From Paraphotobacterium marinum (GTDB lineage Bacteria; Pseudomonadota; Gammaproteobacteria; Enterobacterales; Vibrionaceae), in assembly GCF_002216855.1 (NCBI RefSeq), contig NZ_CP022356.1:682001-746000 (forward strand): a stretch of 64,000 nucleotides of DNA, read 5' to 3'. A model generated the notes under the pieces. The model made no database searches. It was not told the origin of the DNA and was given only the letters and a program-made list of their open reading frames with translations. Shown piece after piece: positions 1-64,000 of this stretch; within the stretch, counting starts at the first letter, position 1; each line of letters starts with the position of its first letter. The translations under genes were made by a program, and so were the position numbers.

Positions 1-37
1 TTGATATTAAGCATGATTTTGTCAAAATCAGTGATAA

Positions 38-358
38 TTAATACTTACTTACATTGGGATCAACATCAGACGACCATTTGTCGATTCCACCGGTTAGATT
101 GATCACATTATCGAATCCTGCTTGCATTAAATAATTACACACATGCATGCTTCGTATACCATGGTGACAAATACAAATGATGGTTTGTTCTTCATCAAGC
201 TCATTTAAAGCTGATGGAATTTGTGACATGGGGATATTAATAGATTGTTCTAATCGGGCAATATCGAACTCCCACTTTTCTCTCACATCTAATAAAAAAA
301 GATTTCCACTGTCCGATTGAATAAGTTGATGAAGTTCATTCGGTGAAATTTGTTTCAT
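38..358 (-). CDS. Single-domain rhodanese-like protein
   Basis: A 106-residue cytosolic protein that is one rhodanese domain. The expected active-site loop is present: Cys64 begins a CxxGxR loop (C-HHGIR), and the DVREKWE motif near residues 24-30 and the GG-x-x-x-W motif near the C-terminus are typical of GlpE/PspE-type sulfurtransferases. By family knowledge such proteins carry a persulfide on the cysteine and pass sulfur to thiol or cyanide acceptors; the physiological acceptor cannot be told here. It lies about 140 bases downstream of yciH on the same strand, so the two could be cotranscribed. No signal peptide is seen. Confidence 0.9.
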   Translation of the reverse strand: MKQISPNELHQLIQSDSGNLFLLDVREKWEFDIARLEQSINIPMSQIPSALNELDEEQTIICICHHGIRSMHVCNYLMQAGFDNVINLTGGIDKWSSDVDPNVSKY

Positions 359-501
359 ATAATTTGTCCTGATAATAATTTAAATTTGTCAATTTGTTGA
401 CAATTGAAAAACTAAGCATGTTATTTTGTAGATGCTAATGGATATTAGCATGTTATATTATTTGTATTTATTTGCCTGCTTAGACTCTTTAAGCAGGATT
501 T

Positions 502-822
502 TTATCCACCTGCAAACTTTACTTTAAAGCTCATACCCTCTAAAACACTTTTTATTTTTTCTCTATTATCGCCTTGAATTTCTATCTGTTTTCCCTTAAC
601 AGAGCCACCACAGCCACAGGCTTGTTTTAGTTTTTTGCAAATATCTTTTAAATTGTTTTCAAGTGGGTTAATACCAGAAATAACACATACACCTTTTCCT
701 TTTCGTCCTTTTGTTTCTCTTTGAATTCGAACAATACCGTCACCGTCAAAGGTTTCTTGTGGTTTGTCTTCTTTAATTTTTCCAAATTCGGTTGAATAAA
801 CAAGTCTTGAATTATCACTCAT
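502..822 (-). CDS. yciH: YciH, SUI1/eIF1-like translation factor
   Basis: A 106-residue protein with the basic VRIQRETKGRKGKGV segment (residues about 27-41), the cysteine/glycine-rich CGCGG turn near residue 70 and a C-terminal region of SUI1 type. The family is related to eukaryotic eIF1 and in bacteria is proposed to affect start-site fidelity. The length matches bacterial YciH. A weak hairpin (about 475-497) follows the stop, then the rhodanese gene on the same strand. Confidence 0.92.
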   Translation of the reverse strand: MSDNSRLVYSTEFGKIKEDKPQETFDGDGIVRIQRETKGRKGKGVCVISGINPLENNLKDICKKLKQACGCGGSVKGKQIEIQGDNREKIKSVLEGMSFKVKFAGG

Positions 823-1004
823 AAGTTCTTATCCCGTTGGCTATTAACAATCAATAATATTTAAAATTGGACTGTATTATATATTTTTTCAAAATACTAA
901 TCACACATTTTGTTAAATATATTAAATAATTGTTCCTTTTACATTGATTTATAGATAAAAGTTATATAATTTTAAACTACCAATAAGTTATAGTGCCTTA
1001 GAAA

Positions 1005-1973
1005 ATGAAAAGAGTAATAACAGAGATTAGTTGCCCCATTACAAAACGAGAAAGTATGAAGGTATTTTCTAAAAACATTGCCTCAATAGAGCCTTGGAAG
1101 GAAATCACGCAACAATCCTATGCACCTAATACCTTGATTTCATTTAATAATGACTGGAATCATTTTATTAATTTTTGTTTAGAGCATCAGATGATACCTC
1201 TTCCAGCAACACCTAAAGTAATTAAGCTTTATTTGAATCATGTTCGAAAAACAAGAAAATTAGCTACCATTAAAAGATATTGTATAACTATTTCTCTCGT
1301 TCATCGTTGCCATGGTTATGTCACTCCCGTGGATCATCAAGAAATAAAACTTTTGTTAATGTCGATTCATAATGACAAAACCAATGATTTTAAGCAGCCA
1401 GCTCCTTTTCGAAAGTTTCATTTAGATCAATTAATTGAAAAGTTAGGCAATAGTGAACGATTAAAAGATTTAAGAGATTTAGCGATTTGGTCATTAATGT
1501 TCGAAGCCATGTTAAAAAGGACAGAGCTAAAACTCATTACTTTAAATAATTTAGATTTACAAAACCCGAAAAGTATAACTCTAACGATAGAAGATTACAT
1601 GTTCACTTTGTCTGAAGAAACTTCGTTATTAATCAGCAAATGGCTCAACCACAGCTTAATTACAGAGGGGTTTCTTTTTCGAAGTATAAATAAACATGGA
1701 CATATTCATAACCAGCCTATGGATCCTTCCTCTATTTACAGGGTGTTTAGACGTATCGCTGTCGAGTTAAATTTATCTCATTCTGTTATCTTTTCAGGAC
1801 AATCGCCACGAATTGGCGCCTCTCTTGATTTATCAGAAGATGGCTATCAAATTAATGAGATACAATCCAAAGGCAGATGGAAAAGCTCTGCTATGCCAGC
1901 TCAATATGTCGGTCAAATTGCCAAAAGAAATGTTGAAATGGATAAATTTAAAAAGAAAAAAGAATGGAAGTAA
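1005..1973 (+). CDS. Orphan tyrosine recombinase / phage-integrase family protein
   Basis: A 322-residue protein with an N-terminal SAM-like DNA-binding region (residues about 30-125) and a C-terminal catalytic domain of the tyrosine-recombinase family. Visible catalytic positions are Arg172 (KRTEL box), Arg269 (SPRIGAS box), Trp292 in the His/Trp position (GRWKS) and the nucleophile Tyr301. The His that normally precedes the second Arg is Gln266, a departure from the R-H-R-Y set. No excisionase, phage gene or recognisable att repeat lies nearby, so this may be a stranded remnant of an integrated element or a domesticated recombinase. Its neighbours are ordinary chromosomal genes. Confidence 0.85.
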   Translation: MKRVITEISCPITKRESMKVFSKNIASIEPWKEITQQSYAPNTLISFNNDWNHFINFCLEHQMIPLPATPKVIKLYLNHVRKTRKLATIKRYCITISLVHRCHGYVTPVDHQEIKLLLMSIHNDKTNDFKQPAPFRKFHLDQLIEKLGNSERLKDLRDLAIWSLMFEAMLKRTELKLITLNNLDLQNPKSITLTIEDYMFTLSEETSLLISKWLNHSLITEGFLFRSINKHGHIHNQPMDPSSIYRVFRRIAVELNLSHSVIFSGQSPRIGASLDLSEDGYQINEIQSKGRWKSSAMPAQYVGQIAKRNVEMDKFKKKKEWK

Positions 1974-2200
1974 CCCATCTCGACACAACAAAAATATACA
2001 TAGACTACCTATATGAAAGTAATCTTTGATTATATCACATAAAATACACTATAAAATATATGGTTATGATAGGATTACCTATTTTGCCCCTTAAATTAGC
2101 ATTACTTGTAACACATTGATTTGTATGTTACTTACTTAAGAACAAAAAAGGTATTTAAAATTATTAATCATTCAAATTAAAAAATATTTACTAAAAGAAA

Positions 2201-3187
2201 TTATTCAGCATTTATTTTATCTTTCAGATATTCTTGGAATGAATGTCCATTTTCAATTAACATCTTGGGAAACATCGATATTTCAGTCATTCCTGGAAAT
2301 GTATTGATTTCATTTAAATAAATTTCACCATCTTCCGTTAAGAAAAAATCAATGCGTGATAAATCTTTTAAATTTAAAAATTTGAAAGCTTTTCGAGATA
2401 AAATATCAATGATCTCAACTTGCTGTGCTGTCAAATTAGAGGCTTTTACATGGGTCACTGATTGACTGTCAGCACTATATTTTTCTTCAAAAGTATAATG
2501 GCTGTTTTGAGGTGCAATGATTTCACCAGGAAAACTGACATGTAATTGATCTTGCATTTCATACGCTGCAACTTCAAGCTCTCTAACCTTCAGGCATTTT
2601 TCAATTAATACCACATCTGAATAAGTAAATGCTTTTTTTATAGATTCTAACAGCTCTCCAATGTTATCTACTTTATAACAACCAATCGATGAGCCTTGAG
2701 AAGCCGCTTTTACAAAAACCTCTTCATGTTCAAATAAAAAATTAGAAGCTTCAAGCAATGCATCTTCAGATTGATCTTGCAAAAAGATGTAAGGTGTATT
2801 TTTTATACCAAGTGCATCAAACCATAATTTAGTTGTCACTTTATTAAAACAAATTTTGCTAGATTCTGAGTCACAACCCAAATAAGGTGTATTAGACATT
2901 TTAAGGAGAGATTGAATATCTCCTGTTTCTCCAGGATAACCATGGATACAGGGGATAACATAATCAATTTTTAACTTAGATGTTGTCATATTTAAATTAC
3001 CATCTAAATCAAAAGACACCTTATCATCATTTGGGCAATACCATCCATTTTTTTTGATTTCAACTTTAATGTATTCTACATTGGGAATATTATTAAGGTT
3101 TTCTTCTATGTATTTTGAAGATTTTAAAGAAATTTCGTGCTCTGACTCACCGCCCCCACAAAGAAGCATTATTGTTTTTGTATTCAT
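2201..3187 (-). CDS. ddl: D-alanine--D-alanine ligase family protein
   Basis: An ATP-grasp enzyme that should join two D-alanines in the cytosol for peptidoglycan precursor synthesis. The N-terminal glycine-rich segment (CGGGESEHEIS), the substrate-binding HGYPGETG motif, the FVKAASQGSSIG ATP-grasp segment and the C-terminal metal/substrate motif SRIDFFLTEDGEIYLNEINTFPG region are all present. I place the start at 3187 rather than the upstream in-frame ATG at 3208 because AAAGGGAA sits just before it at normal spacing. The gene stands alone and not in a mur-fts cluster, so it may be a second or specialised copy; this cannot be settled from the window. Confidence 0.88.
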   Translation of the reverse strand: MNTKTIMLLCGGGESEHEISLKSSKYIEENLNNIPNVEYIKVEIKKNGWYCPNDDKVSFDLDGNLNMTTSKLKIDYVIPCIHGYPGETGDIQSLLKMSNTPYLGCDSESSKICFNKVTTKLWFDALGIKNTPYIFLQDQSEDALLEASNFLFEHEEVFVKAASQGSSIGCYKVDNIGELLESIKKAFTYSDVVLIEKCLKVRELEVAAYEMQDQLHVSFPGEIIAPQNSHYTFEEKYSADSQSVTHVKASNLTAQQVEIIDILSRKAFKFLNLKDLSRIDFFLTEDGEIYLNEINTFPGMTEISMFPKMLIENGHSFQEYLKDKINAE

Positions 3188-3357
3188 TCGGTTCCCTTTA
3201 AGCAACATATCCCATCTTATAAACTTATATAAATGACAATTAAATGTCGTATTTAGATTAAATACGCATAAATTTTGAGCACCTATATTACAAAATTGAA
3301 ATATATTAAAACATTATTTATCATATGGTTATGTATTCAAATAATAATAAATAAAAT

Positions 3358-4035
3358 ATGGCAAATTTTCAAACTCATTTTTCTGGTGCCGCAATAGCAG
3401 GAGTTTTAAGCAGCTCTTTATTTCTCAGTGCGAATGTTGTTTCCATTCATTATTTCCTAGCGTGTCTTTGCCTCACAATTATTGGTGGCATTTTTCCTGA
3501 CATCGACTCAGATCATTCGGAATCCATCAAAATAATATTTACATTGCTTGCCTTGTTTTTTTCAACATTTAGCCTTATTTTTGTCACCAATCATGCCAGT
3601 TTATTAATTTGTATTATTTCTTTTTTTTCTACATATTTAGTAATTAGGTATGGCTTAATTAATGCCTTTAGACATTTAACTTCCCATCGAGGACTCTTTC
3701 ATTCTATTCCGATGAGTCTTTTGATATCGATTTTAATTTACATGCTTTCTCATTGGGGTTTAAAATTTTCATCGCTATCATCATTAGTTTTTGGTTTCAG
3801 CTTTTTAATTGGTTACATTACGCATCTTGGGTTAGATGAATTTTACAGTGTCAATTTTTCCAATGTAAAATTAAAAAAATCATTTGGAAGTGCTTTAACC
3901 ATTTTTTCTTTAAATAATATTATCGGATATTCCCTATTATATATCATACTTTTTAGCCTCATATTTATAAACCCTATTATAATTTCAAATGCTATTTTGA
4001 TAAAAAACTTAATTCTTAAAATGCATATTTTATGA
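3358..4035 (+). CDS. YdjM/DUF457-type integral membrane putative metal-dependent hydrolase
   Basis: A 225-residue membrane protein with about five or six hydrophobic segments. It carries the family signatures: a PDIDSDHS acidic motif near residues 49-56, an HRGLFHS motif near residues 115-121 (family form HRGxTHS) and a GYITHLGLDEF segment near residue 157. These histidines and aspartates form the presumed metal site of the LexA-regulated YdjM-like membrane hydrolases (pfam04307). The substrate is not known for the family. No obvious Shine-Dalgarno precedes the ATG. A compact hairpin terminator follows the stop. Confidence 0.8.
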   Translation: MANFQTHFSGAAIAGVLSSSLFLSANVVSIHYFLACLCLTIIGGIFPDIDSDHSESIKIIFTLLALFFSTFSLIFVTNHASLLICIISFFSTYLVIRYGLINAFRHLTSHRGLFHSIPMSLLISILIYMLSHWGLKFSSLSSLVFGFSFLIGYITHLGLDEFYSVNFSNVKLKKSFGSALTIFSLNNIIGYSLLYIILFSLIFINPIIISNAILIKNLILKMHIL

Positions 4036-4046
4036 GTGACTCCTAG

Positions 4047-4068
4047 AAAGGACATAAGTCCTTTTAAT
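4047..4068 (+). terminator. Intrinsic terminator after the YdjM-like gene
   Basis: A seven-base stem (AAAGGAC / GTCCTTT) with an ATAA tetraloop followed by TTAAT, 12 bases after the stop codon of the upstream gene. Short but compact. Confidence 0.6.
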
Positions 4069-4121
4069 CTAATCTTGATCCTGTATGATTACCTTAAGTT
4101 TTTTAATAAAAATAAATTAAT

Positions 4122-4856
4122 ATGATAAATAAAGTAATGCCGCACATTCATGTAAGTGCTGAGCAAATATCTAAAAAAGTTATCATTTGTGGTGATCCTG
4201 AAAGAGTAACTCGAGCCTCTTTCTTACTAACAGATACTACTTTAATAGCTCATAATAGAGAATTTAAAGTGTTAAATGGTTATTATCAAAATGAATTAAT
4301 CACTATTTGTAGCACAGGTATAGGGAGTCCCTCCACTGGAATTGTAATAGAAGAGCTCAACAAATGTAATGTTCAAAAAATCATACGAGTGGGTTCTTGT
4401 GGCTCTCTGAGACATGACATTAATCATGGTGATATTATTGTTGCCGAAGGTGCTGTTCGTGATGAAGGGACTTCAAAGTCTTATGTCGCCGATGGTTTTC
4501 CCGCAGTTGCGTCAAGGCATCTAATGAGAAAAATAGAAGATTCAATATTAAGTGATACCCAGCTTAATCATTATTTTGGCATTGTCCGCTCACATGACTC
4601 TTTTTATATCGATAATGAAAGTGAGATATTACATTTTTGGTCTCAAAAAAATGTTATTGGTTGCGATATGGAAACCTCGACTCTGTTAACTCTTGCTAGA
4701 TTGAGGGGAATAGAAGCAGCATCAATCTTATTTGTTGTAACAAATTTTTCTAACGATGTACTTGATGAAATCTCAAATTATACCCAAAATAGCCTAAACA
4801 CAAAATTTAATGAACAGGAAGCTTTAAAATTAGCTCTTGAGACACTGATTAAGTAA
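4122..4856 (+). CDS. Nucleoside phosphorylase (uridine/purine nucleoside phosphorylase family)
   Basis: A 244-residue NP-1 family phosphorylase. The phosphate-binding GDPERV motif (residues about 25-30), the central STGIGSPSTGIVIEEL segment (about residues 66-80), GSCGSL (about residue 92) and the CDMETSTL segment that binds the ribose near residues 186-193 are all visible. Such enzymes split a ribonucleoside with phosphate to base plus ribose 1-phosphate in the cytosol. The GIGSPSTGI wording is closest to uridine phosphorylase, but DeoD-type purine specificity cannot be excluded without structural modelling. It lies upstream of and in line with a Crp-type regulator (76 bases apart), without evidence of a shared function. 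Confidence 0.85.
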   Translation: MINKVMPHIHVSAEQISKKVIICGDPERVTRASFLLTDTTLIAHNREFKVLNGYYQNELITICSTGIGSPSTGIVIEELNKCNVQKIIRVGSCGSLRHDINHGDIIVAEGAVRDEGTSKSYVADGFPAVASRHLMRKIEDSILSDTQLNHYFGIVRSHDSFYIDNESEILHFWSQKNVIGCDMETSTLLTLARLRGIEAASILFVVTNFSNDVLDEISNYTQNSLNTKFNEQEALKLALETLIK

Positions 4857-4932
4857 TAAAATAAATTTATTGGCAATCACATGAATGAGTAGTTAATATG
4901 AGTATATGAAATGATACAAACTACTCATTACT

Positions 4933-5616
4933 ATGCAATTAAATTTTGAAATATACAAACATACCAGATTCTACAAAAAATTAAATCAATTAAAAGAACC
5001 CTTTTTAAATGATTTGAAAAAGTGTTTTTTAGGAAGTAAGTGCATTCCAAAAAATATTACCCTAATGACTCAAAATCAAAGTCTGCAATACCTATATTTA
5101 ATTTATGATGGTTCTATTGCTTTTGAAATGACAACTCTAGGTGGAAAAACCTACCAACTAGGGAATGTAAAATGTGATCATACGATAATTGGTGAAATGG
5201 AGTTTTATTCAAATACACTCATCCAATCAACAGTTGTCGCGTCTGAAAAAATTAATGTTGAAGTAATTAGTATGGCATTGCTTGAGCAGTTGCTCGAAGA
5301 AAAGCCTGAATACCATTTAATTTTCACTACATCTTTATCATATGATTACCTTGATTCTTTGGATGTTATGTATCAAAGAATTCTTCATCCCATATCCTAT
5401 AATATTGCCATTGATCTGTTAAAAACAGAAAAAAAGTTAACATCATTTAATTCTTCAATAAAAGAAGCTGAACGTTTTGGTACCTCTGATCGCGTATACA
5501 GAAGAGCTGTTAAAGGGTTAATGGAGTTAAACTTAATCACTAAAGAAAAAAATAAGCTGGTAATCGTAGACCGGAAAAAACTCGAAGAATATATTGAATC
5601 AATGCAGATAGGATAA
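4933..5616 (+). CDS. Crp/Fnr-family transcriptional regulator
   Basis: A 227-residue protein with an N-terminal cyclic-nucleotide-binding-type beta roll (residues about 25-130; IYDGSIAFEM and IIGEMEF motifs) and a C-terminal winged-helix region (about 165-227). The helix-turn-helix is weakly conserved (SSIKEAERFGTSDRVYRRAVKGLMELNLI). There is no Fnr-type N-terminal cysteine cluster, so oxygen sensing by an iron-sulfur cluster is unlikely. The effector is unknown. It could control the phosphorylase upstream or the divergent-facing ammonium channel downstream, but no operator was identified. Confidence 0.82.
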   Translation: MQLNFEIYKHTRFYKKLNQLKEPFLNDLKKCFLGSKCIPKNITLMTQNQSLQYLYLIYDGSIAFEMTTLGGKTYQLGNVKCDHTIIGEMEFYSNTLIQSTVVASEKINVEVISMALLEQLLEEKPEYHLIFTTSLSYDYLDSLDVMYQRILHPISYNIAIDLLKTEKKLTSFNSSIKEAERFGTSDRVYRRAVKGLMELNLITKEKNKLVIVDRKKLEEYIESMQIG

Positions 5617-5735
5617 GGGTAAAAAGAGTGAATTGAGTAAGTCTATGTAAGATATACTAATTCACCTAATTTTAAACTATTATATATTTTTAACTACAAA
5701 GAGCTTCTAATTGTTTTTTCCTTTATATGAATTTA

Positions 5736-7004
5736 CTATCCTAATTTTTCATCATGACAAGATAAATCAAGTCCCAATTGTTCGTCATCTAAAGCGACTC
5801 TAAAGCCAAGCATCTTATCAATTACTTTTAAAATAATATAAGAAACAATTCCGCTATAAAAAATTGAACTTAAAACACCCACCAATTGGATCGGTACTTG
5901 CATGAAATTGCCTTCTAATAATCCAGGAGTTCCACCAATTGATTTGCAAGCAAAAATACCTGTTGTTATGGCACCAATAATTCCCCCTATGCCATGAATA
6001 CCCCAGCAATCTAAAGAATCATCAATATTTAATTTTCTTTTTAAAACTGTAACGCCCCAATAACAACCCGCACTTCCAAAAATTCCTGTAAATAAACCAC
6101 CAACAGGATCCACAAAACCTGCAGCAGGAGTAATGGCAACCAAACCAGCGACACAACCAGAAATGATTCCTAATAAACTGGGCTTTTTATGAATGTACCA
6201 CTCGATAAACATCCATGTTACACCTGCAGCAGCAGTTGCAATTTGTGTCACTAGCATAGCCATAGCTGCTGCTTTTCCTGCAGTTGCAGCAGAGCCCGCA
6301 TTAAAGCCAAACCATCCGATCCATAATAAAGCTCCTCCAATAACGGCATATATCAGGTTATGTGGCGACATATTATCTTTTTTGTAATTATACCTAGGTC
6401 CTAAAACCATAGCAGCCACCAAACCAGCAATCCCTGCGTTAATATGAATCACATCTCCACCGGCAAAATCAAGAACACCTAAACTATCAAGCCAGCCGTC
6501 AGGGCCCCATACCCAATGACAGATAGGACAATAAACAAGAATACTCCATAATGATAAAAAAAGAATTAAGGCTGAAAACTTTACACGCTCAACAACAGCA
6601 CCGACTATAATAACGGGTGCGATAATAGCAAATGTCATTTGAAACATTACGAACAATGATTCAGGAATAGTATCACTAAGCGAATTTATTGATAATTTGT
6701 TTAAAGCAATGTTAGTTAAATCACCCAAAAAAGCATTACCCTCGGTAAAACAAAGCGAATAACCTACAAAAAACCAAAGTAAACTAATAATGCATGCTGT
6801 TGCAAAGGCCTGCATGCTTAGAGAAAGAATATTTTTTTTTCTGACCATACCTCCATAAAATAACGCTAATCCAGGTATGGTCATAAAAAGCACCAGCACA
6901 CTCGAAACCAACATCCAGGCAGTATCGCCAGAATTAATGCCATCTGCAAAACAAACGTTAGGCAGTAAAACAAAAACAAAAATTAAAAAAGCTCTAAAAT
7001 TCAT
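5736..7004 (-). CDS. amt: Ammonium transporter, Amt family
   Basis: A 422-residue inner-membrane channel for ammonium/ammonia. A cleavable N-terminal signal (residues 1-20, ending VCFA) precedes about eleven membrane segments, as in AmtB. The pore twin histidines are present at His187 (GGDVIHINAG) and His337 (CWGIHGIGG). Family knowledge says Amt channels are usually encoded with the PII protein GlnK, which blocks them when nitrogen is plentiful; no glnK gene is adjacent here. The gene is transcribed alone, convergent with the Crp-type regulator. Confidence 0.95.
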   Translation of the reverse strand: MNFRAFLIFVFVLLPNVCFADGINSGDTAWMLVSSVLVLFMTIPGLALFYGGMVRKKNILSLSMQAFATACIISLLWFFVGYSLCFTEGNAFLGDLTNIALNKLSINSLSDTIPESLFVMFQMTFAIIAPVIIVGAVVERVKFSALILFLSLWSILVYCPICHWVWGPDGWLDSLGVLDFAGGDVIHINAGIAGLVAAMVLGPRYNYKKDNMSPHNLIYAVIGGALLWIGWFGFNAGSAATAGKAAAMAMLVTQIATAAAGVTWMFIEWYIHKKPSLLGIISGCVAGLVAITPAAGFVDPVGGLFTGIFGSAGCYWGVTVLKRKLNIDDSLDCWGIHGIGGIIGAITTGIFACKSIGGTPGLLEGNFMQVPIQLVGVLSSIFYSGIVSYIILKVIDKMLGFRVALDDEQLGLDLSCHDEKLG

Positions 7005-7213
7005 AAAATTCCTAATAATTTGACAAAGTAGACTCTATATACTATTGCAATAATCATGCCATAATTAAAAAAATTTAAGATATTGATTTTATTATTTATT
7101 TTTTCTTTAGATTTCTTTGTATTGATGCTTTGCAGGGCAAATGCACTAATATTGTCCATAGTATTTAACTTTTTTTATATTTTTATGTATATTAAATATA
7201 TGGTGTTTTTTGG

Positions 7214-10140
7214 ATGGTTCATCTTTTGAAGTTATTAAAATGGATATTATTTGCCATTATTTCCGTCATATTTTTAATTTTATTTGGTTTTTCGATTTTT
7301 GCCATATATTTGAAGACATTAGGCATTACTATAGAAGGTTTTAGTGGTATTTCCTATGATAAAAAAAGTATTTACCTAAAAACATTAAAATTAAACTATG
7401 ATGGATTTATTGTTGACTCCCAAAAAATAAAAATCACAAAATCTGAAGATAACTGGTTTAATCTTAAAAACATATATCGAATCAGAACTAGCCAAACACT
7501 TATTCAAATTCCCGAAGATTTGCGCCAGAAATCAAAATTTATACCATCAACAGTCATTTTTTATAAAATGCATGCTCGTACATATCCAAAATTAATGTTG
7601 AAGAAAATTAAAATAACCTCCTCTCTGGTTATGGCCAACTCGAATGATAAACTTAATCTTTATACACTTTTTGATACAAAGTCTTTCTTTAAATATGATC
7701 CATTAAATAGTCAATTTTCAAGTCAAATAAAAAATGGAATAATTGATAACCTTGAATTCAATAAAATTAATTTGAAAAATATTCACTTTGATACAAGGTT
7801 TAATCATCTTAAAAGCAGTTTAAACTTTAGTGTTAATCAAGCCGAATCAGAAAAGCCAAATACTATCAAAGTTCAAAAACTTTTTGTACATAGCTCCTAT
7901 AAAGAAAAAGAAAGAAAAACTCTTTTGAAAATTCATTCGATCAATTTAAATCATCAATCCCAAAAAAAATTAATTTAAATACTAATGAACTGAAAAATTT
8001 ACTAAATTCCATATATAAAATAAATTTAAATACATTTAATGTTATTAAAGTTAATCATCTAAGATATAATCAATGGAATTTTGATAAGACTATTTTAAAA
8101 AAAAATAATCAGAGCCAAAGTTCTTTCATTGAGAGTTATTCAAATCAAAATAAAATAAATTTATCGATCCATGATAATCATAAAATCAATTTGAACATTG
8201 ATTATCAAAATGATGAATGTCAAATTACTGCCCAAAACACAAACATTGATAAAATTAATTGTGTCTTAAATATTGAAAACCCCCTTTTCAATAATTTAGA
8301 CATAGGGCATGTAATTGAGAAAAGAAAGGGAACTCTCTACATTAAATATGAAAACAATATATTGAACCTTCATTCAAATAAGGATATTAATATCCATTCT
8401 AAATACTTGAGTCAATTTGATATTGGTATCTCCGATGAAAAATTTTCTGTTGAGCCATTTGTAGCTAACTTTTTGGTAACTTCTCAAAAAATCAATTTAT
8501 TAAAACCTTCTTCAATCTTAGTGACTTCCAAAAATTTTAATGCAAAATCTGATATGAGAAAATTAACGTGCTCCTTTTCAAATTTTAAGTGTCATTCAGA
8601 CATCAAAAACTCTTTAAAATTAAAAAAGCTTCAGTTTAAAAAAGATATTTCAGTTTCTAACCTCAATTTAAATTTTAACTCCAACATGTTTTATAATTTT
8701 AACTCTGAAAGCTTTAATGTCTTTCTCAAACAGATAAAATTTGATATTAATCGGATACAAATTAAAAAAGATGAAGACCAAATATCTATTAAGGACTCGA
8801 GTGCTAATGTAAAAATGATTCACCTCAACTCATCCAACCCCAAAATAAACCAAAATAATATTGCATTCAATTCAACAGATATAATATTAGACAGTGAAGT
8901 TAATTTTCAAGATAAAACAGAAAGTGCTCTAAAAAAAGGAACTTGGATTACCCAAAATTATCGGCTAGGGATTTTAGGGACAATAAAATTAGAACCCACC
9001 CAAAACATTCATAAATTAGATTATGACTATACTATATTGACTAAATTAGATAAAAACAATCTCAAATTTCCCCAAATTAAACTAACTGGAAATGGACAGG
9101 TTAAAGATAAAGTGGTTGATTTAAATTCTAAGGTTCTAAATGAAAGCAATACTCTTTTAGCACATGTAAACATATCATCCATCAAAGACAACCACAAAAT
9201 AAAAATTCAAACAGTCCCATTAGAATTTAGCCAAGACAAAACTTTCCAAAACTTTTATTTAAAGGACTTTCCGTTAGATGTTGATATCACAGAAGGTGCT
9301 TTACAAATTAAATCAATTTTTAGTTGGCATAATAACCACTTTAGTAATCAAATTAATATCAAAGGACAGCATTTAAATTTGTCATTATTTAAAAATAAAT
9401 TTATAGGTACAAATTTAAATTTCCATTTAAAAGACTCTAAATTTAAATCCTTAGATGATGGATTTGTACAAGTTAAAAAAATTGAGGGACCTTTTATAAT
9501 CAATGATACAATGATTGATTGGAAAATGAACCCGTCTAACCCTGTCTATGGTGTGCTATCTTTAAAAAGTAGGATTTTTGGGGGTACGATCGAAGCCTTA
9601 AAAGTTCCAATCAATTTAAATAGCTCTGTTCACAATTTAAATTTAAAAATAAAAAAATTAAATTTAGATGAGGTTTTTGAAAAATTTGGTTATGGTGAAG
9701 TTTATGCCTCAGGATTTCTATCCGGTAATGTTCCAGTTATGCTGAAAGATAGACAAATAAATATAAAAGATGGTGATTTACATGCTACAACTCCCGGAGA
9801 ATTTCACTATGTTAAAAACTCTACGATTTATAATAGTATGGCAAAATCAGACAATGAAGCCGTAAGATTACTAAACCAAATTTTGAGCACATACAAATAC
9901 AATAAACTAAACTTAAACTTTGATTATCAACCTGAAGGGCTTTTGTTATCCAGATTTAGATTTGAGGGGTATTCAAAAAACTTTGATGGGGATAATGACA
10001 ATATTAGAGTTAATCTCAATGTAAATATACAAGATAATATTTTACAATTAATGAAATCAATACGAATGCTCAATTCTAATTATTTTGAAGATCAGATTAA
10101 TGATAATTTAAAGTGGAAAACCGAGGAATCAACGCCATAA
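7214..10140 (+). CDS. ydbH: YdbH-like intermembrane lipid-transport protein, reading frame broken at an A8 run
   Basis: A large AsmA-related protein of the YdbH family, anchored in the inner membrane by one N-terminal segment (residues about 8-32) and otherwise a long beta-rich periplasmic bridge. Two frames cover it: 7214-7978, then a frame open from before the stop through 10140. The switch is at eight As (7962-7969); one more A would give a single 975-residue protein. The C-terminal DGDLHATTPGEFHY and LNLNFDYQPEGLLL segments are typical of YdbH. By family knowledge YdbH pairs with the outer-membrane lipoprotein YnbE and with YdbL in phospholipid transport between membranes. Those partners lie 5 kb away at 15.2-15.8 kb. 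Whether the break is a sequencing error, slippage or true inactivation is open. Confidence 0.82.
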
Positions 10141-10206
10141 ATAAAAGGTAAACTCTATATTAGGATTATTATCCCTCACAAACATAATATAGAATTCTAA
10201 AGGAAA

Positions 10207-10719
10207 TTAATTTAAGTCAGGTTCTTTTGTAACTCTGCTTCTTATATCACGCCTGAACACTTCAATAGTCCATGCCCATAAAATATGACCTAAAGTTTCA
10301 GAAAATAGTTCAGCTGCGGGTAAATTCCAAATGGGTGGTGCCAACTTAAATAAAGGCAATGCAATACCGTGAAAAGCAATAGTGATCACAATACCAAATA
10401 ATGCCCCCTGCCATAACTTTATTTTTGGACAAATTTCTGCTGCAAAAGCATACAACATCGCAAAAAATATTGAGAACAAGTGGTGAAAGCCACAACCTGC
10501 AAAATTAATCACATGGTTTGAGTAAGAATAAACCCAGTTTTGTGCCTGAAATCCAAAATCTTGTAATAATTCAATAGGAGGGCTTGCTCTATCTGCAGTT
10601 CTTGGTGGTAATGGAATTTCTGCACCAAATTTAACTAAGCTTGATACATTTCCGCCTAAAAAGCCAGCCCACAAAGCAGCTCCATATCTTCTATCTTTTT
10701 TGTTTGTAAAGTTTATCAT
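10207..10719 (-). CDS. yagU: YagU-family inner-membrane protein (DUF1440)
   Basis: A 170-residue protein with about three or four membrane segments that matches YagU closely: RRYGAALWAGFLGG at the N-terminus, VKFGAEIPLPPR near residue 30, CPKIKLWQGALFG near residue 98 and the ending ILWAWTIEVFRRDIRSRVTKEPD. In E. coli YagU has been linked to acid resistance; the mechanism is unknown. It is convergent with ydbH and separated by about 65 bases that include a long-looped, weak hairpin. Confidence 0.9.
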   Translation of the reverse strand: MINFTNKKDRRYGAALWAGFLGGNVSSLVKFGAEIPLPPRTADRASPPIELLQDFGFQAQNWVYSYSNHVINFAGCGFHHLFSIFFAMLYAFAAEICPKIKLWQGALFGIVITIAFHGIALPLFKLAPPIWNLPAAELFSETLGHILWAWTIEVFRRDIRSRVTKEPDLN

Positions 10720-11133
10720 TATTAATATGACCTATTTAAAGTATGTTATTAGAATTTTAAATCCTTTAAATCAAAAAAATAATTCACTCTAACTTATAAA
10801 TTTTTTGTAAGGTTAAAGTTTTAAAATTTATTTTGAGGTACCTTAATTTCTTCCCTTATTGTTATATTTATTTTTTTGAGAAAACTATATTTTAATGCAT
10901 CAAATTTACTGTTTAAGTTTGAAGAAAGACTAAAAAAGATAATGTAAGACAAAAAATTTTAGTATGACTTAGTTAAAGTTACGGAATAAATTAGTGAAAA
11001 GTGTTGCTATAAAACCGAAACATCTCAAAAAAAAAGAAAGATACACTATATTATTTGAAATATCAACTTTAAATTTTTAATTGATTTTTAACACCATGAT
11101 TTTAGATGAGAAATGATTTTTGAAAAAAATTCA
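10720..11133. other. Gene-free stretch between yagU and the mqo terminator
   Basis: About 400 very AT-rich bases. It must hold the yagU promoter. I see no ORF with a ribosome binding site, no tRNA and no repeat. The only clear structure is the hairpin that follows at 11134. Confidence 0.5.
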
Positions 11134-11166
11134 TTTCATAGGGTTACCGAGCTAAACCCTATGAAA
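11127..11166 (-). terminator. Intrinsic terminator of the fumC-mqo operon
   Basis: A perfect 12-base inverted repeat (TTTCATAGGGTT at 11134-11145, AACCCTATGAAA at 11155-11166) lies 17 bases beyond the mqo stop. Read on the minus strand it is followed within a few bases by a run of seven Ts, which fits a rho-independent terminator. Confidence 0.8.
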
Positions 11167-11183
11167 CAAATAAAATTATACTA

Positions 11184-12686
11184 TTAAATATTATTAATAT
11201 TTAAAATAGATGCTGTTTCAGCACGGACTTTTTTACATAAAGCATCATCTTCAATTAATGATTGACCATAAGAAGGAATAATCTCCTTTAATTTTGATAA
11301 TTGTTGTTCTGGACTAATTAAATCAGAAAAACATTTTTCAAGGACTTTAAGGGCAATCGCTGAAGCTGTTGATGCGCCTGGTGAAGCACCCAACAATGCT
11401 AGCAAAGAGTTATCTTTATCACTTACTAACTCTGTACCAAATTCCAGCTTACCACCCTTTTCAGGATCCGGCTTTATAATCTGAACACGTTGGCCAGCAA
11501 CCTCAACACGCCAATCTTCATTTTTCGCATCTGGGAAAAAAGTTCTCAATAATTCCATTCTTTCCTCATTGCTTTCTAAAACTTGCCCTATTAAATATTT
11601 AGTCAAATCCATGTTTTCCCAACCTGCAGACATGAGAGGCATCATGTCTTTTCGATCAAATGATCGAAATAAGTCAAGATATGAACCATGTTTTAAAAAT
11701 TTTGTAGAAAAACCTGCAAATGGCCCAAATAATAGTGACTCTTTACCATCTATATGTCGTTTATCTAAGTGAGGAACTGACATCGGTGGTGAACCTACTG
11801 ACGCTTGTCCATATACTTTAGCATTATGTTGTTTACATATTTCTTGATTATCTGTTCTTAACCAAATACCACTAACAGGAAAACCAGCATAAGCTTGACC
11901 TTCTGGTATTCCAGATTTATGAAGTAAATTAACTGCAGCACCTCCTGCTCCAATAAATAAAAATTTGGATTTAATTTCTGTAGTATGACCACTTTCTAAA
12001 TTTTTAACTTTTATTGTCCATGTTTTATCATCATTTTGTTTTAAATCTCTTACTTCACTGTTAAATTCACTATTAAAGTTCTGACTATTTTGAAGTATAT
12101 TTAATAAAAGATGAGTCAAGGAGCCGTAATCTACATCTGTCCCTGTTTTCATTCGTGTCATAGCAAGTGGCTCGTTATTTTTTCTATTGTCCATAACTAA
12201 AGGTGCCCAATCAGAAATAACTTTTGGATCTTGCGTAAACTCCATTCCATAATAACAATGATGGTTTGTTAGAGTTTCATATCTTTTTTTCAGAAATGCT
12301 ACATCCTTATCACCTCTTACAAAGCTAAAGTGAGGGACGGGATGAATAAAGCGTTGTGGATCGTCTATTTTTTTATTTTTAACTAAATAACTCCAAAGTT
12401 GTCTTGATAAATCAAACTCAGTATTAACCTCTAGTGCTTTAGTTATATCAATAGTTCCATCTTCTTTTTCTGGTGTATAATTCAATTCACATAACGCTGC
12501 GTGACCTGTCCCTGCATTATTCCATGCATTTGAGCTTTCCTGTGCCGCTTGCCCTAATCTTTCATGCATTTCAATTTTCAAATTTGGGTTTAATTCTTTT
12601 AAATAAACGCCAAGTGTTGTACTCATTATCCCAGCACCTATTAAAAACACATCCACTTCTTTTTGATTTTTATTTAAATTGTTCAT
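11184..12686 (-). CDS. mqo: Malate:quinone oxidoreductase
   Basis: A 500-residue FAD-dependent enzyme that oxidises malate to oxaloacetate at the inner face of the membrane and passes electrons to quinone. The N-terminal dinucleotide-binding segment (VFLIGAGIMSTTLGVYLKEL, residues about 14-33) and the characteristic YGQASVGSPPMSVPHLDKR and LLGASPGASTASAIAL segments identify the family. It is the last gene of an operon with a prephenate-dehydratase-like gene (25 bases upstream) and fumC, so fumarate to malate to oxaloacetate is encoded together. A strong terminator follows. No NAD-dependent malate dehydrogenase is in the window. Confidence 0.96.
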   Translation of the reverse strand: MNNLNKNQKEVDVFLIGAGIMSTTLGVYLKELNPNLKIEMHERLGQAAQESSNAWNNAGTGHAALCELNYTPEKEDGTIDITKALEVNTEFDLSRQLWSYLVKNKKIDDPQRFIHPVPHFSFVRGDKDVAFLKKRYETLTNHHCYYGMEFTQDPKVISDWAPLVMDNRKNNEPLAMTRMKTGTDVDYGSLTHLLLNILQNSQNFNSEFNSEVRDLKQNDDKTWTIKVKNLESGHTTEIKSKFLFIGAGGAAVNLLHKSGIPEGQAYAGFPVSGIWLRTDNQEICKQHNAKVYGQASVGSPPMSVPHLDKRHIDGKESLLFGPFAGFSTKFLKHGSYLDLFRSFDRKDMMPLMSAGWENMDLTKYLIGQVLESNEERMELLRTFFPDAKNEDWRVEVAGQRVQIIKPDPEKGGKLEFGTELVSDKDNSLLALLGASPGASTASAIALKVLEKCFSDLISPEQQLSKLKEIIPSYGQSLIEDDALCKKVRAETASILNINNI

Positions 12687-12711
12687 AATTCAATCTCTCT
12701 TTTATCTTAAT

Positions 12712-13530
12712 TTATTTAAAATTATGCGGTCTATTTTGTGAATAATATTGACCCAAATTTTTTATTTTATTTTTATTAATAGAATTTAAAATGTCATCCA
12801 ATTGGCTCCCATCGTAAATATCAATTAATATTAACTCTTTGTTATGACTTGAGTACCTAACCTCAACGCCATTAATGTTTTCCAAAAATCTCTGTTCTTC
12901 AACGTTTTTATTTTCAATAACTAATGATGTTACTTTTTGGCCAGTTGGCTTAATAGAAAAAGAACTCTCTGGTTTACCAAACAAAACAAACTGCATTAAG
13001 GCTTCTTCATTTGGTGCTACCATGCTTGTCTTTAAGGTAGATAAATTATATTTTTTACCCGTATTCACGCTTGCTGATGCTGCAATATTTTTATTTTTTA
13101 AATCTGAAACCGTTTTTGCCGCTTTCGCTGAGCTGCTATCAGTAATCACTTTCAAGTCGGAGTGTTCCTTAAAAAAAGTCTTACATATTGCTTGTGCATA
13201 AGGGTTAACATGGATCGTATCAATATCATCAATATGTGCACCTTCTTGACCAAGTAAAGCAAAATGTAGTGGCATAAACGCATCCAAATAAATTTGTAGT
13301 TTTCCTTCATAAAATTGTGATATAAATTCATTACCATTTTTATCACTCAAAAAACCTATACCTGAATTCCACCATGGAAGCCATGCAAAATCCACTTCTC
13401 CAGTTTGTATCATAGGGATTAAATCTCCCAAATCTTTTACAAAGATATGATTGAATGAAATTTCTGTTAAAGCTTGTTTCAGCGATGTTTCACTAAAGGT
13501 CCCTTCTGGACCGAGCACTGCAATATTCAT
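12712..13530 (-). CDS. Prephenate-dehydratase-like protein lacking the catalytic TRF motif
   Basis: A 272-residue protein with the two-lobed fold of prephenate dehydratase followed by an ACT-like tail. The start GPEGTFSE (residues 7-14), HVNPYAQAIC (about 107-116), SSSAKAAKTV (about 132-141) and IAASASVNTG (about 149-158) align with the enzyme. At the place of the essential Thr-Arg-Phe motif the sequence reads Met179-Gln180-Phe181, and the ESRP motif of the phenylalanine-binding ACT domain is not found. It starts within the fumC stop codon (TAATG overlap) and is followed 25 bases later by mqo. I infer it is not an ordinary phenylalanine-biosynthesis enzyme; it may bind a different ligand, perhaps linked to the TCA genes. 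Confidence 0.75.
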   Translation of the reverse strand: MNIAVLGPEGTFSETSLKQALTEISFNHIFVKDLGDLIPMIQTGEVDFAWLPWWNSGIGFLSDKNGNEFISQFYEGKLQIYLDAFMPLHFALLGQEGAHIDDIDTIHVNPYAQAICKTFFKEHSDLKVITDSSSAKAAKTVSDLKNKNIAASASVNTGKKYNLSTLKTSMVAPNEEALMQFVLFGKPESSFSIKPTGQKVTSLVIENKNVEEQRFLENINGVEVRYSSHNKELILIDIYDGSQLDDILNSINKNKIKNLGQYYSQNRPHNFK

Positions 13531-14912
13531 TATTTAAGTCCTGTCATATTTTTAGGTACTACGATTCGGTCAAACTCAGCTTCCGTTACAATATTTAACT
13601 TTAACGCCGCCTCTTTAAGAGTTGTATTATTCTCATCAGCGTAATGAGCAATTTTAGAAGCTTTGTCATAACCAATTTCAGGTGAAAGTGCTGTCACTAA
13701 CATCAATGAACTATCAACATAATTTTTTATTTTAGGTAAGTTTAAACTCGTACCTTCAACTAGAAATTTGGTAAAATTATTCATACCATCAGACAAAATA
13801 CGAATATTTTGTGCCATATTATTAATGATAAGTGGCTTATATACGTTCATTTGAAGATAGCCGCTTGCGTTAGACATCGAAATAGCGTCACTATTACTCA
13901 TAACTTGTATCGCAATCATTGTGAGTGCCTCTGCTTGAGTTGGATTAACTTTTCCTGGCATAATTGATGAGCCAGGCTCATTTTCCGGGATTAATAATTC
14001 ATGAAATCCAGCTCTTGGTCCGCAAGAAAGTAGTCTTATATCATTGGCTATTTTAAATAAAGAAGCTGCTAAATTTTTTATACTCAGAGATAAACCGTTT
14101 AAAGCATCATGTGATCCCTGATATGCAAACTTATTCTGAACCTCTTTAAAAGATAAATTAGTCATCTCAGATATAATTTCGCAAAAATTTTTACCGAATG
14201 TTTTGGTCGTATTAATTCCAGTTCCTACAGCGGTTCCACCAATTGTTAAAAGTAATACATCTTTTAGAGCAAAATTAATACGCTCAATGTGCTGTTCTAA
14301 AATGAAAGCAAACCCTGACCACTCTTGTCCAACAGTTAATGGTGTAGCATCTTGCATGTGTGTTCGACCAATTTTGACAACTTCCATCCAATCTTCAGAT
14401 TTTTTACTTATTGCATTTTTCAAATATTCCAACATTGGTAATAACTTTTCTTGAGCATTTTTAACGGTCGCAATATGCATTGCAGTTGGAAAAGTATCGT
14501 TAGAAGATTGACTCATGTTGACATGATCATTTGGATGCACTGGAGTTTTACTTCCTAAAGGCGTATTCATAATCTGACAACAACGATTAGAAATGACTTC
14601 ATTCATATTCATGTTAAACTGTGTTCCACTTCCAGTCATCCAAACGTGTAAAGGAAACATATCATCATGTTTTCCAGCGATAATTTCATCGCATACCTGA
14701 CAGATTAAATTTTTGTTTTCTTCTGAAAGATGTCCTTCACGAAAATTTGCTTCTGCTGCTGCTTTTTTTAACAAAGCATAAGACTCTACCATTTCATGTG
14801 GAATTAAATCATTCCCAATACTAAAGTGTTCCAAGGATCTTTGAGTTTGAGCACCCCATAATTTATCATCAGGGACTAATACTTTTCCTAAACTATCTTG
14901 TTCTTCACGCAT
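13530..14912 (-). CDS. fumC: Class II fumarate hydratase
   Basis: A 460-residue fumarase of the aspartase/fumarase superfamily, interconverting fumarate and malate. The superfamily signature [13 protein letters not shown] lies near residues 312-324, [10 protein letters not shown] near 182-191 and the substrate-binding SSNDTFPTA near 136-144; the length is that of FumC. This class needs no iron-sulfur cluster. It heads an operon with the prephenate-dehydratase-like gene, which overlaps its stop by one base, and mqo. Confidence 0.95.
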
Positions 14913-15232
14913 ATTTAATTACCTACAAATAAGTTAATACTAAAAAATTCAATATTATTAATGTTTAATTTATAAACCTAGTTCAAAACTAAGTTTGAGT
15001 GACTAAAATTTAACCATAAAATGAATTTGTCTCAATAATTAAAGTGATAAAGTGATAAAGTTGTACACTTAGTGATAAAAGTTATATAAATAATTATGTA
15101 TTACTATATGATTTATCTATAATTATTTGAAATCACTCTGACCATTGGTAAAGATGTGTCACATAATTTATAATTTATTTTGGGGATTAAATAGATATAA
15201 ATGGGACAAAATTAGACCAATTTAGGACGATT
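14913..15232. promoter_or_regulatory. Divergent intergenic region fumC / ynbE with AGTGATAA repeats
   Basis: About 320 bases without a gene between two divergent operons. It contains three copies of AGTGATAA (15043-15050, 15051-15058 and 15071-15078). The third follows TACACTT, giving a small dyad around CACTTAGTG. These may be operator elements for either operon, but the regulator is unknown. No small ORF with a ribosome binding site was found. Confidence 0.4.
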
Positions 15233-15490
15233 ATGTTTTATAAAAAGATTAAAACAGCGAATGAGGGGAATGGATTGTATCAAATATATAGAAAAAAAGG
15301 TTGGAATCTTAATTGGACATTGTGCAATTTATCTTGCATACTATTCTTAACTGGTTGTACACCCACAATTAAGGTTGTGACCGACGATAAACCGATTGAA
15401 GTCAATTTAAATGTAAAAGTTGAACATGAAATTAATATTAAAGTTGACAAACAAATTGACTCATTAATGGATAATAAAAATATTTTTTAG
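15233..15490 (+). CDS. ynbE: YnbE-like outer-membrane lipoprotein
   Basis: A small lipoprotein with a lipobox (LTGC, Cys about residue 42) followed by CTPTIKVVTDDKPIEVNLN and KVEHEINIKVDK segments, which closely match E. coli YnbE. Known role: YnbE sits in the outer membrane and extends the YdbH bridge for phospholipid traffic. Two starts are plausible. The ATG at 15233 has AGGA upstream but gives an unusually long signal peptide. A TTG at 15275 has AGGGG six bases before it and gives a normal-length one. It is followed 10 bases later by ydbL. Confidence 0.85.
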   Translation: MFYKKIKTANEGNGLYQIYRKKGWNLNWTLCNLSCILFLTGCTPTIKVVTDDKPIEVNLNVKVEHEINIKVDKQIDSLMDNKNIF

Positions 15491-15500
15491 AGGAGTATTT

Positions 15501-15818
15501 ATGAGAATTTTTGCCATTATTTTAATCTTGTTTTCACTAAATGTTTCAGCCCTATCCTTGCAACAAGCAAAAAATCAAGGTTTAATTGGCGAAATGAATA
15601 ATGGGTATGTTGGAGCTGTTCAAGCAAACGTACCTTCAAGTGTTAAACAACTGATTAAGCGTACAAATGATCTAAGAAGACAAAATTTTTCAAAATTAGC
15701 TCAACAAAATAATTTATCAATAAATCAAGTTGCGAGTCAGTTTGCTCAAAAAGCCAAGCAGAGACTGACAAGAGGACAATACTATCAATCTGGAAATGGA
15801 AGTTGGACAAAAAAATAA
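15501..15818 (+). CDS. ydbL: YdbL-like periplasmic protein (DUF1318)
   Basis: A 105-residue exported protein with a signal peptide (residues 1-17, ending VSA). The body aligns with YdbL of E. coli: LQQAKNQGLIGEMNNGYVG near residues 20-38, VKQLIKRTNDLRR near 48-60 and the ending GQYYQSGNGSWTKK. The family helps the YdbH-YnbE bridge, reportedly by limiting YnbE multimer formation. A good ribosome site (AGAGGAG) lies six bases before the ATG. It is in an operon with ynbE, but ydbH itself is 5 kb upstream. Confidence 0.9.
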   Translation: MRIFAIILILFSLNVSALSLQQAKNQGLIGEMNNGYVGAVQANVPSSVKQLIKRTNDLRRQNFSKLAQQNNLSINQVASQFAQKAKQRLTRGQYYQSGNGSWTKK

Positions 15819-15828
15819 GCCTTATTCA

Positions 15829-16596
15829 TTAATTTCCATTTTTCTTTAATATAGATTGTAATTGATTTTTTAAAAAAACCTTGGGTGTTACCCCCAAGGT
15901 TTTTTTAAATTGATAAATAAAAGAACTTGATGTTTCATAGCCTAAATCGTAAGCTATATTTGTAACAGAAGTTCCTTCTAAAAGAGCTCTAAATGATAAC
16001 ATCAAATAAAGTCTATTTTTCCATTGGCTATATGTCATTCCAGTTTCTTTTTTAAAGAGACGTGACAGTGTTCTTTCACTCATACCAAAATGATTTGCTA
16101 AATAAGCCAAACTTCTTTTTTCATGAGGCGCCTTTATAATCATATCTGTAATTTTCTGAAAGGTTTTATTTTCATATGTTTGCAGACAAAAAGGACTAGA
16201 TTTACTAATGTTTAATTCGTGGACAAGTAATTCAAATTTTTTCAAACATATCAACTCATCTCGCACTTCTTGATTTTCATCAATTAAATCTTTCATCAAA
16301 GCAAGACATAACTCGTTAATTAAAATACTAGTGGGCTTTTTACTTAGAATTGTGTTTGGTTCTTTGAAATATAGATTAAATCCTTTGGTTCCGCCAAACA
16401 TTTGGCCTTGATGCATGATGCCCCTTGGAACAAATATCGCACTACCGTATGTAGCTATAAATAAAAATTGACCGCATTCAAGGAAAATATTTCCTTCTAA
16501 AGGAACAAACAAAGAATCCACCTCGTGAGAATGAAGGTCTTTTTTATGGTCAGAATCGAATGCAAAGTTTCTGTAAGAAAACAAATTTGGAATCAT
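15829..16596 (-). CDS. AraC-family transcriptional regulator
   Basis: A regulator with an N-terminal cupin-like sensing domain (HSHEVDSLFVPLEG near the start, VPRGIMHQG near residue 60) and a C-terminal pair of AraC helix-turn-helix motifs (SLAYLANHFGMSERTLSRLFKKETG; VTNIAYDLGYETSSSFIYQFKKTLG). I place the start at the ATG at 16596; an in-frame TTG lies at 16614, and neither has a clear ribosome site. It is divergent from a Bcr/CflA efflux gene, and a 21-bp-spaced direct repeat lies between them, so it probably controls that pump and perhaps itself. Confidence 0.88.
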   Translation of the reverse strand: MIPNLFSYRNFAFDSDHKKDLHSHEVDSLFVPLEGNIFLECGQFLFIATYGSAIFVPRGIMHQGQMFGGTKGFNLYFKEPNTILSKKPTSILINELCLALMKDLIDENQEVRDELICLKKFELLVHELNISKSSPFCLQTYENKTFQKITDMIIKAPHEKRSLAYLANHFGMSERTLSRLFKKETGMTYSQWKNRLYLMLSFRALLEGTSVTNIAYDLGYETSSSFIYQFKKTLGVTPKVFLKNQLQSILKKNGN

Positions 16597-16761
16597 TAAA
16601 ATAAAGTAAAACAAAAAATTTAAAAAAAATTATATCATAATCAAAGAAAATTAAGGTATTTTTAAAACAAATGGATTGATAAATCTCTCAACGTTAACAA
16701 AATATTCATTGTAAATTGTTTATATTTTGTTGGTATTATAATTTTTTATTTAGAAGTAACA

Positions 16762-16793
16762 AAATTGTCATTTTTTCGATATAAATTGTCATT
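16762..16793 (+). promoter_or_regulatory. Candidate AraC-type operator: direct repeat with 21-bp period
   Basis: The 11-mer AAATTGTCATT occurs twice, at 16762-16772 and 16783-16793, so the half-sites are exactly 21 bp apart on the same face of the helix. Family knowledge: AraC proteins bind direct repeats at about two helical turns, as at araI. The site ends 68 bases before the efflux gene start, a suitable place to activate its promoter. Confidence 0.55.
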
Positions 16794-16861
16794 AAATAGA
16801 AAGAATAAAAAACTTCATATTGTTAAAGTTTTCATACTTTGATTTATAGGAGTTTTATAAA

Positions 16862-18067
16862 ATGATTAAACATGATAATAGATTCTTTTTATTCGTTATT
16901 GCTTTATTTTGCGCAATGCCATCGCTTTCAGTTTATATTTACTTACCAGCAGTTAAAAATATTGCTGAAAAACTAAATACAACTAGCTCACTTGTTAATC
17001 AATCTACATCTTTATTTATGATTGGCTTTTGTTTAGCTATGGTTTTTTGGGGAAGTTTATCAGACAGAATCGGACGTAAAAAAACATTAACTATCGGTTT
17101 GTTTTTGACTGTTTTAGGCTCTTACCTTTGTACCCGTAGTAATAATTTAGAGTTTTTTGCCGTTGCAAGGCTTATTCAAGGATTTGGGATCTCTTCAGGC
17201 ACAATTATTGGCATGTCAATTGTAAGAGACCATTTTAAGGGAAACGTTTTAACTTCTTCTTTGGCTTCTATCATGTTAGTGATTGGTTTTTCTCCTATGC
17301 TCAGTCCTAGTATAGGATCAGCCATCATGTACTTTTTTAATAATTGGCATTACATTTATTATGCAATCAGTATTTATGCAATAGTAAATATTTGTTTATG
17401 TCTTTTAATTAAAGAAAGCCACCAACCAAGTCAAAACAACAAAACATTTATGGATGAAATAAAGGCTTACTCAGTTCTTTTTAGCAACAATAAGTTTATA
17501 TTATATTCCTTATGTTCAGGACTCGCTTTTGCATGTTATTTCGCTTATGTTTCTATTTCATCTACAGTGATCATTGGAGTTTTTCATTTTTCAAATAGTT
17601 TCTTTTCACTATGCATACCATTTAATATCTGTGGAATGCTACTTTCTAATTTTCTTATTAAACGTCAACTTAAAAAAACAGAGGAAACTGGATCTTTAAT
17701 AATACTTGGTTTTATTTCATCCATTTTAGGAATTACAATCTGCGCTTCATCTGGTTATATATACTTAACTGTTTACGGAATGATTTTAGGTATGTTATTC
17801 ATCACCTTTGGTATGTCTTTATTTCAAACATTATTTACATCAAAAGGGTTAAGCTATGTTAAAGAAAATGTGGGAACAGCAAATGCCATTAATAATATTT
17901 TTAGATTTGGATTAGCAAGTGTAGGTGCTTTTGTTATCAATCAGTTTGATGGTATATTCTTAATGAAAGCATTACCTACTCTTCATGTAATTATTCTTTG
18001 TATAATTTTAACATTATTTTCTATTATTCATAGAAAATCTCAAAAAGTAGATATAATCCTCAATTAA
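16862..18067 (+). CDS. Bcr/CflA-family multidrug efflux MFS transporter
   Basis: A 401-residue, twelve-segment proton-driven exporter of the major facilitator superfamily. The N-terminal PSLSVYIYLPAVKNIA segment, the loop 2-3 motif GSLSDRIGRKK (about residues 60-70) and the RLIQGFGISSG motif near residue 99 place it in the Bcr/CflA drug-resistance subfamily. Substrates cannot be predicted. AGGAG lies nine bases before the ATG. It is divergent from an AraC regulator, with a candidate operator in between, and ends at a strong bidirectional terminator. Confidence 0.9.
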   Translation: MIKHDNRFFLFVIALFCAMPSLSVYIYLPAVKNIAEKLNTTSSLVNQSTSLFMIGFCLAMVFWGSLSDRIGRKKTLTIGLFLTVLGSYLCTRSNNLEFFAVARLIQGFGISSGTIIGMSIVRDHFKGNVLTSSLASIMLVIGFSPMLSPSIGSAIMYFFNNWHYIYYAISIYAIVNICLCLLIKESHQPSQNNKTFMDEIKAYSVLFSNNKFILYSLCSGLAFACYFAYVSISSTVIIGVFHFSNSFFSLCIPFNICGMLLSNFLIKRQLKKTEETGSLIILGFISSILGITICASSGYIYLTVYGMILGMLFITFGMSLFQTLFTSKGLSYVKENVGTANAINNIFRFGLASVGAFVINQFDGIFLMKALPTLHVIILCIILTLFSIIHRKSQKVDIILN

Positions 18068-18112
18068 ATTCATGCAATATGTGTGACCATTAAAATAGAA
18101 TTATTAACAATT

Positions 18113-18148
18113 AAAAACAGCTTAGTTAGGTCTCACTAAGCTGTTTTT
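18113..18148. terminator. Bidirectional intrinsic terminator
   Basis: A perfect 14-base stem (AAAAACAGCTTAGT / ACTAAGCTGTTTTT) with an eight-base loop between convergent genes. The A run on the left and the T run on the right let it stop transcripts from both the MFS gene and the lipoprotein gene. Confidence 0.9.
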
Positions 18149-18160
18149 AATTTGAAAAAA

Positions 18161-18871
18161 TTATGATACAGAATCAAATTCACTTATAAAAAGATCCGAA
18201 TCAACATTGTCAAACTCATCAACTATGGGCTCATCAGCATCTAATGGAATAATTCTGTCATTTGAATATACTTCTAATTGTGGGGTATTATTTAGTGAGG
18301 GTTTGCTTCTATCTTCATTTAAAATCTGACTATTATTAGCTCTGAGGGAATTATTAATATCTTTTATTTTTAGCTCTGCTAAAACAAACGCGTGATAAAT
18401 TCCATCTATTTCAACAATTTCTTTTTTAACTATCTCATAATTAGATGCTGATTGTGAGCTATTCTGATTCAGATCATCTGAGGTATAGTTTATGACTTTA
18501 CTTATTTTTTGCCTCAATTTAATTTGAGCATTATCCTGACTTTCTTCCAAGGCTATTCTCAATTGTTTGGATTCCCCCATCCCAACTGCATAAATTGCTT
18601 CCGAAGTTGGTTGGTGTTTAGTCGTCACCCACTTGGGTATATCGTTATTAAACTCTTGATCTGTATTTAATGCATTATTTCGATTAGGGGCTGGCTGATA
18701 ATCAATTTTATTATTAGTTGTTTTATTGGTATAATTGTTATTAGGACTATCCGGATAACCATAATATTGATAAGTGTGTGAGATTTTTTGTGGACGTGTG
18801 TCTTCTGTGGAAGTACAGCCAGAAACAAAAAATAAAAATAATAAAATTGAACTTGTATTAATCCAACTCAT
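18161..18871 (-). CDS. LPP20-like lipoprotein
   Basis: A 236-residue lipoprotein with a lipobox ending VSGC (Cys19). After an asparagine-rich linker (residues about 30-75) comes a folded region, WVTTKHQPTSEAIYAVGMGESKQLRIALEESQDNAQIKLRQKI, that resembles the LPP20/FlgT N-terminal-like domain: a short strand, a helix and a conserved A-x-G segment. A disordered acidic tail follows. The function of this family is poorly known; it is usually a surface or outer-membrane protein. The assignment rests on domain appearance only. Confidence 0.65.
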   Translation of the reverse strand: MSWINTSSILLFLFFVSGCTSTEDTRPQKISHTYQYYGYPDSPNNNYTNKTTNNKIDYQPAPNRNNALNTDQEFNNDIPKWVTTKHQPTSEAIYAVGMGESKQLRIALEESQDNAQIKLRQKISKVINYTSDDLNQNSSQSASNYEIVKKEIVEIDGIYHAFVLAELKIKDINNSLRANNSQILNEDRSKPSLNNTPQLEVYSNDRIIPLDADEPIVDEFDNVDSDLFISEFDSVS

Positions 18872-18995
18872 AATCCAACCTTAAAAAATACTGTTTTAAA
18901 TATGATTTAAGGTTAGTTTTCATTTGAATTATCGCTAATATTAACTCCTAAAAATAAAACAGGAGTCAAATTTTTTTGTACACTTTTAAGATACC

Positions 18996-19730
18996 CTAAA
19001 TAATTTGAGTATTTTGTTTTGCAAATTTACTTAATTGAATAATTTCTTTTTTAACTTGTCCAATTGTTTTTGCATCCTTTTTAAAAGGAATATAATAAAT
19101 TGTTTTATATTTAATCCATAAGCCATTTGAATCAAAATAAATTAATTTGATGTTATTTTCATTTATTATGTTAATTTTGAAATGAAATAAAATTAACGCT
19201 ATGAGTGTATCACGGTGCTCATTATTCATATGATCGACAATCATATTTTGCTCCTCAATATCTAAAAATTGTTTTTTCTTCATCTCAGCCACTTCTAACC
19301 AATAAGCTTGTGCAAAGCCACCAATAAATCTAATTTTTTTCATAGAAAATTTATAAAAATTAAAGTCATGAAACTGATCATAAAAGCCACTGCTTTCTGG
19401 AAAAAATATTTCATAAACAATTTTTTCTTCAAGAGGATCCTGAATATTATCAATTTCACCCAGAATTGTTACTCTTGCTACTTCTTGTGATAATGTCTCC
19501 GTGAGTCGGTCTATAATTGTCAATGATACTCGGTTGTCATTAAGAAAATTTTGAGTATGTTCAGCAATACTACTTAGTAATAAAATAATGTTTCCTTCAA
19601 AGTCAAATGCATATCTAACAAATGAGCCAAAAGGATAGCCTGGATCCATAACTGAGTTTGTGTTGAGAGTACCTTGAAGATTTCCTCGAATAAGATTTAA
19701 ACATTTATAATATGCTTTAGAGTTTTTCAT
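18996..19730 (-). CDS. HugZ-like protein (PNPOx split-barrel plus DUF2470 domain)
   Basis: A protein of about 244 residues with an N-terminal flavin-reductase/pyridoxamine-oxidase-like split barrel (GTLNTNSVMDPGYPFGSFVRYAFDFEGNIILLLSSIAEHTQNF) and a C-terminal DUF2470-type domain that includes DHMNNEHRDTL near residue 165. This pairing is found in HugZ and HutZ proteins, which bind or degrade haem. A haem role is an inference; no TonB receptor or haem uptake gene is adjacent. The start is set at the ATG at 19730 because AAGGAAG precedes it by six bases; an in-frame TTG lies two codons upstream. Confidence 0.75.
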   Translation of the reverse strand: MKNSKAYYKCLNLIRGNLQGTLNTNSVMDPGYPFGSFVRYAFDFEGNIILLLSSIAEHTQNFLNDNRVSLTIIDRLTETLSQEVARVTILGEIDNIQDPLEEKIVYEIFFPESSGFYDQFHDFNFYKFSMKKIRFIGGFAQAYWLEVAEMKKKQFLDIEEQNMIVDHMNNEHRDTLIALILFHFKINIINENNIKLIYFDSNGLWIKYKTIYYIPFKKDAKTIGQVKKEIIQLSKFAKQNTQII

Positions 19731-19844
19731 GAACAACTTCCTTAATATTGATTATTAGAATGACTTTCTAATATTGAAAAATGTTATAATTTGAAAATTA
19801 AATTATAATAAAATGTACTGGCAATTTCTTTTAAGGTTTAAAAA

Positions 19845-21139
19845 ATGAAAACCCAATGTTTAAAATTTACTTTTTTTATCATTATGTTATGTAACCCTTT
19901 AATAGCTATTTCTGAACCATCTAAAGTCGTAAAAAATTCTGAGGTTCATACTGACATTCAAACACATAACATACACAAAGAGCAAGATTTAAAAAAATTT
20001 GTTTCAAATTATTATGTGAATTTTTATAACAATCGGTTTAATGTAAAAAATCTAATCCAGGATCAATTAGTTGAAAAATTTGAATACTGTGTGAATGACA
20101 ATTGTTCACTTACGCAAAGTAACGAACAACTAATCAAACAAATAAGTCTTCATCGACATACACTTTTGAAAGATAAGGCATATATTTCTGGCTTGACAAT
20201 AAATGAGCACAACAATACGATCGATTCAAAATATTTACTTACAACCTACCATCGCGGAAAGCCCACTACTTTTTTTGTCTCAGACTCATGGTTTTATAAT
20301 GATAAACATAAGTTTACAAAAGTCATAAAAACTTTTAAAACTATTACAGTAGCAAGTAATTTAAAAAAAAACAGAATGCAGTATCAAAAGATTATAGGTG
20401 ACTTTTATCAATCTTTTTTTAATAAAAATATCCAAACCAAAACTCTTGCAAAAAAATATTTTTCAACACCCTTTACATATTGTAGTAACTATCAATGTAC
20501 AACAAGTTATAGCCTTCAAGAACTCTCTAATGAAATTGCTAAAGAAAGAAAAGTTTTCATGGACAAAAAAACTTCCATTATATCAAAAAGTATTTCAATT
20601 CATGAGAACGACATTACCTCTATGTTTCTCGTAAATAAAATAATTGATGGAAAGAAAACTAAATTTAAAATTACTGATATTTGGTCTATGGATTCAAATA
20701 AAAAACTTATTTCATTGAATCAACATATTATTAATCAAAAGTACGCTAAAAGTATTGGCTTTTCATCAATTAACTCTCGATTAACTCATTTTGCTCAAAA
20801 TTATTTTGAACAGTTTTATAATCCAAGTGTTAAATCAAATCTTCTATCAAATTACTTTTATGCTGATGATGTGTCGATTTGCAAAAAAGATGGCTGTCAA
20901 ACAGTTGAAGCATCAAAAAAATTAGTAGACCAGATAGTAAAGGAAAGAAATTTACTTTTTGACAATATGACTCAAGGAGTGATCCAATCAATTACAACAA
21001 AAAAAATTATGTCAAAACTATCATTCTTAATACAAAAGTTGAAAATAATAAAAAAGTTAAATCACTCGTCACTTATACTTGGGTAGTGAATGATAATTTG
21101 AAAATTGAAAAAGTATCAATCACAACAATAGTACAATAA
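19845..21139 (+). CDS. Exported protein with three tandem about 130-residue repeats; frame broken at an A8 run
   Basis: Not recognised as a known family. A signal peptide (residues about 1-24) is followed by three diverged repeats starting near residues 46, 178 and 306. Each has an aromatic helix (F-x-x-x-YY/F-x-x-FY), a cysteine pair spaced C-x4-C or C-x5-C (YCVNDNC, YCSNYQC, ICKKDGC), a Q-x-x-x-x-x-R helix and an ending of the D-x-W type (VSDSWF, ITDIWS, YTWV). The layout recalls NTF2/SnoaL-like domains. The current frame stops at 21086, but adding one A at the A8 run (20999-21006) restores the third repeat through 21139, giving 431 residues. The repaired stop is one base before pxpA, so they are probably cotranscribed. 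Confidence 0.7.
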
Positions 21140-21140
21140 C

Positions 21141-21869
21141 ATGATAAAGATTAATGCAGATATTGGCGAAGGATTTGGATGCTGGAAAGCGAATGATGAT
21201 GAAAAAATCATCCCATATCTTGACTATGCTAATATTGCCTGCGGTTTTCATGCATCTGATCCCGACATTATGTCTCGTTGTGTTTTTCTATGTAAAAAGC
21301 ATAACGTCATAATAGGAGCTCACCCTAGCTTTAATGACAAATTAGGTTTTGGAAGACGCTTGATACCTCATAGTATTCATCAAATTAAAAATTTATGTAT
21401 TTATCAAATTGGTGCATTAAGTTATATTTGTAATTTTCATCAAACAAAATGCAGTTTTGTTAAACCTCATGGCGCACTGTATCATTTAATGATGGAAGAT
21501 CTATCAGTATTTATAGCTTTAATTGAAATAATTAAAGGTATTGACTCTAACTTAAAATTGATGATATTGAGCGGTAATAGTAACGATAAATATCTAAAAA
21601 TTGCAGACTCTTTTGGCGTTCAGCTTTTGTTTGAATCTTTTATCGATCGCATCTATTTAAATAATGGAAATTTAAAATCTAGATCTCAAGAAAATGCTGT
21701 TATTACTGATGTCGATATCATGAAACAACAATATAGAAATCTATCTGATGGATTTGTAATGTCAGATAACTCTAGAAAATTAACAGTTAATAGTCAAACT
21801 GCTTGTTTACACTCAGATAATCCAAACGCTCTTAACTTTTTAAAGTCATTAAAAAAACATAACCTTTGA
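21141..21869 (+). CDS. pxpA: 5-oxoprolinase subunit A (LamB/YcsF family)
   Basis: A 242-residue protein with the family motifs NADIGEGFG (residues 5-13), ACGFHASDP (about 33-41), GAHPSF (about 59-64), KPHGALYH (about 109-116) and the C-terminal CLHSDNPNA. With PxpB and PxpC it forms the ATP-dependent 5-oxoprolinase that opens pyroglutamate to glutamate, clearing a damage product of glutamine and glutathione. Here pxpB lies at 25.7 kb and pxpC at 27.9 kb on the same strand, separated by a glycan locus on the other strand and an exported protein of unknown role. Confidence 0.93.
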   Translation: MIKINADIGEGFGCWKANDDEKIIPYLDYANIACGFHASDPDIMSRCVFLCKKHNVIIGAHPSFNDKLGFGRRLIPHSIHQIKNLCIYQIGALSYICNFHQTKCSFVKPHGALYHLMMEDLSVFIALIEIIKGIDSNLKLMILSGNSNDKYLKIADSFGVQLLFESFIDRIYLNNGNLKSRSQENAVITDVDIMKQQYRNLSDGFVMSDNSRKLTVNSQTACLHSDNPNALNFLKSLKKHNL

Positions 21870-21905
21870 ACAGCCAAGAGCATTTACAAAATTATACTTA
21901 AATAG

Positions 21906-23706
21906 TTAACTTTTCTCATAACGACTCAAAGAGTCAACTACTTCAAGTAAGCTATCTTTAGTCGGATGAGTCTTTAAAGTGCTCAAAAATTCATTCATTT
22001 TTCAATTTTAATGTTGGTGGATTGCCCAATTAATAATTTTTCATAACCAGATTCTTTAAGCTCTTCTTTTGAGTAAAATAGTTCCTCATACATTTTTTCG
22101 CCTGATCTTAAGCCTGTAAACTCAATATCAATATCTTCATAAGGCTTTTGACCTGATAATTTGATGACTTGTTCAGCAAGCTCTACAATCTTCACCGGTT
22201 TACCCATTTCAAGAACAAAAGTTTCTCCTCCTACACCAATCGCGCAAGATAAAATAACTAATAATGATGCTTCTGGTATTGTCATAAAAAAGCGTTCAAT
22301 GTTTTTATGAGTTACCGTAATAGGTCCGCCTTGCTTAATTTGCTTTTTGAATAATGGAACCACACTTCCCGCTGAGCCAAGAACATTCCCAAACCGAGTT
22401 ACCATAAATTTGGTGTGCTCGCTCGTTTGAGCATTTACATACAATTCAGCAACACGCTTTGTTGCACCCATTACATTCGTTGGATTTACAGCTTTATCAG
22501 TTGAAACAAGAAGAAATCGCTCCACTTTATATTTCATACTTAAGTCTACAACCTGTTTAGTTCCAATAACATTGTTTTGAATAGCTATTTTAGGTTGATT
22601 TTCAAGTAAAGGAACGTGTTTATAGGCTGCAGCATGAAATACTATATCAATGCTATTATTGTCAAACACTTCAGTTAAAGCTTTGATGTCTGTTACGCTA
22701 GATAAAACAAACTTTAAATTAGCACTTCCTTTATAATTACTGAATTCTTTTTCAATTAGATAAAGATTATACTCACTATGATCTAAAATTATTAGGTTTT
22801 GGGGAAAACTTTTATCCAATAATTGACGACAAATTTCTGAACCAATTGAACCAGCCCCACCCGTAACAAGTATCGTTTTATGTAGATAGGATTTTTCCAA
22901 TTTATTTGAATTTATAAAAATTTGATCTCGTCCTAAAAGATCTTCAATTTTGATTTCTTGAAGATCAGTAACTTTAACACCATTAGTTAAATCTAAATAT
23001 GAGGGTAAAATTTTTACCGGAAGACCTACCTTAGATATCTCTTGATACAAAGCTTGTAATTCAGCTCTTTTCAGTGATGGAATGGCAATTAAGATTTCAT
23101 CTGCAGGATAATTAACTAAAAATCTTTTTTGATTAATCATGGCAATAGGCCCAATAATTGTTTGATTATGAACCTTTTTTCCATGTAATGATTTATTGTC
23201 ATCCAAGATTCCTAAAACTTTATAAGGTCGATTATGTGCATTATTTTCACGTAAAAATAAACTTGCACCATCACCGGCACCAATAATGATAAGTTTTTTT
23301 TCATACTTTTTTTTACGACTAGCTATGAATTGTCTGTAAAAAAACGACCTGCTAAACTAATAACTAAAGTTAATATTGGAAAAAAGAAAACTTCGGAGCG
23401 AGAAACTGTATTTAATCTATCTACAATAAACTCTATTGCAAAAAAAATGAATGCTCCAACTATTACAGAATAAATGTTACTTTTTAAATCTTCTACGGAA
23501 ACGGTTTTCCATAATGATGCGTAAGTCCGAAATATTTTAGTAGAGATACTAAATGCAATGATTACAAATAATATTTGTAATATATTAAGGCCAACATGTT
23601 TTATTCCAACAAGTTCTTGGACAATAACCCACGAAAGAATAGCCGAAAAAATATCATAGGCAAATACAATCCACGCACTTTTATTTTTGATTAAACTTAT
23701 TTTCAT
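21906..23706 (-). CDS. CapD/WbpM-like membrane UDP-N-acetyl-hexosamine 4,6-dehydratase, two frame breaks
   Basis: Three pieces make one protein of about 600 residues. 23323-23706 encodes the four-helix membrane region. The frame from before 23323 to 21995 encodes a CoA-binding-like Rossmann fold (IIIGAGDGAS) and the SDR dehydratase domain, with TGGAGSIGSE, STDKAV and MGATKR in place of YxxxK as in the short-form WbpM/PglF group. A tail of about 30 residues runs to 21906. One extra T (coding sense) in the run at 23338-23344 and one extra A in the run at 21998-22002 join all three. The family makes UDP-4-keto-6-deoxy-GlcNAc for bacillosamine, QuiNAc or FucNAc. It is the last gene of a three-gene glycan operon. 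Confidence 0.82.
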
Positions 23707-23761
23707 TGTTATTTTTATTTACTCCCTATTAAAAGTTTCTAAAGTGGAAATTATAGATTAA

Positions 23762-24319
23762 TTATTTGATGGCATCACCACTACCCTTACCCAGGCCTGT
23801 CAATACAATATATCTAAAATAAGTTTTGATAGACATATTTTCAATCATATTAGCATCAATCTTCGCAAGTTTCTCAGGCTCTGACATATCAATATTATTA
23901 ATTTGTGCTAAACCAGTAATGCCAGGTAATACATTATAAACGCCTAGCTCTGAACGCTCATTTATTAATTCTTTTTGGTTAAATAAGTTAGGTCTTGGAC
24001 CTACAAGACTCATATCTCCTTTTATAACATTAATTAATTGAGGTAATTCATCAAGTTTTGATTTTCGCAAGAAATTACCAAATGTAGTAATTGATGATGA
24101 GGATGCAAGATGTGTTGCCACTGACTGAGTTCCGACTTTCATGGTCCTAAACTTCATCAGTATAAATGGCTTTTGTCCTTTACCAACTCGTTCTTGTAAA
24201 AAAATAGGTGAGCCATTACTGTAATAATAATTAACAACTAAAATTATTAAAGTAAATGGTAAGGTAACAATAAATATCGGTATCGATAAACACAAATCAA
24301 ATAATCTATATTTCAACAT
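23762..24319 (-). CDS. Initiating sugar-phosphate transferase (PglC/WbpL-type bacterial sugar transferase)
   Basis: A 185-residue monotopic phosphoglycosyl transferase. It has one N-terminal hydrophobic hairpin (residues about 5-33), then FLQERVGKGQKPFILMKFRTM, RKSKLDELPQL (with the catalytic Asp-Glu pair) and GDMSLVGPRP, all conserved in the PglC-like core domain. It should move a sugar 1-phosphate from a UDP-sugar to undecaprenyl phosphate, starting a surface glycan. Its short length is that of the minimal PglC class and not of WbaP-type enzymes. The epimerase gene upstream overlaps its start by 14 bases once repaired. Confidence 0.92.
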   Translation of the reverse strand: MLKYRLFDLCLSIPIFIVTLPFTLIILVVNYYYSNGSPIFLQERVGKGQKPFILMKFRTMKVGTQSVATHLASSSSITTFGNFLRKSKLDELPQLINVIKGDMSLVGPRPNLFNQKELINERSELGVYNVLPGITGLAQINNIDMSEPEKLAKIDANMIENMSIKTYFRYIVLTGLGKGSGDAIK

Positions 24320-25234
24320 TAATCTTCTCTTCCTTTTTAAACTTTAAAAGAGTTTGCTCCATAGTGAATTTGGGTTGCCATCCAAGTAAATTTATAGCTT
24401 TAGAGCAGTTAACTTCAAAATTTCCAAATAATTGCTCTGTTAATCTTTTTCTAGCAAGAATGAGGCCTAATAACTTAAAAATAAAATAGGAACTGGTAAT
24501 TGTCTTGTTTTTTTTCCAAAAACACCATTAATTCTATTAGTTAGTTCTTTTGTTGATATTGATTCATTATCTGATATCAAGAAAGTTTGGTTAGCGACTT
24601 TATCGTTGAAAAGGCATAGTTCAATAAAATCAATAAAATTTAAAACCGATAAATAACTACGAGAGTTATGAGCCAAGCCAAAAGGTAAAATAGGAAGCTT
24701 TTTAACAAGTTTAACAAGGGTTGTAAAGTTACTTTTAACTCCATTTCCATAAACAACTGGAGGCCTAATAATAACAAAATCCATATTAGACTTTAATGCA
24801 AGAGATTGTAAACTCTGTTCAGCTTTATATTTAGAAGTAGCGTATGCATTAGCTGGAAATACTTTATCCTTCTCACTGAATGGTTTTTCATTCGTATTGT
24901 TCCCATTAACTAAAGCTGTACTTATGAAGATAAATCTTTTAACACCTGCACTAGCAGCTTCTTCAGCAAGTTTCAATGTACCTTTAAAGTTTATCTGTTC
25001 ATACTCTTCTTGATTGGTTTGTTCACTTTGTGCTATTCCGGCAAAATGGACTACTACATCAACACCATCGAAGGCTCCTTGCCAATTGGTATTGGTATTT
25101 AGACCATCAATTTCAAAAACATCATTGAAATTATTTTCTTTATTTTTTCTTACTACGCAACGCAGATCAAATTGAGTGTTTTTTACAAATTCACCACCAA
25201 TAAAACCTGTTGCGCCAGTTACTAGTATTTTCAT
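24306..25234 (-). CDS. NAD-dependent sugar epimerase/reductase (WbpV-like), frame broken at a T5 run
   Basis: An extended SDR protein with the NAD motif VTGATGFIGG near the N-terminus, the STALVNG catalytic segment and YATSKYKAEQ (YxxxK) near residue 145. The frame ends at 24467, but one more T (coding sense) in the five-base run at 24477-24481 continues a typical C-terminal domain (LLGWQPKFTMEQTLLKF) to 24306, giving 309 residues, the family length. Together with the sugar transferase and WbpM-like dehydratase this resembles the WbpV-WbpL-WbpM set for QuiNAc/FucNAc. The ATG at 25234 starts the NAD motif; another ATG lies three codons upstream, and the AGGAG before both is awkwardly spaced for either. 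Confidence 0.82.
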
Positions 25235-25243
25235 TATACACAT

Positions 25244-25688
25244 AACTCCTAAGTTTAATTAAATACCACTGTTTCTAAATTAAATACACTGGTTATGTAA
25301 CATTAACGAGTATTTTATAAGTTTATTTAATACATAGTTTGGTTGTTCAAAATTTTATTTATTATATGAATTCCAATAAAAAAAACAATTATATTTATTT
25401 GAAAATAGTCATTTTCACTCATTCTGAAGATTTATTTGTATCTTAATTAACCACTCTTGAACATAAATAACTTTAAAAAAATATATTTATAACTAACTTT
25501 AAATTTTATTAAAAAAAACAACACTCACATATAAATATTCTTTCTTAAATAACTTAGAAAGAATCTTAATCCACTTATTATATTTGTAAATACCATAATC
25601 ATGGTATGAAATTTTAAGATTTAATTTTGTATAAATTACTTATATTTTATTATAATCAAGTTACGAAATATAAAAAATAACCTTTTTA
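25244..25688. other. Gene-free stretch between the glycan locus and pxpB
   Basis: About 440 bases of very AT-rich sequence between divergent genes. It should hold the promoters of the glycan operon and of pxpB. No ORF with a ribosome site, hairpin terminator or clear repeat was found. Confidence 0.5.
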
Positions 25689-26375
25689 ATGGATCAAAAT
25701 AATAAGTTACAATTTTATAACTTTGAACAATTATCTGAGAATTCAGTTTTAATAGAATTTTCAACCAACATAACTAAAAATCAATCAATCCTTTTAAATG
25801 AACTTTCAAAAAAACTAGTTAAACTATTTCAAACACAACTTGTTGAAATTATTCCTTCTCATAATTCACTTTATATAGAGTATAAACCTTTACTCATTAA
25901 AACACAGCTTATAAAAGAAACCTCAATAAAATTATTAAGTAACCTCAAATCAAAAGATAATAAAATTAGAAAGCATCGAATTCCAGTATGTTATGACAGA
26001 AGGCTCACAACTGACATAGAAGAAATCAGCAAAGTACTCAAAATACCAACCTGTGAAATTATCAAATTACACCTTTCTCAAAATTACTTTGTTAGTGCCC
26101 TTGGATTTATGCCGGGTTTTGCCTATTTATATGGTCTAAATACTAAGCTGAACATTCCAAGAAAAAGCACACCAGCAAGGCAGGTTTATCCTGGCAGTGT
26201 TGGCATTGCCAATGACTTCACCGCTATTTATCCAAGTTTTTCTCCGGGTGGTTGGTATATAATAGGGCTCACTCCATTCAAAATAAAATCAATACTAGAC
26301 GATAAAAATAGTTTTTTTCAAGTTGGAGATGAAATCAATTTTTATCAAATACCATACAAGGAATATAAATATTAA
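25689..26375 (+). CDS. pxpB: 5-oxoprolinase subunit B (KipI-like)
   Basis: A 228-residue protein with the KipI/allophanate-hydrolase subunit 1 signatures: HRIPVCYD near residue 97, FVSALGFMPGFAYLYGL near residues 136-152, PRKSTPARQVYPGSVGIA near 156-173 and SPGGWYIIG near 184-192. It acts with PxpA and PxpC to hydrolyse 5-oxoproline with ATP. The ATG has no strong ribosome site. The gene lies 1.5 kb before pxpC, with one unrelated exported protein in between. Confidence 0.93.
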   Translation: MDQNNKLQFYNFEQLSENSVLIEFSTNITKNQSILLNELSKKLVKLFQTQLVEIIPSHNSLYIEYKPLLIKTQLIKETSIKLLSNLKSKDNKIRKHRIPVCYDRRLTTDIEEISKVLKIPTCEIIKLHLSQNYFVSALGFMPGFAYLYGLNTKLNIPRKSTPARQVYPGSVGIANDFTAIYPSFSPGGWYIIGLTPFKIKSILDDKNSFFQVGDEINFYQIPYKEYKY

Positions 26376-26490
26376 TTATAATTATGTACTTATGTCCTAT
26401 TTATGGAACATTCGACATGTTCTAATGACTTTATAAATCATTTAAATAATTTGATTTATATTTAAATTATATTGTTAAGGACATGATAAA

Positions 26491-27687
26491 ATGAAATATA
26501 AAATTATAGGACTTAGTCTATTGTTTGGTTTATCTTTGCCAACATTTTTAACTGCCGAGCAACAAGAGTTAAAGAAAGAACATCAAGAAAGTAACCTGCT
26601 TTCTCCTTCATTAAAATCTTATTACGAGTCAATTGAAACTTTACATAAAGGTCTTCACAAAAACCTCTATAATAAAATTTTAAAAAATGAAAGTGTCACC
26701 ACATTAGCTGTACCCAAAGAAAGAATATGGCCGACAAATGGAAAGATCATGTATGACATCCATGGTAATATCATCGCTCCAAGAGTCCAAGTTCTCATGA
26801 GCACTTTGATTGCAACTCAAAATACTACTGATGGCCGAAATGATATCAATAGATTAATGAAGTTAGTAAACCAAAGAAAGTATATTACAGTAGCGCAACT
26901 TAACAAACTTGATGGTGGTGCAGTATGGTTGACTGTTGCTGGAAAATTAAAGCAAAGAATGTTAGACAGAAAGTCAACTTGGGATCAAAAACTAAGTAAT
27001 AAGTGTCAACAAATAAGTCCAAACTCTCATACAAAAAAATTAGATGATAATCCTAAAAACCCATGTAATATAATAGCATCTTTGGTAGGTATGTATAATC
27101 CTCATGTAGAAGATGGACAAGATTATAAAGGTTACACTGGATATGTTAACCATGTTATTACATTTTGGATTGATAAAGATGCAGTTGTACGTCCAAATAA
27201 ATTTCAATCGATAGATAATCCAAATCCAGGTGGATTTGAGGTTGTAGAAAAAAATAACAATCTAAGTCCTCTAAAATTTGATTTTAAAAATTCAAAGATG
27301 AATACAAAATGGCTTTCTCCAATCACCCAATCAGTTAACAAAAAATTTGAAAGTTACGGTCAATGGTATCAAAACTGGGCTAAAAACTCATTTGCAAGTC
27401 TTGATGAAGATTATGCATGGCCTTTCCCTTGGACGGGATATGGCTTTACTTATGATTGGATACATTCTCAACCAGGACATGATTCATTAAGAAAACAACT
27501 TCAAAAAGGTATTGGACTTGCGGAATTTATTACTGTTCCGACTCATAATATTGATGAGCAAGGGACAAAAAATAAAAGTGCTATTGAATTTGCGAAAAGA
27601 CATTATGTTGTTTTTGCCGATCAAAATGGCCAAGCACTTGTTCAACCTAGACAACAAACATTAATATCAGAATATTTAAAATCGTAA
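26491..27687 (+). CDS. Exported protein of unknown function
   Basis: I do not recognise this family. It is 398 residues with a signal peptide (residues 1-22, ending LTA). The body is rich in aromatic residues, with WPTNGKIMYDIHGNIIAPRVQVLM near residues 80-103, ITFWIDKDAVVRP near 225-237 and an aromatic patch, WPFPWTGYGFTYDWIHSQPGHDSL, near 310-333. One cysteine pair lies near residues 172 and 192. No catalytic motif is evident. It sits between pxpB and pxpC on the same strand, 115 bases after pxpB, and ends at a terminator before pxpC, so it may be a separate unit. Confidence 0.75.
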   Translation: MKYKIIGLSLLFGLSLPTFLTAEQQELKKEHQESNLLSPSLKSYYESIETLHKGLHKNLYNKILKNESVTTLAVPKERIWPTNGKIMYDIHGNIIAPRVQVLMSTLIATQNTTDGRNDINRLMKLVNQRKYITVAQLNKLDGGAVWLTVAGKLKQRMLDRKSTWDQKLSNKCQQISPNSHTKKLDDNPKNPCNIIASLVGMYNPHVEDGQDYKGYTGYVNHVITFWIDKDAVVRPNKFQSIDNPNPGGFEVVEKNNNLSPLKFDFKNSKMNTKWLSPITQSVNKKFESYGQWYQNWAKNSFASLDEDYAWPFPWTGYGFTYDWIHSQPGHDSLRKQLQKGIGLAEFITVPTHNIDEQGTKNKSAIEFAKRHYVVFADQNGQALVQPRQQTLISEYLKS

Positions 27688-27704
27688 GTTACATTATATT
27701 ACTT

Positions 27705-27744
27705 AACTCCTCAATACAAGAAATCTTGGGGAGTTTCTAATACA
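27705..27744 (+). terminator. Intrinsic terminator after the exported protein gene
   Basis: A ten-base stem (AACTCCTCAA / TTGGGGAGTT, one G-U pair) with an 11-base loop, 17 bases beyond the stop codon. The following T run is short (TTTCT). Confidence 0.6.
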
Positions 27745-27864
27745 GAAATTTTGAAAATTCATGTATTTATTCCGCTCATTTATAAACGTGATATGGAATC
27801 CACAATAAGTTAAAAAAACTTACATTAAATCAAGCATAAAGCATTTATGGTTTATATTCATATA

Positions 27865-28797
27865 ATGAGTATCATAAAATTTAATAATAATGCACCATTT
27901 GTAACCATCAAAGATTTAGGCCGATTTAACTCAGGGAAGTATGGCTATTCTCAATCTGGTGCTTTGGATTTATATTCGTATTGTATGGCAAACTCTCTCT
28001 TAAATAACCCTATTAACGCCCCTGTACTTGAAATCACTCATGGCAACTTAAAACTACTCTTTCAAGAAAAACATACACAGATCTCCATTACTGGAGCAGA
28101 TGTTTCTCCACACACGGATAATACCCCCATAAAAATGTGGTCCAATATGATCATGAAACCTAACCAAGAGTTAACTTTGAACAGCCCTAAACAAGGTCTA
28201 AGAACGTATATTGGTATTAAGGGAAGTATTGAAGTCAATAGGATATTGGGGAGTGTATCCACATCAGCTAGAGATAATTTGAATCATTTGATTCATAAAG
28301 ATATCAATCCATATGGAGCATTTATGAAGGGAGCATTATTAAAAGTTAAGACGACAAGTTTTGCCTCCCTAAAAAAAATAGCACCGGATAAAATACCTAC
28401 CTATCAAAACCATTGGAAAGTTGGGGTTATTTTAAGAGAGAGCTATCTATCTAAATCTGAATCTTATTCTTTATTTAATTCACAGTTTAAAGTTAGCAAT
28501 CACTATAATGCAATGTCTATTATACTAGAAGGTAAAAGCATAAAGATTAATCAAAAAATTATCTCTCATGGAATTCCATTAGGAGGGATTCAAATACCTC
28601 CTAATGGTCAACCTATTATTTTAATGCATGAACATCAAACCATTGGTGGTTATCCAGTCATAGGTTGTGTCTGTAAATTAGATTTACAAAAATGTGCTCA
28701 AGCTAAAACAGGTGACACCATTATATTTTATCCAAAACCTTTAAAACAGGCACAAAAAGAATTCTTAGAATTCCAAGAAAAATGGCTCATGCCTTAA
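27865..28797 (+). CDS. pxpC: 5-oxoprolinase subunit C (KipA, biotin-dependent carboxyltransferase family)
   Basis: A protein of about 310 residues of the KipA/allophanate-hydrolase subunit 2 family, with VTIKDLGRFNSGKYGYSQSGALD near the N-terminus (family form TVQDxGRxGxxxxGxxxxGAMD), TGADVSPHTDNTPI near residue 75, YIGIKGSIEV near 115 and GGIQIPPNGQPIILMHEHQTIGGYPVIG near 235-262. It is the third subunit of 5-oxoprolinase. I choose the ATG at 27865 because it fits the family N-terminus; another in-frame ATG lies six codons upstream at 27847, and neither has a clear ribosome site. Confidence 0.92.
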   Translation: MSIIKFNNNAPFVTIKDLGRFNSGKYGYSQSGALDLYSYCMANSLLNNPINAPVLEITHGNLKLLFQEKHTQISITGADVSPHTDNTPIKMWSNMIMKPNQELTLNSPKQGLRTYIGIKGSIEVNRILGSVSTSARDNLNHLIHKDINPYGAFMKGALLKVKTTSFASLKKIAPDKIPTYQNHWKVGVILRESYLSKSESYSLFNSQFKVSNHYNAMSIILEGKSIKINQKIISHGIPLGGIQIPPNGQPIILMHEHQTIGGYPVIGCVCKLDLQKCAQAKTGDTIIFYPKPLKQAQKEFLEFQEKWLMP

Positions 28798-28806
28798 TAT
28801 CTTTAT

Positions 28807-29862
28807 TTATTTGTTTTTTCTTCTAGCTCGAACATTCGATGCTAAGGTCTTCAACAATTTTTCAGTGTCATCCCAACCAATACATGCATCTGTAATACTT
28901 TGACCATATTGTAATTCAACACCTTCTTTTACGTCTTGTCTCCCTTCGACAAGGTTACTTTCAACCATGACACCGAAGATATCCTCATTACCAGATGCTA
29001 TTTGATGACCCACATTTTCTGCAACAGTTAGTTGCTTTTTAAATTGCTTCTCGCTATTTGCATGACTAAAGTCAATCATAATCTTTGTATTTAAACCAGT
29101 TTCTTTGAGTTCTTGTGTTATTTTCTGAACATCTTCCTCATAATAATTTGGTTTTTTTCCACCTCTTAAAATGATATGACAATCTTCATTTCCTTTTGTT
29201 TCAACAATGGCACAATGTCCAAACTTCGTTACTGAAAGAAAGTGATGCGGTGAGTTTGCAGAGCGAATAGCATCTGATGAAATTTTAATGTTACCATCTG
29301 TTCCATTTTTAAAGCCAACTGGACAAGACAGTCCAGATGCCAACTCCCGATGCACCTGTGATTCTGTGGTTCTAGCACCAATTGCACCCCAGCTAATTAA
29401 ATCATCTAAATACTGTGGCGTGATCATATCTAAAAACTCAACTGCTGTAGGCATTCCTGAATCACATAATTCCAATAATAGTTTTCTTCCAATTTTAAGA
29501 CCATCATTTATCTGAAAACTGTTATTCATGTATGGATCATTAATCAAGCCTTTCCAGCCAACTGTCGTCCTTGGCTTTTCAAAGTAAACACGCATTACAA
29601 TTTCCAGATCATCTTTTAATTCATTTCTCAATTGAAGCAACTTTTCTCCATATTCCCTTGCTGCAACTGGATCATGTATAGAGCATGGCCCAATAATTAC
29701 CAATAAGCGATCGTCCTTATTATTTAAAATATTGTGAATTGCCAAACGACTGTCAAAAACTACTTTGGAGGCATTTTTAGTTGAGGGGATGCTTTCTAAA
29801 ATAGCAACAGGTGGTAAAAGTTGTTTAATTTCTTCTATTCTTAAATTCACAGTTTTGAACAT
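28807..29862 (-). CDS. 3-deoxy-7-phosphoheptulonate (DAHP) synthase, AroF/G/H class
   Basis: A 351-residue class I DAHP synthase that condenses phosphoenolpyruvate and erythrose 4-phosphate, the first step of aromatic amino-acid synthesis. LLVIIGPCSIHDP (residues about 53-65), YFEKPRTTVGWKGL (about 93-106), ESQVHRELASGLSCPVGFKNGTDG, the metal histidine in MIDFSHANS and IMVESNLVEGRQD are all present. The isozyme type cannot be read from the protein alone, but a TrpR-type operator overlaps its promoter, which suggests a tryptophan-repressed AroH-like role. Confidence 0.95.
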   Translation of the reverse strand: MFKTVNLRIEEIKQLLPPVAILESIPSTKNASKVVFDSRLAIHNILNNKDDRLLVIIGPCSIHDPVAAREYGEKLLQLRNELKDDLEIVMRVYFEKPRTTVGWKGLINDPYMNNSFQINDGLKIGRKLLLELCDSGMPTAVEFLDMITPQYLDDLISWGAIGARTTESQVHRELASGLSCPVGFKNGTDGNIKISSDAIRSANSPHHFLSVTKFGHCAIVETKGNEDCHIILRGGKKPNYYEEDVQKITQELKETGLNTKIMIDFSHANSEKQFKKQLTVAENVGHQIASGNEDIFGVMVESNLVEGRQDVKEGVELQYGQSITDACIGWDDTEKLLKTLASNVRARRKNK

Positions 29863-29874
29863 TTCTCTTCCTTT

Positions 29875-29920
29875 GTACTAGTTAACAAGTACAGTAAACC
29901 ATTTCACTGATACATGTCAA
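29875..29920 (-). promoter_or_regulatory. Promoter with overlapping TrpR-type operator upstream of DAHP synthase
   Basis: On the minus strand a perfect -35 TTGACA (29915-29920) is followed after 18 bases by a -10-like TACTGT (29891-29896). A palindrome at 29875-29892, GTACTAGTTAACAAGTAC on the plus strand, runs into the -10 and the start region. It differs by one base from the symmetrical GTACTAGTTAACTAGTAC of E. coli trp operators. Its placement over the -10 element would suit repression. No trpR gene is in this window. Confidence 0.75.
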
Positions 29921-30004
29921 GTGTAATATTTGATTGATATGCTTTTATAAATAACTTAACATAAAATTTATCAATAATCAGTCCTACAATAGAAATATAT
30001 TTAA

Positions 30005-30907
30005 ATGAAAATAATAGAGCCCCTTTTTTCAAAGAATATACTTCATAGAGATGATAAAATTCGGAACTATGAACAACTTGAACGAATGAAGCTTTTGCAA
30101 AAGAGTAATTGTTTCTTTGTCTTACTATATCGAGGTCAATTTGTTTTCAATGGGACAACACAAGATTATATCTTTTCTAACCAAGCCTATTATCAACAAT
30201 ATTCGACACCAAAAGATGAGATCATTTATTTAGGCACTTTTCAAAATCAACACTATTTTGTGACAATACTTGATTTTTTAGTTCATACGAATCAATTAGA
30301 TGATTTAAAAATGATCACTGAAAATATAAATATTGATAATGAGCATTTAAGTATAATGGCACAAGCTCTTGGAATTGCAAACTGGAATCAAACACATAAG
30401 TTTTGCGGTCAATGCGGTTCATTAAATCAAAAACAACACTTTGGTTGGAAAAAATATTGTACAAAATGTAAAAAAGAACATTTTCCTCGTCTTGATCCCG
30501 CTGTCATTATGCTTTTAACCAATGACAAAAATGAAGTTTTTTTAGGATCCGGCGTGCGTTTTCCTGAAAATCGGTATTCTCTTTTAGCTGGCTTTATGGA
30601 GCCTGGTGAAAGCATTGAGCTAGCTGCTATTCGTGAAGTTTATGAGGAATCTGGAATTCGAGCTACTTTTAAAAGTTATCTTAAATCACAACCATGGCCT
30701 TTTCCTATGGGGCTTATGATTGGTGTCCACCTGACAACACATCAACAAAATTTTAAATTGGATACAAATGAAATTCGAACTGGACGTTGGTTTACCAAAA
30801 GTGAAATTTCCAATTATTTTAAAGAAGAAGCCGCTGATTTTAGTTTACCCTCAACATATGGTATTGCTCGAAATATTTTACATGCTTGGTCAATTGAAAA
30901 CACATAG
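30005..30907 (+). CDS. nudC: NADH pyrophosphatase / NAD-RNA decapping enzyme NudC
   Basis: A 300-residue Nudix enzyme. It has the NudC zinc site (CGQC near residue 138 and CTKC near residue 153), the Nudix box GFMEPGESIELAAIREVYEESGI (about residues 197-219) and the NudC-specific SQPWPFPMG segment just after it. Known roles are hydrolysis of NADH and removal of NAD caps from RNA. The gene stands alone, divergent from the DAHP synthase, and ends at a bidirectional terminator. Confidence 0.95.
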   Translation: MKIIEPLFSKNILHRDDKIRNYEQLERMKLLQKSNCFFVLLYRGQFVFNGTTQDYIFSNQAYYQQYSTPKDEIIYLGTFQNQHYFVTILDFLVHTNQLDDLKMITENINIDNEHLSIMAQALGIANWNQTHKFCGQCGSLNQKQHFGWKKYCTKCKKEHFPRLDPAVIMLLTNDKNEVFLGSGVRFPENRYSLLAGFMEPGESIELAAIREVYEESGIRATFKSYLKSQPWPFPMGLMIGVHLTTHQQNFKLDTNEIRTGRWFTKSEISNYFKEEAADFSLPSTYGIARNILHAWSIENT

Positions 30908-30956
30908 TTATCTTATAATAAAAATTTTTGAATAAAAACTTAAAATTATTAAATTA

Positions 30957-30988
30957 AAAAAAGTGACTTTTGATTCAGTCACTTTTGA
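30957..30988. terminator. Bidirectional intrinsic terminator between nudC and the large lipoprotein
   Basis: A ten-base stem (AAAAGTGACT at 30959-30968, AGTCACTTTT at 30977-30986) with an eight-base loop, flanked by A-rich sequence on the left and Ts on the right, so it can serve both convergent genes. Confidence 0.85.
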
Positions 30989-31035
30989 TTTTAAATCAAT
31001 CTAATGGTCATTTTGTAAAAATGAAAAGTCTGATA

Positions 31036-33540
31036 TTAACTTTGTTGATCTATCACCATTTTGGTATTTTGAACTTGTTGATTACTTTTAAAACTTGGAT
31101 GATAACACCAATTATCATTAGGAATATCTGTCAAATTGACATCTCCGAATAGCATTTCTCCAAGAGCATCATTTTGATATTCTGGTTCATCTGGTGGAGG
31201 TGGATTATTAACATCCGGTAAATCTAGTACGTATACCCTTGCACACATACTATAATCCTCAGGTGTTGATAATTTAGAGACATGAGAAATATTAATTTTT
31301 GACCAATAATTATAAGTGTGGCGTTGATAAAAATTTTCATTTATTGAGTTAGAGTTTTTTGACTTTGTGTCTGACACACCATCAAAATCACCCATATAGT
31401 TCTGCCATAACCCCATACCATAATTAGTAGAGTGTGTCCCAATTATACCCTGCTCTTCTTCCCACTCTTTAGTTTGCCCTTTTTGAACTATATCATTATC
31501 ACTATCTTGATTCATCCTTACAATATAAACACCGTCGATATTTATATGACTTTGTCCCCTATTAAAACCATACTGTCCCAAATCAATGGGCAAACCATCA
31601 GCACCTGAAATTAAAGTCATATCTTTAAAAGATTCACCTTCTGCCATTGTTTTGATATTATCATCTGCTACTTGATACAAGGTATTTTCAATTGTAGAAT
31701 ATCGACCTGCAACGGCAGCTGCGTCTGTTTGGCCCAACCAATTTCCAATTTGCGTAAAATCATGTAAATAGACAGGATAATCATTTCTTGTATCTGGATC
31801 TAAGTAATTATTTGGATCATTATTTTCTTGATAATTTAAACGAACATTTGATTCATTTCTTGAATAGCCATTAGCAACAGTGATACCACTCACATCAATT
31901 GATGCATTATTTTTTAATTCTGTACGATTTATAGGATCGTTAGCATATCTAGTATAACTGTGAATAGCGGGCTTTGGAGTATATTGACTCGATAAGGCTA
32001 ATTGATCTGTATATAAAACAAGTGCAACTTGCTCCATATCATGGTCTTTATCTGTCCCATCTGTATTCACCCACTTGGAGTCTGTTCCCATTTGCCCATA
32101 TTTATCACTCATTTCGAACAACGGTTGCGTTAATATCCCATGTCCATCAACGATAATCTGGTGTGTTGTCGTGTAAGTACTCATACCTGATTTATGGTCT
32201 AATGTTTCTTGTAATTGACATTTATTACTTACATTTGAAAAATAAGTCTCAAGTTTGGACCAAGGTAATACGACTCCTTTGTCTTTTTTCCAATCATTAA
32301 TGGCATTTTTACAATCAGAAGATGCCATTATATCAGGAGCATAATCATGATAATCTGAGTTTAAAACTATATTACTCGCTTCTCCTTGAGAGCCCGTTTC
32401 TACGCGAATATGAAACGGATTGTTATTATCTTGATTTTGATGGTTTTTAAACCAATTATAAAGAGAACCCACTAAATGAATATGGTCATTACTATCAACT
32501 TCAAAGTGAGGGTTTTCGTAATTCGGACACTGAGACACATCATTACCTTTGATAACGCAGCTATAAGTATTATCTGGCTTTATCTGATTTTCTGCACCAT
32601 TTATATTTATCACAAACATATCATAAGGGTCGGCTGTTATTGACTTGCTCAGAAAATCATCCTTGGAGCATTGATTTGAATCATGAAAAGGAGTTGCAGT
32701 AATATGCATGCCTTCATTAAACGTTTGTTGACGCTGGCTTTGATTTAAAAGTTCTTGTAAATTTATAGGTTCATCAATATTTTGAACTTTTTGAAAGTTA
32801 GCATATTGAATCAACAAACAATTATACAAACCATCTGTTCTTGGAGTCACTTCCTGTGTAAAAGTATTATAATGTTGGTTTCTAAAATGACCCTTAAGTT
32901 TAAATATCATATCGTTTGTAATTTTATTATCTTTTAAATTAACATTAAATAACGTTACGGTTCTTAAATCATATGCTTCTAAAAGACCGGTTCCAGAATT
33001 TTCGTCCGGTCCCCATGCACCTTGATTTTCAAGATTCGTATCCTGCGTAAAAAAAGCAGTTCCATCTTTAAAAGAGTTTTGATTATCTCTAAAAACTAAG
33101 CTGACGTCTCCGGATCTTTGACCTTTCCCCTCAAATTTAGGAATATTTTGAGGATCTATCATATGTGGATAGAGCGCAACATCTGATTCAGCAACCACAG
33201 ATCCATTCATTGAAGCTTTAATATGGACAGAAGATTTATCTAATAATGGGAAATCATCTTTTAATTTTAGGTTGGAACCATTTAAAATTGTATACTGACG
33301 TCCTGGTCCTGATATACTAAATTGAGCTTTTGATGAACTAGAAGAACTTGTCAAAGAGTTTCTTGTCTGTTCAACTCCTAATTGCGTTGAGTCACCAGGA
33401 GACAAAGGTGCATTTGTACCTGTGATTGTGTATTCATTTGGTGACGAGTTTGAAGAATCACCCCCACCACATGCTGTTAATATTAATGTTGAAGCTATAT
33501 ATATAGCTGAAAAAATTTTTTTTTGTTGAAAATATTTCAT
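31036..33540 (-). CDS. Large lipoprotein of unknown function
   Basis: About 834 residues, not recognised. The signal peptide ends in a lipobox LTAC followed by GGGDSSNSS, a flexible linker that suggests outer-membrane sorting. The body is rich in Asn, Asp, Gln and Tyr with many scattered WG/GN motifs and at least eight cysteines, looking like a secreted beta-rich protein. There is no evident protease or glycosidase motif. The ATG at 33540 is chosen because it begins the basic n-region of the signal peptide and has GGA seven bases upstream; the open frame runs 11 codons further. It is the single gene of its transcript. Confidence 0.75.
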   Translation of the reverse strand: MKYFQQKKIFSAIYIASTLILTACGGGDSSNSSPNEYTITGTNAPLSPGDSTQLGVEQTRNSLTSSSSSSKAQFSISGPGRQYTILNGSNLKLKDDFPLLDKSSVHIKASMNGSVVAESDVALYPHMIDPQNIPKFEGKGQRSGDVSLVFRDNQNSFKDGTAFFTQDTNLENQGAWGPDENSGTGLLEAYDLRTVTLFNVNLKDNKITNDMIFKLKGHFRNQHYNTFTQEVTPRTDGLYNCLLIQYANFQKVQNIDEPINLQELLNQSQRQQTFNEGMHITATPFHDSNQCSKDDFLSKSITADPYDMFVININGAENQIKPDNTYSCVIKGNDVSQCPNYENPHFEVDSNDHIHLVGSLYNWFKNHQNQDNNNPFHIRVETGSQGEASNIVLNSDYHDYAPDIMASSDCKNAINDWKKDKGVVLPWSKLETYFSNVSNKCQLQETLDHKSGMSTYTTTHQIIVDGHGILTQPLFEMSDKYGQMGTDSKWVNTDGTDKDHDMEQVALVLYTDQLALSSQYTPKPAIHSYTRYANDPINRTELKNNASIDVSGITVANGYSRNESNVRLNYQENNDPNNYLDPDTRNDYPVYLHDFTQIGNWLGQTDAAAVAGRYSTIENTLYQVADDNIKTMAEGESFKDMTLISGADGLPIDLGQYGFNRGQSHINIDGVYIVRMNQDSDNDIVQKGQTKEWEEEQGIIGTHSTNYGMGLWQNYMGDFDGVSDTKSKNSNSINENFYQRHTYNYWSKINISHVSKLSTPEDYSMCARVYVLDLPDVNNPPPPDEPEYQNDALGEMLFGDVNLTDIPNDNWCYHPSFKSNQQVQNTKMVIDQQS

Positions 33541-33978
33541 TATTAATTCCATAATAGTTGATATTTTCTTCAAGATTATATTTATTTAAAAATCATTAGT
33601 ATAATTAATAGTTGTTATATATCATTAGATAAGATAATTTTGAGCATTTAACACATGCTTTATTATTTTTATAAACTTATTTTATATTTTTTATAGTGGT
33701 AACAAGTATGACTTTTGTCCTATACGATAAAAACAAACTGAATTAAACTTAACGCATTGTTTTTATTAAACAATTTGTTAAGATGTTTTGACTTTATTTG
33801 ATTTTTTTTTTTAAATATCCAATTACACAACTAACGGATTAATTTTTTGCTGAATGAATGTTGAATAACATGAAAATAATTAACTTGATTCATATACACT
33901 TTTCATGAGATTTAAATCTATTTATCTAAAATGTTTCATAATCTGTAACAAGATGACATTGTTTAATTTTATTTATTT
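33541..33978. other. Gene-free stretch between the large lipoprotein and ccoG
   Basis: About 440 AT-rich bases with several homopolymer runs. It lies upstream of the lipoprotein and downstream of ccoG. I see no supported ORF, strong hairpin or repeat; the lipoprotein promoter should be in it. Confidence 0.5.
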
Positions 33979-35220
33979 TTAATTGCTCAAAAATTTAGCT
34001 TTTTTTATGTAAGTTTTTCCTGACACGTCAAATTTAAAATAAAATTCAAATTGTTTCATTTTTAAATCTTTATATTTGGCGATTGCCATTATGGGCAATT
34101 CGATAGAAGCACCCTTCACTAATTTAAAATGTGTATGACCTTTTAAAATTAATTGATGCGCACTTGACGTCAACACTAAATCAAGATCTTCTTTAGTATT
34201 ATTTACATATTTTATTTTGTAAAAATTCTTAATGAATTCATGGTTTTGGTTAACAGTTTGTGTATTTCTATCATTTTGAATAAAGATTTCTATTTGTTTT
34301 TGATTAGAAACGGTAAGACCTATAAAAATACTTGCTATCAATACGATGACAATAGCCGAATAAACACCTTTATTTTGAAAACTTTTAGTAGATTGATTAA
34401 CACTTGCATATTTAATCAAATCGATCGGTTTTTTTATATTTTTCATAACTTTATTACATGCGTCAACGCATGCGCCACAATTAATACAGTTTTGTTGAAA
34501 ACCTTCTCTTATATCAATTCTTGTAGGGCATACTTTGATACACATTTTACAATCAATACAATCATTTTTTCCATCGGTAAGATTGACTCTTGAATGATCA
34601 AAATAAACAACTTGAGTTTTATCTGAAATCATAATGGATTGAAACCGCGCATAGGGACAAATATATTGACAGAATTTTGTTTTTAAATGAGATGATAAAA
34701 TATAAATCAAGATTGCTAAAAAAAAGATGATCAAAAAAATCTCGTAGGCGTGATCTGTAAAGAAAAATAATAAGTGATATATGGGATAAAATAGACCCAA
34801 AATATGAAGCGACGTTATAATTGATAAACTAAAAAGAATGATAAATAAAAGTATATCGTAGCAAAGCTTTTGCCAATAACTGGCAATTTTTCTTCGAATT
34901 ATTTTTTTTAATTTATTTTCAATTGCTTGCGTTACAAATACACCAATTGTTTGTGGGCATAAGAAACCACACCAATAACGACCTTTTCGAACTGTTAATA
35001 AATATAATAAACACCCCAATATAATCAAAACTAAAGGAATGATTTTAAGAAAACCTGGATTAATCATCAAAATATAAAGCTTTGGAGACATCTTAGAAAA
35101 GTAAAGGTTTAAGAGCCATGGTAAGCTAAACAATATAAACAAAACAGCTAGAAAGCTATATTTTCTAAATTTATAATAATGACCTTTAACAAAAATAAAG
35201 CTGGTTGATTTATTGAACAT
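33979..35220 (-). CDS. ccoG: CcoG/RdxA/FixG-family polyferredoxin
   Basis: A 413-residue inner-membrane iron-sulfur protein. Membrane segments occupy the N-terminal half. The YWCGFLCPQT motif of NapH/CcoG proteins, a second CPYARF motif and two [4Fe-4S] motifs (CIDCKMCIKVCPT and CINCGACVDACNK, about residues 210-255) are followed by another membrane segment and a C-terminal Ig-like periplasmic domain. CcoG helps assemble cbb3 oxidase by reducing copper for CcoN. No ccoNOP genes are seen; the neighbours are cydAB, downstream of which it lies on the same strand after a hairpin. Confidence 0.9.
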   Translation of the reverse strand: MFNKSTSFIFVKGHYYKFRKYSFLAVLFILFSLPWLLNLYFSKMSPKLYILMINPGFLKIIPLVLIILGCLLYLLTVRKGRYWCGFLCPQTIGVFVTQAIENKLKKIIRRKIASYWQKLCYDILLFIILFSLSIITSLHILGLFYPIYHLLFFFTDHAYEIFLIIFFLAILIYILSSHLKTKFCQYICPYARFQSIMISDKTQVVYFDHSRVNLTDGKNDCIDCKMCIKVCPTRIDIREGFQQNCINCGACVDACNKVMKNIKKPIDLIKYASVNQSTKSFQNKGVYSAIVIVLIASIFIGLTVSNQKQIEIFIQNDRNTQTVNQNHEFIKNFYKIKYVNNTKEDLDLVLTSSAHQLILKGHTHFKLVKGASIELPIMAIAKYKDLKMKQFEFYFKFDVSGKTYIKKAKFLSN

Positions 35221-35276
35221 CTATACCAATAGCTAAAGTATTTGTTTTAAGTATAAATGTTCTTAATAGAGTTGGA

Positions 35277-35306
35277 GAACTCGTAAATGATTTTGTTTAC
35301 GAGTTC
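35277..35306 (-). terminator. Strong hairpin between cydB and ccoG
   Basis: A perfect 11-base inverted repeat (GAACTCGTAAA / TTTACGAGTTC, eight-base loop) just beyond the cydB stop. There is no T run after it in the minus direction, so it may act as a partial terminator or mRNA stabiliser between cydAB and ccoG. Confidence 0.55.
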
Positions 35307-35312
35307 AAAAAA

Positions 35313-36281
35313 TTAATAGGAGATTTTCTCTTTAACTTTTCCTCTAAAGACATAATAGTTATATCCGGTATAAAGTAGTAAAATTGGAAACATAATGACA
35401 GCAGGTATTAAACTAAACTTAAGTGTCGTTTCAGATGAGCTTGCTTCCCAGTATTTCAAGTCATATGGAATTAAATATGGAAAGATATAAATAAACAAAC
35501 TTAAAAATATCATAACAAACAAACCAACCGTTGACCAATAAGGGAAAATGTCATTTCCTTTATTAATACTTAACTGGAGAAGAACAAAAAAGAGCAAACA
35601 GCACACGCCAATTCCGGTTAAAATAATGATTCTTAAAAAAGAAAGATTGACTTCAGCTCTTAAGAGCGTAATCAAAATACAGATTAAACCAAAGATTAAT
35701 AAAAGATAACTACATCTTTTGGATATTAAGCGTGTTTTATCAAACAAATCTCCTTCTGTTTTTAACATCAATCGTGTCGCACCCAAAGTCATATAACCCA
35801 ACACTAAAGTGATGGCAGCCATAATTTTAAGCCCCCAACCTTCAGTTGCAAAGTGGTGGGTTTCATATCCAATGATGACTTGTCCGGCAAGATAGCCGTG
35901 TGCTAAACCAATTAAGAGTGATGAGACTGCAAAAAGCTTATCATAAAAACCTTTACCTTTCTTAGTTTTTAATCGAAACTCAAAACAGACCCCTCTGAAA
36001 ATAAGAAGGACTAAAAGAAGTATTACGGGTAGGTAAATTTTTGGCATCAAATAAGCAAACGCTATTGGAAACATTCCATATAATAAAGCACCACCACATA
36101 CTAACCAAGTTTGGTTTCCATCCCAAACTGGTAAAACAGCACTAAACGCAAGATCTCTTTGGTGTTCATTTAAAAATGGACAAACAATACCGATACCAAT
36201 AACAAAACCATCTAGGATGATGTACATCACGAAACTAAAACCAATGATGCACATCCAAGTAAACTCTAAACTATGCTCCAT
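35313..36281 (-). CDS. cydB: Cytochrome bd-type quinol oxidase subunit II
   Basis: A membrane protein of about 322 residues, the structural partner of CydA in the quinol oxidase that reduces oxygen to water. DGFVIGIGIVCPF near residue 25, the NQTWLVCGGALLYGMFPIAFA segment near residues 55-75 and the long run of hydrophobic helices match CydB/CioB. The ATG at 36281 lies inside the cydA 3' end (11-base overlap) with AAGGA before it, so the two are translationally coupled. No cydX-like small ORF was found after it. Confidence 0.95.
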   Translation of the reverse strand: MEHSLEFTWMCIIGFSFVMYIILDGFVIGIGIVCPFLNEHQRDLAFSAVLPVWDGNQTWLVCGGALLYGMFPIAFAYLMPKIYLPVILLLVLLIFRGVCFEFRLKTKKGKGFYDKLFAVSSLLIGLAHGYLAGQVIIGYETHHFATEGWGLKIMAAITLVLGYMTLGATRLMLKTEGDLFDKTRLISKRCSYLLLIFGLICILITLLRAEVNLSFLRIIILTGIGVCCLLFFVLLQLSINKGNDIFPYWSTVGLFVMIFLSLFIYIFPYLIPYDLKYWEASSSETTLKFSLIPAVIMFPILLLYTGYNYYVFRGKVKEKISY

Positions 36282-37680
36282 GAGATTTTCCTTCTTCAAG
36301 TTGGCTTAAAGTTGAATGCTCTTTTTCGTCAGTTCCGGGCTCGAAATAACCAAAAGGCATTCTTTCATGACCGATTTCTTCAGGCCCATGATCTAATATT
36401 CTAAATAAATATCTAAAATAGAATATTCCAAAGACGATGAAGTAAATCAATATAATAAGTAATAAGGAAATCAAAACTTGAGAGTAGGATAATTCACTCA
36501 CCGCATCTGCAGTTTTGAAAAATCCATTAACCATCCACGGCTGCCTACCTACCTCTGCCGTAAACCAACCTGCAATAATTGCCACAAATCCAAGAGGTGC
36601 TATGGTTATCATGCCACGTAAAAGCCACTTAGAAGACTCTAATTGGCCACGTATCATTTTATAAAGACCTACTCCGTAAACAAATACAGCCAATAGTCCA
36701 ATACCAACCATAATTCTAAACGTCCAAAATACAATTGGAACATAAGGTCTTTCATCTTTAGCTACAGATTTTAACCCTATTAATTCACCGTCCCACTCAT
36801 GAGTATTGATAAAAGAAGCTAGTTTGGGGATTTTTACTTCAAAGTAATTCTTTTCATCTTCTTGACTTGGAAGAGCAAATAAAATAAGAGGAGCGCCATT
36901 TTGGGTTTCCCAGTTTCCTTCCATAGCAGCTGTTTTAATTGGTTGATTCTCATGAATCACTAAACCCACTCTATCTCCCATATACACTTGCAACAATGAG
37001 ATAAAGAAAAGTGCCGGTATTGCAAAATGAATACATGTTTTTGCATAGAGACGATGTCTATTTTTCAAATAATACCAGGCAGAAGTCCCGATAATAATCA
37101 TAAGTGTACTCATAAATGCTGCCAAAACCATGTGGATATAACGATCCCAAACAGATGGGTTTAGAATCACCTCTTTCCAGCTATTCACAACAAAACTGTT
37201 ATTAACAAACTCGACGCCGGTTGGTGTTTGTAACCATGAATTTGCTGATAAAATCCAAAATGCTGATAACAGAACACCTAAAAAAATAATCACAGTAGAG
37301 CCATAATGAACATATTTATTAACCCTTTTCCAACCAAATAACATAATACCAAGTGCACCAGCTTCAATGAAAAAGGCAGTTAAAACTTCATACACAAAAA
37401 GGGAGCCTAAAACAGGTCCCACTGTTTCGGAAAATCCAGCCCAATTCGTACCAAATTGAAACTCAATAACAATTCCGGAAACAACCCCCATACCAAAAGT
37501 AAGCGCAAAAACTTTCACCCAAAATTTTGTAATGATAAGATACAATTCTTTTTTAGTTAATAAGTACATTCCCTCGGTAATTGTTAAAAATCCGGCAAGA
37601 CCGATACTAAAGGCTGGAAATAGAATATGAAAACTGATTGTGAATGCAAACTGTATCCTAGAAAGTAGCTCCATATCCAT
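36271..37680 (-). CDS. cydA: Cytochrome bd-type quinol oxidase subunit I, CIO-type
   Basis: A 469-residue haem-bearing subunit. The first haem ligand region (RIQFAFTISFHILFPA, His18), the GPVLGSLFVYEVLTAFFIEAGALGIMLFGW segment (about 86-115) and the GRQPW motif near residue 380 are present. The short quinol loop and these wordings put it in the cyanide-insensitive (CIO) class and not the long-loop E. coli class. GGAG precedes the ATG by seven bases. It heads the cydAB operon, with ccoG behind it. Confidence 0.95.
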   Translation of the reverse strand: MDMELLSRIQFAFTISFHILFPAFSIGLAGFLTITEGMYLLTKKELYLIITKFWVKVFALTFGMGVVSGIVIEFQFGTNWAGFSETVGPVLGSLFVYEVLTAFFIEAGALGIMLFGWKRVNKYVHYGSTVIIFLGVLLSAFWILSANSWLQTPTGVEFVNNSFVVNSWKEVILNPSVWDRYIHMVLAAFMSTLMIIIGTSAWYYLKNRHRLYAKTCIHFAIPALFFISLLQVYMGDRVGLVIHENQPIKTAAMEGNWETQNGAPLILFALPSQEDEKNYFEVKIPKLASFINTHEWDGELIGLKSVAKDERPYVPIVFWTFRIMVGIGLLAVFVYGVGLYKMIRGQLESSKWLLRGMITIAPLGFVAIIAGWFTAEVGRQPWMVNGFFKTADAVSELSYSQVLISLLLIILIYFIVFGIFYFRYLFRILDHGPEEIGHERMPFGYFEPGTDEKEHSTLSQLEEGKSHGA

Positions 37681-37840
37681 AAGTGACTCCTCTGTTTATC
37701 TAGCTTAGATGAATTAATTATAACATACTAAATTGCAAATGATTTGTAATATTATATTCCAAAATATATGACTCAGTTAAAAATTAAGTTATAATCCTAA
37801 CATATTGTTTATTAACAAAGATTAGGAGTTTAAATTCCTT

Positions 37841-38827
37841 ATGAGTGTATTGCTCTCAGATATTGATTCTTTTGAATTAGATCCAGTTGAAAAAGAAATG
37901 ATCCAGCACCCTCTTTTTACAGGTATTATCCTGTTTTCACGTAATTTCTATGATTTGAAACAATTAAAAGCCTTAACAACAGAAATTAGAAAAGTAGTCA
38001 AAAAACCTTTTTTGATTACAGTCGACCAAGAAGGCGGTTTAGTACAAAGATTTAAACAAGACTTTACTCCCATTCCTGCTGCATATTTATACCACCAATT
38101 AAAAAATGGAAAAGAACTTGCGAAGCAAGCGGGTTTTATCATGGCTTCTGAGTTAATGTCAGCCGGAGTGGATTTGAGCTTTGCTCCCGTTCTTGATATT
38201 GGTACTCAATCGAAAGCGATTCAAACTCGATCTTTTGGAGATTCACCTGATGAAGTTTTAAAATATGTAAAGCCTTTTATTTTAGGCATGAAAAAAGCTG
38301 GAATGTCTGTTACTGGCAAACATTTTCCGGGTCATGGTAGTGTGGTGGAAGATTCTCATTTAAGTACTCCAATTAACACCAATCAAAATATCTTTGAATA
38401 CGATATCCTCCCTTTTCAATCTCTGATTCAACAAAATTTAATAGATGCCATCATGCCCGCACATATAATTTTCGAAAAATATAACCAACTTCCTGCTTGC
38501 GGATCACCCTTTTGGTTAAAAGATATCCTTCGAAAAGCCTTAGATTTTAAAGGTGTTATTTTTTCTGATGATTTAAATATGAATGGAGCTAATATACTTG
38601 GGGATTTTGTCCAAAGAGCAGAAAAAACTTTAATGTCTGGTTGTGATTTGCTATTACTCTGTAATAATCGAAAAGAGACCATTAATTTACTAGATAATTT
38701 TAAACCATCACTTCATTCAAACTGCGAAATATTAATGGCGAATCAAAATAAACAAGATAAAAATTTATTAAATAACCTGAGTTGGAAAAAAATCACATCT
38801 GATTTTAAGTCACAAATATCAATCTAA
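37841..38827 (+). CDS. nagZ: Beta-N-acetylhexosaminidase NagZ (GH3)
   Basis: A 328-residue cytosolic glycoside hydrolase that removes GlcNAc from anhydro-muropeptides during cell-wall recycling. TVDQEGGLVQRF near residues 66-77, the substrate/catalytic segment KHFPGHGSVVEDSHL near 165-180 (Asp/His dyad) and FSDDLNMNG near 248-256, which contains the nucleophile Asp, are intact. An AmpG-like permease elsewhere in the window (53.2 kb) would supply its substrate. It ends at a bidirectional terminator. Confidence 0.94.
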   Translation: MSVLLSDIDSFELDPVEKEMIQHPLFTGIILFSRNFYDLKQLKALTTEIRKVVKKPFLITVDQEGGLVQRFKQDFTPIPAAYLYHQLKNGKELAKQAGFIMASELMSAGVDLSFAPVLDIGTQSKAIQTRSFGDSPDEVLKYVKPFILGMKKAGMSVTGKHFPGHGSVVEDSHLSTPINTNQNIFEYDILPFQSLIQQNLIDAIMPAHIIFEKYNQLPACGSPFWLKDILRKALDFKGVIFSDDLNMNGANILGDFVQRAEKTLMSGCDLLLLCNNRKETINLLDNFKPSLHSNCEILMANQNKQDKNLLNNLSWKKITSDFKSQISI

Positions 38828-38884
38828 TTAAAGGATTAGTAGAATACAAAATAACAGTTAAATCAGGTCACTTTTACTATTGAA

Positions 38885-38923
38885 ATTAAAAGAAGATAAA
38901 GTTTTATTCATTCTTCTTTTAAT
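38885..38923. terminator. Bidirectional terminator between nagZ and the acyltransferase
   Basis: A 12-base stem (ATTAAAAGAAGA at 38885-38896, TCTTCTTTTAAT at 38912-38923) between convergent genes, with a T-rich right arm. Confidence 0.65.
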
Positions 38924-38942
38924 ATCACTCAATCGATTTGGA

Positions 38943-39991
38943 TTACCCTCTAACATTAGTAAGTCTATATAAGCTAATACTTAAAATAAAATAACTAATT
39001 ATAACGACCGTACTGGTCAATAAGAGTAAAAGCCATGGATGGATACTAAAGTGCTGAATAAAAAAGTGTATCAACGTAACAATTAAAATAAAAGAGAATG
39101 CACAAGCCAAATAAGAAGATTTTGATAACATCCTTGTCATTTTATTGGATTGATAAAAATAAATTTTAAATACATATAATAAAAATAGTATCATCCCAAC
39201 AGAGCAAAAAGTTCTAAAGATTGCATTATTAAAATGACAGCCAATTAGAATCCACCCATTTTCTAAACAATAAAAAAAAGAAAACAATATGAACCCAAAA
39301 AAGCCGTACTTAAAATCAATTTTATCAAACCATTTATTTTGATAAGAAATTATTCCTAAATAAAAAACTGACGCATACGTAGGAAAATATTTAATATTGT
39401 ACATACCCAAAAAGTCATTATTGCATTTATAACTCAATAATAAAGCAATAAAATTAAATGGAATCATGAAAAAGCAAAAAAATAACATATGAGTATAAGT
39501 TGGTAAAGGTAAACAATGGTTTTTGTTAAAGCTTTTATTTTTAGAAAATTGACTCCATATCAATGTAAAAATAAGTAGCATCCAGCAAAACCATGATGAA
39601 CCTATAATATTTTTCCATTGTAAATTTACTAGATGATCAAATAACCAAACCTGATAGCCTATAGAATCATTTTGTTTTGAGATATGGTAGTGTATATAAT
39701 TGACAATAAAGATGGTAAACAGGATCACACTGCCTAAACGAATTATTTTATCTTTATTAAATAATTTTTGCCCTTTTTTTAAATAAGATGGAATTACAAA
39801 ATAACCCGATATGAGAAAAAAAAAGTCGATAAAAAAGTTTGATCTAAAGATGAAACATTATCAAAATTCTCTTTGTATTTGGGATACATCTCTTGTGTAT
39901 AAATGAATACATAATGCATCATCATTACAATAGTTAATAACCATTTAATATTATCAAGATAATGTATCCTAGTTATACTATTTTTCCCCAT
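38943..39991 (-). CDS. Acyltransferase 3-family membrane protein, frame broken at a T9 run
   Basis: Two frames form one protein of 349 residues. The first (39991 to 39794) begins with the family motif RIHYLDNIKWLLTIVMMMHY, which holds the catalytic His. The second (to 38943) holds the remaining eight or so membrane segments. Adding one T (coding sense) to the nine-base run at 39816-39824 yields the expected FFFLISGYFVIPSYLKKG segment (family FFxxSGF) and joins the two. Family members O-acylate surface sugars, lipids or antibiotics. The target here is unknown; no glycan gene adjoins it. Confidence 0.78.
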
Positions 39992-40334
39992 AAACCTATT
40001 TCGATTTGCTAAAAGAGTGTCGTTGATTAACTTTATGATGAAAAAAAATTGCTAACAATATATTTGTGATATATGTATGTTTTTTTGGTCTAGGATGAAG
40101 ACTTTGGGAATAAAATTATGATTTTGGGATAGAATATATACAACTTTATATCCAATCATAGGTTTTTATAAATGAAATTAGCTACCAGTGAGTATGCAAA
40201 TCATTTAATTAAATTAGATTAATGGTTAAACCTAAAGGTTAATAATGATTTTTATGTGTGATTTTTTAATTTAGAGTCAAATTTTTAGGAGAATATTTTT
40301 TATATCGTAACTTGTCAAAGCCAATAATCTTTGA
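39992..40334. other. Gene-free stretch upstream of the acyltransferase
   Basis: About 340 AT-rich bases between the acyltransferase start and the APC terminator. A short GATTTTGGGATAGAAT-like direct repeat occurs near 40090-40135, but I cannot tie it to a function. No supported ORF. Confidence 0.4.
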
Positions 40335-40372
40335 GAAAACTTTAGATAAAGCAAATTTAACTTTATCTAAAG
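40335..40372 (-). terminator. Intrinsic terminator of the APC permease gene
   Basis: A perfect 12-base inverted repeat (CTTTAGATAAAG at 40340-40351, CTTTATCTAAAG at 40361-40372, nine-base loop), followed on the minus strand by TTTTC. It lies 34 bases beyond the permease stop. Confidence 0.8.
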
Positions 40373-40406
40373 AACCTTTAAGGGTATTGTTTTGCTTCAC
40401 ATTTAG

Positions 40407-41975
40407 TTAAAGATTAAGCTCAGAGATATATTTTTGGGTTTCATTACCTTTCAAGCGAAACTTTAAAGCCAATAGAGAAACAAATATACAAAATAATGCA
40501 ACTATCCATAAATCAGCATTAAAACTCAAAACTGACAACCCATGGCCAAATGATGATAAATATGAAAGTCCAAGTATCCCAATAAAATAAATCCAAACCC
40601 AAATAGACTGCTTGATATGAAGAGATTCGCGTTGATTCTTTGGGCTAAAAACTCTATTCAGAAAAAGAACAACAATACCCACAGCTAAAGCAATGGCAAG
40701 TTTTTTTAAAGTATCCCAGCCTGTCCATAAAATTAATAAGGTACAAATATAAAATGCAAGCACAGACCAAAGTCGACCGAATGGTAGTTTAAATGGTCTT
40801 GCTTGATTTGGTACTTGATATCTTAAAGCTAACAAACAAATCGGACCAATCGCATATGTAATAGCCATCAGGGAGGTCAGAAAAGTCATCATCTCCTGCC
40901 AACCCGGAAATGGTGCGAAAAAAAACATACCGATAATAAAGCTTATTACGATAGCAAACCAAGGATTACCCTGTTGAGTCATTAAAGAAAAAAAGCCCGG
41001 AAGATACCTACTTTGAGACATACCATATAATAATCTTGCCGAACCACTCATGTAAATTAAAGCTGCAGCCATAGGTCCAATAACAGCACCAACATACAAA
41101 ATAGGAAGAAGCCATCTTTGATGGTTTTGCAAAATAATAGCTGTTAACGGACTTGAGCCATTAGTTAGCTTGAGGTTATGCCAACCTGAGTCGATATTAG
41201 ATATATTTACCGATGATAAAAATGAACACTGAAGAATTATATAAATTAAAATACAAAGACTAATCGAACCAATAATTGCGATAGGCAAAGCTCTTTTAGG
41301 ATTTTTTGCTTCACCCGCCATTTCACAAGCTTGTTTAAAACCGTTAAATGAAAAGATCACACCCCCAGTTGCAATAGCTGTTAATAAGCCTTGTGTCCCA
41401 TATGGTGCAAAGCTAGATGATGCTGCATGTATAATATGATGTGGTTGATAAGTGTAAGCTAATAAAACAAGCGAAATAAAAATTGGAATTAAAATTTTTA
41501 GGGCAGTTAATACATTATTAGCCTTTATTAACCATTTTAAACTATATATATTTAACACACACATAATAAACATTAACACCCCAGCCACAACATAGCCCAT
41601 TGGAGATAAACTATTCATTGGTGTGAGCATGTTAGGAAAAAAATAATTCAAATATTGCATTAGAGCTTGGACTTCAATTGGTGCTAATGAAATATATGAT
41701 AGAAGTATAATCCATGAAAAAATAAATCCGACAAGAGTTCCATGTGTAAATTGTGGTATTCGGGTGCTAGATCCGGTCAAGGGCAACATAGTTGTTAGCT
41801 CTGCATAAACAAAAGCAACAAACATGATTAATAAACCCCCTATTAACCAAGATAAAATTGCAGAAGGTCCAGCTATTTTTGCTGTATTAAAAGAAGAAAA
41901 CAGCCAACCTGAACCTAATATGGCGGTCACTGAAGTAAAAAGTAGAGATATTGAAGAAACTGAGCGCTTGTCCAT
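40407..41975 (-). CDS. APC-superfamily amino-acid permease
   Basis: A 522-residue inner-membrane transporter with about 12 to 14 hydrophobic segments. The first segment carries the glycine-rich AILGSGWLFSSF motif (family GxGIF/W) and the segment near residue 205 has ATGGVIFSFNGFKQACEMAGEAKNPKRALP, a hallmark of APC amino-acid and amine carriers. The substrate is not predictable. It is transcribed alone and ends at a clear terminator. Confidence 0.9.
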   Translation of the reverse strand: MDKRSVSSISLLFTSVTAILGSGWLFSSFNTAKIAGPSAILSWLIGGLLIMFVAFVYAELTTMLPLTGSSTRIPQFTHGTLVGFIFSWIILLSYISLAPIEVQALMQYLNYFFPNMLTPMNSLSPMGYVVAGVLMFIMCVLNIYSLKWLIKANNVLTALKILIPIFISLVLLAYTYQPHHIIHAASSSFAPYGTQGLLTAIATGGVIFSFNGFKQACEMAGEAKNPKRALPIAIIGSISLCILIYIILQCSFLSSVNISNIDSGWHNLKLTNGSSPLTAIILQNHQRWLLPILYVGAVIGPMAAALIYMSGSARLLYGMSQSRYLPGFFSLMTQQGNPWFAIVISFIIGMFFFAPFPGWQEMMTFLTSLMAITYAIGPICLLALRYQVPNQARPFKLPFGRLWSVLAFYICTLLILWTGWDTLKKLAIALAVGIVVLFLNRVFSPKNQRESLHIKQSIWVWIYFIGILGLSYLSSFGHGLSVLSFNADLWIVALFCIFVSLLALKFRLKGNETQKYISELNL

Positions 41976-42109
41976 AAATTTTTCTAATGAATTGATACAA
42001 ATAATTTATGCATGCTACTTTAATTCTAAATTTATGAAAAGAAAAAAATTCACAAGCGTGATCTATGATTTATTTTAATTTTTTTGATAGCTTAATGATT
42101 TTAACTGAA

Positions 42110-42145
42110 AAAAAAGTTCGGTCACAACTAATACTTATGACCGAA
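42110..42145 (-). terminator. Intrinsic terminator of the CDF transporter gene
   Basis: An eight-base stem (TTCGGTCA at 42117-42124, TGACCGAA at 42138-42145) with a 13-base loop; on the minus strand it is followed by C and eight Ts, a textbook layout. Confidence 0.85.
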
Positions 42146-42186
42146 AGGCTTTGGGACTTATTTAGATTAGATATTTGTTAACTTGT

Positions 42187-43101
42187 TTACAGCCATCTTT
42201 TTTCTGTCGTAAAACTAACTGATAACCATGTATTAGAACTTTGGCGTTTAAAATGCGTCCATATAAGCTGTCTTACTCTGTCTTGACGTTTCATTGTCCA
42301 CTTTTTATCATTTTTAACTAAAAAATTAACTTCCAAATCATACTGTCGACCAGTTTTAGCAAGATGGTGAGTATATCCATCAAACTTCAATTTTTTACAA
42401 AGCTGTGACAAATAACTATCCACCTCTTTTTGATAATCATCTTTAGGAGCAACCAATAAAACTTCTTTAATATTACGTTTTAAGATTTTGATTGGGAAAA
42501 CAGCTGCGCTCACTGCGATGATCATAACCAAATATGAATCCATATGGGTAGTAAGGTGACTTAATTTAAGCTTATCAAAGATTACAACTAACAAGAAGCC
42601 AAACAAAATAGTTGTACTTAATAATGAGTCAATTAACCACTCTTGAGAGTCACAATAGACCAGTTCTGATTTCTGTTTTTTTGAAATACGATATTCAATA
42701 AAAAAAATTGTAAATGAAAAAAAAGTTGAAAATAACGCAAAACAAACTGCTAACTGAAGATTGATTGGTTCTTTTTCTTTGAATAGATCTAAAAATCCAG
42801 AGGTAAAAGCAAGCACGCAGGTTAACAATATAAATATGCCATTGATGACATTCATAAGTGGCTCTAAGTGTGCGTAACCAAATTGAAAAAGACGATTGTC
42901 AGGTTTTTTTAAAAGAATAGATATATACAAGGTTAAGCCAGTCATACCCATACTTAAAAGTGAAAAAATACCATCTAAAAAAATTGCTTTAGAGTCTGAA
43001 AGGTAACCAAAAATTAGACCTAACATACCCATTATAACGGTACCAAGAAGAGAGAGTTTCAATGCAAATTGCTCTGTCCTGCTACCATGGCTGGACGCCA
43101 T
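42187..43101 (-). CDS. Cation diffusion facilitator (CDF) family metal transporter
   Basis: A protein of about 304 residues with six membrane segments and a C-terminal cytosolic metal-binding domain. The GYLSDSKAIFLDGIFSLLSMG segment near residue 30 and EWLIDSLLSTTILFG near residue 155 correspond to the metal-site helices 2 and 5, although the usual HxxxD pair is reduced to D-containing motifs, so specificity may differ from zinc exporters. The start is the ATG at 43101, which has a near-perfect GGAGGATTT ahead of it; the frame runs nine codons further upstream. Confidence 0.88.
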   Translation of the reverse strand: MASSHGSRTEQFALKLSLLGTVIMGMLGLIFGYLSDSKAIFLDGIFSLLSMGMTGLTLYISILLKKPDNRLFQFGYAHLEPLMNVINGIFILLTCVLAFTSGFLDLFKEKEPINLQLAVCFALFSTFFSFTIFFIEYRISKKQKSELVYCDSQEWLIDSLLSTTILFGFLLVVIFDKLKLSHLTTHMDSYLVMIIAVSAAVFPIKILKRNIKEVLLVAPKDDYQKEVDSYLSQLCKKLKFDGYTHHLAKTGRQYDLEVNFLVKNDKKWTMKRQDRVRQLIWTHFKRQSSNTWLSVSFTTEKRWL

Positions 43102-43222
43102 AAATCCTCCATAAAATAAAAAATACAATTTTATTCTATGGGAAACAATTTATAAAATCAAATTTAAACTCTTATTTTTGCGAAGAAAATTGAAATATTA
43201 CATAAACTTTACAAGTAGATAG

Positions 43223-43255
43223 GAAAAACCAGCAAAGTCATTTTGCTGGTTTTTA
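43223..43255 (-). terminator. Intrinsic terminator of the OmpA-like gene
   Basis: A stem AAAACCAGCAAA / TTTGCTGGTTTT with a short loop; read on the minus strand it ends in five Ts. It lies a few bases beyond the stop of the OmpA-like gene. Confidence 0.88.
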
Positions 43256-43261
43256 GTCGTT

Positions 43262-43798
43262 TTAACCATTAACTTGAGAGACTTCTGTGACAGCAACCGT
43301 TTCTCCAGCCATCACATCTACTCTTCTATTTAAAGATTGTCCTTCCATTGTTTTATTAGTAGCTATAGGCTTATTATACCCATCCGCACTAATAGCAAGT
43401 CTATTTGAATTAACTTTATATTCTGTTTGCAGATAATTTGATACAGCTTCTGCTCTTTTCATTGACAGCTTTTGGTTATAATCAGCTGAACCAGTCTTAC
43501 TAGCATAGCCAGTTAATTTAACATTTATATTTTGATTACTTTGTAATTGACTGCCTAATGCGTCTAACATTTTTTTATCTTGCTTGGTTAAAGTTGCACT
43601 ATTATTAGCAAAATTAATATCAAACTCAATAATGGCTTGATCAACTGATGTTGTAACAACTTCTGTTTTTTGTTGTTTTAATTTGGGGAAATTAATGTGT
43701 GTTTTTACATGAGAGTTAATATCGTAGTTAAAGTTTGCTGCACTTGCAAATCCAGCGAATGCGATAGCTGTAGCTATAATAGCAATTTTTGTTTTCAT
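43262..43798 (-). CDS. OmpA-family C-terminal-domain protein
   Basis: A 178-residue exported protein: signal peptide (residues 1-20, ending ASA), a short linker (about 21-48) and an OmpA-like peptidoglycan-binding domain (about 50-170). The domain shows FANNSATLTKQDKKMLDALG, VKLTGYASKTGSADYNQKLSMKRAEAVSNYL and NRRVDV, the conserved pattern that holds diaminopimelate. There is no beta barrel and no lipobox, so it is probably a soluble periplasmic wall-binding protein. The gene is monocistronic. Confidence 0.92.
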   Translation of the reverse strand: MKTKIAIIATAIAFAGFASAANFNYDINSHVKTHINFPKLKQQKTEVVTTSVDQAIIEFDINFANNSATLTKQDKKMLDALGSQLQSNQNINVKLTGYASKTGSADYNQKLSMKRAEAVSNYLQTEYKVNSNRLAISADGYNKPIATNKTMEGQSLNRRVDVMAGETVAVTEVSQVNG

Positions 43799-43944
43799 CT
43801 TAATGTCCTTATGATTATGAGATTTCCAATAAGTCTTGTTTTTGCCCTAACAAGAAATTATCAATATACTAATTGATTTATAAAAAAAAAAAAAGATCTA
43901 TATCACTATTTTTTAATTTTAAATTAAATTTAAATACTATTATA

Positions 43945-46535
43945 TCAAAAATATTTTTCTAATCGCTCTATCAATTGTGCTTTTGTAAATGGCTTTGCTA
44001 AATAATCATCCATCCCAGATCTAAAACAAGCTTGAATTTCTGAATTCATAACACTTGCTGTTAATGCAATTATGGGTACCTTATCCATAAACTTTGTTTT
44101 TTCTAATTTTCTAATAGCCTTGGTAGCCTCAAAACCATCTAAAATAGGCATCATACAGTCCATTAAAATAATTTTTATGTTGGGTATTTCACTATACATT
44201 TGAATGGCTTCTTGACCGTTTTCTGCAACTATAAAATCAAACCCCGCATTTTTTAAAATCAAAGTAGTCACTTTCTGATTAACTAAATTATCCTCAACCA
44301 CCATAATCAAAGCTTTACTCTCATTATTATCTAATTTGTTGAATGCTTTATTTCTCGTGTCAAAAGAATTTTTTTGTAAAATAAAATTTCTAAATTTTTC
44401 ACCAAGAATAGAGGAATGATATACTGAATGAAATTCTTTGATACTATTTTTTATATTAGCTTTTCTATCAAGAACAATAAGCCTTGGTATTTTTATATTC
44501 TCAGTAAATTTAACTTCGGCATCATCTATTAAAAGAGTTGTATATGATAAATAATCATTGGGTTTTACATCCTTTAACGTCTCAACCACTTCATAATTTG
44601 CGCATAGTATTTTAAGCTCATGAACAACTTGACTCAGTAGATTTTTATTAGCAAAGCATAATAGATAGATTGCTGTATTTTTTTATCTATCTTTTTTCCC
44701 ATCAAGTTTTCTTTAGGATTACTTTCTAAAGGAATGAATACTTTAAAGGTAGTTCCATGATCTTTCTTTGATTTTACTTCAATTCTTCCTTTCATCAACT
44801 CTATAATCTGTTTTGAAATAGCTAATCCTAATCCAGTTCCACCATATTCTTTAGTTATTGAGTTATCGCCTTGATTAAACGGTTTAAAAATATCTTGAAT
44901 TTTCTCATCATCAATACCAATACCAGTATCTATAACTTTAAGAATTACCATTTTATTTTTTTTAAGTAACTCAATATTTATTCCTCCTTTTGAAGTAAAT
45001 TTAATAGCATTTGATAATAAGTTAATAATGATTTGTGATAAACGATGATGATCGCTGTAAATTTTTACAGGTAAGTCTTTGTCCATAAATATATTTAATT
45101 TGAGCTGTTTCTCTTTTAATTGAGAAAGCATAATATTTATATTTTCATAAATTAAATCCGTAAAATTAAACTCTTCTTTTACTAATTCAACATTTCCAGC
45201 CTCAATTTTTGATAAATCTAAGATATCATTGATCAAAATTAATAAGTGTTTTGATGATGAGATGACGGTATCTAAGTATTCTTTTTGATTTCTCTCGAGA
45301 GATGTTTCAAGCAAAACTTCTGTCATACCAAGAATACCGTGTAGTGGTGTTCTTATTTCATGAGACATATTCGCCAAAAAGTTACTTTTTGCACGATTCG
45401 CTTTTTCGGCTTCATTTTTAGATCTAAGTATTAATTTTTCACTTTTTCCCACTTCCATTATCAGTTGATTTAATTTATTAGTGAGATGATTAAACTCATC
45501 TTTTCCAGCAAGCTCAAGTTTAACGCCATAATCATGAGTTCTTTCAACAAATGCCAAACGATTGTTTATATATTTAAGAGTTTTAATAATTCTTCTGGTT
45601 AAAGCTAAAATAATGACAACAGCTATGAAGATAGACAGTAAAAGTATAACATTTAAAAGCCAAAGAATTTTCTTCAAAGATTCAATCTCTTTAATCACTT
45701 CATCTGTTATCTGTTTTTCAACAGAAGTGACTACTTTTTTTAAAACATTAAACCTAGATTGATATTGATATATATCCAAAGCTTCGGGTGTGTGAGTGAT
45801 CTCACCTTTCAAATATTGATTTCTGAGTTTAAAACTGGCAACAAATTCAGGCTTTTTGAATGCTTCTAAAAACTCATTGATAAATTTAGCATCAGTAGAC
45901 GAACCAACAAATCTCTCAATATAATATTCTTGAATATTGATCAATTTTTTTAATTGTTCAATGTTTTCAGGTGACGTATGATCATGATTGCTTGTAAAGC
46001 ATTCAAAAATATACCAGTTTTCTTCTTGCGCCCAATACATCAACCATCTTAATTGGTTAAGGGAGTTTATATCTCTAATTATTTTTGAAGACTCAATAGA
46101 CTGAGGGACCAACTCATTTAACAAGATGGTTTGTTCAATAATTTCATTTCGCCATTGACTCCAATCATTTATATTGTTGATATTCAGGTTTTTAGAGTCT
46201 GTCATAAGAGCAATGTATTCATTAAGGTTAATTTGATAGTTATTAACACTTCCTTTTAAAAAATCATTAAAATCATTGAGTAACTTTTGATTTTTGAATA
46301 TTAAATTTTGATAATTGTTTTTGGTTATAACATTTAGTCTAATAGCATGTGTCAACTCACTAAATACATTTAATTTATTGTTAAATGTCATTGTTTCTTC
46401 AATAGTATTGAGTGCAACCATTTCCTTATTAATACTTCTGTAACTAATAAAGTAAAAGCCACCCAATAAAAATATAATAAGAACTAAGATAATTAATAAT
46501 CTTGTTTTAATTGAGAAGTTATTAAATACTTTCAT
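43945..46535 (-). CDS. Hybrid sensor histidine kinase with two receiver-like domains, frame broken at an A7 run
   Basis: One 863-residue protein split in two frames. Residues 1-633 as written hold a membrane helix (12-32), a helical periplasmic sensor of about 255 residues, a second helix (290-312), a HAMP-like segment, HisKA with His392 (NMSHEIRTPLHG) and an HATPase domain (DTGIGI, GTGLGL). Adding one A to the seven-base run (44678-44684) joins this to a degenerate receiver and an intact receiver (IILMDCMMPILDG with phospho-acceptor Asp; ALTAS; Lys in YLAKPF). It is divergent from an operon encoding a phosphate-binding-like protein and a porin, 95 bases away, so those are likely targets or partners in signalling. 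Confidence 0.85.
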
Positions 46536-46630
46536 GCAAAATCCTTTGCGTTTTGAAAATAATAATCTAACTTAATTATAGACATTAGTATTAATTTTAT
46601 TAAATCTTTCTTTTAATTCAATGGATTGCC

Positions 46631-47065
46631 ATGAAAAGAATTTTTATTATTTTATTGTGTTTCACAAATTTTTATTTGCATTCTGCAAATATAAAGTTTG
46701 GTGTATTTACACTAAATAAAAATATACCTTTTCTATCGAAAAATAAGGTGAGACTGATTTATAAAGGACAGATTAAGACGTTACCAAACATCGGAGTTAT
46801 TAAACTGGTAGATCTTCCATCTGGATCAAAGGATAAAAAAGAATTCTACGAGAATCTTTTAAAAAAAACCGAAATTCAGGTTAACAGGTACTGGACCCAA
46901 CTTGCCTTTTCGGGAAAAGGGTTTCCACCCTATTCTCTAAACTCTAATCAAATGCAATCTATTATTAATTGGCTTAAAAAAAATCCAAATGGTATTGCTT
47001 ATTCAAGATTAGATCTCATACCAAAAAGCGCAAAAATTCTCTATGTAGTTGAGGACAATTCATGA
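46631..47065 (+). CDS. PstS-like small periplasmic binding protein
   Basis: A 144-residue exported protein with a signal peptide (residues 1-19). The body corresponds to one lobe of the PBP-like/PstS fold often annotated as a phosphate ABC transporter substrate-binding protein: FLSKNKVRLIYKGQIKTLPN near residues 34-53, VDLPSGSKDKKEFYENLL near 60-77, YWTQLAFSGKGFPPYSL near 89-105 and NPNGIAYSRLD near 120-130. No ABC permease or ATPase is nearby, so it is probably a sensor accessory protein and not a transporter component. Its stop overlaps the porin start. Confidence 0.75.
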   Translation: MKRIFIILLCFTNFYLHSANIKFGVFTLNKNIPFLSKNKVRLIYKGQIKTLPNIGVIKLVDLPSGSKDKKEFYENLLKKTEIQVNRYWTQLAFSGKGFPPYSLNSNQMQSIINWLKKNPNGIAYSRLDLIPKSAKILYVVEDNS

Positions 47066-48129
47066 TGAAAAAATTCTTTTTAACTTTTATGCTCTTCTCA
47101 ACGCAAGTGATTTCAATAGAGATTGGTGATACTGATTTTTCTGTAAGTGGCTTCGGTAATACATCAGTAACCACTTCTAACAATAAAAACCCTCTAATCA
47201 TAAATAGGGATATTACAGATGAAACATGTTTTAACTGTGATACAACTTTAGGACTTCAACTAGATTATACACCTGATAATTGGTTTAGATTTTCAGCTCA
47301 AACAGTTAAACCACCCCAAAACCCCTTTTCAGAAGTAGATATTGAATGGTTATATATAGCTGCCCGTTTATCAAATAAAACCGAACTTCGTGCAGGAAGG
47401 TTAAGATTACCAGTATTTATGGCTTCACCCTATTATTATGTTGGTAATTCATATCTTTGGGCAAGGCCTCCAACGGAGGTGTATGACAGTCTTTTTGGCA
47501 TTACATCTTTTGATGGGGTTGAACTGCTATGGAATGAATCTTTATCTGATAATTTAGTATTGTCTATTCAACCCTTTTTAGGTTACAGAGATACATCTTA
47601 TGAAAATGGGCTCTTAGAAACAAAAATTAGAGCCAATAACGTTGTTGGTTTAAATTTAGGTTTATCAAGTTACTCCTATAAAATAAACTTTTCATATGTA
47701 TATACCAATGCAAATTTAAAGCAAATTTCACAAATTAATGTTTTAAATTCACCTGAGAGCAAAATTATTTTAAATTTATTTAGCCTTGGCTTTGAGTATG
47801 AATTTGAAAAGTATAAAATTCAAACAGAATTTAATATTGATAGTGAGTTTTTTAACTGGTATACCACGCTATCCTATAACATGGAAAAGCTTACACCCTA
47901 TCTGACTTATGCTGAAAGTCATCAACTCAGAAAATCGAATAGTGTAACAGTAGGTAGTCGATATGATATCTTACCAGAGTTATCAATTAATTTAGAATAT
48001 GAGTATTTTAAAAATTATGGCGGAGATTATATATTTTTTGGACAATATTCATATCCTCAGTCTTTTCTTCCAGAAAAATCAAGTGTAGATGCATCATTAT
48101 TTACTGTAATGCTCAACTTCAGTTTCTAA
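47062..48129 (+). CDS. Outer-membrane beta-barrel porin-like protein
   Basis: A 355-residue protein with a signal peptide (residues 1-18) and alternating hydrophobic/polar strands ending in a terminal Phe (LFTVMLNFSF), the outer-membrane insertion signal. SVSGFGNTSVT at the N-terminus and LRAGRLRLPVFMAS near residue 115 resemble porins found beside PstS-like proteins. GAGGA lies six bases before the first of two adjacent ATGs. It overlaps the upstream binding-protein gene by four bases and is followed 36 bases later by a peptidase gene. Confidence 0.82.
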   Translation: MMKKFFLTFMLFSTQVISIEIGDTDFSVSGFGNTSVTTSNNKNPLIINRDITDETCFNCDTTLGLQLDYTPDNWFRFSAQTVKPPQNPFSEVDIEWLYIAARLSNKTELRAGRLRLPVFMASPYYYVGNSYLWARPPTEVYDSLFGITSFDGVELLWNESLSDNLVLSIQPFLGYRDTSYENGLLETKIRANNVVGLNLGLSSYSYKINFSYVYTNANLKQISQINVLNSPESKIILNLFSLGFEYEFEKYKIQTEFNIDSEFFNWYTTLSYNMEKLTPYLTYAESHQLRKSNSVTVGSRYDILPELSINLEYEYFKNYGGDYIFFGQYSYPQSFLPEKSSVDASLFTVMLNFSF

Positions 48130-48165
48130 TCTATAATCATAGTAACTGTAGCACTCGAGATAAAA

Positions 48166-49205
48166 ATGAAATCATCTGATTACAAGAGATTGCCTGAGTT
48201 AAAACAGTGTGAGTTAATAAATACAAGGCTTAAATCTCTAAAAAAGAAAACCAATCTATTTTTTTTAAATCTCATATCCTCAACAATATTATTGCTGGAA
48301 ATGTTAAATTACCTATTTATTCTTTTTCTATAGGAAGTATGTCTATTGATAGCCCGTCAATTACTTTTATTGGTGGGATACACGGCCTAGAAAGAATTGG
48401 TTGTCAATTAATTTTATCTTTTTTAAATGGACTGATCCAGAAATGTTATTGGAATTCAGTTCTTTTGGATAGTTTAAGAAAAATAACTATCAATTTTATC
48501 CCGATGGCAAATCCAGCGGGTATTTATTTTAAAAGAAGAGGTAACATCCACAATGTGGATTTAATGAGAAATGCCCCGATCGATAGTAAAGAAAAAACAG
48601 CTTGGTTAGTTGGAGGACACCGAATTTCAAGCTATCTCCCTTGGTATAGAGGAAAAAAAAATGTTATTGAAATTGAAAATGAAACAATAATAGATTACGT
48701 GAAAAAATATTTGTTTCCTCGCCCTTTCAACTTAATTCTCGATTGTCATTCGGGATTTGGTTTACACGATAGGATTTGGTTTCCATACGCTAAAAGTAAA
48801 AAATACCCCATATCAGACATAGGCAAACTTTTTTATTTACGTAAAATGTTTTTTTTAAGTCATCCACATCATAACTATATATTTGAACCACAGTCACAAC
48901 ATTATCTATGTCATGGTGATTTATGGGATTATTTATATGATTTATCTCAAAGTAGTAATAGAATAATACTTCCACTTACTTTAGAAATGGGCTCCTGGGC
49001 ATGGATAAAGAAAAATCCATTGCAAATTTTCAATAGCTTGGGTTTTTTTCATCCTATTAAAAACCATAGAATAAAAAAAGTTATAAATAATCATAATATT
49101 CTTTTTAATTTTTTAATTGATATTGTAATGAACTATAGCAACTGGTATGAAAATAGTCATTTACCACTATATAGAAAAAAGGCAATGACAAAATGGTATA
49201 AATGA
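48166..49205 (+). CDS. M14-type zinc carboxypeptidase (DUF2817-like), frame broken at a T8 run
   Basis: A 346-residue protein once one T is added to the eight-base run at 48259-48266; as written, the frame from the ATG at 48166 stops near 48330 and a second frame covers the rest. The repaired junction reads AGNVKLPIYSFSIGSMSIDSP, in line with the family. The zinc motif HGLE (family HxxE), a later His in LDCHSGFG and the catalytic Glu in LTLEMGSW are intact, so an active metallopeptidase or amidase is likely. The next gene starts immediately after its stop. There is no signal peptide. Confidence 0.78.
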
Positions 49206-49955
49206 ATGAAGGTAACATTAGTTCTCTTAAGAGGTTTAATGCGTGACAAACGACACTGGCGTAGCTTTATATTAGCATTAGAAAAACACAAACATTTTAA
49301 TGTTTTTTGTATTGATTTACCTGGTACAGGAGAGCTTTCTCACATAAAATCACCTTCAAATATAGAAAGTTGTGCTAAGTATCTAAATAAAAATATTCCT
49401 CATTTTGGTATGCCCGTTTATATTATTGGTCTTTCAATGGGGGGAATGGTTGCATCAGAGTTTATGAAAATACAAAATAAAAATAGAATTTTTGGGATTT
49501 TTATCATTAATAGTAGTAATGGTGCATTTAATAAATTTTATCAAAGACTAAATTTTAAAAGTCTTTTATTAATACCTTTTTTTCTAATTCTAAGTGCTAA
49601 ATATCAAGAAAAATTAATAGCTTATTTAACTTCTAATAATTCTAAAATTGTACAAAATGAAATTCAATATTGGTTTATTTATCGAAAACAAAGAAAAATC
49701 ACGACCTTAAATTTTTTAAGACAGTTATATGCAAGTTCTCATTATAAACAATATTTAAAACCCTCAGAAAATATTGTTTTTATTGGCTCAAAAAAAGATC
49801 GCTTAGTTAATTTTAACTGTACAGAAAAATGGGCTAAAGCTTGGCAATCAAAATATTATATACATGAAACAGCTGGACATGATATTCCCTTAGATGATCC
49901 CATATGGTTAATTAAGATTTTACAATCAGAATACATCAGACTCAATAAAGATTAA
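49206..49955 (+). CDS. Alpha/beta hydrolase
   Basis: A 249-residue cytosolic hydrolase. The oxyanion segment LRGLMRDKRHW (residues about 7-17), the nucleophile elbow GLSMGG (Ser near residue 79), a late Asp in FIGSKKDRLV and the catalytic His in TAGHDIPLDDP form a full triad. The substrate is unknown. The ATG directly follows the TGA of the peptidase gene, so the two are coupled and probably act together, perhaps on a peptide or ester taken up through the porin upstream. Confidence 0.88.
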   Translation: MKVTLVLLRGLMRDKRHWRSFILALEKHKHFNVFCIDLPGTGELSHIKSPSNIESCAKYLNKNIPHFGMPVYIIGLSMGGMVASEFMKIQNKNRIFGIFIINSSNGAFNKFYQRLNFKSLLLIPFFLILSAKYQEKLIAYLTSNNSKIVQNEIQYWFIYRKQRKITTLNFLRQLYASSHYKQYLKPSENIVFIGSKKDRLVNFNCTEKWAKAWQSKYYIHETAGHDIPLDDPIWLIKILQSEYIRLNKD

Positions 49956-49956
49956 A

Positions 49957-50598
49957 TTAATGTGATTTTCTGTTTTTTAATTCAAGATTAATCAATTTAA
50001 TTTGCTCAATAGATTCCTGAAATTTCTTGCAATTTTTGTCTTGTTCATTACTCCAAGAAACTTCTTTTTGATCTTTCTGACATTGCTCTTTATAAAATTT
50101 TGCTTGTGATACTAATTTAGTTAACCTCAAATTTAAACTTTTAGTGCTCTCGGATTCAATCTTCTCGAATAAGGAGACATTCATCACTTTAGTTTTCGTT
50201 GAGGTTTCTGTTGAAACTGGTTTAATAGCCTTTTTGGGTTGATTCTTTGTGTCTTTTGGTGCTTGGGGACAACTTGTTTGGGAAACTTGTTTTTTTAGCT
50301 CTTCTATTTTTTTTGTTAATTGTTCATTTTCATCTTTATAAGAAGATAAAGTAGATGAATCTTTTTTAAGCTCACTCAAAAGATTATTATTCATCAGCTC
50401 TAAGTTATTATATTTATCATTCAACTTTTTTCGATTTTCTATTAAATCATCTTTATCTTTTTGTAAAGATGCTATTTGTGCATTATATTTTTCTGAAATA
50501 GAATAGGATTTTTCAGATTTTATGAAAAACAAAATCAAAATACCGACAAAAATACCGAAGAAAAAAAACAACACATTACTCAGATTAAGCTTTTTCAA
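49957..50598 (-). CDS. Membrane-anchored coiled-coil protein of unknown function
   Basis: A 213-residue protein with one N-terminal membrane segment (residues about 8-26) and a long heptad-rich coiled coil (about 30-110), then a proline/lysine/threonine linker and a C-terminal helical region with two cysteines. No enzyme motif is seen. It would project into the periplasm if the N-terminus is cytosolic. It is divergent from a LysR regulator and converges, one base apart, with the hydrolase gene. Confidence 0.75.
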   Translation of the reverse strand: MKKLNLSNVLFFFFGIFVGILILFFIKSEKSYSISEKYNAQIASLQKDKDDLIENRKKLNDKYNNLELMNNNLLSELKKDSSTLSSYKDENEQLTKKIEELKKQVSQTSCPQAPKDTKNQPKKAIKPVSTETSTKTKVMNVSLFEKIESESTKSLNLRLTKLVSQAKFYKEQCQKDQKEVSWSNEQDKNCKKFQESIEQIKLINLELKNRKSH

Positions 50599-50759
50599 GT
50601 AAACTCCAAAATAAATAAATTTTCTACAATTTTATTAAACTTAATCTGTTTTATCAACTATTAAAAATGTTATGACTTAAATTTTACATTTAAGTTACTC
50701 ATTGATTTGGATAGTAATTTAGCATAAAATTAACTTAAACGACTAAAGTTAGCCTTACC

Positions 50760-51650
50760 ATGAAATTAGATGATTTAAATTTATTTAGAATAATTGTTGA
50801 AAATGGAACTTTTACAGCAGCTTCAAGAAAAACACAAATTCCAGTGGCAACCCTTACTAGACATATTCAAGCACTTGAAGATTCGCTCAATATCCGACTT
50901 TTAAATCGACATGCTCGAAAACTTACATTAACAGATGCAGGAACAAAGTTTTACAATGAGACCAGTCCATTGATCCATTTAGCTATTGAAACTGCTGAAA
51001 ATATTGTTGATGAGTTTAAGGGCGCTGCTGGAAAGATTAGAATAGGGGCTTCAACAAATTTAGCAAATAATTTTCTTGAAGAATTATTATTTGAGTTTTT
51101 GAAGGAACATTCATCAATTTCAATTGACCTCCAAGTTTGTAATGACAACGAACAAATGGACGTGATGGATTGGGATGTGATGTTCACTACCGGTTCAATG
51201 AAAGACTCCTCATTAATCGCAAGGAAAATATTTACTTCTAAACTTATTATGGTTGCTAGTCCAAAATACCTAGAAAGCTCTAAACCAGTTAAAGAGCCTA
51301 TTGATTTACATCAGCACCGACTACTTAAGCAAAAAAACAGAATTAGATGGTCTATTGAAAATAAGGATTTGAATCAACATGTTGTTATTGCCGGCAAACC
51401 AAGTTTCGTAAGTTCTGAAATGAATGCAATTAAATCAGCATGTCTTGACAATACCGGAATTGCATTGTTACCAGATAAGTTTTGTTATGAAAGCCTAATA
51501 AACAAACAGTTAATCCAAGTTTTGCCAGAATGGTCTCAAAATGATATTGAATCCTATATTGTTTATAATCACCGTGAAAATCAACCACAAAAACTTAAAC
51601 TTTTCATTGATTTTGTTATTAGATATACTCAAAAACGCAAATTGGATTAG
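50760..51650 (+). CDS. LysR-family transcriptional regulator
   Basis: A 296-residue regulator with the N-terminal winged helix (LNLFRIIVENGTFTAASRKTQIPVATLTRHIQALEDSLNIRLLNRHARKLTLTDAG pattern, residues about 6-60) and a C-terminal periplasmic-binding-like effector domain. The effector is unknown. The divergent neighbour, the coiled-coil gene, is the usual place to look for a target; downstream it faces a racemase-like gene with only a few bases between stops. Confidence 0.92.
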   Translation: MKLDDLNLFRIIVENGTFTAASRKTQIPVATLTRHIQALEDSLNIRLLNRHARKLTLTDAGTKFYNETSPLIHLAIETAENIVDEFKGAAGKIRIGASTNLANNFLEELLFEFLKEHSSISIDLQVCNDNEQMDVMDWDVMFTTGSMKDSSLIARKIFTSKLIMVASPKYLESSKPVKEPIDLHQHRLLKQKNRIRWSIENKDLNQHVVIAGKPSFVSSEMNAIKSACLDNTGIALLPDKFCYESLINKQLIQVLPEWSQNDIESYIVYNHRENQPQKLKLFIDFVIRYTQKRKLD

Positions 51651-51658
51651 AGTAAGAA

Positions 51659-52354
51659 CTAAATCTTTTCATCACCGATCGCAACTTTCACAGCTTCTTG
51701 AGCATGGACATAATTAATATTAATTATGTCCATTTCACTGTTAATTTTTTTAATACTATTTAATATTAAATTATCATTGGTGATGATTGTTTTCACATTT
51801 ACAGCTAAACAGTTATTCACCATTTTTGATAAGATAGTATCGATTTCAAGTGTTGATAAGTCTTCCTTGAATAACTCACATCTTAAAACCTTTGGAATGA
51901 TATGAGTCTTTATATTAAATTTTGATTGGAGCTGATTAAGATAATAACTATTTTCCATTAAATTCCTATCCCCTATAAAGCATACCTTCTTTACATTGAT
52001 ATGCTGTAGGTTGTTTGCTAATGCATCAACCAAACTTAAGACTGGAATATAAATAGATTTTTGAATTTTATTTTCAATTTTATGATTAACATCAGAACTT
52101 ATAATTAAAAAGTCAGCACCACCTAATTCAATGAGTTTAGAAATACCAATTAAATAATCGATTGCTTCATCCCAAGAATCTTTCTCAATAATATTTGATA
52201 AATGTTCATAATCAATGGTTTGAATACATAACCTTGCTGAATGTTGGATGCCTACAGAGTTGACTACTTCAGTATTAATATTAGTATAGTATTCTAATGT
52301 ATCTCTCCAATGCATGCCACCAAGAATACCTATTGTTTTCACAGCTTTTCTCAT
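51659..52354 (-). CDS. Aspartate/glutamate racemase-family protein lacking both catalytic cysteines
   Basis: A 231-residue protein with the fold of YgeA/RacX amino-acid racemases: TIGILGGMHWRDTLEYYTNIN at the N-terminus, LGGADFLIISSDVNHK near residues 78-92 and a C-terminal HAQEAV motif. In the active family the two acid/base cysteines sit in CNTMH and GCTEI motifs; here they align with Ser86 (SSDVNH) and Asn193 (TNDNL). I infer that it cannot racemise by the two-cysteine mechanism and may be a binding or regulatory protein, or a decayed enzyme. The reading frame is otherwise intact. Confidence 0.8.
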   Translation of the reverse strand: MRKAVKTIGILGGMHWRDTLEYYTNINTEVVNSVGIQHSARLCIQTIDYEHLSNIIEKDSWDEAIDYLIGISKLIELGGADFLIISSDVNHKIENKIQKSIYIPVLSLVDALANNLQHINVKKVCFIGDRNLMENSYYLNQLQSKFNIKTHIIPKVLRCELFKEDLSTLEIDTILSKMVNNCLAVNVKTIITNDNLILNSIKKINSEMDIININYVHAQEAVKVAIGDEKI

Positions 52355-52502
52355 TTTTCATTAACATACTTAAATAATAGTTAAGTTATAATAAAACTAA
52401 AATTTGTTTTGGTATTAGTTATTAGTTTATGATATTTGTATAAATAAAAATTCACTAATTAATTGAATTTATTAGAAAAAAAAATTTTTATAAAAAATCT
52501 TA

Positions 52503-53093
52503 TTAATGAGAATTATCATCTTTGTTCGGGTTGATTCCTGCTGTAAGGTTAAATTTCATTGCTTCTTCAAAAGACCATTCCAAAGGAATAAGGTCTTTTT
52601 TATCAACTAAAACAGTAATTCCAGCGATTTGATAACTTAGCTGATACAATACAGGCACAAGCTCTTTTTCCATATTTAGTGCATTGATTTGTTTTGGCGT
52701 TTCATCAGACATTAAAAAACCAACCATGTAAGTTCCATTAGACTGCCTTACTAAAACAGTTTGCCTTTGGTTATGTTCATCTTTATTATTAATCAGTGAG
52801 GTGAAATCTTTTATGCTATTGTAAACAATTTTAATTATAGGAAATTTTATAATTAAATGTTCAACTTTTGAATAACACCATAATATTGGGCTAAAAGAAA
52901 AAATCAAACCAAAAATTATCAATATGAATGAAGTTATTACGAACCCTTCTCCAGGAAAAAGTGAATGGATATGAATTGTCTTTAGCAACATTAAACCTAC
53001 ATTATTAAATGCAACAAAAATGGAATAAAGAATCCATATTAAAATTACCATTGGTAATAAATTAATTAACCCTGACCAAATTTTTTTTATCAT
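52503..53093 (-). CDS. DUF502-family inner-membrane protein
   Basis: About 196 residues with two membrane segments (about 8-35 and 50-80) and a soluble C-terminal domain. LINLLPMVILIWILYSIF, FPIIKIVYNSIKDF near residue 95 and TYMVGFLMSDETP near residue 125 are typical of DUF502 proteins, whose function is unsettled. The ATG at 53093 is used because AGGG lies about nine bases upstream; the frame opens ten codons earlier at a TTG. Confidence 0.85.
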   Translation of the reverse strand: MIKKIWSGLINLLPMVILIWILYSIFVAFNNVGLMLLKTIHIHSLFPGEGFVITSFILIIFGLIFSFSPILWCYSKVEHLIIKFPIIKIVYNSIKDFTSLINNKDEHNQRQTVLVRQSNGTYMVGFLMSDETPKQINALNMEKELVPVLYQLSYQIAGITVLVDKKDLIPLEWSFEEAMKFNLTAGINPNKDDNSH

Positions 53094-53208
53094 ACAAAAT
53101 GCCCTACTTTTTAATTTCAACAATACAAAACTTTAGAAAAAATTTATATAGAATAATTTTATTACAAATGATATAAAAAGAATGAATTAAATTTAAAGGA
53201 TTATTTTA

Positions 53209-54477
53209 ATGATAACAAACGTTGAACCTAAAAGTACAAATAAAATTCAGATCATATTTAATAAAAAAATGCTTTCAATGTTACTTTTAGGTTTTTCATC
53301 AGGTATACCTCTTCAAGTTACAGGGAACAGTATTCTTCTATGGTTTTCCCAAAATGGTTTTTCTATAGAAAAAGTTGGATTTCTAATTTTATTATCATCA
53401 CCGTATTCATACAAATTTTTATGGGCACCTTTTATAGATTATTTGAAGCTGCCTTTTCTAGATAAACGAAGAAGCTGGATTATATTAACTCAAATTTTAT
53501 TGTTTTTAGGTTTCCTATCATTTGCCTTTTTAAATCCACAAATTTCACCTACGGTTATTATCATAATAGCGATTGGCGTAAGCTTTTTTTCTGCGACGCA
53601 AGATATAGCTATTGGCGCCTACCAAGTTGAAGTTTTAGATTCTAATCAAAGAGCTTTAGGGAGCTCCTTATACGTTTTAGGTTATAGAGTAGCTATGTGG
53701 GCCTCAGGAGCAGTATCATTAATAATTGCTGGCATCTATTCTTGGAAATTGGCTTTTTTATTTACAGCATTTTTAATGATTTTTGGAATAATTGGATTAA
53801 TCATTGCTCCAGTCATAAAAAACAGTGAGGTGTTAGAAAGAAAAACATTTTTAAATTCTGTTTACTTACCATTTAAAGAGTTTTTAACTAGGGTTGATTA
53901 CAAAACAGGATTAATCCTGCTTTTTATCATTATTACTTATAAACTATCCGATCAGATAGCTTTTGCTCTGAATACAATTTTTTTTACTAAAGGTTTAGGC
54001 TACAGCTTAGTTGAAATCGCTATTGCTTACAAGACAACCTCTCTATTTGCAAGTATTGCTGGAACTATAATTGGTGGTTTGTTGATGACAAAATATAGCT
54101 TATTTAGATGTTTCTTTACCTTCTGCATTCTGATGGCTATTGCTAATTTATTATACTATTCACTAGCATTAATGGATAAAAACATTTCCTATTTAACCTT
54201 TTGTGTTTTTATTGAATATTTTATTGGAGGCCTTGGAACTTCGGCTTTATTGGCAATGATATTAAGTTTATGTAATAAATCTTTATCCGCAACTCAAATG
54301 GCTTTGTTAACATCTATAGACTCAATTGGTAGAACTTCATTAGGTGGTTGGGTAGGTCTATTTGTTGCGAACTTTGGCTGGGCTAATTTATTTTTAATGA
54401 GCACATCAATAGGGCTGTTTATTAGTTTCATAATATTCATTTCCAAAAAATCAATAGAAAAAATGACGTTCAAATAA
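53209..54477 (+). CDS. ampG: AmpG-family muropeptide permease (MFS)
   Basis: A 422-residue transporter with about 12 membrane segments. LLLGFSSGIPLQVTGNSILLWF near residue 25, YKFLWAPFIDYLKLPFLDKRRSW near residues 66-88 and SATQDIAIGAYQVEVLD near residues 124-140 are AmpG signatures. AmpG brings anhydro-muropeptides from the periplasm into the cytosol for recycling, feeding NagZ (37.8 kb here). AAGGA precedes the ATG. The subfamily also holds related carriers, so the muropeptide substrate is likely but not proven. Confidence 0.88.
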   Translation: MITNVEPKSTNKIQIIFNKKMLSMLLLGFSSGIPLQVTGNSILLWFSQNGFSIEKVGFLILLSSPYSYKFLWAPFIDYLKLPFLDKRRSWIILTQILLFLGFLSFAFLNPQISPTVIIIIAIGVSFFSATQDIAIGAYQVEVLDSNQRALGSSLYVLGYRVAMWASGAVSLIIAGIYSWKLAFLFTAFLMIFGIIGLIIAPVIKNSEVLERKTFLNSVYLPFKEFLTRVDYKTGLILLFIIITYKLSDQIAFALNTIFFTKGLGYSLVEIAIAYKTTSLFASIAGTIIGGLLMTKYSLFRCFFTFCILMAIANLLYYSLALMDKNISYLTFCVFIEYFIGGLGTSALLAMILSLCNKSLSATQMALLTSIDSIGRTSLGGWVGLFVANFGWANLFLMSTSIGLFISFIIFISKKSIEKMTFK

Positions 54478-54501
54478 TTTATAGAATGGAGGATTAGATT
54501 C

Positions 54502-54669
54502 ATGGAAGATATAAATGTTTTCAATTTAACAAATGAAGACAACATAGTTAAGAATAACAATAAAACGAACCCAAATATTAAAGATAACATTCACATTGGC
54601 CTCGTTAAAGATTTATTTTATGAAGAGCTAATTATTATTAATAATTATGAGTCTAGGGATGTATCTTGA
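54502..54669 (+). CDS. Possible small protein (55 residues)
   Basis: A short frame with a strong ribosome site (TGGAGG, nine bases before the ATG), 24 bases after ampG. It encodes an acidic, Asn-rich peptide beginning MEDINVFNLTNEDN and ending NNYESRDVS. It overlaps the 3' end of the opposite regulator gene by 25 bases. No family is recognised. The good ribosome site is the only real support. Confidence 0.35.
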   Translation: MEDINVFNLTNEDNIVKNNNKTNPNIKDNIHIGLVKDLFYEELIIINNYESRDVS

Positions 54670-55928
54670 TTTAAATTATGTTTTTGAAAAAGTCTATAAA
54701 TAGTCGCTCTGGAAACCCCTAGTTCTCTGGCAGCACTCATGATTTTACCATTATGCCTTTCCATTGCTGAGCATAAAATCCACTTTTCTAAGTCATCTTT
54801 CGCCTGTTTTAAACACGCTCCTAAATTCGATGATGACTCTGAAAGATTTAAATCATGAGCATCAATAGAATTTTTGCTTGATGTAATGCTGACACTCTTA
54901 ACTTTCTCATAAAGTTCTCTGACGTTTCCTGGCCACAGATATAAGGCCATATTTTTTTTTGCTTGCTCAGTAAAACTTGAGGGGATTGCATTGTATTTCT
55001 CTTTAAACTTTGCTAAAAAATATTCTGCTAATAAAAGACTATCTTGTCCTCTAGCTGTCAATGTTGGCACTTTGATTTCAATGAAACGGAATAAATTATA
55101 TAGCCTCTCATTTAGAATGTTTGAAAATTTAAATGAGGATAAATCTTGTTTCGACGTAACAAATAGTCTTATTTTAGAATTTGAATATTGTTCTGTTAAA
55201 TTAGATAAAAAATTGTAAACTTCATTTAATTGTTGATTTTCAAATTTATCAATATCATGAATCAAAATGTCTATTGATTCCTTAATATCAGCAAAATGAT
55301 TTATATCATTTTTATCCATCAAAGAATCATGTTTAATATGAATTAATTGATTATGTTTAGTTTGCGCGATTTTGAAAGTTTCTAGGGCAAAAAAAACTTT
55401 CCCAACACCAGAATCCCCAGAAAAAAAAACATTTAAATCAGTATCTGAAATTCGGGAAATTAAGTTTTTTATCTTAAGTGTTGCCTGTGAGTTACCAATT
55501 ATATGTGAATCTGAGTTGGTTTCTGATTCGGTATTGTTCTCTTTATTGCTTAGACTGATACAACCAATTTGATGTTTTATCATCAACTCCATATATTTGT
55601 ATGGTATTGGGAGAGTAAAATAATCAATACAATATTCATATATGAACTTTGATATTTTTAAGTTTTTGGTCTGTGATTGGTTTAAAATTACAAGCCAACG
55701 AATACCATACCATTTTTTAGCTAACCTAGTAATTGATTGAATGCTAAAATGATCACGACTCAAATCAACTATACAGATGACCTTGGTACATATTTGGAAC
55801 TGTTTTTCAAGTGCACGTAAGTCAGAATAATATTCGACGTTACATTTCAGGTAATTAACATCAGGTATTTTCAATTCATTTTTCTTACCTAATATAAAAA
55901 TATTATTGAAATGATTCATATGTAACAT
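54645..55928 (-). CDS. Sigma-54-regulator-like (VpsR/NtrC-type) transcription factor without GAFTGA
   Basis: A protein of about 427 residues: a receiver-like N-terminal domain without a clear phospho-acceptor pocket, an AAA+ domain and a C-terminal Fis-type helix-turn-helix (IMSAARELGVSRATIYRLFQKH). Walker A reads GDSGVGK and the Walker B region IDILIHDIDKF. The region between them lacks the GAFTGA loop needed to contact sigma-54, so it probably works with the housekeeping RNA polymerase, as VpsR does. LYLWPGNVRELYEKV is conserved. The ATG at 55928 has GGAG seven bases before it; the frame opens seven codons earlier. Confidence 0.8.
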   Translation of the reverse strand: MLHMNHFNNIFILGKKNELKIPDVNYLKCNVEYYSDLRALEKQFQICTKVICIVDLSRDHFSIQSITRLAKKWYGIRWLVILNQSQTKNLKISKFIYEYCIDYFTLPIPYKYMELMIKHQIGCISLSNKENNTESETNSDSHIIGNSQATLKIKNLISRISDTDLNVFFSGDSGVGKVFFALETFKIAQTKHNQLIHIKHDSLMDKNDINHFADIKESIDILIHDIDKFENQQLNEVYNFLSNLTEQYSNSKIRLFVTSKQDLSSFKFSNILNERLYNLFRFIEIKVPTLTARGQDSLLLAEYFLAKFKEKYNAIPSSFTEQAKKNMALYLWPGNVRELYEKVKSVSITSSKNSIDAHDLNLSESSSNLGACLKQAKDDLEKWILCSAMERHNGKIMSAARELGVSRATIYRLFQKHNLNQDTSLDS

Positions 55929-56118
55929 CTCGTTACTCCATTCATTCAATTAATTTTTGTGGTCATTTAAAGATAGCATTAAAAAATAAAATTGATAAAT
56001 TAATCTCAAAATTTGTAAAATTACTGCTCAATTTTGGATTATTTATTGGTAGATTAATACACTATGGCTTAAATTATGCTTATTATTTATATAAAATTCA
56101 TAATAACCTAGTTATCAT

Positions 56119-57303
56119 TTAGTTATAGGGTTTTGCTGTTTTATTCATGACATTAAAAGCGTTCTCTAAATCAGCTTCTAAATCTTTAATATTTTCTAAA
56201 CCTATATGAAGTCTTATTAAATTATTTGGTATATATGATGAAGAGTTGACTCTAATTTTTGAAAAATCAGTAATGGGTAGAACCAAGCTTTCATACCCGC
56301 CCCATGAATAACCTATTTTAAAAAGACTTAATGCATCAACAAAAAAGTGAATTTTATCTTTATACTCATCCATTAATTCAAAACTAAATAATCCAGAAGA
56401 GCCACTAAAATATTTTACAAAGTTTTCGTGGCCTAAAGCACTCTTCAAAGCTGGGTGATAAACTTTTTTAACTTCTTTTCTTTTAGAAAGCCATTTTGCT
56501 ATGATGAGCGCGCTTGCTTCGTGTTGTTTAAGCCTAACATGAAGAGTTCTTAAACCTCGCGCAGCTAGATAAACATCATCTGGCGAAACACAATTTCCCA
56601 ATAAATATGCATGATGTTTTAACTTGTTCCAATGCTTTTTATTGGCAGAGGCAACACCCATCATAACATCAGAATGTCCAACAATATATTTTGTTGCTGA
56701 ATGAATTGATATATCTATGCCAAAATCCAGAGGTTTAAAAAAAAGTGGCGTCGCCCATGTGTTATCTATCATGGTAATAAGTTTATATTTTTGTGCAACT
56801 TTAACTAATTTAGAAATATCTTGAATTTCCATTGTAAGTGATGATGGTGACTCTAAAAATAATAAAGTGGTATTTTCTTTTATGTAAGATTCGATATCAT
56901 CTGAAACTAGAGATGGGTAATATGTTACAGAAACACCTAAGTTATTTAAGATGACATTACAAAAATCTCTAGTTGGTTCATAAACAGCATCTGGAAGAAG
57001 TATATGTTGTCCTGTTTTAACAAAAGATAAAATAGATTGCGTTATGGCTGAAGTCCCGCAAGGAAACAGAGTAGAGCCGCTTGCATTTTCTAATTCTCTA
57101 ATTGCCTCTTGAAATGCAAAATGGGTATTTGTACCTCTACGGCCATAAAAAAGTTTATAATCATCCAAGTTTTTTGTTGTATCATTTTTTTCATTTACAG
57201 AGTCAAAAACAATGGTAGATGCTCTTGAAACTGGTACATTCACAAGACCTTGAGTCCATTTCTTATCTCGACCCGATGTAATGACTTTCGTGCTGTCTTT
57301 CAT
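56119..57303 (-). CDS. metC: Cystathionine beta-lyase / Cys-Met metabolism PLP enzyme
   Basis: A PLP-dependent enzyme of about 394 residues. LFPCGTSAI near residue 90, MIDNTWATPLFFKPLDFG near 175-190 and HSATKYIVGHSDVMMG near 198-213 (the Lys in ATKYI binds PLP) are typical; the HSDVMMG wording and C-terminal domain favour MetC over MetB or MetZ. The likely reaction is cystathionine to homocysteine, pyruvate and ammonia. The ATG at 57303 follows AAGGA at a rather long spacing; the open frame extends 11 codons further. No other met genes are adjacent. Confidence 0.85.
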   Translation of the reverse strand: MKDSTKVITSGRDKKWTQGLVNVPVSRASTIVFDSVNEKNDTTKNLDDYKLFYGRRGTNTHFAFQEAIRELENASGSTLFPCGTSAITQSILSFVKTGQHILLPDAVYEPTRDFCNVILNNLGVSVTYYPSLVSDDIESYIKENTTLLFLESPSSLTMEIQDISKLVKVAQKYKLITMIDNTWATPLFFKPLDFGIDISIHSATKYIVGHSDVMMGVASANKKHWNKLKHHAYLLGNCVSPDDVYLAARGLRTLHVRLKQHEASALIIAKWLSKRKEVKKVYHPALKSALGHENFVKYFSGSSGLFSFELMDEYKDKIHFFVDALSLFKIGYSWGGYESLVLPITDFSKIRVNSSSYIPNNLIRLHIGLENIKDLEADLENAFNVMNKTAKPYN

Positions 57304-57506
57304 GATAGTGGATGTCCTTAAAATTATAAAACTCACATAAAATCAATATGATATATTGATTATAATTGAAATGGTTATTAATTCAACTCCCCAATAATTG
57401 TAACCTCTTATTGAGTAATTCTTTTAATAAAAATTTGTCATTTCATATAATAAAGTTCTATGAGTAAATGTTTGTACATCTATATCTTACTAAAAAATTT
57501 TACAGA

Positions 57507-57535
57507 CAAAAAAGGCTTTCAATAATATGAAAGCC
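57507..57535 (-). terminator. Intrinsic terminator of the secDF operon
   Basis: An eight-base stem (GGCTTTCA / TGAAAGCC) with a six-base loop, followed on the minus strand by six Ts. It lies just beyond the secF stop. Confidence 0.88.
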
Positions 57536-57563
57536 CTAATAAACGTATTGAAAGTTTATACAA

Positions 57564-58460
57564 TTATGGATCAGCTGAAATTTCTTTAGGCATATAATGC
57601 ACTGGCTTTAGCTTTAACAGCTCAGGGAGAGTCGTCCCCACAGAGATAGAAGACCAGGTCCCTGTTAAAACACCAACAAACATAGCTATAGCAAATCCAT
57701 GCAAGCTACTCCCTCCCATAATCCATAAAGCAATAATTGTAATTAAGGTCGTACCAGATGTAACCATAGTCCTTGAAAAAGTTGCTATCACAGCTTCATT
57801 GTTTAAAATTTGAGTATCTCCTGTTGGATTTGCCCTCAATGTTTCACGCAATCTATCAGCAATAATAATGGAGTCATTTAAAGAGTACCCTAAAACGGCT
57901 AGAACAGCTGCTAATTCTGTTAAATTAAACTCCATCTGTGTAATTGCAAAGACACCAAAAACTAATATCACATCATGCGCAAGAGCAAGTAAAGATCCTG
58001 AAGCGAGACGCCACTCAAAACGATAGCTTAAATAAGCCATAATAAACAGCATACAAATAAGCCCAGCAATAAAGCCTTGTTGTTTCATTTCATCGCCAAA
58101 GGAGCTCCCAACAACTTGAGTCTGTATGATTTCAGTTGGACCAATATTATCACTTAAAATTTTAGCAAAATCAGGGGTTTTTTCTGTTGATGTAGGCTGA
58201 TATCTAAAATTCCACTTTCCAGAAGAAGAGCCTTCTTGAACTCTAACTTCCTGGTCTAAAATCGGGTCAAGAACATCTTTTAGTTGCTCCGATGTCACAG
58301 AACTATTCGTTGAGATATCAACACTCATACCGCCAGTAAAGTCGATTCCCCAATTAATTCCTTTCATTCCTATGAAGACAAAAGACAATACCATTAACGC
58401 TATGGAGAAATAGCTAGTCAAATATCTACATTTTGTTGCTGTTTTCATATCTATTTTCAT
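57564..58460 (-). CDS. secF: Protein translocase subunit SecF
   Basis: A 298-residue inner-membrane protein with six membrane segments. The GIDFTGGMSVDIS motif (about residues 33-45) after helix 1 and the helix-4 region LAAVLAVLGYSLNDSIIIADRLRE (about 180-203) identify SecF. With SecD it uses the proton gradient to complete protein export. AGGA precedes the ATG, which is 11 bases after the secD stop. The operon ends at a strong terminator. Confidence 0.96.
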   Translation of the reverse strand: MKIDMKTATKCRYLTSYFSIALMVLSFVFIGMKGINWGIDFTGGMSVDISTNSSVTSEQLKDVLDPILDQEVRVQEGSSSGKWNFRYQPTSTEKTPDFAKILSDNIGPTEIIQTQVVGSSFGDEMKQQGFIAGLICMLFIMAYLSYRFEWRLASGSLLALAHDVILVFGVFAITQMEFNLTELAAVLAVLGYSLNDSIIIADRLRETLRANPTGDTQILNNEAVIATFSRTMVTSGTTLITIIALWIMGGSSLHGFAIAMFVGVLTGTWSSISVGTTLPELLKLKPVHYMPKEISADP

Positions 58461-58471
58461 AAACGTTAATC

Positions 58472-60286
58472 CTATATTTTTATATCTCTTCTAGAATCTT
58501 TTCCCCACTTCAGGTTTATAATAGCCCTAGAAGTAAAAATCCCACTGAACATACTTGTCAAAATACCTAAACCTAATACTAAAGCAAAACCTTGAACTGG
58601 ACCGTTACCTATTGCATACAAAACAACAGCAGTAATGAGTGTTGTAAAGTTGGAATCGAAAATAGTACCAAAAGCTGACTGGAAACCTCGGTCAATAGCT
58701 TGTGCTAGAGTTCGTCCCTCTCTCATATTATCTTTAATTCTTTCAAAAATAATAACATTGGTATCAACAGCCATACCGACCGTTAAAACTATTCCAGCTA
58801 TACCAGGCATAGTTAAAATTGAGCCAGGCCATAAACCTATGAGCCCTATCAAGCATATTATATTCACAACAAGTGCTAAATTAGCAACCCAACCAAGCTT
58901 CCTATACCAAAGAAGCATAAAAACAAGTGTCATGACCATACCTAACACTAGCGCAGATAGACCATTTTTAATGTTTTCTGCTCCTAATTGCGGACCAATT
59001 GTTTTTTCTGAATCCACCAAAACTGGAGCTGATAAAGAACCTGCTCTCAACAGTAAAGCTAAATCTTGTGCTTCTTTAGGTGAATTAATTCCTGTTATTT
59101 GGAATCTGCTAGCAAAACGACCTGCAATATTTGCAACATTAATAATTCTCGTCTTTTTAACCATATTTCCTTTTGCATCGATTCCATAATCAACATAAGC
59201 AGTTGCCATAGGCTGACCAATATGATCTCTTGTAAACGCAGACATCGTATCACCGCCTTCAGAATCCAAGACTAGATTTACTTCTGGTTGTCCATTTTGT
59301 GAATAACCAGAGCTAGCCGACTGAATACTTGTACCGGTAATAACTGGTGTATTGCTTACTGTTACAGGTTGTTTGTCATTGTTATAGAGGACTTGACTAT
59401 TTTCACTGCCATTTGGTACAACTTGATAAAAATATAGTGATGCAGTAGCTCCAATTATTTTTTTAGCATCTGAAGGGTCTTGGACACCAGGTAATTGTAT
59501 TAAGATTCTACTAGTGCCTTGTATCTGAACATTAGCTTCAGTAATACCCAATTGATTAATACGATCTCTCATAATTGTTAAATTTTGTTTAACAACCTTT
59601 TCAGTCATACTTTTTTGAGCATTTGGCATTAATGAAATATTTAATGTATTATCAGGTAAATTTTTAACACTCCATTCAGGATAATTCTTTGCCATCATTT
59701 CTTGAACAGCAACTTCTGCTTCAGGTACTTGATACTGTAACGTAAATGAGGTTGGAGATTCAGTTTTTGTTCTTACATTTAAACCTTCTTTATTTAAAGT
59801 CTGCTCTAAATCATTTCCTAAACGTTCGCTTTTTTCTTTAAATACGGAATTCATATCAACTCTTAAAAGAAACTCAACCCCACCTTTGAGATCAAGTCCA
59901 AGTTTTATCGGATCAAAACCCATATCTAAAAGCCATTTGGGAGCTGCTGGAACGGATGCCAGGGCAACACGATTTTCACCATATTCTTTAGCAAGAATAG
60001 ATTTGGCTTTAGTCTGTTCATCTCTATTTCTTAAAACGACAGTGATAGTATCACCAGTATCTGTTATTTTGGTTGAATCTATACCATCTGATTTCAGTTG
60101 ATTTTGAATCTTTAAGATCGGGATATTTGAATTTCCATTTTCTTTAATTTGAACTGCATCATCAAAAGAATAAACATTTGGTAAAGCACTAAAGAACATT
60201 ATAATGACGACGGCCACTACAATTAGATATTTCCATGCAGGATAATGGTTTATCCTTATTATGTTTTTTTGTATTTTTTTACTCAT
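58472..60286 (-). CDS. secD: Protein translocase subunit SecD
   Basis: A protein of 604 residues with one N-terminal helix, a large periplasmic P1 region and five C-terminal helices. DLKGGVEFLLRVD (about residues 125-137), the GITEANVQIQGTSRILIQLPGVQD segment (about 243-266) and GMAVDTNVIIFERIKDNMREG near residue 500 are family hallmarks. The ATG at 60286 is preferred over the TTG four codons upstream because a GGA lies seven bases before it. yajC, the usual upstream partner, is absent; an exported 127-residue protein of unknown role precedes it. Confidence 0.95.
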   Translation of the reverse strand: MSKKIQKNIIRINHYPAWKYLIVVAVVIIMFFSALPNVYSFDDAVQIKENGNSNIPILKIQNQLKSDGIDSTKITDTGDTITVVLRNRDEQTKAKSILAKEYGENRVALASVPAAPKWLLDMGFDPIKLGLDLKGGVEFLLRVDMNSVFKEKSERLGNDLEQTLNKEGLNVRTKTESPTSFTLQYQVPEAEVAVQEMMAKNYPEWSVKNLPDNTLNISLMPNAQKSMTEKVVKQNLTIMRDRINQLGITEANVQIQGTSRILIQLPGVQDPSDAKKIIGATASLYFYQVVPNGSENSQVLYNNDKQPVTVSNTPVITGTSIQSASSGYSQNGQPEVNLVLDSEGGDTMSAFTRDHIGQPMATAYVDYGIDAKGNMVKKTRIINVANIAGRFASRFQITGINSPKEAQDLALLLRAGSLSAPVLVDSEKTIGPQLGAENIKNGLSALVLGMVMTLVFMLLWYRKLGWVANLALVVNIICLIGLIGLWPGSILTMPGIAGIVLTVGMAVDTNVIIFERIKDNMREGRTLAQAIDRGFQSAFGTIFDSNFTTLITAVVLYAIGNGPVQGFALVLGLGILTSMFSGIFTSRAIINLKWGKDSRRDIKI

Positions 60287-60321
60287 TTCATTTTCCAAAA
60301 ATATTTAATTTTAAATTTTTT

Positions 60322-60705
60322 TTACAATCTTTTTTCTATATAACTGTGATTATGTAGGATGTGTGTAAAGAGCGTTGAAAATGATATTGTGTCGAATAAA
60401 CTTTTTTTAATTTGATAAAAGCCAAGATCTTTAGATGTTAAACTTTGATTACATCTTTTTGAAAGACCTTTCAAAGTCATTATCTCAACAAGTGAATAAT
60501 GGTTTAAAAAATTAGAATTATGGACATTTTCATTATTTTTAATACTTAAATATTGTCCTTCGAAAGAACTCTCTGTTTTAAGGTACAGATTTGGCTGAGA
60601 ATTATTTAATGATTGCTTAACTGGTTTTACTTTATTAAATAATCTTAATGCAGCAGCTTCATTACTAACATAGATAAAAATAAAGAAAAAAAATAAATAA
60701 CGCAA
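60322..60705 (-). CDS. Small exported protein of unknown function upstream of secD
   Basis: A 127-residue protein with a signal peptide (residues 1-18 or so, ending EAAA). No family is recognised. The mature part is polar with several aromatic residues and a single cysteine near residue 87. It occupies the place where yajC would be expected upstream of secD (35 bases before it) but has no resemblance to YajC, which is a membrane-anchored basic protein. Cotranscription with secDF is likely from spacing. Confidence 0.6.
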   Translation of the reverse strand: MRYLFFFFIFIYVSNEAAALRLFNKVKPVKQSLNNSQPNLYLKTESSFEGQYLSIKNNENVHNSNFLNHYSLVEIMTLKGLSKRCNQSLTSKDLGFYQIKKSLFDTISFSTLFTHILHNHSYIEKRL

Positions 60706-60807
60706 CCTTATAATCCCTGAATATTAAAAAGGTTTATAATATGCATTATTTAATTTTCAATCAAGTGAAATTGATTGATAAAATCAAAGTTAAATATTTT
60801 TTTAGTT

Positions 60808-61820
60808 TTAATTTAGTTTTTTAACTACATTCACTAAGAAAATCAAAACAGGAACCTCTATAAGTGGTCCAATAACTGTTGCAAATGCTTGAGGCGAGTT
60901 AATTCCAAAAACGGCTATAGCTATAGCAAGAGCTAATTCAAAATTATTTCCCGCAGCTGTAAAAGCAATGGAAATATTTTTTTCTCTCTTTATCCTCAAA
61001 AGTTGTCCTAGACCATAACTCAGAAAAAACATAATAAAAAATATAAAATTAACGGAATTGCAATTAATATAATATCAATGGGTGTTTGAGTGATTGCCCT
61101 ACCTTGAAGAGCAAACATTAAAATAATTGTATAAATTAATGCTAACGGTGCTAAAGGTGACACTAATGGAATTATAAATTCGTTGAGCCACTTTTCATTT
61201 TTAAATATTAGGGAAAAATATCTTGTCATACCAGCAAGAATTAATGGAATACCAAGAAATATTACAACATTTTTAAAAACCAATACTAGTGAGATATTTA
61301 TATCCACTCCTAAAAAACCCATTTTTGATGGTAAATAGCTGATAAAAAACCATGCATATCCACTATAGAAAAAAATTTGGAAAACACTATTCACTGCTAC
61401 CAAAGTAGCACCCCACTCTTTATTACCATCAGCTAAATCATTCCATACCAATACCATTGCAATGCATCGAGCAATACCAACTAATATTAATCCGACCATA
61501 AACCCTGGATAATCTCTTAAAAATGTAATTGCAAGTAAAAACATTAATATGGGACTAACAACCCAATTTAATACTAATGATAATGACATCGATTTCTTAT
61601 CTTTTATCACTTTTTTTGTAAGAGAATACCTAACTTTCACTAGTGGAGGATAAATCATTAATATTAAACCAATGGCTATTGGGATGTTAATATTTCCGAA
61701 ACTAAATTTATTCACCATAATATCTAAATGACTTACGTTATTTCCAAGGGTAATACCAACTATAATAGAAATAACAATCCAAATAGTTAGGTATTTTTCA
61801 AAAAAGTTTAATGATTTCAT
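60808..61820 (-). CDS. ACR3-family arsenite exporter, frame broken at a T6 run
   Basis: Two frames, 61820 to 61020 and 61032 to 60808, join to a 337-residue transporter if one T (coding sense) is added to the six-base run at 61036-61041. The repaired junction reads PLILYFFIMFFLSYGLG, the expected helix. ARCIAMVLVWNDLADGN near residue 113 carries the conserved Cys of ACR3, and FTAAGNNFELALAIAIAVFG is the helix-9 motif. ACR3 exports arsenite, and sometimes antimonite, with the proton gradient. No arsC or arsR is adjacent, but a large palindrome lies at its promoter. Confidence 0.87.
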
Positions 61821-61833
61821 TTTAATAGTCTCT

Positions 61834-61880
61834 CATATATGTTTTTTCATATACATGATACATATGAAAAAACATATATG
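61834..61880. promoter_or_regulatory. Large palindrome at the ACR3 promoter
   Basis: A perfect inverted repeat with 19-base arms (CATATATGTTTTTTCATAT at 61834-61852 and its complement at 61862-61880) and a nine-base spacer, 13 bases upstream of the ACR3 start. It fits an operator for a dimeric ArsR-type repressor, or a leader hairpin. No arsR gene is in the window. Confidence 0.55.
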
Positions 61881-61989
61881 TCAAGATTAAAATATTTGGA
61901 CGCTCTATATGGAAAATTTTTAAATTTAATAAAATTAAAAATTATGATATAAATTTTTTTTACACAGAGATTAAGACTTAGGAGTTTCA

Positions 61990-62844
61990 ATGAATATCGG
62001 GTTTATTGGTCTGGGTACAATGGGATACCACTTAGCAGGATACCTTTCAAAAAGTACACATAACATAACAGTTTATAATAGAAATGAGAATAAAGCTCAA
62101 AAGTGGCTCAGTGAATACACAGGCTCTAAAGCTTTAACAATTTCTGACTTAGCAAAGGAATGTGAAGTCATATTTACTTGCGTAGGGAATGATAATGATT
62201 TAAACGAAGTAATTTTAGAAGTTTTAAAAACAGCAAGACCAAACACTATAATTGTTGATCATACCACCACATCTTTTCAAATGGCCAAGCATGCCAATAA
62301 TTTATGCAATAAAAATAATTGTTCTTTTATTGATGCCCCTATATCAGGAGGTGAACAAGGTGCAATCAATGGGAATGTCACAATCATGGCTGGTGGAAAA
62401 GATAAAATTTTTGAACAAATAAAACCTTTACTATCTTTTTATTCCAATAGCATTGTGCTTATGGGAGACAATGGTTATGGTCAACTGACTAAAATGGTAA
62501 ATCAAATATGTATTGCTGGTATCCTTCAGGGTTTATCTGAAGGACTTTCACTTGCAAAAAAAGCAAATCTAGACATAGATAAACTCGTGAATACGCTCAA
62601 AAATGGTGCGGCAGGTTCATGGCAATTAGAAAATAGAGCCAAAACCATGTCAAAAAATCAATTTGATTTCGGTTTCAAAATTGACTGGATGAGAAAAGAT
62701 TTAGGTTTTTGTTTGGACTATGCAAAACAAAATAATCTAGAATTACCTCTGACCAAACAAGTCGATGAACATTACGAGCTATTACAAAACGAAGGCTTTA
62801 ATCTCATGGATACATCTGTTCTAATTAAACAATTTGATAAATAA
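61990..62844 (+). CDS. Beta-hydroxyacid dehydrogenase (3-hydroxyisobutyrate / tartronate semialdehyde reductase type)
   Basis: A 284-residue NAD(P)-dependent oxidoreductase. The N-terminal GFIGLGTMGYHLA dinucleotide motif (residues 4-16), DAPISGGEQGAINGNVTIMAGG (about 117-138) with the substrate-binding glycines, and the catalytic Lys in GQLTKMVNQ (about 168-176) define the family. The likely substrate is a short hydroxyacid such as tartronate semialdehyde or 3-hydroxyisobutyrate; specificity cannot be read. A good AGGAG lies five bases before the ATG. It is a single-gene unit, divergent from the ACR3 gene. Confidence 0.9.
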   Translation: MNIGFIGLGTMGYHLAGYLSKSTHNITVYNRNENKAQKWLSEYTGSKALTISDLAKECEVIFTCVGNDNDLNEVILEVLKTARPNTIIVDHTTTSFQMAKHANNLCNKNNCSFIDAPISGGEQGAINGNVTIMAGGKDKIFEQIKPLLSFYSNSIVLMGDNGYGQLTKMVNQICIAGILQGLSEGLSLAKKANLDIDKLVNTLKNGAAGSWQLENRAKTMSKNQFDFGFKIDWMRKDLGFCLDYAKQNNLELPLTKQVDEHYELLQNEGFNLMDTSVLIKQFDK

Positions 62845-62995
62845 ATACATGTCAAATACTTGGTCTTTATATGTAAAGATATAACATTTTAGTAAGATCA
62901 AGTATTGATAATTGTTGCATGCAAAGAGTCTAAAACTTAGGATTATCCTTTTTATACATAAAGTCTCTAAAATTTTTTCATTTCGCTGACCTTAA

Positions 62996-63054
62996 ATTTA
63001 CACTTCATTTACATAACTAACTCTTTTGATAAAAATATGTAAATAAATGTAAAT
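62996..63054 (+). promoter_or_regulatory. Paired tandem repeats upstream of the histidine-rich operon
   Basis: At 63037-63054 the octamer ATGTAAAT occurs twice with a 10-base period. At 62996-63014 the complement of a near copy occurs (reverse strand ATGTAAAT and GTGTAAAT, 11-base period), so the two tandem pairs face each other. OmpR/PhoB-family response regulators bind tandem half-sites at this spacing. The array ends 80 bases before the first histidine-rich gene. Confidence 0.5.
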
Positions 63055-63134
63055 CTAATTGATAAATTTTCTTTTCAAAATAGAATAAAACCATGTTTTA
63101 AATATCAATAAAAAATAAGTATAGGAAAGTACAA

Positions 63135-63383
63135 ATGAAAAAATCTATTGTTTTGATAAGTTTACTGTCAGTATTTGCAGTTTCTTCTGTTGCAAATGCT
63201 GAAAAAATCAAGTTAGCCGGACCTAATGGCAAAATCGTAATAGGAAATCATGGCGTAAAAATTGTTGGAAATGATTATGATAGACATCACCATCACCATA
63301 GAGAACATGGAAAAACTGTAATAAAAAAAGAACATTGTAATCATCATAAATGTGTAACAAAAAAAGTTGTTAAAAAATATTAA
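63135..63383 (+). CDS. Small exported histidine-rich protein, first copy
   Basis: An 82-residue protein with a signal peptide (residues 1-22, ending VANA). The mature part has a glycine/lysine segment (KIVIGNHGVKIVG), a run of five histidines near residue 51 and a C-terminal HCNHHKC motif followed by VTKKVVKKY. The two cysteines and clustered histidines suggest periplasmic binding of a soft or borderline metal (Cu, Ni, Zn); this is inference. The C-terminus is nearly the same as that of the third gene here. AGGAAAG precedes the ATG. I know no named family. Confidence 0.7.
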   Translation: MKKSIVLISLLSVFAVSSVANAEKIKLAGPNGKIVIGNHGVKIVGNDYDRHHHHHREHGKTVIKKEHCNHHKCVTKKVVKKY

Positions 63384-63398
63384 TTGAGGATAATAAAA

Positions 63399-63626
63399 AT
63401 GAAAAAACTATTAATTTCTTTGGCTGTTATTTCAGCATCAATAATAAGTGCAAATGCTTCTGCAAAACATGTTACTGAGCATGTAAAATATAGATGGCAC
63501 CATGGTGTTCACGAAAGAATTATCGTAAAAAATGTATGTAAGCATCACTATCATCAATGCAAGAAAGTAAAGCGAACTCAATACCTTAATCGTAATTGGC
63601 CAGATAAAGTTGTTGTCATTAAATAA
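63399..63626 (+). CDS. Small exported histidine-rich protein, second copy
   Basis: A 75-residue protein with a signal peptide ending near ANASA and a mature part rich in His, Lys and Tyr. It carries VCKHHYHQC, a cysteine pair with three histidines between, in the place of HCNHHKC in its neighbours, and a different tail (LNRNWPDKVVVIK). The ATG at 63399 has GAGG upstream and follows the first gene by 15 bases, so they form an operon. It is likely a diverged member of the same group. Confidence 0.65.
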   Translation: MKKLLISLAVISASIISANASAKHVTEHVKYRWHHGVHERIIVKNVCKHHYHQCKKVKRTQYLNRNWPDKVVVIK

Positions 63627-63644
63627 CTCTTAATCTGAAACCCT

Positions 63645-63672
63645 AAAAAAAGAGCTATGCCAGGCTCTTTTT
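63645..63672 (+). terminator. Intrinsic terminator after the second histidine-rich gene
   Basis: A nine-base stem (AAAAAGAGC / GCTCTTTTT) with an eight-base loop, ending in Ts, 18 bases after the stop. It separates the first two genes from the third. Confidence 0.85.
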
Positions 63673-63727
63673 AAACCCTAAATTATTTTATTATTCTAGA
63701 CCGTTTTTGCTGTCTTAGGAGGTTCTT

Positions 63728-63985
63728 GTGTTTAAAAAAATTTCAAAAATTATAGTAATTAGCTCGATTTTTGCTGTCATTTCTTCTTCTGCAATGGCTG
63801 ATAGTTTTAAATTTGTATTAAGAGATCATGGAAATAAAATTGCAATTGGTGGTGGTGGACATCATCACAGGCATCATCACAGACATCATCACGATCATTG
63901 GAGACATCACGGCAGAACAGTCGTAAAAAAACAACATTGTAACCACCACAGATGTGTAACTAAAAAAGTCATTAAAAGATACTAA
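63728..63985 (+). CDS. Small exported histidine-rich protein, third copy
   Basis: An 85-residue protein starting at GTG, with a strong AGGAGG five bases before it and a signal peptide ending AMA. The middle is almost pure histidine with Arg/Asp/Trp spacers, giving about 16 histidines in all. The C-terminal part, HGRTVVKKQHCNHHRCVTKK then VIKRY, matches the first copy with only conservative changes. Being after a terminator it must have its own promoter. The duplication and strong His enrichment suggest selection for metal binding. The window ends 15 bases later, so further copies may follow. Confidence 0.7.
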   Translation: MFKKISKIIVISSIFAVISSSAMADSFKFVLRDHGNKIAIGGGGHHHRHHHRHHHDHWRHHGRTVVKKQHCNHHRCVTKKVIKRY

Positions 63986-64000
63986 ATTAGGAATTAGACA

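Follow-up and report, generated by a model that had tools for sequence, protein, structure and literature searches.

The locus

The Paraphotobacterium marinum locus described here is part of a 64,000-nt stretch of contig NZ_CP022356.1, referred to below as the window. A kinase gene and a small-protein/porin gene pair are transcribed divergently, and genes for an M14 peptidase and an alpha/beta hydrolase follow the porin (Table 1). This divergent arrangement had been proposed in a sequence-only reading of the same DNA and is borne out by the ORF coordinates, as are the four-base overlap of the small-protein and porin genes (47062–47065) and the absence of any spacing between the peptidase (ending at 49205) and the hydrolase (beginning at 49206). 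The same reading saw no ABC transporter; inspection by eye of the 14 ORFs of 100 aa or more between 40 and 54 kb, ten of them also run against Pfam, revealed none. A promoter and terminator scan found nothing beyond chance.

Table 1. Features of the P. marinum locus (window coordinates).
Feature	Position	Strand	Remarks
Hybrid histidine kinase, N-terminal part, 633 aa	44634..46535	-	Predicted NIT-fold sensor, HisKA, HATPase_c; frame break ends ORF early
Remainder of kinase gene in other frame: linker region and receiver domain	43945..44589	-	From Pfam and alignment to relatives
Overlap of the two kinase frames, site of reading-frame break	44634..44684	-	
Divergent intergenic region, kinase/small protein, 95 bases	46536..46630	.	
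Small protein, 144 aa, single PstS-like lobe	46631..47065	+	Signal-peptide-like N-terminus (by eye)
Porin, 355 aa	47062..48129	+	CxxCD motif common to its porin clade
M14 peptidase gene, N-terminal fragment	48166..48333	+	Early stop; outside the three-gene module
M14 zinc carboxypeptidase-like ORF	48234..49205	+	Stop-to-stop frame with conserved part; separate pair
Alpha/beta hydrolase	49206..49955	+	Partner of M14 peptidase

Interrupted reading frames

The kinase had been read as a hybrid histidine kinase with a helical sensor. HisKA, HATPase_c, and receiver domains are all present above Pfam cut-offs, and the sensor is flanked by two membrane helices (located by eye), but the domains are not in one ORF: the kinase ORF (46535–44634, 633 aa) runs no further than the ATPase domain, and a different frame (44589–43945) encodes the receiver. 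Alignment of the window with the kinases of three relatives (884, 889, and 896 aa) takes two frames in every case, and intact copies in a single frame occur in relatives; the kinase gene is broken in the P. marinum assembly. Photobacterium jeanii and Shewanella are examples of relatives with an intact kinase/small-protein/porin set. The peptidase gene is broken near its N-terminus. The 36-base gap previously given for the porin and peptidase genes does separate the porin stop at 48129 from an ATG at 48166, but the frame of this ATG stops at 48333; homology to four relatives begins at 48264–48309, in the frame of the ORF at 48234–49205.

A programmed frameshift of the kinase was considered, as there are A-runs at the break, but five other window genes (including the peptidase) also look broken, which makes a common cause likelier. 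The four outside the locus, together with the origin of the genome sequence (one PacBio RSII SMRT cell, assembled with HGAP), suggest sequencing error. Homopolymer runs are found at all six junctions (chance about 0.03), which is weak evidence for such error because these runs are common here, those of 6 or more occurring at 5.3 per kb in the window. Splitting of the four genes was judged by eye, since one of the two fragments has no Pfam match and an acyltransferase ORF among them is below the Pfam cut-off.

Conservation of the kinase, small protein, and porin genes

The small protein is present in over half of the sampled Vibrionaceae (108 of 197) and in about a quarter of the sampled gammaproteobacterial genomes (68 of 274). 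The named loci discussed here are the best 80 of 103 confirmed relatives, and represent nine named genera and two MAGs; two of them, L081 and L086, share a contig and appear to be duplicates of one another. The porin adjoins the small protein in all 80, in most cases with the genes overlapping or only a few bases apart. A receptor with a homologous sensor is beside the pair in 71 of these best 80: 56 are divergent kinases, 14 are co-directional kinases, and one is a GGDEF-EAL protein, this last output carrying the same NIT sensor at L103. All but two of the 71 are within 300 bases of the pair; at L092 and L101 a second small-protein/porin pair intervenes, and the receptor lies at a distance of about 1.75 kb. 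The other nine loci have no sensor-homologous receptor, and one of these is at a contig end. Among other neighbors, up to four genes on each side, no cluster is found in more than three of the genus groups, which were assigned by hand. The kinase, small PstS-like protein, and porin form a module conserved across genera and found repeatedly among marine bacteria.

In a wider survey of the Gammaproteobacteria, 57 of 69 stretches were kept; the 12 dropped had no small-protein ORF passing the filter, and two of them are long fused ORFs. A porin is adjacent by profile in 36 of the 57, and 15 more (for a total of 51) have an ORF that is porin-like in size and strand, defined as a same-strand ORF of 330–500 aa within 100 bases. 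Thirty-three have a receptor within 2.6 kb (14 MCP, 10 GGDEF+EAL, 8 HK, 1 GGDEF) and 24 have none. Receptor ORFs account for 39 of 129 near the small protein and 3 of 103 far from it (p 1.2e-8), in genomes that are related and stretches of unequal length. Since chemoreceptors, GGDEF/EAL proteins, or kinases are often found beside the porin/half-PstS pair, the receptor output is exchangeable; a Pseudoalteromonas strain (L188), for instance, has the version with an MCP. Sensor distances track those of the small protein (partial r 0.49) and the porin (0.57) beyond the share of the catalytic domain, which may merely reflect a longer, faster-evolving sensor. No published description of a porin/half-PstS/receptor module was found in openly licensed PMC papers.

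The peptidase/hydrolase pair

Both enzymes score above their Pfam cut-offs (48.7 vs. 21.6 bits for the M14 peptidase), and the M14 ORF has, by eye, the HxxE...H...E residues of M14 metallocarboxypeptidases. The two occur as a pair at all 22 of the other loci examined, 19 from Vibrionaceae and three from other families of the order; there are 24 Vibrionaceae M14 matches, with loci for 20, one of which is the window itself. Eight other Vibrionaceae have both the peptidase and the small protein, on different contigs (five) or 189–687 kb apart (three), the five being apart solely by virtue of separate contigs in draft or multi-replicon assemblies; two additional genomes from the order likewise have the two genes at distant positions. 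Both occur in 9 of 197 Vibrionaceae, with no positive co-occurrence (odds ratio 0.45, p 0.08).

The sequence-only reading inferred a five-gene sense-and-use system, in which two cytosolic hydrolases process the ligand, and suggested a survey for co-occurrence of the five genes. The tight gene spacing in P. marinum favors such a system. At the best 80 of 103 relatives, however, the porin is present in 80 and the kinase in 70 (71 with the GGDEF-EAL receptor), while the hydrolases are present in none. This, the separate positions of peptidase and small protein, and the 22 hydrolase pairs standing elsewhere contradict a five-gene operon acting as a single system, and we consider it very improbable. 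The peptidase and hydrolase constitute a conserved pair of their own, unrelated to the three-gene module beside it.

Sensor, small protein, and porin

The kinase sensor was modeled by AlphaFold2 (pLDDT 89). Sequence matches to solved structures were uninformative for it, but the model is closest to NasR (4akk; Z 22.9, rmsd 3.6, 260 aligned residues), with the next row at 10.4 and TorS far below, at 7.9; in VIA-align lists, absence of a family does not in itself exclude it. The sensor is accordingly predicted to have a NIT fold. By sequence, it scores 17.4 bits against Pfam PF08376 (NIT), for which the gathering score is 24.9; the L103 sensor reaches 29.7 bits, and 24 of the 63 sensors in the family have NIT among their Pfam matches at E up to 0.1. 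The fold does not support nitrate sensing in particular: within sensor residues 13–112, conservation of a charged residue nowhere exceeds 60% of the 63 sensors.

The small protein was earlier called PstS-like. This holds for its fold, but only one part of PstS is matched: it aligns to residues 65–244 of E. coli PstS (9k3x_E, 321 residues; Z 10.6) and to residues 77–244 of 2abh (Z 9.3), in each case presumably one lobe. Foldseek gave 14 matches at E ≤ 0.001, with TM-scores by query of 0.55–0.62. At 144 aa and with one lobe in the model, it does not have the two-lobe PstS fold. None of the 71 or of the 18 aligned family members has the SGT of the RxDxSGT-type phosphate motif of PstS, and in a weak profile match to 4q8r (E 0.076) a motif-less stretch of the small protein is opposite SREDGSGTR. 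Phosphate sensing is therefore disfavored, and without this motif or a second lobe, the protein may bind nothing. Two fused ORFs (L166 and L167) have the small protein behind a soluble-looking N-terminal part and one membrane helix (by eye); their N-terminal parts are not a receptor, so the fusions were rejected as proof of contact with one.

The window porin is below the Pfam Porin_4 cut-off (22.7 vs. 27 bits); at 30.4 and 51.4 bits, those of relatives L055 and L177 exceed it. Eight of ten porin family members match Porin_4 at E up to 0.1; the L172 and L045 porins have no Pfam match. The CxxCD motif is also found in two Vibrionaceae porins with no adjoining kinase (G004 and G014).

Possible functions

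The locus probably encodes a three-part envelope sensing module, consisting of a porin, a one-lobe PstS-fold periplasmic protein, and a transmembrane receptor, here a hybrid histidine kinase with a NIT sensor. The porin would admit or bind a solute; the small protein would dock on the periplasmic domain of the receptor and report the solute or the state of the porin; and the kinase would pass phosphate via its receiver to an Hpt protein. The sequence-only reading likewise had the binding protein presenting ligand to the kinase, a step that is conjectural for a half-PstS protein lacking the phosphate motif. The only stand-alone Hpt protein found in P. marinum is LuxU-like and is beside a LuxO-like regulator. 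In Shewanella, an Hpt gene is near the module in 13 of 19 loci, five of which also have a receiver-phosphatase gene. At the level of gene neighborhoods, recurrence and swapped outputs support sensing by porin, binding protein, and receptor.

The small protein might instead be a porin subunit or plug, with the receptor tracking the condition of the outer membrane or of the porin and not a solute. The porin is more constant than the receptor, both at the named loci (80 vs. 71 of the best 80 of 103) and in the class survey, where 51 of the 57 stretches have a porin or porin-like gene (36 counting only profile matches) and 33 a nearby receptor. The close or overlapping small-protein and porin genes, the missing phosphate motif, and a small protein–porin partial correlation that is the highest found (0.66) also fit, but by fold the small protein corresponds to a solute-binding lobe, and we consider this reading somewhat unlikely. 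Another reading has the kinase sensing a ligand directly by its NIT domain and acting only on expression of the porin gene and of the gene for a small protein that is associated with the porin but has no part in signaling. NIT domains such as that of NasR can bind ligand directly, according to PMC8199190; the divergent genes share the 95-base intergenic region; and 24 of the 57 class-survey stretches have no receptor near the small protein. This is unlikely, however, given that chemoreceptors and GGDEF/EAL proteins, themselves not transcription regulators, replace the kinase beside the pair; nitrate-type binding is also doubtful in view of the poorly conserved charged residues noted above, and one NIT chemoreceptor domain is described in PMC6381276 as not binding nitrate.

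Possible, though less likely than not, is that the P. marinum copy is a decaying relic in a reduced genome, with kinase and peptidase pseudogenes; this would be compatible with a three-part module elsewhere. Both genes are broken in the assembly, the genome is described as the smallest complete one in the Vibrionaceae (PMC5649133), and the window sensor departs from its family at several conserved positions (e.g., 203 and 218). Against decay of this locus, four further window genes look split as well, and the small protein and porin are intact.

Comparison with known systems

TorT-TorS, LuxP-LuxQ, and NspS-MbaA each combine a periplasmic binding protein with a hybrid kinase or GGDEF-EAL receptor. 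Their binding proteins are full-size, and they are not known to have a constant porin gene; the P. marinum sensor fits NasR far better than TorS. The predicted sensor fold is shared with NIT-domain receptors (NasR, PF08376), from which the module differs in its partner proteins and in having no conserved charged residue in the region given above. The Hpt and receiver-SpoIIE phosphatase genes beside the module at five Shewanella loci, four of them Pfam-confirmed, resemble a phosphorelay of the HptB-HsbR-HsbA type; there is no SpoIIE match in P. marinum.

In phosphate taxis by P. aeruginosa CtpL-PstS, PstS binds phosphate and belongs to the phosphate transporter (PMC4926252). In that system, as proposed here, a transmembrane receptor takes its input from a periplasmic protein with the PstS fold. 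The present module differs in that its small protein has only one lobe and no phosphate motif, no ABC transporter gene is seen beside it, a porin accompanies it, and its receptors vary in output.

A broader reading, which we consider doubtful, is that these loci represent a widespread, unnamed envelope signaling class, in which a dedicated porin and a half-PstS relay together act as a conduit linking the outer membrane to a receptor in the inner membrane. Outputs would be freely swapped among phosphorelay, chemotaxis, and c-di-GMP, and the relay would report porin occupancy or flux instead of delivering phosphate. Porins are usually regarded as passive. If the three parts do work together, entry through the outer membrane would be a distinct step in sensing, and a different function would fall to proteins that annotations currently list as phosphate ABC transporter binding proteins.

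Two modules at one locus

The sequence-only reading had taken the hybrid histidine kinase, the small PstS-like protein (144 aa), the porin, the M14 peptidase and the alpha/beta hydrolase for one system, and proposed a survey of their co-occurrence. What is found is two modules, not one. The kinase, small protein and porin are together in 8 of 40 relatives, and a same-clade small protein with its porin, minus the kinase, in two more; the peptidase adjoins the hydrolase at other sites in four of the 40. The best 80 of 103 confirmed loci encoding the small protein span Photobacterium, Vibrio, Shewanella, Moritella, Aliivibrio, Thalassotalea, Colwellia, Pseudocolwellia, Ferrimonas, and two MAGs without genus. 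At these the porin is directly downstream of the small protein in 79 and upstream in one, and a receptor with a homologous sensor stands beside the pair in 71 (a divergent kinase in 56, a co-directional kinase in 14, and a GGDEF-EAL protein in one), within 300 bases in 69 cases and ~1.75 kb off in two, with a second small-protein/porin pair between. Conservation of this kind shows the association of the trio. Peptidase and hydrolase occur at none of the 80 loci, and no cluster of neighbors outside the trio is found there in more than three genus groups; the top such cluster is a second sensor kinase, missed by the core range used.

Among 197 Vibrionaceae, the small protein is present in 108, the peptidase (at E up to 1e-20) in 24, and both in nine; in the eight of these besides P. 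marinum, the two are on different contigs (five) or 189, 583, and 687 kb apart (three). The hydrolase adjoins the peptidase at all 22 loci checked (19 in Vibrionaceae, three from other families). The first module occurs elsewhere without the hydrolases, and these are paired with each other elsewhere; they are therefore an unrelated pair that has come to sit behind the porin in P. marinum.

Gene layout and frame breaks

The genes lie where they had been placed, and the tight packing also holds: small protein and porin overlap by 4 bases, 36 bases separate the porin from an ATG at 48166, and there are 0 bases between peptidase and hydrolase. The kinase does have its sensor, HisKA, HATPase_c, and receiver domains, but the gene is split: the first ORF (633 aa) carries the first three, the receiver is in a different frame, and it takes two frames of the window to align the kinases of three relatives. 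The peptidase is likewise present but split near its N-terminus, with homology beginning at 48264–48309. Four further genes in the window appear, by eye, to be split.

Further window genes apparently split between two frames (by eye)
Gene	Window position	Junction	Pfam
Epimerase	24306–25243	homopolymer runs	main ORF above cut-off
Probable acyltransferase	38943–40051	homopolymer runs	below cut-off
SBF-family transporter	60808–61820	homopolymer runs	main ORF above cut-off
YdbH-like gene	7214–10140	homopolymer runs	larger ORF above cut-off

The remaining fragments of these four genes gave no Pfam matches. Homopolymer runs are present in all six junction regions, but they are frequent enough in this DNA for chance alone to give that result with a probability of ~0.03. 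The consulted sections of PMC5649133 describe the P. marinum NSCS20N07D genome as the product of one PacBio RSII SMRT cell and HGAP assembly, and mention Illumina only for 16S amplicons and within references. The breaks are reasonably explained by sequencing error; they may also reflect true decay, the genome being reduced. In an order-level relative (locus L042), another ORF breaks into the module porin, and the kinase consists of two ORFs.

An exchangeable receptor

By profile search, the small protein is found in 68 of 274 genomes sampled across the class. From 67 of these (our own genome left out), 69 stretches were surveyed, and the small ORF was called in 57. A porin adjoins it in 36 by profile and in 15 more by size and strand (porin-like); 33 of the 57 have a receptor no farther than 2.6 kb away (14 chemoreceptors, 10 GGDEF+EAL proteins, eight kinases, one GGDEF protein), and 31 have both. 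Counting non-porin ORFs of at least 300 aa, 39 of 129 close to the small protein are receptors vs. three of 103 farther away (Fisher p 1.2e-8). In the ten examples run against Pfam, the MCP, GGDEF, EAL, and kinase assignments were confirmed. One MAG (L103) joins the same NIT sensor to a GGDEF-EAL output, and two Pseudoalteromonas replicons have adjacent annotations “porin,” “phosphate ABC transporter substrate-binding protein,” and “methyl-accepting chemotaxis protein.” The receptor of the module is exchangeable.

On Alteromonas plasmid MRG65-300 (L187), the small protein adjoins a type IV CRISPR csf gene set; the gene downstream, at the expected porin place, is annotated hypothetical.

Binding-protein-assisted receptors are known, among them TorTS, LuxPQ, and NspS-MbaA. 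CtpL-PstS is another (PMC4926252). For the constant porin, half-size binding protein, and range of outputs, a search of openly licensed PMC papers gave no description.

Small protein, sensor, and porin

The predicted structure of the small protein (pLDDT 90.5) matches part of PstS, with best Z 12.9 (9l8j), 12.7 over 109 residues (1twy), and 10.6 for E. coli PstS (9k3x_E, residues 65–244 of 321); Foldseek TM-scores by query are only 0.55–0.62 (14 matches, E ≤ 0.001). From this model we read it as one lobe of PstS. The PstS likeness does not extend to the phosphate motif: SGT is in none of 71 members, and where 4q8r, weakly matched by profile (E 0.076), has the motif, a different stretch is aligned.

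The sensor model (pLDDT 89) has a NIT fold, matching NasR with Z 22.9 over 260 residues (next row 10.4); Pfam lists NIT for 24 of the 63 family members, with a best E of 2e-7. According to PMC8199190, both nitrate-binding arginines are retained in NasR, whereas no charged residue is conserved in >60% of these sensors at residues 13–112; a NIT domain without nitrate binding has been described (PMC6381276). Of the porins adjoining the small protein at the 80 loci, 77 of 79 have CxxCD near the N-terminus; the motif is also in two Vibrionaceae porins without the kinase, and in none of 47 porin hits of the class survey. A motif like TTTGTAGTTACATCAATGTCTACTAT, perhaps a promoter or operator, recurs in several Photobacterium divergent intergenic regions (among L055–L066).

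A proposed sensing unit and its possible output

The module is best read as a sensing unit: the porin would supply or report a solute, and the half-PstS protein would couple it to the receptor; docking, ligand, and signal direction we infer. Across 68 loci, distance matrices give a partial r of 0.49 for small protein and sensor (catalytic domain removed) vs. 0.28 for small protein and catalytic domain (sensor removed), and 0.57 vs. 0.31 for the corresponding porin comparisons; the greater length and faster evolution of the sensor make this weak evidence for the module. Alternatively, the kinase could sense directly, with the small-protein/porin pair as its target, or the receptor could monitor the state of a porin plug formed by the small protein. 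Against a sensing unit, there is no receptor nearby in nine of the 80 loci and 24 of the 57 class-survey stretches, the kinase is broken in the P. marinum assembly, and the small protein may bind nothing.

If the module is a sensing unit with a kinase, its output may be a phosphorelay. Of 19 Shewanella loci, 13 have a stand-alone Hpt (phosphotransfer) gene no more than ~3 kb from the porin; in one more relative (G010), an Hpt gene adjoins the porin. Five of the 13 (L068, L074, L075, L084, L085) also have a receiver ORF of ~400 aa, a receiver-SpoIIE phosphatase by Pfam in all four tested. Judged by eye, small ORFs resembling STAS and anti-sigma-kinase proteins are there too; together with the Hpt and receiver ORFs these look like a partner-switching set. 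P. marinum has four Hpt matches. Just one of them stands alone; it is LuxU-like and lies next to a LuxO-like regulator, both names being best matches yet below NCBIfam equivalog cut-offs. In this organism, the signal would pass from the kinase receiver to the LuxU-like Hpt.
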